From contig JAIPJN010000006.1 in assembly GCA_021734125.1 (NCBI GenBank), positions 1 through 33,009 on the forward strand: 33,009 bases of DNA. The letters run 5' to 3'. The notes under the pieces are model-generated. The model was not told the origin of the DNA and did no database searches. It saw only the letters and a program-made list of their open reading frames with translations. Of the stretch, positions 1 through 33,009 are shown one piece after another. The DNA is from Patescibacteria group bacterium. GTDB taxonomy: Bacteria > Patescibacteriota > Patescibacteriia > JAGPKW01. Positions within the stretch are counted from its first letter, which is position 1. Each line of letters begins with the position of its first letter. The position numbers and the translations under genes were made by a program.

Positions 1-3
1 GTA

Positions 4-25
4 GGAACGCGCCACGGCGCGTTCC
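4..25. repeat. Family A palindrome (GGAACGCGCC-AC-GGCGCGTTCC)
   Basis: 10-bp perfect arms with 2-nt centre, flanked by GTA...CAC; recurs in window. Confidence 0.9.
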
Positions 26-132
26 CACAATCAATAATTATTATATTAATATTATTAAACAAATTACACGGTTTATTTCGGATTATTTAATGTGCGTTTT
101 AATTTTAAATTAATATTTTTTACATTTAAAAA

Positions 133-154
133 GGAACGCGCCATGGCGCGTTCC
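133..154. repeat. Family A palindrome (GGAACGCGCC-AT-GGCGCGTTCC)
   Basis: Same arms as copy at 4-25; downstream AT-rich flank also duplicated. Confidence 0.9.
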
Positions 155-190
155 CATAATCAATAATTATTATTAATATTATTAAATAAA

Positions 191-979
191 TTATACAAAT
201 TTTTCATTTTCTAGTTTTTCTAAAGTTAATTGATACCCATAATTTATAAGTTCCTTATAATTCTTTTTTCTAAAATCTAATGAATTTATTGCTATGTCTG
301 GATTTAATGATAATAATTTTATTTTTTTCATATTTTTAAAATAATGTATATCTTCAATACTTTCTTTTCTTTGCATTATTTTTATAGAATTTTTTAATAC
401 TGAAATTCTATCATTTTTATTTATTTCTAATAAAGACATATCTAAATTAGAAAGTAATATGTGTTTATTCTTTTTTATTAACTTTATCGGGGTATTATCC
501 AATATTCCGCCATCACTTAAATATTTACCATCTATTTCTACTGGCGGAAAAATTCCAGGTATTGCCATACTAGAAATTAAAGCAGGGAAAAGAGGACCAT
601 CTTTAAATATAATTTCCTCACCCGTATTTATATCTGTTGCATTAAATGATAATGGGATTTTTAAATCAGAAAAATTATCAGCTTTTATAAAAGTTTTTAG
701 AAATTTTATTAGATTTTCAACAGTTTTTTTATCAGAAAATTCTAACTTAGTTAAAATTTTTAATAAATTTAATTCTCCTAAAATTTTATTAAAATCAATT
801 TGTGGATCAGAACAATAAACAGCGCCTATAATTGCACCTATTGATGTTCCTGATATTTCTGTTATCTTTATATTTTTTTCTTTTAAAGCTTTTAAGACTC
901 CAATATGAAAAAACCCTCTAGCTCCACCACCACCTAATACTAATCCTACTTTTTTTATGTTTTTTTTAAATAAAATCAT
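191..979 (-). CDS. Patatin-like phospholipase (RssA-type)
   Basis: GGGGARGFFHIG oxyanion motif and GTSIGAI nucleophile motif; SDGGILDNTP. Confidence 0.85.
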   Translation of the reverse strand: MILFKKNIKKVGLVLGGGGARGFFHIGVLKALKEKNIKITEISGTSIGAIIGAVYCSDPQIDFNKILGELNLLKILTKLEFSDKKTVENLIKFLKTFIKADNFSDLKIPLSFNATDINTGEEIIFKDGPLFPALISSMAIPGIFPPVEIDGKYLSDGGILDNTPIKLIKKNKHILLSNLDMSLLEINKNDRISVLKNSIKIMQRKESIEDIHYFKNMKKIKLLSLNPDIAINSLDFRKKNYKELINYGYQLTLEKLENEKFV

Positions 980-1084
980 TATTTTTTAATTATTTTTTCT
1001 ATCTTATTATAACATTTATTTTTTTATTTAAATATTTTTTAAAAAAATTAGCTTTTTTTAATATAATTTTAATCTAAAATTTAT

Positions 1085-1245
1085 TTTACTAAGGAGCCTT
1101 TTTATGGTAAAATTCTATCGTGAAAATTGAATACCAACTGCGACATCAAGATCCTCATCGAGTGACCTTCGTCGCAGTTGGTTTTTAAGAACCATATTGC
1201 ATGGTTTTTAAGCTCGTGGGGATCTTTGTGTTCCTCAAAAAAATT
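1085..1245 (+). ncRNA. Candidate structured RNA or structured 5' leader of unknown family
   Basis: Perfect 12-bp stem ACCAACTGCGAC (1133-1144) / GTCGCAGTTGGT (1171-1182); 11-bp stem TTAAGAACCAT (1185-1195) / ATGGTTTTTAA (1201-1211) with one G.U; GC content above surroundings; no long ORF. Confidence 0.45.
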
Positions 1246-1268
1246 ATTATTATATTATTTTTTTAGAG

Positions 1269-1463
1269 ATGAAAAAAATACAAAAAACATTCGATGAAAT
1301 TTTAGAAAACACTAGAAATATTAAGTCAAAAGACTTAATTACTTATTATAATTTAGAAAATAAAAATGATGAATTTAAAAATGCTTATAATAGGGGAGTT
1401 GAAGATGCTAAAGAAAGGTTTTTAACTTTTTTAACCGTATTTTCTATAAAAAATAACTTATAA
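1269..1463 (+). CDS. Small hypothetical protein
   Basis: 64-aa ORF, charged, no recognised motif. Confidence 0.4.
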   Translation: MKKIQKTFDEILENTRNIKSKDLITYYNLENKNDEFKNAYNRGVEDAKERFLTFLTVFSIKNNL

Positions 1464-1517
1464 ATTATTTTATATAAAATCAATTATTATTAATAATCCA
1501 AATATTTATCATAAAAA

Positions 1518-1539
1518 GGGGCCAGCGATCGCTGGCCCC
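1518..1539. repeat. Family A palindrome variant GGGGCCAGCGATCGCTGGCCCC; possible terminator of the minus-strand rplS operon
   Basis: Perfect 22-nt palindrome followed by TAC; on the minus strand followed by TTTTTATG. Confidence 0.85.
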
Positions 1540-1558
1540 TACATATTTTTTATATATT

Positions 1559-2092
1559 TTATATTGTTTCATATTTTAATTTTCTTCTTTTTTTGTTTCT
1601 TACAAAAAGAATTTTTGATTTCTTTACTTTGTTTAAATTCTTAAGAAGTTCTACTTTTTCTATAGAAGGTAAATTTATTGGATAAATTTTTTCCACAACA
1701 TGTCCAGTTTTATATTCTTTTCTAACTGTAAATGTAGCACCTGTTTGATTTCCATGTTTTCTTCTAATAACTAAACCTTCAAAGGCTTGGGTTCTAATTT
1801 TTTCTTTTCCTTTTGAATCTACTTCAGATATTTTCTGATAAACCTTAATATACATACCTGTTTTTATTTCTGAAGTTGAAATAATATTTTTGTCTTTAAC
1901 TGTTTTTTCTTTAACAGAATTCTTTTCTGTTTCTACTTTTTTTTCATTTTTTTCAGTTGAATTTTCTTTTATTGCTGTTTTTTCTTCACCTTCTTTAGCA
2001 GAATTATTTTCATTTACTTCTTTTTGTTCTTTTTTTATTTCTAAATCTTTTTCTTGAGATTTAGGTTTTTGTGTTGTTTTTTCTTCTGACAT
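1559..2092 (-). CDS. rplS: 50S ribosomal protein L19 with long charged N-terminal extension
   Basis: L19 core: IKTGMYIKVYQKI...RTQAFEGLVIRRKHGNQTGATFTVRKEY...GHVVEKIYPINLPSIEKVELL. Confidence 0.9.
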   Translation of the reverse strand: MSEEKTTQKPKSQEKDLEIKKEQKEVNENNSAKEGEEKTAIKENSTEKNEKKVETEKNSVKEKTVKDKNIISTSEIKTGMYIKVYQKISEVDSKGKEKIRTQAFEGLVIRRKHGNQTGATFTVRKEYKTGHVVEKIYPINLPSIEKVELLKNLNKVKKSKILFVRNKKRRKLKYETI

Positions 2093-2711
2093 ATTCTTTA
2101 TATTCTTTAATGATAATATTGGATAAATTATCCGGCATTGTATTATTAATTTTTATATAATCTTCATCTTTTTCTCCAAAATAATTTCTGAAAACTTGAA
2201 TTTTGTTTTCAGATTTTTGGGTAAAGTGAGTATATATTACGAAATTATATATTGAAAGATTATTTATGTCAACTTTATATAATTTCTTATATCTTTTTAC
2301 TTCAGATTTTCTTCTTTTTATAGTTTCTTTTTCTACTATTTTAATTTTTTTATTTTCTCTTTTTGCAATTCTATTTACTCTTACAGAAAAATCTCCTTGC
2401 ATATACACTTTAAAAGATTCAATATTTTCCTTTTCTAACAAAATTCCAGCCATTCTAGTGGGAACTACAATATTATTATTATTTTTACAATACTCAATAA
2501 CTCTATCATCTATTTCATAGTCTATTTCTGGGTGTTTTTTTATATATTTTGAAAAAAATACATCTTCTGAAATACCTTTTTCTTTCGCTATTTGTCTTGC
2601 TATATCACCTGAAGAAATAAGTTTATAATTCAATTTTTTTGCTATCATTTCAGCTATTGTTGATTTTCCACATCCAGGTTTACCGGTTATTGTAATAATA
2701 TTTTTATCCAT
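2061..2711 (-). CDS. Cytidylate kinase-like P-loop kinase
   Basis: ITGKPGCGKSTIAEMIAKKLNYKLISSGDIAR (Walker A and CMK-like N-terminus). Confidence 0.75.
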   Translation of the reverse strand: MDKNIITITGKPGCGKSTIAEMIAKKLNYKLISSGDIARQIAKEKGISEDVFFSKYIKKHPEIDYEIDDRVIEYCKNNNNIVVPTRMAGILLEKENIESFKVYMQGDFSVRVNRIAKRENKKIKIVEKETIKRRKSEVKRYKKLYKVDINNLSIYNFVIYTHFTQKSENKIQVFRNYFGEKDEDYIKINNTMPDNLSNIIIKEYKEYVRRKNNTKT

Positions 2712-3396
2712 TTTCTAAAGTTTTTAAAAAATTTTTTAATTCTTCTGGAAGTTCTATTTTTATTTTTTGTTTATCTCCATATATATCAATAAATTCTAAG
2801 TAATATGAATGAAGAAATAATCTATTTAATTTATTTGGTATTTTTATAGACTTTGGTTTATATACATTGTCACCAGCTATATATCTAGAAATAGATTGGG
2901 CATGAATTCTTATTTGATGTGTTCTTCCAGTTTTAATAGCAGCTTCTATCAAACAAAATTTCTTATAATTTTGCACTACTTTTATTTTAGTAACTGCTTC
3001 TTTTGCTTTGTCATTATCTGTAACACAAAATTTTGATTTATTTGTTTTTGATCTTCCTATTTTATTTTCTATTGTAAGATCTGAATATATATTTCCATGA
3101 ACTAAAGCTAAATATTTTTTAATAATTTTTCTATCTTTAAAAAGATTTTTAAAATATAAAAATCCCTCTTGAGTTCTAGCTATTATCATTAATCCTGAAG
3201 TGTTTTTATCTAATCTATGAACTATTCCTGGTCTTAATTCTGATTCTCCTATATTTTCAATTTCTGGATATTTTTCAATTAAAAAATCTACTAATGTAGC
3301 TTCAGGATATTTTTCATTAGCTTTATGGACAGTTAACCCAGACGGTTTATTTATAATAATATAATCTTTTGTTTCTTTTATTATTTCTATATTCAT
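2704..3396 (-). CDS. RluA-family pseudouridine synthase
   Basis: INKPSGLTVH, GIVHRLDKNTSGLMIIA, GRTHQIRIH motifs. Confidence 0.9.
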   Translation of the reverse strand: MNIEIIKETKDYIIINKPSGLTVHKANEKYPEATLVDFLIEKYPEIENIGESELRPGIVHRLDKNTSGLMIIARTQEGFLYFKNLFKDRKIIKKYLALVHGNIYSDLTIENKIGRSKTNKSKFCVTDNDKAKEAVTKIKVVQNYKKFCLIEAAIKTGRTHQIRIHAQSISRYIAGDNVYKPKSIKIPNKLNRLFLHSYYLEFIDIYGDKQKIKIELPEELKNFLKTLENG

Positions 3397-3482
3397 TTTA
3401 TTTTATTTTATTATTACATAATAGCAGAATTAGTGTATTTTTGGAACTTTAAGATTATAAAAAAAAATGTTAGAATTATCAC

Positions 3483-4688
3483 ATGTTAGATGATAAAAAA
3501 ACAAAAGAAATTATAGAAAATAATATATTTACAGTTTCTTCTTTTTTGGATCTTTTAAATTTAACTATAAAACAAATTAAAGTAAAAGTTCAAGGAGAAG
3601 TTGTACAACTTACTAAAAACACAGCTAAAGGCCATGTTTATTTTTCTATTAAAGATAAAAAAGATAATGCAGTAATGAATTGTGCTATTTGGAAATTTAA
3701 TTATCAAAAATCTTCTATAGATTTAGAAGAAGGTATGGAAATTGTTGTAAATGGTAATTCTAATATTTATAAACCTAATGGTAGATTTACTTTTATTGCG
3801 AATACTGTTGAACTTCTTGGAGAAGGAGCTCTTAAAAAAGCTTATGATGAATTAAAATTAAAACTTGAAAAAGAGGGTTTAATGGATGAAGATAAAAAAA
3901 AGATTATTCCTAAATTTCCTAAAAAAATTGGTGTTATTACTTCAAGAAGTGGTGCTGTTATAAATGATCTTTTAAATAATCTTGGTAATTATGGATATCA
4001 AGTTAAATTAATTCATTCTAGCGTAGAAGGTGCTGAAGCTATTCATGATCTTCTTCCTGCTATAAAAACTATGAAATGTAAAGATATAGATGTTTTGTGT
4101 ATTTTAAGAGGGGGAGGATCACTTGAATCTTTTGCCTCTTTTAATAATGAAAATTTTATAAGAGAAGTTGCTAATTTTCCAGTTCCTGTAATTTCTGGCT
4201 TGGGACATGATAAAGATATTCCTCTTACAGCTCTTGTATCTGATTATTATTCTTCTACTCCAACTGGAGTTGCATCTTATCTTAATGATTCTTGGAATAA
4301 GGCTAAAATAAATATTGATTCTTATGAAAAATTAGTAAAAAGTAAATTTGAAAATTATATTAATATTTTAAATTCTAAGATTTTAGAATCTGAATTTAAG
4401 ATTAAATCATATATTAAAGAAATTACTAATTTTTATGATAATTTTTTATATAAATTATCTACTTATTTAAAAAATATTAAAACTAAGATAGGTGAGCTTG
4501 AATACAAAACAGAAAATTTTAGAAAAAATATTGAATCAAATAATCCTGAAAAACATTTAAAATTAGGTTATTCTATTATTAGAGATAAAGATGGAAAAAT
4601 AGTAAGTAAAAAAGAAAATATAAAAATAAAAGAGGATTTTTCTGTTACTCTTAGTGATGGAAATATAATAGGGGAGAGAATAAAATAA
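3483..4688 (+). CDS. xseA: Exodeoxyribonuclease VII large subunit
   Basis: OB-fold N-terminus, IGVITSRSGAVINDLL, RGGGSLESFASFN, GLGHDKDIPLTALVSD. Confidence 0.93.
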   Translation: MLDDKKTKEIIENNIFTVSSFLDLLNLTIKQIKVKVQGEVVQLTKNTAKGHVYFSIKDKKDNAVMNCAIWKFNYQKSSIDLEEGMEIVVNGNSNIYKPNGRFTFIANTVELLGEGALKKAYDELKLKLEKEGLMDEDKKKIIPKFPKKIGVITSRSGAVINDLLNNLGNYGYQVKLIHSSVEGAEAIHDLLPAIKTMKCKDIDVLCILRGGGSLESFASFNNENFIREVANFPVPVISGLGHDKDIPLTALVSDYYSSTPTGVASYLNDSWNKAKINIDSYEKLVKSKFENYINILNSKILESEFKIKSYIKEITNFYDNFLYKLSTYLKNIKTKIGELEYKTENFRKNIESNNPEKHLKLGYSIIRDKDGKIVSKKENIKIKEDFSVTLSDGNIIGERIK

Positions 4689-4702
4689 ATTAACTAAAAA
4701 AT

Positions 4703-4912
4703 ATGTCTGAAAATAAAGTAGATTTATCAAAAAATTTAAAAAAATTAGAGGAAATTTCTTCTTGGTTTGAAAATCAAAAAGAACTTAATGTAGAGGAGGG
4801 TTTAAAAAAAGTAAAAGAAGCTTTAGGTTTGGTAAAAGAGAGTAAAAAAGAACTTCAAAATGTAAAAAATGAATTTGAGGAAATAGAAAAAGAGTTTGAG
4901 GAAGAAAAATAA
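4703..4912 (+). CDS. xseB: Exodeoxyribonuclease VII small subunit
   Basis: 69 aa, directly downstream of xseA; LKKLEEISSWFENQKELNVEEGLKKVKEA pattern. Confidence 0.75.
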   Translation: MSENKVDLSKNLKKLEEISSWFENQKELNVEEGLKKVKEALGLVKESKKELQNVKNEFEEIEKEFEEEK

Positions 4913-4917
4913 TTTTT

Positions 4918-5215
4918 TATTTTATAATTTATGTAGGGGCGCACATTGTGCGCCCATTTAATTTAAAAAATAATGTTTTATTTTATGATTTATGTAGGGG
5001 CGCACATTGTGCGCCCGTTTAATTTAAAAAATAATTTTTTATTTTATAATTTATGTAGGAACGCGCCGTGGCGCGTTCCATTTTTGTCTATTAATGTTTT
5101 TATATAAAATTGCACGTTTATTTTCATGTGCGTTTAATTTAAAAAATAATGTTTTATTTTATAATTCATGTGGGAACGCGCCATGGCGCGTTCCACCCAA
5201 TTTTATCCATTAATG
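4918..5215. repeat. Intergenic palindrome array (four family A palindromes plus one family B hairpin)
   Basis: GGGCGCACA-T-TGTGCGCCC at 4937-4955 and 4998-5016; GGAACGCGCC-NN-GGCGCGTTCC at 5058-5079 and 5173-5194; GCACGT/ATGTGC hairpin at 5112-5131. Confidence 0.9.
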
Positions 5216-5261
5216 TTTTTATATAAAAATCCTCCAAATGTCCTTGCATATTCCACATCTA

Positions 5262-5290
5262 TTGACATTTTATATAAAATATGTTATATT
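5262..5290 (+). promoter_or_regulatory. Sigma-70-type promoter with extended -10
   Basis: TTGACA (5262-5267), 17-nt spacer ending TGT, TATATT (5285-5290). Confidence 0.8.
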
Positions 5291-5314
5291 ATATATATCT
5301 TAAAAATCAAAAAA

Positions 5315-5342
5315 TCCCTAATAAAAATAGGGGGTGTGGAGG
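5315..5342 (+). promoter_or_regulatory. Leader hairpin followed by SD
   Basis: TCCCTA-ATAAAAA-TAGGGG hairpin, then GGAGG at 5338-5342, ATG at 5347. Confidence 0.65.
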
Positions 5343-5346
5343 AATT

Positions 5347-6066
5347 ATGAAAAAGGTATTATTTTTTTTGGTGATTTTTTTCTTTTCTGTCAGTTTCATC
5401 AGTGCTGAGACGCTGGTGAATTTCAATGTGATAAATATTCTCGCCGTTCCTTTCGATCAGCGAGAAGACATGAATAAATATGACCAGGAAAGGATTAATA
5501 ACCTGGTCATGTTAGAAGCATCTCTTAAAAAACCTCTAACGAAAAAATTGGAGGTTGAGTTTATTTTGAATCCCTATATAGTCCAAGAAGGACTTATAGG
5601 GATCAATTTCAAACCCATATTATCATTATATGGGTTTGAAGGATTAAGGTTCGGACTTGCTTCAGAGTGGAAGCTTGCCGAGCCAGGGTGCTCAAGTTTT
5701 TATTGGGTACCTAAAATCTCCCTTCTTGTTTCATATAAGAAAGGGGATTTTAAAATAAGTTCTTCTGTTAATTTGGCAGAAGAACAATTTGGAGGTTTTT
5801 TTACTTATCATATAGGTAAAGAAACCTATTTAAAAAGCTTTGTGAAGTTTCCCTTCACAAAGCTGGAGATTCCCATTTATGACTCCTATGGAGTCATAAC
5901 TGATTGGGGTAATTCAGGATTTACCCCAGAAATTGGATTTAAGGTAATTAAATCCAACCTAATAATCGGTGCTGAAATACAGCCTGATTATTGGGCAAAT
6001 CTTGAAGGAAACCCTATGTACACATTAAAAGTGTGTGTAGGGTATTCATTTTCTAAAGAATTGTAA
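5347..6066 (+). CDS. Secreted or envelope protein of unknown function (239 aa, signal peptide, alternating beta-strand pattern), hairpin-dense coding sequence
   Basis: Start corrected from the track (5281 lies inside the -10 region): MKKVLFFLVIFFFSVSFISAETLV...; SD at 5338. Confidence 0.85.
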   Translation: MKKVLFFLVIFFFSVSFISAETLVNFNVINILAVPFDQREDMNKYDQERINNLVMLEASLKKPLTKKLEVEFILNPYIVQEGLIGINFKPILSLYGFEGLRFGLASEWKLAEPGCSSFYWVPKISLLVSYKKGDFKISSSVNLAEEQFGGFFTYHIGKETYLKSFVKFPFTKLEIPIYDSYGVITDWGNSGFTPEIGFKVIKSNLIIGAEIQPDYWANLEGNPMYTLKVCVGYSFSKEL

Positions 6067-6108
6067 TTGTTTGAATCAACCATAGTTGGTTTCTACATAT
6101 ACAATTCT

Positions 6109-6143
6109 ATTCCGTTTAACGTAATGTTAAGCGGAATTTTTTT
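6109..6143 (+). terminator. Rho-independent terminator
   Basis: ATTCCGTTTAAC-GTAAT-GTTAAGCGGAAT (12 bp, one G.U) then a T run. Confidence 0.85.
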
Positions 6144-6176
6144 ATTGTAAAATATAGTTTTATTATATAAATTCCC

Positions 6177-6204
6177 GTAGTGACCAACGATCGTTGGTCA
6201 CTAC
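6177..6204. repeat. Family A palindrome variant GTAGTGACCAACGATCGTTGGTCACTAC
   Basis: Perfect 28-nt palindrome with GTAG...CTAC ends. Confidence 0.9.
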
Positions 6205-6287
6205 AATATTTTAATAAAAAACGTTTAATTTTGTAATTTCATTTTTAAATATAATTAATTTTAAAAATAACGTTTTTATATAAAATT

Positions 6288-6307
6288 GCACGTTTATTTT
6301 TACGTGT
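6288..6307 (+). repeat. Family B hairpin GCACGT-TTATTTTT-ACGTGT
   Basis: Same loop as the copy at 5112-5131; flanked by TTTTTATATAAAATT. Confidence 0.7.
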
Positions 6308-6529
6308 ATTTTTTATAAATTATATTTTTATTTTAAACAAAAAAACATTCATAAATGAATGTTTAATTGCAAAGTATAAGCCTAATAAAAGGTTTTACAC
6401 TTAAATAAATGGTAGAAATACGAGAGTTTGGCAAAAAATTTTGCCTGAAAACCAGATAAATCTGATTTCCCACTTTCATAAGGAAAGTGCGACCTGAATC
6501 TTTTCAAAGAAAAGACTCAAATCTCCCTA

Positions 6530-8010
<1,481 letters not shown>

Positions 8011-8092
8011 AAAAAGAATTGAATTGATTTATACTCTGAATTTCCACCATTTATTTAAATGTAAAATAGCCTTCCAATTCGGCATTGATAAT

Positions 8093-8120
8093 ATTCTATC
8101 ATCTTTTTAAATTCTGTCAA
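8093..8120 (-). promoter_or_regulatory. Probable rRNA promoter
   Basis: Minus strand TTGACA (8115-8120), 16-nt spacer, TG-A-TAGAAT (8093-8098). Confidence 0.65.
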
Positions 8121-8212
8121 TAGCTTACAATCGCTTTATTTGAATTAAATTTGAAATAATAATTTTTTATAATAATTATATTTTATTAGTTAGCGTTTAA
8201 ATATTATTATGT

Positions 8213-8218
8213 TATAAT
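8213..8218 (+). promoter_or_regulatory. -10 element of an apparently leaderless gene
   Basis: TGTTATAAT with only 8 nt to the ATG at 8227. Confidence 0.6.
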
Positions 8219-8226
8219 ATTGGTAT

Positions 8227-9393
8227 ATGTATACAAAAATTTTTACTAAAACTGACAAAAAATTAGAACAAGAATTATTGTCTTTAAAATATACCTCTTA
8301 CTTTCAGTCAAAAAATTGGGCTGATTTTCAATCGGAATATTTTAATAGAAAATTTTGGTTTGTTAATTTTTATGAAAATAATAAAATAATTTCTTCTTGT
8401 CTTGTTTTAAAAATAGAATTACCATTTAATAAAAATTATCTTTATATACCTGCTGGTCCAGCTCTATATGACTATACTTCAGAAATTTATAAAAATTTAG
8501 TTACTGAAATTTCTAAAATAGCAAAACAAGAAAAATCTGTTTTTTTAAAATTAGAATCTACTTTTTCTAATAAAGATACTTTCGATGGTTCTTTTTATTC
8601 TAATTTAATGACTTTTTATAATAATGCTTATAATTTTTTTGTAAAAAATTTAGGTTTTTCTAAAACTTATGAAAATAAAGTACCAAATAACACTTTATTC
8701 ATTAATCTATTTAAAGATGAGGATCAAATTTTTAAAGAAATGAAACAAAAGGGTAGGTATAATATAAAAAAAGCTATAAAAAACAATATAAAAATAAACA
8801 AAACTAAAAATCCTGAATCAGAAGAGTTTGAAGAATTCTGGAAACTCACTAAAGAAACAACTAAAAGAGATAAATTTTCTTCAAATACTAAAGATTATTA
8901 TATTAATTTATTAAAATTTTTAAATTCAAAAAATATAGAAACTTATTTATATTCAGCATATTTTGAAAATAAAATAATATCATCTGCTATATGCGTTTTT
9001 TATAAAAATAAAGCAACATATTATTACGGAGCTAGCTCAAATAAATATAGAAAATTAATGGCACCTTATTTATTACAATGGGAAATGATAAAAGATGCTA
9101 AAGAAAAAAATAAGAAAATATATGATTTTTTAGGTATTTCTCCATCATATTATGAAGAAAATGGAAATTATATAATAAATGATAATTTTAATAGAATAAA
9201 ATTTAAAAAAGAGAAGGATGTGGAAAACTATTTAAATAAACACAATTTTTCAGGAATTACTGAATTTAAAACTAAATTTGGAGGAGAAAAGATGAATTAT
9301 ATGGGATCATGTGATTTAATATATAATAAATTCTGGTATTTTATTATAAAAATTTCAAAAAAAATTAGAAAATTAAAAAGAAAAATTATATGA
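8227..9393 (+). CDS. FemAB-like peptidyltransferase (lipid II bridge / GNAT fold)
   Basis: N-terminal FQSKNWADFQ, MKQKGRYNIKKAIKNNI, tandem acyltransferase-like layout; position before murF. Confidence 0.8.
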   Translation: MYTKIFTKTDKKLEQELLSLKYTSYFQSKNWADFQSEYFNRKFWFVNFYENNKIISSCLVLKIELPFNKNYLYIPAGPALYDYTSEIYKNLVTEISKIAKQEKSVFLKLESTFSNKDTFDGSFYSNLMTFYNNAYNFFVKNLGFSKTYENKVPNNTLFINLFKDEDQIFKEMKQKGRYNIKKAIKNNIKINKTKNPESEEFEEFWKLTKETTKRDKFSSNTKDYYINLLKFLNSKNIETYLYSAYFENKIISSAICVFYKNKATYYYGASSNKYRKLMAPYLLQWEMIKDAKEKNKKIYDFLGISPSYYEENGNYIINDNFNRIKFKKEKDVENYLNKHNFSGITEFKTKFGGEKMNYMGSCDLIYNKFWYFIIKISKKIRKLKRKII

Positions 9394-10670
9394 AAAAGAT
9401 ATTATTTAATATTTTAAGACTTCTTTCAAAAAAAATAGTAAAAAAATATAAGCCTAAAATTATAGGAATTACGGGATCTGTTGGTAAAACAACTTCTAAA
9501 AATGCAGTTTATGAAGTTTTGAAAAATAGGTATAAAGTTAGAATGTCACCAAAAAGTTATAATAGTGAATTAGGGCTTCCTCTTACCATCATGAATCTTG
9601 AAACTTCTAAATCTTTTTTTATTTGGATTATAAATATTTTTAAAGGAATTAAATTATTGTTAAAAAAAGATAAAAATTATCCAGAAATATTAATTTTAGA
9701 AATGGGAGCTGATAAACCTGGAGATATTTCTTATTTAAGAAATATTATAAAACCAGATATAGCAATATTAACAGAAGTTTCACCTTCTCATTTAGAAAAA
9801 TTTGATAATTTAGATAATATTTTGAAAGAAAAATTACAAATTTTTAATACAGGAGACAGTGATCAAAAAGCAATTCTTAATTTAGATAATCCTTTAATTA
9901 AAAAAAGTCAAACAGATATAGATGCTAATATAATTACTTATGGGATTAATGAAGATGCTGATATTAAAGCATTTAATATTAATTCTACTAATACTTTTGA
10001 CGATAATTATACTTCTGGAATTGAATTTGATTTAAAATATAAAAATGAAACTGCTCATGTAAAAATGCAATATTTATTGGGAAAACATCAAATTTATAGT
10101 ATTTTAAGTGCTTTTGCTATTGGTGTTATTTTTAATTTAACCTTGGAAGATATAAAAAATTCTTTAGAAGACACTAAACCTCAAAACGGAAGAATGTCAC
10201 TTTTAAAGGGAATAAAAAATACTTGGATTATAGACGATACTTACAACTCTTCTCCTATTGCTTCTGTATCTGCACTTGAAGCTTTAAGTTCTTCATCTAT
10301 TCTAGGTAAAAAAGTTGCAGTTTTAGGGGATATGTTAGAACTTGGAGCTAGTTCTGAATCTGAACATAAAAAAATAGGATATAGAGTTCAAGATTTAGAA
10401 ATCGATTTATTAATAACTGTTGGGGAAAGATCTAGAGATATAGCAAGAGGGTCTATAGAAGCAGGAATGGATGAAAATACCGTTTTTACATTTTCAAATA
10501 CTAAAGATGCAGGAAAATTTATACAAAATAGAATAAAACAAAATGATCTAATTCTTATAAAAGGATCTCAAAGTATAAGATGTGAAAAAATAGTAAAGGA
10601 AATAATGGCTAATCCATTAAATGCAAAAAATTTACTTGTAAGACAAACAGGAATATGGGAAAATAAATAA
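9390..10670 (+). CDS. murF: Mur ligase, MurF-like
   Basis: GITGSVGKTTSKNAV, ILEMGADKPGDI, DDTYNSSPIASVSALEAL, VLGDMLELG. Confidence 0.85.
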   Translation: MKKILFNILRLLSKKIVKKYKPKIIGITGSVGKTTSKNAVYEVLKNRYKVRMSPKSYNSELGLPLTIMNLETSKSFFIWIINIFKGIKLLLKKDKNYPEILILEMGADKPGDISYLRNIIKPDIAILTEVSPSHLEKFDNLDNILKEKLQIFNTGDSDQKAILNLDNPLIKKSQTDIDANIITYGINEDADIKAFNINSTNTFDDNYTSGIEFDLKYKNETAHVKMQYLLGKHQIYSILSAFAIGVIFNLTLEDIKNSLEDTKPQNGRMSLLKGIKNTWIIDDTYNSSPIASVSALEALSSSSILGKKVAVLGDMLELGASSESEHKKIGYRVQDLEIDLLITVGERSRDIARGSIEAGMDENTVFTFSNTKDAGKFIQNRIKQNDLILIKGSQSIRCEKIVKEIMANPLNAKNLLVRQTGIWENK

Positions 10671-10693
10671 ATTTATTAATATTTAAGTTTTTT

Positions 10694-12331
10694 GTGATGA
10701 ATAAAAAATATATTTTTGTTGTAGGAGGTGTTATGTCTTCTGTTGGTAAAGGTATTGCTACAGCATCTTGTGCTAAAATTTTAAAGGCTAAAGGTTACTC
10801 TACTACATGTATAAAGATAGATCCTTATATAAATGTAGATGCTGGAACTATGAATCCAACTGAACATGGAGAAGTTTTTGTAACAGACGACGGAGATGAA
10901 ACTGATCAAGATATTGGAAATTATGAAAGATTTTTAGATGTTGATATTTTATCTACTAATTATATGACAACAGGGAGGGTATATAAAAAAGTTATAGAAG
11001 ATGAAAGAAATTTAAAATATAAAGGTAAATGTGTTGAAGTTGTTCCTCATATACCAATGGAAGTTGTAAGAAGAATAAAAGATGCTTCTACTAAAACAGA
11101 TTCTGAAATTACTGTTATAGAAATTGGGGGAACAGTAGGGGAATATCAAAATGTTTTGTTTTTAGAAGCTGCTAGAATGATGAAAACCGAAAATCCGGAT
11201 GATGTTATTTTTGTTATGGTTTCTTATCTTCCTATTCCAAAAATGGTAGGAGAAATGAAAACTAAACCAACTCAATCTGCAGTTAGAACTTTGAATTCTT
11301 CTGGAATACAGCCTAATGTTTTGCTTTGTAGATCTGAAAAATTATTAGATGAAAAAAGAAAAGAAAAATTATCTATATTTTGTAATTTAAATAAAAAGGC
11401 AATAATTTCTGCTCCTGATGCTGATTCTATATATGATGTTGTTTTAAATTTTAAAAATGAGAATTTAGATGAAAGATTAATAGAATTATTAAATCTTGAG
11501 GAAAGACAATCTAGTAACGAATTAAAAAAATGGGAAAATTTTGCAAATAAAGTAAAAGAGGTAAAAGAAGAAATTACAATAGGAATTGTTGGTAAATATT
11601 TTAAAACAGGGGACTATGTTCTTTCTGATTCTTATATTTCAGTAATTGAAGCTATAAAACATGCAGCTTGGTATTATAATAAAAAACCTATCATAAAATG
11701 GTTATATTCAGATGAATATGAAAAACATCCTGAAAAATTAGAAGAATTAAAATCTTGTGATGGTGTTATTGTTCCTGGTGGTTTTGGAACTAGAGGAATA
11801 GAAGGAAAAATAGAAGCTATTTCTTATGTAAGAAAAAATGATATTCCATTTTTAGGTCTTTGTTATGGAATGCAACTTGCTACAATAGAATTTGCTAGAA
11901 ATATTGCTGGAATATCTGATGCAACAACTGAAGAAATGGATGAAGATGGAAAAAATAGAGTTATTAATACAATGAAAGATCAAATAAATAAAATAAAAAA
12001 TGGGAATTATGGTGGAACTATGAGATTGGGGGCTTATCCTTGTTTATTAAATAAAAATTCAAAAAGTTTTGAGTACTATAAAAAAGAAAATATTTCTGAA
12101 AGACATAGGCATAGATATGAATTTAATAATGAATACAGAAAATTATTAGAAGAGAAAGGTCTTTTAATTGCAGGAACTTCTCCTGATAATAATTTAGTAG
12201 AAATTATTGAAAATCCTAAAAATAAGTTTTTTGTTGGATCTCAATTTCATCCTGAATTAAAATCTAGACCCTTAAATCCTCATTCTTTATTTTTAGGACT
12301 TATAAATGCGGCTTTAAAAAATGATGAATAA
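10694..12331 (+). CDS. pyrG: CTP synthase
   Basis: FVVGGVMSSVGKGIATAS, KIDPYINVDAGTMNP, GGFGTRGIEGK, GLCYGMQLA. Confidence 0.97.
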   Translation: MMNKKYIFVVGGVMSSVGKGIATASCAKILKAKGYSTTCIKIDPYINVDAGTMNPTEHGEVFVTDDGDETDQDIGNYERFLDVDILSTNYMTTGRVYKKVIEDERNLKYKGKCVEVVPHIPMEVVRRIKDASTKTDSEITVIEIGGTVGEYQNVLFLEAARMMKTENPDDVIFVMVSYLPIPKMVGEMKTKPTQSAVRTLNSSGIQPNVLLCRSEKLLDEKRKEKLSIFCNLNKKAIISAPDADSIYDVVLNFKNENLDERLIELLNLEERQSSNELKKWENFANKVKEVKEEITIGIVGKYFKTGDYVLSDSYISVIEAIKHAAWYYNKKPIIKWLYSDEYEKHPEKLEELKSCDGVIVPGGFGTRGIEGKIEAISYVRKNDIPFLGLCYGMQLATIEFARNIAGISDATTEEMDEDGKNRVINTMKDQINKIKNGNYGGTMRLGAYPCLLNKNSKSFEYYKKENISERHRHRYEFNNEYRKLLEEKGLLIAGTSPDNNLVEIIENPKNKFFVGSQFHPELKSRPLNPHSLFLGLINAALKNDE

Positions 12332-13118
12332 AATTGATATATTAGGTATAAAAATTAATACTAATACAAAAAAAGAGATTCTAAATGAATTAAAAAAATC
12401 TTTTGAATTTAATAAACAATTTTATATTACAACACCAAATCCTGAAATTATATTAAAAGCTTTAAAGAATGATAAATATAAAAATATTTTAAATAATTCT
12501 TATATCTCTATTCCTGATGGAATAGGCCTTATATTAGCTTCAAAATTTCTATATAAAAAAAATTATTTAAAAGAAAGAATATCTGGTTCTGATTTTGTTT
12601 ATGATTTACTAGAACTTTGTGAAAAAAAAGAGAAGAAGATATTTTTACTTGGAGGAAATAATGAAGATCAATTAAATAGGGTAGAAAAAAATTTATTTAA
12701 TAAATTTAATAATTTAATAATCTCTGGAAAAAATCTAGGATATGATAAAAATAATTTAATAATAGGTGAAAATTATAATTTAATTGATGTAGAAAATAAA
12801 ACAAAAACTTTAATTGAACAAATAAATTATTCAAATACTGATGTTTTATTAGTTGCTTTTGGAGCACCAAAACAAGAATTATGGATTTATGAAAATTTAA
12901 ATAAATTAAAAAATATAAAAATTGCAATTGGAATTGGTGGCACTTTTGATTTTATTTCAGGTTATAAAAAAAGAGCTCCTAAAATTTTTATAAGATTTAA
13001 TTTAGAATGGTTATTTAGATTAATACAAGAACCTAGAAGATTAAAAAGAATATTTAATGCTGTTATTATATTTCCTATAAAAATTATTAAGTATAGATTA
13101 AAAAATGCCAAAAAATAA
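12321..13118 (+). CDS. WecG/TagA/CpsF family glycosyltransferase
   Basis: TPNPEIILKAL, IPDGIGLILASKF, LLVAFGAPKQELWI, GIGGTFDFISGYKKRAP. Confidence 0.9.
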   Translation: MMNKIDILGIKINTNTKKEILNELKKSFEFNKQFYITTPNPEIILKALKNDKYKNILNNSYISIPDGIGLILASKFLYKKNYLKERISGSDFVYDLLELCEKKEKKIFLLGGNNEDQLNRVEKNLFNKFNNLIISGKNLGYDKNNLIIGENYNLIDVENKTKTLIEQINYSNTDVLLVAFGAPKQELWIYENLNKLKNIKIAIGIGGTFDFISGYKKRAPKIFIRFNLEWLFRLIQEPRRLKRIFNAVIIFPIKIIKYRLKNAKK

Positions 13119-14073
13119 ATTATCTATAAATTTAGTTACTTATAATGCTGAAAAATATATAAAATTATGTTTAAATTCAATTTTTAAACAAAATTTTGTT
13201 GGTTTTGAAATTATTATTGTAGATAATGCTTCTTCAGACAAAACTATTTCCATAATTGAAAACGATTTTTTGTCTAAATATCAAAATATTAAATTAATAA
13301 AAAATTCAAAAAATTTAGGATTTGCTAATGCTCATAATATTGCAATTAATAGTTCTGAATCTGAATATATACTACTTCTAAATCAAGATATTATTTTAGA
13401 AAAGAATTATATTTTTTATCTAATTAGGTTTTTAGATAATAATAAAAACTACTCATCTTGTAATGGAAAATTATTAAAATTAAAATTTGATGAGAAAAAT
13501 AATATCATTAAGACTAGTGTTATAGATTCTTTAGGATTAAAACCTAATTTAGGCTATAAATTTAAAAATATAGCAGAAGGAGAAATCGATTCTAAAAAAT
13601 ATGATAATGATTTTGATGTTTGGGGTGTGTCAGGGGCTTTACCTATTTATCGAAGGTCTTCTATTTATAATGTTTCTAAATTAAAAAATAATTATTATGA
13701 AATTTTTGATGAATCTTTTTTTATGTATAAAGAAGATATAGATCTTGCCTTTAGATTGAAAAATTTTGATTTAAAGTCTAAATACATATCTTCATCAATT
13801 GCTTATCATGAAAGGGGATTAAAAAATAAAAAAGGTTTACTTAAAAAAATGAGAGATAAAAAAAATAATGATTTTTTAAACTATTTATCTTATAGAAATC
13901 ATTTATTACTGCTTTATAAAAATTTAAATTTAAAAAATTTTATAATTCATTTTCCTTTTATATTTTATGAAGAATTAAAAAAATTTTTATATTATGTTTT
14001 TTATAAACCTTCTATAATTAAAAAATCTTGGAATTATTTTTTAAAAAACAAATCAAAATGGTTGATAAAATAA
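13105..14073 (+). CDS. GT2 family glycosyltransferase
   Basis: INLVTYNAEKYI...IIIVDNASSD...ILLLNQDI; ESFFMYKEDIDLAFR. Confidence 0.9.
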   Translation: MPKNKLSINLVTYNAEKYIKLCLNSIFKQNFVGFEIIIVDNASSDKTISIIENDFLSKYQNIKLIKNSKNLGFANAHNIAINSSESEYILLLNQDIILEKNYIFYLIRFLDNNKNYSSCNGKLLKLKFDEKNNIIKTSVIDSLGLKPNLGYKFKNIAEGEIDSKKYDNDFDVWGVSGALPIYRRSSIYNVSKLKNNYYEIFDESFFMYKEDIDLAFRLKNFDLKSKYISSSIAYHERGLKNKKGLLKKMRDKKNNDFLNYLSYRNHLLLLYKNLNLKNFIIHFPFIFYEELKKFLYYVFYKPSIIKKSWNYFLKNKSKWLIK

Positions 14074-14864
14074 ATAAAATTAATTTATCTATTATTATAG
14101 TGACTTATAATAGCTCTTCTTTAATAAAAAAATGCTTAGAGCCTCTTTTAAATTTAAATAATATAAATTATGAAATTATTGTTGTAGATAATGAGTCAAA
14201 AGATAATACTTTAGAAATTTTAAAAAATTATAATAAAAAGATAAGAATTTATGTTTTAAAAAATAAAGGTTATGCAAATGCTTTAAATTTTGCTTCAAAA
14301 AAAGCTAAAGGAGAATATTTATTATTTATGAATCCTGATATTTTTATAGAAAAAGAAGATATAAAAAAAATGTTAAATAGAATTAAAAAAGATAAAAATA
14401 TAGGAATAATAGCTCCTAAGCTTATTTTTCCAAATAATAAAATACAAGATTCTTGTTTTATGTTTTATAAATTTTATACTCCTTTTTTAAGAAGAAGTTT
14501 TTTAGGAAGAACAAAATTTGGTAAAAAACATATTGATAAAATTTTTATGAAAAATTCAGATAAAAATAAAGAAATAAATCCAGACTGGGTTTTAGGGGCT
14601 ATTTTCATAATGGAAAGAAATTTTTTTGAAAAAATATCAGGAATGGATTCTAGATTTTTTCTTTATTATGAAGATATGGATATTTGTAAAAGATGTCATT
14701 TAAATAATAAAAAAATATTATATTTTCCTTATGCAAAAGCTATACATAATCACATAAGAAGCTCTGCTAATTACAAAAATATAATGACAGCTTTTTTAAA
14801 TAAAGTTACAAGAGAACATATAAAAAGTTATATAAAATATCATTTAAAGTTTTTAGGAAGATAG
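14028..14864 (+). CDS. GT2 family glycosyltransferase
   Basis: LSIIIVTYNSSSLI...EIIVVDNESKDNT...LLFMNPDI; FFLYYEDMDICKR. Confidence 0.9.
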   Translation: MELFFKKQIKMVDKINKINLSIIIVTYNSSSLIKKCLEPLLNLNNINYEIIVVDNESKDNTLEILKNYNKKIRIYVLKNKGYANALNFASKKAKGEYLLFMNPDIFIEKEDIKKMLNRIKKDKNIGIIAPKLIFPNNKIQDSCFMFYKFYTPFLRRSFLGRTKFGKKHIDKIFMKNSDKNKEINPDWVLGAIFIMERNFFEKISGMDSRFFLYYEDMDICKRCHLNNKKILYFPYAKAIHNHIRSSANYKNIMTAFLNKVTREHIKSYIKYHLKFLGR

Positions 14865-16933
14865 TGATAAAATATGTTATAATTATACTGAAAATATTTT
14901 ATTTTATGATTAAAAAAGTTTCTTTAAAAATATCGTTTTTATTTTTTTCTTTTTTATTTCTAGGTATTTATAATACGAATGCTTTGGAAACTTCTTATGC
15001 TCCTTCAGATCCAGATATTCAAAGACAATGGTATTTAGATAAGATAAATGCTTATAAAGCTTGGGATATAACTAGAGGAAAAAATACTATAACCGTTGCT
15101 GTTATTGATTCTGGAGTAGATATAAATCATCCTGATTTAAAAGATAATATTTGGAAAAATTTTGATGAAATACCTGGTAATGGTATAGACGATGATAATA
15201 ATGGTTATATAGATGATGTAAATGGTTGGGATTTTTTATTGTCTAATAATAATCCAAATCCTAAAATACCTGATGATTATAATGATAATTCTGATATTAA
15301 AATAGAAGGCATTAATCATGGAACTGTTGTTTCAGGTATAATTGCGGCTTCTTCTGGTAATGAAGGTATTTCTGGAATAGCTCCAAATGTAAAAATTATG
15401 CCTCTTAGAGTTCTTGATGGTTTAGGGGGTGGAAGTATGTTTAATGTTGTAAACGCAATAGACTATGCTGTAAAAAATGGTGCAGATATAATAAATATGA
15501 GTTTTGTAGGATCTACAAGAAGTACATATCTTGAAGATAAATTGAGAGAAATTTCTAATAAAGACGTTTTAATTGTTGTTTCTGCTGGAAATAATGTACA
15601 AGATGGTGGAACAAATCTAGACGAAAAAAATCTTTATCCTGTTTGTTCTGATACAAAAAATAATAATTTTATTCTTGGAGTTAGTGCTTTAGATCAAATG
15701 GATAAGAGAGCTCCTTTTGCTAATTATGGCTCTTGTGTTGATATTTCTGCTCCTGGAGTTTCTATTTATAGTACAACTTTTTTAGACATAGATTACAAAG
15801 CTTTTTCTGATCCTTATAGCGGATATTGGTCTGGAACTTCTATGTCTGCTCCTATTGTTTCTGGAATATTAGCTCTTATGAAAAGTGCTAATGAGGATTT
15901 ACCAAAAGATCAATTAATTAGAATTTTATTAGATGAAGGTTATACTTTAGAATCAAAAAATATAGGAGTTGGTGTTGATGCATATTCTGCTGTATATAAA
16001 GCATCAGCAAATAAATTTTTAAAAAATGCTAATTTTACTATGTATGTAGGTTCTGGATCAGGTGAAAAACCTATTGTAAAAAAAATAACTAATTCTGGAT
16101 ATACTGAAATGGAATTTTTAGCTTATGATGAAAATTTTGAAGGTGGTGTTAATGTAGCTTCAGGCAAATTAGATGGTGAAAAAGATTTTATTGTTACTGG
16201 AACGGGTTATAGTGGAGGCCCACAAGTTAGAATTTTTAATACAGAAGGAAATCTTGTTCGGCAATTTTTTGCATATAACGAAAATTTTAGAGGTGGAGTA
16301 AATATTGCGGTAGGGGATGTAAATGGAGATGGAAAAGAAGATATTATAACAGGGGCTGGTTATAGTGGAGGTCCGCAAGTCAGGGTATTTGATTTATATG
16401 GTAATGTTTTAAGTCAGTTTTTTGCATATAATGAAAATTTCAGAGGTGGAGTAAATATTGCAGTAGGGGATGTAAATGGAGATGGAAAAGAAGATATTAT
16501 AACAGGAGCTGGTTATAGTGGAGGTCCGCAAGTCAGGGTATTTGATTATAAAGGAGAAGTTATGAATCAATTTTTTGCTTTTCATCCAGATTTTAGAGGG
16601 GGAATTACTGTGGGAGTTGTTGATGTAAATTATGATAGTATAAAAGAAATTATTGTAGGAATAAATAAAGATGCTAGTCCTTATGTAAGGGTATATAATA
16701 AAGATGCTGAACTTTTGAGTCAATTTTTAGCATATGATCAAAATTTTTATGGAGGAGTTAATGTTTCTGGTTTTTCTCCTTCTGGTTTTACTACACCAAA
16801 AATAATAACCTCTCCAAATGAGTATGGAGGTCCTCAACTTAGAACATTTAGTATAGATGGAAATGTATTAAATCAATTTTTCATCTTTAATAAAAATTTA
16901 AGTGGAGGTATGAATATATCAAATATTAATTAA
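14864..16933 (+). CDS. Secreted subtilisin-like serine protease (S8) with C-terminal FG-GAP/VCBS-like repeats
   Basis: VAVIDSGVDINHPDL, NHGTVVSGIIAA, GTSMSAPIVSGILAL; VGDVNGDGKEDIITGAG repeats; start may be the ATG at 14906. Confidence 0.92.
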   Translation: MIKYVIIILKIFYFMIKKVSLKISFLFFSFLFLGIYNTNALETSYAPSDPDIQRQWYLDKINAYKAWDITRGKNTITVAVIDSGVDINHPDLKDNIWKNFDEIPGNGIDDDNNGYIDDVNGWDFLLSNNNPNPKIPDDYNDNSDIKIEGINHGTVVSGIIAASSGNEGISGIAPNVKIMPLRVLDGLGGGSMFNVVNAIDYAVKNGADIINMSFVGSTRSTYLEDKLREISNKDVLIVVSAGNNVQDGGTNLDEKNLYPVCSDTKNNNFILGVSALDQMDKRAPFANYGSCVDISAPGVSIYSTTFLDIDYKAFSDPYSGYWSGTSMSAPIVSGILALMKSANEDLPKDQLIRILLDEGYTLESKNIGVGVDAYSAVYKASANKFLKNANFTMYVGSGSGEKPIVKKITNSGYTEMEFLAYDENFEGGVNVASGKLDGEKDFIVTGTGYSGGPQVRIFNTEGNLVRQFFAYNENFRGGVNIAVGDVNGDGKEDIITGAGYSGGPQVRVFDLYGNVLSQFFAYNENFRGGVNIAVGDVNGDGKEDIITGAGYSGGPQVRVFDYKGEVMNQFFAFHPDFRGGITVGVVDVNYDSIKEIIVGINKDASPYVRVYNKDAELLSQFLAYDQNFYGGVNVSGFSPSGFTTPKIITSPNEYGGPQLRTFSIDGNVLNQFFIFNKNLSGGMNISNIN
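16265..16546 (+). repeat. Near-identical tandem repeat inside the protease gene, period 153 bp (51 aa)
   Basis: Units 16265-16393 and 16418-16546 encode FFAYNENFRGGVNIAVGDVNGDGKEDIITGAGYSGGPQVRVFD. Confidence 0.9.
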
Positions 16934-16939
16934 ATAAAA

Positions 16940-18052
16940 ATGGATAAAAAAAAGAATAAAAATATAATAGTAACGGGAGGAGCTGGTTTTATAGGCTCTC
17001 ATTTATGTGATTCTTTAGTAAAAAATGGTTTTAATGTTTTATGTATAGATAATTTTTCTTCTGGAGAAGAATCTAATATAAGTCATCTATTGCAATTACC
17101 AAACTTTGAACTTATAAATCATGATTTAACTACAAAAATAAATTTAAATGAGTGTAGAGAAGCTAAAAAATTTGATGTTGAATTTTTAGGGATTTCACAA
17201 ATTTATCATTTGGCTTGTCCTACTTCACCGGGTGATTATGATAAATTCGCTATGTCTACTTTATTTGCAAATTCTCATGCAACAAAAAATGTTTTAGATA
17301 TAGCTATAGAATATAATTCAAAGGTTTTATTTTCTTCTTCTTCTGTTATTTATGGAGAACCTAAAAAGGAAATGACTTTTGTAAAAGAAGAAGATTTAGG
17401 TTTAGTTAATAATCTTGATCCAAAAGCTTGTTATAATGAAGGAAAAAGATTTTCTGAAAGTGTTTGTTATTATTATTCAAAATATAAAGGTGTTGATATA
17501 AAAATAGCTAGGATATTTTCAATTTATGGTCCAAGAATGAAAATAAAAAATGGAAGATTAATTGCTGATTTGATTAATAATGCTATAGATAATAAACCGT
17601 TAACTTTAGATTGTAGAAAAGAGGATATAAGATCTTATTGTTATATTAATGATTTATTAGAAGCTTTTTACTTAATTATGGATAATGGGGAATTCGGACC
17701 ATATAATGTTGGTAATCCTGCTCCTGTAAAAATGATTGAAGTTTTAGAAACTATAAAAGATTTAACTTTTTCTGATTTTAAATGCACTTTTACAGAAAAA
17801 AAACATTCTAAAAAACCTCTTCCAGACCTTTCTCGTGTAAAAAAAGAATTTGGGTGGTTTCCTTTAACTCCTATTGAAAAAGGATTTAAAGAAACTATTG
17901 CATTTACTAAGGCAAATAGAAATAGTTTAAATATTTCTTCAATTGATTATGGTGGTGATGATAGTAATAATAAAGAAAATGAGAAAGAGTCTTCTAAAAA
18001 TAATATAAATTCAAACTCTAATAATCTTTTTAAATCAATATTTGGTAGTTAG
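16940..18052 (+). CDS. NAD-dependent epimerase/dehydratase, UDP-glucuronate decarboxylase-like
   Basis: VTGGAGFIGSHLCDSL, YHLACPTSPGDY, SSVIYGEP, YNEGKRFSE, RIFSIYGPRM. Confidence 0.88.
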   Translation: MDKKKNKNIIVTGGAGFIGSHLCDSLVKNGFNVLCIDNFSSGEESNISHLLQLPNFELINHDLTTKINLNECREAKKFDVEFLGISQIYHLACPTSPGDYDKFAMSTLFANSHATKNVLDIAIEYNSKVLFSSSSVIYGEPKKEMTFVKEEDLGLVNNLDPKACYNEGKRFSESVCYYYSKYKGVDIKIARIFSIYGPRMKIKNGRLIADLINNAIDNKPLTLDCRKEDIRSYCYINDLLEAFYLIMDNGEFGPYNVGNPAPVKMIEVLETIKDLTFSDFKCTFTEKKHSKKPLPDLSRVKKEFGWFPLTPIEKGFKETIAFTKANRNSLNISSIDYGGDDSNNKENEKESSKNNINSNSNNLFKSIFGS

Positions 18053-18080
18053 ATTAAAATATTGTTTATTTTTAATCTAA
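18049..18080 (+). terminator. Hairpin spanning the stop codon of the epimerase gene; possible terminator
   Basis: TTAGATTAAAA / TTTTAATCTAA, 11-bp stem. Confidence 0.5.
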
Positions 18081-18181
18081 TATATAATTATATGCGATTA
18101 CCTATTTGCTTGACTTATTATACTTTTTATGATATTTTTTACTAAATATACATTCATTGTTTTAATTTACATCTTTTTTGT

Positions 18182-19282
18182 ATGAAAAAAAATATCATAG
18201 ATAAAAAACGAATAAATGAAATCGAAAATGATGTTTTTAATATATTATCTGAACAGGAAATAGATATTATAAAGAAAAGATTTGGAATTGGTTTTAATAA
18301 AGAAACTCTTGAAGAAATTGGTAAAAAATATGGAGTTACAAGAGAAAGAGTTAGACAAATCGAATCTGTTATAATAAAAAAGATAGATAATATTCAAAAA
18401 CAAAACTCAAAACTTTCTTCTTTGAAGGAAGAAATTTTGGTTTTAATAGAAGAATATGGTGGAATTGTAGAAGAAAATTTTCTTTTAGATAATTTTTTTA
18501 TTGATTTAAGTAATGAAGAAAAAGATGTTACTAGATTTATTTTAAATAAATTATTTAATGATTATTTAGATATTTTTAAAGACAAAAAAACTAAAAGTGT
18601 TATTTATAAATCTAAAAATTTAAACTTGGAAGATTTTGGATTTATAAAGAAAAATATTGAAGAAATAATGAATAATATTAAAGAACCTTTGTCTTTTGAT
18701 GAAATTATGGAAAAATTAAATTTATTAGGTATTTTTAATAAAACTGAAAAAATATTAACTAATTTATATAAAAAATCTAAAACTGATAATTCTAAATTGT
18801 TTCAAAATACTATTTATTCTGCTCTTCATGTTATGAATAATACTGATTTAAATATTTTCAAAAAATGGGGAATGAAAAACTGGAAAACAATAAATCCTAA
18901 AAGAATGAGTGATAAAATATATTTAGTTTTGAGTAAAGAAGGTAAACCTACACACTTTAAAAAAATTACTGATATTATTAATGATTATAATTTTGACAAA
19001 AAGAAAGCTAGAGATGTTACCGTTCACAATGAACTTATAATGGATTCTAGATATGTTTTAGTTGGTAGGGGAATATATGCTTTAAAAGAATGGGGATATA
19101 AAAATGGTGCTGTTTCAGATATTATTGAAGATATATTAAAAAAATCAAAAAAGGCTTTATCAAAAAAAGATATAATAGAAAAAGTAAAAGAACAAAGAAT
19201 GGTTAAAGATTCTACTATTTATTTAGCTTTAACCAATAATCCTAAATTTAAAAAGGTAAAAGAGGGTTATAAACTTGTTTAA
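18182..19282 (+). CDS. Sigma-70 region-4 HTH protein with C-terminal HARE-HTH-like region
   Basis: LSEQEIDIIKKRFGI...TLEEIGKKYGVTRERVRQIE; later winged-HTH-like segments. Confidence 0.75.
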   Translation: MKKNIIDKKRINEIENDVFNILSEQEIDIIKKRFGIGFNKETLEEIGKKYGVTRERVRQIESVIIKKIDNIQKQNSKLSSLKEEILVLIEEYGGIVEENFLLDNFFIDLSNEEKDVTRFILNKLFNDYLDIFKDKKTKSVIYKSKNLNLEDFGFIKKNIEEIMNNIKEPLSFDEIMEKLNLLGIFNKTEKILTNLYKKSKTDNSKLFQNTIYSALHVMNNTDLNIFKKWGMKNWKTINPKRMSDKIYLVLSKEGKPTHFKKITDIINDYNFDKKKARDVTVHNELIMDSRYVLVGRGIYALKEWGYKNGAVSDIIEDILKKSKKALSKKDIIEKVKEQRMVKDSTIYLALTNNPKFKKVKEGYKLV

Positions 19283-19305
19283 TATATTATGTTATAATAT
19301 ATATA

Positions 19306-20661
19306 TTGAATAAAAGTTTATTAATGTTTCTTGATATATTTCAAAATTTTAATGCAAATCTATTAGTTGATTTATTTAATCAGCCTTTTTATAGTTTATT
19401 TTGGTATACGTTCTCTAGGGGGTTATGGATATATGTAGCAATATTAATTATGAAGGCTATTTTTGATATAAGATTAAATAATGCTAGAGGAAAATGGTAT
19501 GGAGGAATGAAAAGAGTTTGCCTTGCAATTGATATGCCAAAAGATAATGAACAAACTCCAAAAGCTACTGAAGCTATGTTTACTCATTTAACAGCTATTT
19601 ATGCCGGTTATACAACTGCAGAAAAATTTATAGAAGGTAGAATACCAATTATGATGGCTTTTGAAATTGTTAGTTTAGAAGGATATATACAATTTATGAT
19701 AAATTGTCCAGAAAGAAATAGAGATTTTATTGAAGCTACTGTTTTTGCTCAATACCCTGAAGCTGAAATAACAGAAATACCAGATTATGTTAATAATTTT
19801 CCTTCTGAGTTTCCTTGTGAATATGAAATGTATGGAACTGAATTTGGATATAAAAATGAACCTTATTATCCTATAAAAACTTATCAGGATTTTTTTGATA
19901 AAGATGCTATGGAAGAATTAAGATTTAAAGATCCTATGGCTGCAATTTTAGAAAGTATGAGTGTTATGTCAAAAGGTGAATATCAAGGACTTCAAATAGT
20001 TTTAAGAAATCCTGGCGGAGGGTTTGAAAAAAAAGTAATATCCGAAGGAAGAGATGAAATAAATAGATTAATGGGTGTAAAAACTATTTCAAAAGATAAA
20101 AAAAATCCTATTCTTATCTTTTTTAAAGATTTTTTTAGTACTTTATTTACTTCTAAATTATCTACCTGGGGAGATCAACCAGCTCCTGAAAAAAATGATT
20201 TAATGGCTTGGGAATCTAAACTTTCTATATCAGATAAAAATAAAGTTCAAGCTATAGAAAAGAAATTATCAAAACCTATGTTTCAAGTAAAAATTAGGTT
20301 CTTTTATATGGCTAAAAAAGAAGTTATGAATAAGTCAAAAGGAATTTCCACTTTCTTTGGATCCACTTTTCAATTTGTTAATACTGATGGTAATGCTTTA
20401 AAAAGTAATGGTGAAGTTACTACATTAGATCCTGAATATTTTTTAAAAAATTCTAGAAGAAATTATAGAAAAAACCAATTTATGGGAGCTTGGAAAAAAA
20501 GACATCTTGGTCTTGGTGGTCCTCCTATTATTATGAATGTTGAAGAATTGGCCACTTTATTTCATTTTCCTTCTTCACAAGTTAAAACTCCAAATCTTAG
20601 TAAAATTGATAGTAAGAAAATTGAACCTCCTACAGATTTACCTGTTATTGATGATTTTTAA
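19306..20661 (+). CDS. Membrane protein homologous to the N-terminal part of the VirD4/TraG-like ATPase at 23538
   Basis: Shared YxPIKxYQxF...DP...L.S.S...G...GxQIxxR and E-L-[AV]-T...H.P patterns; TTG start, next ATG at 19324. Confidence 0.65.
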   Translation: MNKSLLMFLDIFQNFNANLLVDLFNQPFYSLFWYTFSRGLWIYVAILIMKAIFDIRLNNARGKWYGGMKRVCLAIDMPKDNEQTPKATEAMFTHLTAIYAGYTTAEKFIEGRIPIMMAFEIVSLEGYIQFMINCPERNRDFIEATVFAQYPEAEITEIPDYVNNFPSEFPCEYEMYGTEFGYKNEPYYPIKTYQDFFDKDAMEELRFKDPMAAILESMSVMSKGEYQGLQIVLRNPGGGFEKKVISEGRDEINRLMGVKTISKDKKNPILIFFKDFFSTLFTSKLSTWGDQPAPEKNDLMAWESKLSISDKNKVQAIEKKLSKPMFQVKIRFFYMAKKEVMNKSKGISTFFGSTFQFVNTDGNALKSNGEVTTLDPEYFLKNSRRNYRKNQFMGAWKKRHLGLGGPPIIMNVEELATLFHFPSSQVKTPNLSKIDSKKIEPPTDLPVIDDF

Positions 20662-20711
20662 AAAATATTTTTATTGATTTTTACTTTTTTATTTGATATT
20701 ATTTTATTTAT

Positions 20712-20798
20712 GCTGAAGTGGTGGAATTGGTAGACACGCTAGCCTAAGGAGCTAGTGAGTTAAAACTCGTGCGAGTTCGAGTCTCGCCTTCAGTACCA
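20712..20798 (+). tRNA. tRNA-Leu, anticodon AAG, CCA encoded
   Basis: GCTGAAG...CTTCAGT acceptor, long variable arm, CTAGC-CTAAGGA-GCTAG anticodon arm, GTTCGAGTC T-loop. Confidence 0.93.
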
Positions 20799-20810
20799 TC
20801 CTTCGCTCTT

Positions 20811-20888
20811 CGAGCTTCGGATAGCACGCCATTTTTCGCTTCTTGACGAACAAGGTGAGTCTTAGCACGAAGCTACGAATGGCACGCC
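20811..20888. repeat. Two related GAAGCT-CG-AT-GCACGCC motifs downstream of the tRNA
   Basis: cgagcttcggatagcacgcc (20811-20830) and cgaagctacgaatggcacgcc (20868-20888); GC content above the surroundings. Confidence 0.6.
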
Positions 20889-20982
20889 TGTAATTCGTAG
20901 ATTTGTCGAAGAAATAGACATTTTGAGAAAGTTGACCTATATTAACTTCTGTATTATAATGTTTTTATAAATTTGCATAAAA

Positions 20983-21057
20983 GGGTGTTTAGCTCAGTTG
21001 GTTTAGAGCGCCTCGTTTACACCGAGGAGGTCAGGGGTTCGACTCCCTTAACACCCA
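20983..21057 (+). tRNA. tRNA-Val, anticodon TAC
   Basis: GGGTGTT...AACACCC acceptor, CCTCG-TTTACAC-CGAGG anticodon arm, GGTTCGACTCC. Confidence 0.93.
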
Positions 21058-21143
21058 CCGAAATAAACGCGTATTTATACGTGTTTATTTTTTTATAGAA
21101 ACACCCAATCGCTTATTTTTATTACAAGAATATTAAAATATGA

Positions 21144-21149
21144 TATAAT
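21144..21149 (+). promoter_or_regulatory. -10 element of apparently leaderless gpmI
   Basis: TATAAT 7 nt upstream of the ATG at 21157, no SD. Confidence 0.6.
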
Positions 21150-21156
21150 TTCTAAT

Positions 21157-22767
21157 ATGAATAACAATAAAGAAAAAGGTCCTTTTGTACTTGTAGTACT
21201 TGATGGTTGGGGAGAGTGGAAAACCTCTCAAGGAAATCCAATCTCACAAGCAAAATTACCTGTTATAAATAGCCTTAATAAATATTATCCAAAATTATAT
21301 TTACAAGCCTCTGGAGAGGCAGTAGGTTTATCTTGGGGTGAGAGAGGAAATTCAGAGGTTGGACATATGGCTCTAGGTTCTGGACAAATAATTCATCAAT
21401 TATTGCCAAATATTACAAAAACAATCTTAAATAAAACATTCTATGAAAATAGAACCCTTTTAAATGCTATAAGTTTTGCAAAAGAAAATGGCTCAAATAT
21501 TCATATCATGGGACTAGTTAGCGATGGGGGAGTGCATTCACATATTGAACATCTAGCTTCTTTAATAACTATAATGGAAAAGAATAATTTTTCTAATTTT
21601 TTTATTCATGCTTTTACAGATGGTAGAGATTCCGATCAAAAATCAGCAAAAATTTATTTAGATAAAATAAAAGGGATTTTAGGTAAAGATAATTCAGATA
21701 AAATAATTTCTATATGTGGAAGATATTATGCAATGGATAGAAATGAAAATTGGGATAGGACTAAAAAAGCTTTTGATTTAATATGTTCTGGAATTTCAGA
21801 TTATAAAGCAACTTCTTATGAAGATGCTATAGATAAACAATATTCAGAAAATATAACGGATGAATTTTTTGAGCCAGTATCTATAATTTCAGAAGATAAA
21901 AAAGAAACACAAAAAATAAAGGATAATGATGTTATTATATTTTTTAATTTTAGAACAGATAGAGCTAAACAAATTACTAAAGCTTTTGCCGAAAAAAAAT
22001 TTTCTGAATTCGATATTACAAAAAGACCTAAAAATCTTAAATTTGTTTGTTTTGTTGAATATGAAAAAGACTTAGATGTTGATGTAATATTTCCAACACA
22101 AGAAATTACTACAAGATTAGGAGAAATTTTATCAAATTCTGGAAAAACACAATTTAGAATTGCTGAAACAGAAAAATTTGCTCATGTTACTTATTTTTTT
22201 AATGGTGGATATGAAAAGCCATTTTTAAATGAAGACAGAATAATTATTCCATCAGAAAAAGTTTCTAGTTATGCAAAAATACCTTATATGAAAAGTAGGG
22301 AAATAACTAAAAAGTTAATTTCAGAATTAAAGGAAAAACATTATGATTTTTCTTTAATAAATTATGCTAGTCCTGATATGGTTGGTCATACAGGAGATTT
22401 TAAAGCAGGAATTAAAGCCGTTGAAGTTGTTGATGAATCTTTAAATGAATTAATAACAGAAGTTACTAAAATGGACGGATCATTATTAATAACAGCAGAT
22501 CATGGAAATATTGAAGAAATGATAAATATAAAAAATGGAAATGTAGATACTAAACATTCTACAAACCCTGTTCCTGCTTGGTTTATTTCACCTTATAATT
22601 TTAGTGAAAATTATTCTTCAATTAATTTAAAAAAACAAAAAGAATTAGATTTAAATGGAAATGGTTTATTAATAGACGTTGCACCTACTATTTTAGATTA
22701 TATGGGAATTATGAAACCAGCAAAAATGAGAGGCATAAGTTTAATGCCTTTATTTGAAGAAATTTAA
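21157..22767 (+). CDS. gpmI: 2,3-bisphosphoglycerate-independent phosphoglycerate mutase
   Basis: VVLDGWGEW, GNSEVGHMALGSG, VSDGGVHSHIEHL, FTDGRDSD, TADHGNIEEM. Confidence 0.96.
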   Translation: MNNNKEKGPFVLVVLDGWGEWKTSQGNPISQAKLPVINSLNKYYPKLYLQASGEAVGLSWGERGNSEVGHMALGSGQIIHQLLPNITKTILNKTFYENRTLLNAISFAKENGSNIHIMGLVSDGGVHSHIEHLASLITIMEKNNFSNFFIHAFTDGRDSDQKSAKIYLDKIKGILGKDNSDKIISICGRYYAMDRNENWDRTKKAFDLICSGISDYKATSYEDAIDKQYSENITDEFFEPVSIISEDKKETQKIKDNDVIIFFNFRTDRAKQITKAFAEKKFSEFDITKRPKNLKFVCFVEYEKDLDVDVIFPTQEITTRLGEILSNSGKTQFRIAETEKFAHVTYFFNGGYEKPFLNEDRIIIPSEKVSSYAKIPYMKSREITKKLISELKEKHYDFSLINYASPDMVGHTGDFKAGIKAVEVVDESLNELITEVTKMDGSLLITADHGNIEEMINIKNGNVDTKHSTNPVPAWFISPYNFSENYSSINLKKQKELDLNGNGLLIDVAPTILDYMGIMKPAKMRGISLMPLFEEI

Positions 22768-22777
22768 AAAAATTATT

Positions 22778-22957
22778 TTATTCTTCAACTTTTATAGCAG
22801 AAACTGGGCACATATCTGAAGCTTCTAAAGCTTCATCTATATTTTCGTTTATAACTTCAATTTTTGGCCCTTCTGGATTTAATTTAAATGTATTTGGGTA
22901 ATTTTCTGCACATTTACCACAAAGAACACAATGATCTAAAATTTTTATTTTACTCAT
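22778..22957 (-). CDS. Small [4Fe-4S] ferredoxin (59 aa), absent from the ORF track
   Basis: Hand translation MSKIKILDHCVLCGKCAENYPNTFKLNPEGPKIEVINENIDEALEASDMCPVSAIKVEE*: CxxCxxC...CP. Confidence 0.85.
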   Translation of the reverse strand: MSKIKILDHCVLCGKCAENYPNTFKLNPEGPKIEVINENIDEALEASDMCPVSAIKVEE

Positions 22958-23081
22958 ATTTTAAATTAAAATTTTATTATTTAAGTATAACAAATTTATT
23001 TTAAAATTAGAAATAAAGAAATTTATTTAAATAAAATAATTAAAAATGTTATAATATACTTATAATTTTTGTTTTTTAATT

Positions 23082-23531
23082 ATGGAAATAGAAAAAATAA
23101 AATCTCAAGAAAATATTGAAAATAATTTTGAAAATAGGGAATTTAAAGAAAATAAAAAAGAGCGACTTGAAAATAATGAATTCAAAGAAAATAAAAAAGA
23201 AGATTTTAAAAAAAAAGAGATAATTTCTTTAAAAGATAAAATATCTATAGAAAAACACGAAGAAATAAATGATATTTTAGAATATGGTCTTTTAGAAAAT
23301 TATTCAAAATTAAATAAAGAAAAAAAAGAGAAATTTAAAGAAGAAGGAGAAGAATTAATTTTAGATATAGTTTTTATGATTGATAAAGACAGGGAAGAAA
23401 CTTTTATAAAATCTCCTGAAAAAATTTTAGACAAAATAAAAAAATGGCTTATTTCTGGATTTGGCGATAACCCTTATTCTATACAACAATCTAAAATTAT
23501 TTTTGATAATTTAAAAAATAAATTTTTATAA
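23082..23531 (+). CDS. Hypothetical charged protein upstream of the VirD4/TraG-like ATPase
   Basis: 149-aa ORF with a repeated FKENKKE segment. Confidence 0.6.
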   Translation: MEIEKIKSQENIENNFENREFKENKKERLENNEFKENKKEDFKKKEIISLKDKISIEKHEEINDILEYGLLENYSKLNKEKKEKFKEEGEELILDIVFMIDKDREETFIKSPEKILDKIKKWLISGFGDNPYSIQQSKIIFDNLKNKFL

Positions 23532-23537
23532 ATAATT

Positions 23538-26036
23538 ATGAATGATTTACAAAAAATTTTAAGTTCTGTTTTTTTAGTTATTTTTTTAGGTTTATTTTTA
23601 ATTATTTTATTAAAAATAATTTTTGCAATAATAAAAAATAAATATAGAAAAAAAATAGGATTTAATAGAGTTGTTTATAGGGTTTCTGTTGATAAAAATA
23701 ACAACGAAAATAATAATAACAAATCTTTAAAAGAATATATTTCTTCTTTAGAGTCTTTTTTTTATAATATTGGAAATTTAAAACCTAAAATAAAATTAAA
23801 AGATAGATTATTTGGAAGAACTGATGATTTTTCTATTGAAATAATAAATGATAATGAAGATTTATTATCTTTTTATTTTACTTCAAATAAAAGTGATGCA
23901 CTATTTTTAAAACAAGAAATAATTAATACTTGGCCAAATGCATTAATTGAAGAAATATCTGATTACAACATTTTTTCACCTTTTGCTAATTTTTCAACAG
24001 CTTTATTAAACTTGAAAAAACCATCTTATATTCCAATAAAAAATTATCAGGAATTTGAATCTGATCCTGTAGATGGAATTTTAAATTCTATTTCTGATTT
24101 TATTGAAGGAGATGGCGCTGGAATACAGATACTTTTTAGATCTTCTAAATCTAGTTGGAGAAATGATGGTTTAAAAATAGTTGATTTTATGAAGCAAGGA
24201 AATAATTATAAAAATGCTAAACAAAAAATAAGTAAATTAAATTTTGAAAAAATAAATAATACTTTAGATGTTGTAAATGGTAAAGATGCTGAAATAAATA
24301 CTCAAATACATAATTTATCTCAAGAAGAGGAGGAATTAGTAAAAGGAATTACGGAAAAAGCTTCTAAACCTGGTTTTGATGTTAATATAAGAATTGTAGT
24401 ATCTTCTTTAAATATTGATCCTAAAGTTAAAATACAAAATGTTGTAAATTCTTTTTCTGCTCTTAATAAATTTGGTTTATTTAATTCTTTTTATTCAAAT
24501 ATAAAGAAAAAAAATAAAAAAATTATAGAAGATTTTATTTTTAGAAAATTTTCAGAGAAAGATTCTTTTGTTTTATCTTCTTCAGAGCTTGTTACTATTG
24601 CACATATGCCTCTTAATGATTCTGAAATTCATAATATTAGATGGCTTAAATCAAAAAGATTACCTGCACCATCTAATATTCCAAAGGAAGGATTTTTAAT
24701 TGGATATAATAATTATAGAAATAAAAATACTAATATCTTTATAAACGAAGAAGATAGAATGAGACATATGTATTTTATAGGAAAATCTGGAACTGGAAAG
24801 AGTGCATTACTAACAAGTTTAATTTTAGAAGATTTAAAAAATGGTAATGGAGCTTGTATTATGGATCCTCATGGAGAATTAGCTCAAAATGTTTTAGAAA
24901 ATTTACCAAAATCTAGAGTAAATGATGTTATTTTATTTGATCCTACTGACTTAGAAAGGCCAATTGGTTTAAATTTATTAGAATTTAATCCGGAAAAGCC
25001 GGAAGAAAAGACACTAGTAGTTAATGAAATGATTGAAATTTTTGATGTTTTGTATGATTTATCTCAAACAGGAGGTCCTATGTTTGAACAATATGCTAGA
25101 AATGCTATGGCTCTTAATTTGGAGGATCCAGAATCTGGTTCAACTATACTTGAAATTCCTAGAGTTTTAGCAGATCCAGATTTTAGAAGAATGAAACTTT
25201 CAAAATGCAAAAATAAAATTGTTAAAGATTTTTGGGAAAAAGAAGCCCAAAAAGCAGGTGGAGATGCATCTCTTGCTAATGTTGTCCCATATATTTCTAG
25301 TAAGTTAAATCAATTTTTGTTGAATGAATATATGATAAACATAATATCTCAACAAAAAAGCACTATAAATTTTAACGATATTATGAATAATAAGAAAATT
25401 TTACTTTGTAAATTTTCTAAAGGTTCATTAGGTGAAACTGCAACTTCTCTTTTAGGATTAGTTGTTGTGAATAAAATACTTTTATCTGCATTATCTAGAG
25501 ACTCTATATCAAGAGAAAATAGGATCCCTTTTTATTTATATATAGATGAGTGTCAAAATTTTCTTACTAAATCTATTCAAACTATTTTATCTGAATCTAG
25601 AAAATATAATTTAGGTCTTGTAATGGCAAATCAATTCATTTCCCAACTTACTAAAAATGGAAGAGATAATACTATAAAAGATAGTATTTTTGGAAATTCT
25701 GGAACTATTGGTTCTTTTAGGGTGGGGCAAGAAGATGCTGAATATTTAGAAAAAGAATTTTCTCCTGGATTTACTAAGTTTGATATTATGAATTCAGAAT
25801 CTTTAAATTGTGTTTTAAAAACTTTAGTTAATAATACTTCTACTAAACCATTTAATTTAACAGCTTATAAATTTTGGGAAAAATATCAAAAAATTTCTGA
25901 TTACGATATAGAAAATATAAAACATAATTCATCTATTTCATATGGGAAAAACAGAGCTGATGTTGAAAATGAAGTTTCTAAGAGATTGGGACTTTCTGAT
26001 ATGAATGAAGTTAAAGAGATGATCCAAAATTTATAA
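23538..26036 (+). CDS. VirD4/TraG/HerA-like type IV secretion or conjugation ATPase with N-terminal membrane helix
   Basis: MYFIGKSGTGKSALLTSLILEDL (Walker A), CIMDPHGELAQ, FYLYIDECQNF (Walker B), ANQFISQL. Confidence 0.85.
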   Translation: MNDLQKILSSVFLVIFLGLFLIILLKIIFAIIKNKYRKKIGFNRVVYRVSVDKNNNENNNNKSLKEYISSLESFFYNIGNLKPKIKLKDRLFGRTDDFSIEIINDNEDLLSFYFTSNKSDALFLKQEIINTWPNALIEEISDYNIFSPFANFSTALLNLKKPSYIPIKNYQEFESDPVDGILNSISDFIEGDGAGIQILFRSSKSSWRNDGLKIVDFMKQGNNYKNAKQKISKLNFEKINNTLDVVNGKDAEINTQIHNLSQEEEELVKGITEKASKPGFDVNIRIVVSSLNIDPKVKIQNVVNSFSALNKFGLFNSFYSNIKKKNKKIIEDFIFRKFSEKDSFVLSSSELVTIAHMPLNDSEIHNIRWLKSKRLPAPSNIPKEGFLIGYNNYRNKNTNIFINEEDRMRHMYFIGKSGTGKSALLTSLILEDLKNGNGACIMDPHGELAQNVLENLPKSRVNDVILFDPTDLERPIGLNLLEFNPEKPEEKTLVVNEMIEIFDVLYDLSQTGGPMFEQYARNAMALNLEDPESGSTILEIPRVLADPDFRRMKLSKCKNKIVKDFWEKEAQKAGGDASLANVVPYISSKLNQFLLNEYMINIISQQKSTINFNDIMNNKKILLCKFSKGSLGETATSLLGLVVVNKILLSALSRDSISRENRIPFYLYIDECQNFLTKSIQTILSESRKYNLGLVMANQFISQLTKNGRDNTIKDSIFGNSGTIGSFRVGQEDAEYLEKEFSPGFTKFDIMNSESLNCVLKTLVNNTSTKPFNLTAYKFWEKYQKISDYDIENIKHNSSISYGKNRADVENEVSKRLGLSDMNEVKEMIQNL

Positions 26037-26102
26037 ATTTTTATTATTAGTTTTTATATGTTAAAATTTATTTAAATTTTTATTATTAATTCTTGATTTT
26101 GT

Positions 26103-27890
26103 ATGACAAATAAAGAGCTTAGAGATAAATTTATAGAATTTTTTGAATCAAAAAAGCATGTAAATATACCATCTTTTTCATTAATACCTGAAAATGATCC
26201 TACATGTCTTTTTATATCTGCTGGAATGCAACCCTTAATCCCTTATCTTGCGGGAGAAAAGCACCCTGAAGGTAATAGGCTTTGTAATTTTCAAAAATGT
26301 ATTAGAACAAATGATATAGACGAAGTTGGTGATGATACTCATTTAACTTTTTTTGAAATGCTTGGAAATTGGTCTTTAGGAGATTATTTTAAAGAAGATT
26401 CAATAAAATGGAGTTATGAATTTTTAACTAGTGAAAAATATTTAAATTTAGATAAAAATTATTTAGCTGTTACTTGTTATAAAGGAAATAAAAAATATAA
26501 TATCCCAAAAGACACCGAATCTTATGATTTATGGGTAAAAAATGGAATATCTCCTAAAAAGATGGCTTTTTTAGGAGATGATGATAATTGGTGGCCAAAA
26601 ATAGATATGAATGGCTTATGTGGTCCTGATACTGAAATTTTCTATTGGACAGGGGATTCAACTCCTCCTTTAGAATTTGATCCAGAAGATGATAATTGGG
26701 TTGAAATCTGGAATAATGTTTTTATGCAATATAAATTTGATAATGGTAAAATTTCTGAACTTGAAAATAAAAATGTTGATACAGGTATGGGATTAGAAAG
26801 AGTCCTCTGTGTTGTTAATAATTATAATAATATTTATGAAAGTGAATTATTTAAAGATGTAATTTTAGAATTAGAAAAATTATCAGGAAAGTTATACAAA
26901 AATTTTATATCTCAAATGAGAATTATAGCTGATCATGCAAGAACTGCTACTTTTATACTTTCTGAAAAAAATAAAATAACACCATCTAATTCTGATAAAG
27001 GTTATATATTGAGAAGATTAATAAGAAAGGTTGTTAGATTAGCAAAAGAGATTGGAATCCCTGAAAATATATCTATTACTTCAAATCTTGCTGAAATATA
27101 TATTAAAAAATTTAAAAATATATATCCAGAATTATTAGAAAATAAAGATTTTATTATTTCTGAATTAAAAAAAGAAGAAGATAAATTTGAATTGACTTTA
27201 GATAATGGTATCAAAGAGTTTAATAAAGCTGTAAAAATCTTAAAGAATAATAATAAAAAAATAATCCCTGGAGATGTTGTATTTAGATTATATGATACAT
27301 ATGGTTTTCCATTTGAATTAACAAAAAATATGGCTAAAATTGAAAATTTAAATATTTCTGAAGAAGATTTTTGTAATAGATTTAAAAAACATCAAGAAGT
27401 TTCTAAAAAAGGCTCTGATAAAAAATTTAAAGGTGGTTTAGCTGATAATAATTATGAAACTGTAAAATTACACACTACTGCTCATCTTTTAATTGAAGCT
27501 CTAAGAAGAGTATTAGGAGATCATGTTTTTCAAAGAGGAGCTAATATAACCCAAGAAAGATTAAGATTTGACTTTTCTCATCCTAATAAATTAACTGAAG
27601 AAGAAATAGAAAAAATAGAAAATTTAGTAAATAAAAAAATAAAAGAAAAAATACCTGTTATTTGTAAAGAAATGTGTTTAGATGATGCTAAAAAATGTGG
27701 AGCTATGGGAATATTTGACAATAAATATGGAAATAATGTTAAAGTTTATCAAATAGGGGATTTTAGTAATGAAATTTGTGGAGGGCCTCATGTTGAAAAT
27801 ACTTCTGAGCTTGGGGTTTTTAAAATTAAAAAACAAGAATCTTCAAGTGCTGGAGTAAGAAGAATTAAAGCAGTTTTATTAAAAGAATAG
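26103..27890 (+). CDS. alaS: Alanyl-tRNA synthetase, short form ending after the editing domain
   Basis: MTNKELRDKFIEFFESKKH, FISAGMQPLIPYL, HTTAHLL, CGGPHVENTSELG; 595 aa. Confidence 0.93.
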   Translation: MTNKELRDKFIEFFESKKHVNIPSFSLIPENDPTCLFISAGMQPLIPYLAGEKHPEGNRLCNFQKCIRTNDIDEVGDDTHLTFFEMLGNWSLGDYFKEDSIKWSYEFLTSEKYLNLDKNYLAVTCYKGNKKYNIPKDTESYDLWVKNGISPKKMAFLGDDDNWWPKIDMNGLCGPDTEIFYWTGDSTPPLEFDPEDDNWVEIWNNVFMQYKFDNGKISELENKNVDTGMGLERVLCVVNNYNNIYESELFKDVILELEKLSGKLYKNFISQMRIIADHARTATFILSEKNKITPSNSDKGYILRRLIRKVVRLAKEIGIPENISITSNLAEIYIKKFKNIYPELLENKDFIISELKKEEDKFELTLDNGIKEFNKAVKILKNNNKKIIPGDVVFRLYDTYGFPFELTKNMAKIENLNISEEDFCNRFKKHQEVSKKGSDKKFKGGLADNNYETVKLHTTAHLLIEALRRVLGDHVFQRGANITQERLRFDFSHPNKLTEEEIEKIENLVNKKIKEKIPVICKEMCLDDAKKCGAMGIFDNKYGNNVKVYQIGDFSNEICGGPHVENTSELGVFKIKKQESSSAGVRRIKAVLLKE

Positions 27891-27987
27891 GGGATTATAT
27901 CTTTTTTTATTACTTATGTAATAATTTTTAAGCATGTTATAATATAAATGTAAGAGCATTTATTTAATCAAATAATCAATAAAGGTT

Positions 27988-28308
27988 ATGAAAATTAATT
28001 TATATACAAAGAATTTTGAATTAAATGAAGTTGAAAATAATTATCTTAAAGAAAAAATAGAAAAAATTAAAAAATATTCATTAGTTCAAGATGATCAGAT
28101 TATTAATGTAAAAATTGAAAAAGATACTCATCATGAAAATGGTAAAGATAGTTATAGTATGTCAATTGATTTAAATGTAAAAGGGAAAGATATACATATA
28201 GAAAAATCAGGTAATACAGTATTTTCAGTTATTGATATGACTGAAGACATTTTAAGCTCTGAAATAAGACAATATAAAGATATATTAACTAATAATAAAA
28301 GAAAATAA
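27988..28308 (+). CDS. hpf: Ribosome hibernation promoting factor / RaiA-like
   Basis: About 106 aa, beta-alpha-beta-beta-beta-alpha layout, DIHIEKSGNTVFSVIDMTEDIL. Confidence 0.75.
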   Translation: MKINLYTKNFELNEVENNYLKEKIEKIKKYSLVQDDQIINVKIEKDTHHENGKDSYSMSIDLNVKGKDIHIEKSGNTVFSVIDMTEDILSSEIRQYKDILTNNKRK

Positions 28309-28317
28309 TTTTAAAAA

Positions 28318-29625
28318 ATGCAAGAAAATAATTTGAATAATTTTAGTGTTCAAGATAAAAAAGAATACATACAAAATAGGGCATATAGAAAAAAATCTAA
28401 AAATTATTTAAAAAGGTATCTAATATCTTTATTTTTTGTTTTAACTTTTGTCGCTGGATGGTTTATTGGTTTAAATAATAATGATAAAAATTATAGTTTT
28501 ATAAAAAAAGAAACCCCAGAAGATAATAAATATTCAGAAGTTTTTAATTATGACAAATTACATAACAAATTTAATGAAATAATAGCTATCTTAAATAATA
28601 AATATATTTCTACTTCTGAAATAAATTATGAAAAAATGTTAGATGGAGCTGTTTCTGGAATGGTTTCAGCTTTAGACGATCCTTATACTTTATATTTTGA
28701 CGAAGAACTTACAAAATCTTTTGAAGAAGGCATGTCTGGAACTTTTTCTGGAATAGGAGCTGAAGTTGGAATAAAAGATAATTTAATTACTATTGTTTCT
28801 CCTTTGCCTGATACTCCTGCAAAAAAATCTGGGATTTTATCTGGAGATGTTATTTTAAAGATTGATGGAGAAGAAACTTACAACATGTCTTTGGATCACG
28901 CTGTTTCTAAAATAAGAGGAGAAAAGGGGACTGATGTAAATTTAACTATATATAGAGATGGAGAAGAAATAGAAATTATTGTTACAAGAGATATAATTAA
29001 TATAGAAAGTGTTACTTTTGAGAAAAAAGAAGATATTGGAATTATTAATTTAATTAGTTTTAATGATAAAACTATTAGTGCTTTTAATGAAATTGTTGAA
29101 AATATAAAAAATGATCCAGAAATAAATAAAATTATTTTAGATTTAAGAGGAAATCCTGGTGGTTATTTACAAACCTCTATTGATATTGCTAGTTTTTGGA
29201 TAGAAAATGGAATAATTGTAACAGAAAAAGGTAAAGAAGATTTTAGAAATGTGCATACAGCATTTGGAAATCCTGTTTTAAAAGATTATCCTACTGTAGT
29301 TTTAATAAATCAAGGATCTGCATCAGCTTCTGAAATTGTAGCGGGAGCATTAAAAGATCATAAAAAAGCTGTATTAGTTGGTAAACAAACTTTTGGAAAA
29401 GGCTCTGTTCAAGAATATACATATTTAAATGATAATATTACTTCTTTAAAAATTACTGTTGCTAAATGGTTTACTCCTTCTGGAATTAATATAGATGAAG
29501 AGGGAATTTCTCCTGATTTTGAAATAGATTATACTTTAGAAGATTTTAATTCTGATATTGATCCACAGTTAAATAAAGCTATAGATATATTAAATAGTGA
29601 AAATATTTTTGATTATAAAGAATAA
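28318..29625 (+). CDS. C-terminal processing peptidase (S41, CtpA-like) with PDZ domain
   Basis: GMSGTFSGIGAEVG, LDLRGNPGGYLQTSIDIA, GSASASEIVAGALKDH, GKQTFGKGSVQ. Confidence 0.93.
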   Translation: MQENNLNNFSVQDKKEYIQNRAYRKKSKNYLKRYLISLFFVLTFVAGWFIGLNNNDKNYSFIKKETPEDNKYSEVFNYDKLHNKFNEIIAILNNKYISTSEINYEKMLDGAVSGMVSALDDPYTLYFDEELTKSFEEGMSGTFSGIGAEVGIKDNLITIVSPLPDTPAKKSGILSGDVILKIDGEETYNMSLDHAVSKIRGEKGTDVNLTIYRDGEEIEIIVTRDIINIESVTFEKKEDIGIINLISFNDKTISAFNEIVENIKNDPEINKIILDLRGNPGGYLQTSIDIASFWIENGIIVTEKGKEDFRNVHTAFGNPVLKDYPTVVLINQGSASASEIVAGALKDHKKAVLVGKQTFGKGSVQEYTYLNDNITSLKITVAKWFTPSGINIDEEGISPDFEIDYTLEDFNSDIDPQLNKAIDILNSENIFDYKE

Positions 29626-29631
29626 ATTATA

Positions 29632-30669
29632 ATGAAAAAATTTTATAAAAATAAAAAAAGAACAACTTATTCTAGTAGAAATAAGTATGTTTTCAATAGA
29701 AATAAAAAAAGAATTTCTGCAAAAAAAAGAAAATTATTTTTTAGATTTTTTCTATTTTTCTTTCTAATATTATTGATTATAGTAAATATTTACTATTTAT
29801 TTTTTATATCTTCAGTATTTAAAATAGAATCAGTTGATATCTATATTGAATCTGAAAATATAAATAATGATTATTCTGATATTGAAGAAAATATAAATTT
29901 TTTTGTAAATTCACAAATGATTTTAAAATCTTCTTATTTTAAAAATAAAAAACAAGATAGACTTTTTCTTTTTAATAAAGATTATTTAAAAGAAAAAATA
30001 CAAAATGAATACAAAAATATACTTCATGATATAAATATTTATAAAAAATATCCAGATAGACTAAAAATAGAGCTTAAAAAAAGAATACCTGCTGTTTTAT
30101 TTGTTAGTTTTGATGGTATATATTATACCGATAAGGAAGGATATGTGGTTTATAAAATAAAAGATAATATTACTCCTACCGTTGAAGTTTTAGAAGATTC
30201 TGATAATCATGAAAATTTAGAAGAAGACCCTAAAAAAGAACAGGATATTGAAAAAGCAGTAACAAAAAAGGATAAAAGTTTTATCGATATATCAGATTAT
30301 TATAATTTAAATGATTCAGAAATAGTAGACCTTGAATCTTTGTCTTTACCTACGGTTTTTATAGAAGAAGAACTAGATTTTTATAATTTAAAAAGTTTAG
30401 AAAAAAATTATATTAATTTTATAAAAATTATATTGAATCGTCTTCCTAAAATAGATTTTGGAATTGCTAATATTAAAATACCAACTTTAAATGATTCTAA
30501 ATTAATTGTAACAACGAATAAAAATTATAATTTATATTTTAATTTAAATAAAGACCCTGAAAAACAAGTTAAATATTTAAATATATTTTTATCTGAAAGA
30601 GAGGAAAATAAAATTAGGGGTATTAATTATATAGATTTAAGATTTGATTCTAGAATTTTTTATAAGTAA
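29632..30669 (+). CDS. FtsQ-like POTRA-domain membrane protein
   Basis: Basic N-terminus, one TM helix, IYKKYPDRLKIELKKRIPAVLF and YYTDKEGYVV. Confidence 0.7.
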   Translation: MKKFYKNKKRTTYSSRNKYVFNRNKKRISAKKRKLFFRFFLFFFLILLIIVNIYYLFFISSVFKIESVDIYIESENINNDYSDIEENINFFVNSQMILKSSYFKNKKQDRLFLFNKDYLKEKIQNEYKNILHDINIYKKYPDRLKIELKKRIPAVLFVSFDGIYYTDKEGYVVYKIKDNITPTVEVLEDSDNHENLEEDPKKEQDIEKAVTKKDKSFIDISDYYNLNDSEIVDLESLSLPTVFIEEELDFYNLKSLEKNYINFIKIILNRLPKIDFGIANIKIPTLNDSKLIVTTNKNYNLYFNLNKDPEKQVKYLNIFLSEREENKIRGINYIDLRFDSRIFYK

Positions 30670-30678
30670 TTTGATTTT

Positions 30679-31668
30679 ATGAAAAAATTTATTATTATTG
30701 GTATTATTACTTTTTTTATTTTAATTATTTTTATTTTTTTATTTCTACTTTTTTCTGAAATTGGTTTGAAAAATAAATATTTTATTATTGAAGAAGGTAA
30801 AAGTATTCCCACTATTTCAAATAATTTAAAAAAAGAGGGAATTATAAAAAATGATTTTTTATTTTTATTATTTATAAAGGCTTTTAATAAGGATTTAAAG
30901 GTGGTTGCAGGAGAATATTTATTTTCTGGATATTATAATATTCCAAATATTATTAAAATATTATCTGCTGGTCCATCAAATAATATTAAAAAAACTTATG
31001 ATATTACTATTATTGAAGGTTGGGATAAATATAAAGTTGCTGAATATTTTGATAATTTAGGCAAATTTTCTTATAAAAAAGTTTTAGATTTTATAGATGA
31101 AGATTGGAAATCGGATGATAATTTAATGAAATTTGAATTTTTAGATAAAAATTTAGAATCTCTTGAAGGATTTATTTTTCCAGATACTTATCAAATTTAT
31201 GAAAATTCAAGTTTAAATGAAATTTTTTATAAAATATTATTAAATTTTAATACTAAAATATTTTCTGAATTTTCTAAATATAATAATTTTTATGATAAAT
31301 TAATTATGGCTAGTATTATTGAAAAAGAAGCTATGTTAGATTCTGATAGGGGATTTATAGCTTCTGTAATTTATAATAGAATTAATTCTTCTATGCCTCT
31401 TCAAATGGATAGTACTATTATATATGTAACTAGAGATAGAAATAATATAGCAAATGATAAATTTTTGGATTTTGAATATAATACTTATAAATATACAGGT
31501 TTAACTCCTACACCTATATCTAATCCTGGCTATAATTCTATATATTCAGCTTTTAATCCTGAAATTTCTGATTATTATTATTTTATTAATAAACAAGACA
31601 CTGGAGAAGCTATTTTTGCTAAAACTCTAAATGAGCATAATTATAATATAAATAAATATTTAAGATAA
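30679..31668 (+). CDS. mltG: Endolytic murein transglycosylase, YceG-like
   Basis: IIEGWDKYKVAEYF, LEGFIFPDTYQIY, MASIIEKEAM, VIYNRINSSMPLQMDSTI. Confidence 0.92.
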   Translation: MKKFIIIGIITFFILIIFIFLFLLFSEIGLKNKYFIIEEGKSIPTISNNLKKEGIIKNDFLFLLFIKAFNKDLKVVAGEYLFSGYYNIPNIIKILSAGPSNNIKKTYDITIIEGWDKYKVAEYFDNLGKFSYKKVLDFIDEDWKSDDNLMKFEFLDKNLESLEGFIFPDTYQIYENSSLNEIFYKILLNFNTKIFSEFSKYNNFYDKLIMASIIEKEAMLDSDRGFIASVIYNRINSSMPLQMDSTIIYVTRDRNNIANDKFLDFEYNTYKYTGLTPTPISNPGYNSIYSAFNPEISDYYYFINKQDTGEAIFAKTLNEHNYNINKYLR

Positions 31669-31687
31669 ATAACACAAAAAAAATAAA

Positions 31688-31716
31688 AGCCTTGTATATA
31701 TTATTAATACAAGGCT
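31688..31716. terminator. Bidirectional Rho-independent terminator between convergent genes
   Basis: AGCCTTGTAT / ATACAAGGCT with T runs on both sides (strand-appropriate). Confidence 0.9.
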
Positions 31717-31722
31717 ATTTTT

Positions 31723-32298
31723 TTACCATGAATCATCTAACCAGGAAGTTAGATGTGAAATAATTCCTTCCTGGCCTGGAACTTCAATAACAATTGAATT
31801 CTCTAATGATACTAGTAAAAAAGTTTCTTTATTACTGAAAATATACAATATATTTCCAGTAAGTCTGCTTTTTTCACTAGATTTGTCAATCTTTAAAACC
31901 CCGCCTTCATCTCTTATTCTGCTAAGAGAAGCATTTAAATAATCTTCTTTTGTGGGGTTTAAAGATTCAACTTTTATCAAGGGATTATTTTGATTTTTAT
32001 TTTCAAAATTAACTCCTTCTGGAAAAAAGTTTTGAGGCTCTTTGTATGATAGAATCTCTAAACATAGATTCTCATCAGTTATCCGTGAAACTACGAAAAA
32101 GTTTTCATAATTTTCTTCTTTTTTAGTTTCATTTTCAACTTCCACTTCTATTTCTTCTTGAAAAACTGGTGGAACTTCTTCTATTTCTGCGGTTTTATTT
32201 CTACTATCTTTTGCAGAAATTCCCTCTGAACTTCCAGCAGAAAAAGCTTGAAAGCTTGCCAAAAACAGAATAATTGAAAAAATTAATATTTTTTTCAT
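31723..32298 (-). CDS. Secreted protein of unknown function (191 aa, signal peptide), hairpin-dense coding sequence
   Basis: MKKILIFSIILFLASFQAFSAGSSEG...; AGGAGG SD; multiple inverted repeats in the CDS. Confidence 0.85.
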   Translation of the reverse strand: MKKILIFSIILFLASFQAFSAGSSEGISAKDSRNKTAEIEEVPPVFQEEIEVEVENETKKEENYENFFVVSRITDENLCLEILSYKEPQNFFPEGVNFENKNQNNPLIKVESLNPTKEDYLNASLSRIRDEGGVLKIDKSSEKSRLTGNILYIFSNKETFLLVSLENSIVIEVPGQEGIISHLTSWLDDSW

Positions 32299-32327
32299 AT
32301 TTTTTCCTCCTATTTAAATTTGTATAT

Positions 32328-32356
32328 TTTTTATCATATTTTTTCTATTTTGTCAA
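32328..32356 (-). promoter_or_regulatory. Sigma-70-type promoter for the minus-strand secreted gene
   Basis: Minus strand TTGACA (32351-32356), 17-nt spacer ending TGA, TAAAAA; AGGAGG further downstream. Confidence 0.6.
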
Positions 32357-32369
32357 TGTATTGGAGGGT

Positions 32370-32638
32370 GGAACGCGCCGTGGCGCGTTCCTACGGGAAT
32401 TATAAATAAAACATTGTTTTTCAAATTAAATGTACACAAAAATAAACGTACAATTTTATATGATAATGTTAATGGTTTAATATTGCATAAACACGCCATG
32501 ACGCGTTCCCACGTGAATTATGAAATAAAATGTTGATTTTTAAATTAAATGCATGTTAAATTACATCCGGTTTTTGTATAAAAACGTTAATTGCAATAAA
32601 TTGGGTGGAACAGGACGACAATGTCGTCCTGTTCCTAC
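32370..32638. repeat. Intergenic palindrome array, about 120-bp period
   Basis: GGAACGCGCC-GT-GGCGCGTTCC (32370-32391), decayed copy (32486-32512), GGAACAGGACGACA-A-TGTCGTCCTGTTCC (32607-32635); family B hairpin at 32431-32452. Confidence 0.9.
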
Positions 32639-32699
32639 AAAACGTAGATTTTATTTAAAATTATTTTTTTTATTTAAACGCATTATCGTATAAAAGATA

Positions 32700-32773
32700 T
32701 TGACAAATGTTAAAATATGTGTTATTATGTATATATCTTAAAAATTTATTCCCTTAAATAGGGAACTCGGAGG
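32700..32773 (+). promoter_or_regulatory. Promoter, leader hairpin and SD of the partial secreted gene
   Basis: TTGACA-N17-TATTAT; TATATATCTTAAAAAT; TTCCCT-TAAAT-AGGGAA hairpin; GGAGG 32769-32773. Confidence 0.75.
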
Positions 32774-32778
32774 AAAAT

Positions 32779-33009
32779 ATGAAAAAAATATTAATGTTAT
32801 TGGTTGTGATGGTTATAGTTGTTTCTGCACTTTCTGCAGAAACAAAAGTCTTTCCAGGTTATGAAAACCTGGAAATAAATACCGAGAGTTATGTTATGAC
32901 GTATACGTACAACGTCGTAGAGAACTCATCTCTGTCTCGGCGGAGATTTGATGAGGTGAAAGCCCTCACAGAGCTCTCAAGAGTTCTTAAAGAGGTATTT
33001 GAAATATCT
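32779..33009 (+). CDS. Secreted protein of unknown function, N-terminal fragment, hairpin-dense coding sequence
   Basis: MKKILMLLVVMVIVVSALSAETKVFPGYENLEINTESYV..., runs off the window end. Confidence 0.8.
   Translation, partial: MKKILMLLVVMVIVVSALSAETKVFPGYENLEINTESYVMTYTYNVVENSSLSRRRFDEVKALTELSRVLKEVFEIS

Follow-up and report, generated by a model that had tools for sequence, protein, structure and literature searches.

The gene that starts at position 32779 of the studied DNA is the beginning of a protein-coding sequence whose mRNA folds into hairpins well beyond what its codons require, and this excess of structure is real, though based on a short stretch (231 nt). The gene is one of several, and the evidence points to protein-coding genes that form a class under selection for bulk mRNA structure, given that a second gene of the same DNA, at 5347, far exceeds the other chromosomal genes tested and that unrelated genes of this kind occur in related bacteria. 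The window, i.e., the whole stretch of DNA that was analysed, comprises 33,009 bases and corresponds to the entire contig C26 of a fragmented 663-kb assembly from a Patescibacteria lineage. The PyrG protein is 73% identical to that of the MAG CSBr16_96 and about 61% identical to those of Berkelbacteria and Yanofskybacteria.

The gene (32779..33009, forward strand) opens with an ATG at 32779 and extends over 77 codons, which are still open where the contig end cuts them off at 33009, limiting all statistics to 231 nt. Its product starts with the signal peptide MKKILMLLVVMVIVVSALSAET. Upstream on the same strand are a promoter-like site at 32700..32728 (TTGACA, 17 nt, TGn-TATTAT, with 11 of 12 matches), a 5'-UTR stem-loop at 32749..32765 (TTCCCT-TAAAT-AGGGAA, -7.3 kcal/mol) and, downstream of this stem-loop, the Shine-Dalgarno sequence GGAGG at 32769..32773, which was read directly from the sequence. 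Within the coding sequence, a hairpin at 32819..32845 has a perfect stem of 11 bp (32819-32829/32835-32845) closed by a 5-nt loop, another at 32851..32875 has a perfect stem of 10 bp (32851-32860/32866-32875), and the one at 32895..32919 (stem 32895-32902/32912-32919) combines seven Watson-Crick pairs with one G.U pair. Four shorter stems on the forward strand are also present in the sequence, at 32925-32930/32950-32955, 32952-32956/32964-32968 (TGAGG/CCTCA), 32921-32927/32981-32987 and 32882-32887/32935-32940. Given that these four overlap or cross, they are alternatives which cannot form simultaneously; in the minimum-energy fold, the remainder of the fragment is a chain of other short hairpins.

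The main null model consisted of synonymous-codon shuffles, in which the protein, the codon use and the GC content are kept constant, and the effect is expressed as d, obtained by subtracting the mean of the codon shuffles from the folding energy per nucleotide. With base-pair span limited to 50, the segment 32779-33009 presents a folding energy of -65.4 kcal/mol, against -46.2 +/- 5.6 kcal/mol in 3000 shuffles. Only one of the 3000 is as stable as the native fragment, and four of 3000 when the comparison is made from codon 14 on. This yields a z of about -3.5 over 231 nt and a d of -0.080. The fragment also contains two perfect stems of at least 8 bp with loops of at most 20 nt, where 0.34 were expected.

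An earlier note, made without database searches, had listed seven stems in this gene, and all of them were confirmed within one base of the positions given; the one that was off by a base had been placed at 32896-32918 instead of 32895-32919. Its description of the gene as the third hairpin-dense one also held, as the structured protein-coding genes of the window are three in number, at 5347, 31723-32298 and 32779. The likeness it saw between the N-termini of the 32779 and 5347 products amounts to 13 of 24 residues with E = 0.40, which reflects two similar signal peptides and does not demonstrate homology. Finally, it had suggested looking for a string of such genes downstream. Such a string was found, not downstream, where the contig ends, but on another contig, G500:C10, which is described below.

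The first and complete hairpin-dense gene of the window (5347..6066, forward strand) encodes a strand-rich protein of 239 aa with a signal peptide and no family match. It is preceded by a promoter-like site at 5262..5290 (TTGACA-17-TATATT, 11 of 12 matches) and followed by a hairpin with a T run resembling an intrinsic terminator (6109..6137), both on the forward strand. Depending on the settings, its codon-shuffle z is -17.7, -15.3, -16.1, or -10.7, the last value being obtained with a span of 50 and 60 shuffles, none of which was as stable as the gene. Along its fold, hairpins follow each other almost without a break, from the first codons through the stop. In a dinucleotide-shuffle scan with 240-nt scan windows, those from 5401 to 6240 gave z between -6.7 and -12.6 on the sense strand. 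This local structure exceeds that of the 16S gene of the same contig, where only two scan windows passed -3.5, the span limit leaving out the long-range rRNA pairs. The second gene (31723..32298, reverse strand; 191 aa, signal peptide) is moderate, with z of -6.0, -4.8, -3.8 or -3.4 by settings, and the remaining genes tested in the window lie between -2.7 and +1.7. All three structured genes thus encode signal peptides, and the genes at 5347 and 32779 additionally share a near-consensus promoter and a 5'-UTR stem-loop. The promoter regions of these two genes align with each other and with that of a further hairpin-dense gene of this genome, on contig C21.

Database searches contributed little to the identity of these genes. 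Pfam, NCBIfam, PHROG and PADLOC gave no usable match for the hairpin-dense genes of the window, the 32779 fragment remaining below threshold throughout, and the only Rfam matches in the window were the 16S rRNA and tRNAs, which, like the lack of shared helices in the homologues described below, speaks against a conserved, riboswitch-like cis-RNA. Searches of GTDB genomes, IMG/VR, phages and about 390 genomes of the class yielded no convincing homologue of the 5347 gene. A search for an RNA-phage (Leviviricetes) origin of its protein returned no phage tblastn match and only sub-threshold PHROG matches. A single-sequence AlphaFold model of the protein shows many strands, but its pLDDT of 33 is too poor for a structure search. 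We also observed that the products of 5347-6066 and of L030:3071-3778 are both secreted and rich in strands, with ends resembling those of beta-barrels, in a lineage where no Omp85 was found (three genomes of the order were searched).

To put the effect on a common scale, the d of the 5347 gene ranges from -0.151 to -0.172, compared with -0.073 for the MS2 replicase gene and -0.046 for the MS2 coat gene, i.e., about twice the replicase value under the codon-shuffle null. Genes of this kind are rare. In a Patescibacteria sample of 1574 ORFs of at least 200 nt, six had d < -0.08; these counts refer to samples of genome stretches and not to whole genomes. Five of the six are the 5347 gene, two other genes of this genome (C21 and C27), and one gene each from the genomes G002 and G297, while the translation of the sixth, L095:11600, is of the type obtained when a tRNA is read as an ORF. 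In phages T4 and SPO1, no ORF out of 139 reached d < -0.08, and phage genes were accordingly rejected as a general source of hairpin-dense genes. The GC content of hairpin-dense genes is well above that of their genomes (0.33-0.39 vs about 0.23, and 0.49 vs 0.28). High expression was likewise rejected as a sufficient cause, given that 93 translation-machinery genes, ribosomal proteins and elongation factors included, present no excess structure (p = 0.84).

The C21 gene (C21:21049-21444, or L030:13047-13445, reverse strand) has a z of about -6.5, the C27 gene (C27:1032-1295, L145), which encodes a small cysteine-rich protein, has -4.8, and the gene from G002, a genome of the same family as the source organism, has -5.9 (L097:8961-9443). 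None of these three encodes an obvious signal peptide. A homologue of the C21 protein, from another family, is encoded in G297 (L183:1474-1908), with E = 4.8e-5 and 31% identity. The GC content of this gene is 0.49 against a median ORF GC of 0.28 in its genome, and its hairpin density ranks first among the 235 G297 ORFs sampled. A profile built from the C21 and G297 proteins identified a further homologue in G500, which belongs to yet another family (E = 7.6e-9, 30% identity), and its gene has z = -5.9. Hence, in this family, and in this family only, hairpin density is seen to be kept across homologues (C21, G297 and G500), at GC contents of 0.39-0.61. When the three folds were placed on the protein alignment, however, shared base pairs were no more frequent than at arbitrary shifts, so no conserved hairpin positions were detected. 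Given that the homologues are all hairpin-dense with hairpins at different places, selection appears to act on bulk mRNA structure and on no specific motif. What persists is the density of structure and not the particular helices, and no other finding argues as strongly for selection on bulk structure as this family. As for the proteins themselves (L030:13047-13445, L183:1474-1908, L211:7252-7641), they have about 130-144 aa and no Pfam match; the motif [VI]LVP is common to all three, NATPET.R occurs in two of them, and all three copies are in hairpin-dense genes.

On G500:C10 (L211, 15.9 kb), the contig with the string of genes, local structure is extreme in three stretches, at about 2400-3500, 4200-4800 and 9240-10080, and less pronounced at about 6700-7500. 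Its small ORFs have z between -3.0 and -6.8, whereas a methyltransferase gene (z +1.2) and an HNH/endonuclease VII gene (z +0.7) are unstructured. In the intervals 2400-4800, 6500-7650 and 9240-10150, small orphan genes that are hairpin-dense cluster beside the methyltransferase and HNH genes. One gene of this cluster encodes a Cys-rich protein resembling the C27 gene product, and the regions at about 7.7-9.1 and 10.9-15.9 kb are non-coding in appearance. The contig may possibly be a mobile element, or it may be misbinned, and its host is uncertain.

Some observations on other contigs are reported here in their own right. Contig L112 of G001 (C3) carries many small ORFs and looks phage- or plasmid-like; it includes a further hairpin-dense small gene at 10039-10284 (d -0.079), and the eight of its ORFs that were tried gave only weak PHROG matches. 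On the reverse strand of G000:C9, L136:4236-5021 is a DUF932/TIGR03299-like gene of phage/plasmid type, with GC 0.39 in an AT-rich genome and moderate structure confined to the sense strand (d -0.042, against -0.008 for the antisense strand). Contigs L100 and L104 (G002:C4 and C6) contain ORFs of GC 0.43-0.56 in a low-GC genome, one of them with a lipoprotein-type signal sequence, and contamination of the bin is possible.

Whether selection acts on the RNA or on the DNA was assessed by the pairs that differ between the two strands. The stems of 16 hairpin-dense genes contain 43 G.U pairs against 17 A.C mismatches, with 31.7 G.U pairs expected from composition (p = 0.004). Most of the 16 genes were, however, picked by folding of the sense strand, which favours G.U; in the genes found otherwise, the counts are 18 and 6, which is not significant (p = 0.15; 0.09 to 0.27 over settings). 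Moreover, the antisense strand of several hairpin-dense genes folds almost as well as the sense strand. Selection at the RNA level is favoured, with only weak support from the bias of G.U over A.C, and it is not proven.

What is established is structure beyond coding need, its rarity, its position-free presence in the homologues of one family, and the common anatomy of the transcription units in this genome. The function is inferred, in the absence of expression, half-life or probing data. The most likely reading is nuclease shielding of solitary accessory mRNAs, although we hold it tentatively, as somewhat less likely than not. The 32779 region would be where a transcription unit of a single gene begins, with its near-consensus promoter, 5'-UTR stem-loop and Shine-Dalgarno sequence ahead of a signal-peptide gene, and the gene would be one of a class of Patescibacteria accessory genes. 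Synonymous codons, and probably also tolerated amino acids, would have been selected such that the mRNA becomes a continuous chain of short hairpins, the target of selection being the bulk structure and no single hairpin. When free of ribosomes, such an mRNA would leave endo- and exoribonucleases hardly any single-stranded stretch to act on, while the ribosome, which is an RNA helicase in its own right, would melt the short hairpins one by one. A solitary, separately promoted mRNA may thereby be long-lived and pass through many rounds of translation, or survive RNase-based stress. The combination of promoter, 5' stem-loop, Shine-Dalgarno sequence, the terminator of the 5347 gene and CDS-wide hairpins is what suggests an mRNA that is hard for RNases to attack. 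External support for the principle comes from designed superfolder mRNAs, whose highly structured coding sequences are reported to raise both stability and expression, though not in bacteria (PMC8940940). On the other hand, translation efficiency in E. coli falls as ORF-wide mRNA structure rises, a strong negative correlation (rho = -0.75; PMC5318159), which counts against shielding.

The main rival, which remains possible, is that the hairpins are armour of cargo genes derived from mobile elements or phages, directed against RNA-targeting defence or toxin RNases such as mRNA interferases or Cas13-like enzymes, and do not serve mRNA stability in general. In its favour, the run on G500:C10 is accompanied by DNA methyltransferase and endonuclease VII/HNH genes, themselves unstructured; the hairpin-dense genes are orphans without a family match and with GC well above their genomes; and housekeeping genes lack the feature. 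Against it, the queries tried had no homologue among IMG/VR contigs, INPHARED phages or PLSDB plasmids, the feature is absent from T4 and SPO1 genes, and the 5347 and 32779 genes adjoin ordinary chromosomal genes, with no mobile-element genes of the G500:C10 kind beside the latter. A DNA-level origin, in which quasi-palindrome correction (template switching) or the spread of short palindromes perfected the inverted repeats without any RNA function, is unlikely. It would account for stems that are short, local and mostly perfect, for the strong enrichment of antisense folding as well, and for an intergenic DNA rich in dispersed palindromes. However, all genes and intergenic DNA should then be affected alike, yet the neighbouring genes are clean, a fact left unexplained by a purely DNA-level process; the CDS stems are unlike each other and unlike the dispersed repeats, distant homologues retain the density over their whole GC range (0.39-0.61), and G.U exceeds A.C, though weakly. 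The dispersed palindromes themselves are found in the window at 4937-5200, 6175-6206 and 32360-32640, and in many places in G000; their kinds are GGAACGCGCC-GTGGCGCGTTCC, GGGCGCACATTGTGCGCCC, GTGACCAACGATCGTTGGTCAC and AACAGGACGACAAAGTCGTCCTGTT, and they lie within a longer repeated AT-rich intergenic unit.

A function borne by the RNA beside coding, as a protein sponge, an RNase III substrate or a membrane-localisation signal, would fit the structure of the UTRs as well as the CDS and the signal peptides in the three genes of the window. It is nevertheless very unlikely, as neither positions nor sequences of hairpins are conserved between homologues, Rfam recognises only 16S rRNA and tRNAs in the window, and the C21, C27 and G002 genes are without an obvious signal peptide. 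An artefact of chance or composition, with a few GC-richer genes standing out in an AT-rich genome, can be all but ruled out. The structured genes do have a higher GC than their genomes and the 32779 fragment is short, but the codon shuffles preserve GC and matched the native stability in none of 60 cases for the 5347 gene (z -10.7) and one of 3000 for the fragment; moreover, GC-rich genes without structure, e.g., the methyltransferase and HNH genes, adjoin hairpin-dense ones.

In comparison with known systems, a weak genome-wide excess of stem-loops and local secondary structure in bacterial coding sequences, beyond a codon-preserving null, was reported by Petrillo et al. 2006 (PMC1590033) and in the codon-preserving shuffles cited there. 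That bias is small and averaged over all genes, whereas here few genes are concerned, with z from -4 to -18 and neighbours near zero. Genome-scale ordered structure in RNA viruses (PMC3765861) similarly extends over whole coding sequences when compared with protein-preserving shuffles, but those are RNA genomes, while the present genes belong to the chromosome of a DNA-based cell and have a promoter and terminator of their own. The coding regions of Leviviricetes such as MS2 share the dense local hairpins, yet no sequence relation was found and their d is weaker than that of the 5347 gene. Superfolder mRNAs (LinearDesign/PERSIST-seq, PMC8940940) also have strongly folding coding sequences; they are artificial and were tested outside bacteria, whereas the hairpin-dense genes are natural and evolved. 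Bacterial 5'-UTR stem-loops of the ompA type are known to stabilise mRNA. Here too a 5' stem-loop precedes the Shine-Dalgarno sequence of a separately promoted mRNA, but the hairpins go on through the whole coding sequence. No direct precedent for a class of genes with coding-region hairpins in bacteria or Patescibacteria was found in the literature searched, which covered few subscription journals. CDS-wide ordered RNA structure is already known from the genomes of RNA viruses and, in weak form, as a bias of bacterial genes on average; here, a few chromosomal genes exceed MS2 in the same test while the neighbouring genes are unstructured.

The hairpin-dense genes would serve as a natural experiment on the amount of structure that the ribosome tolerates and the benefit that this structure brings, and they offer natural design rules for stable mRNAs. 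The question of whether structure in bacterial coding sequences protects or hinders becomes directly testable by recoding one small gene. In a bolder reading, which is no more than possible, Patescibacteria and their mobile elements may carry orphan accessory genes whose whole mRNAs are chains of hairpins armoured against RNA cleavage. These would be a natural counterpart of superfolder mRNAs, in which, equally as a possibility only, bulk structure is conserved while the individual hairpins turn over.
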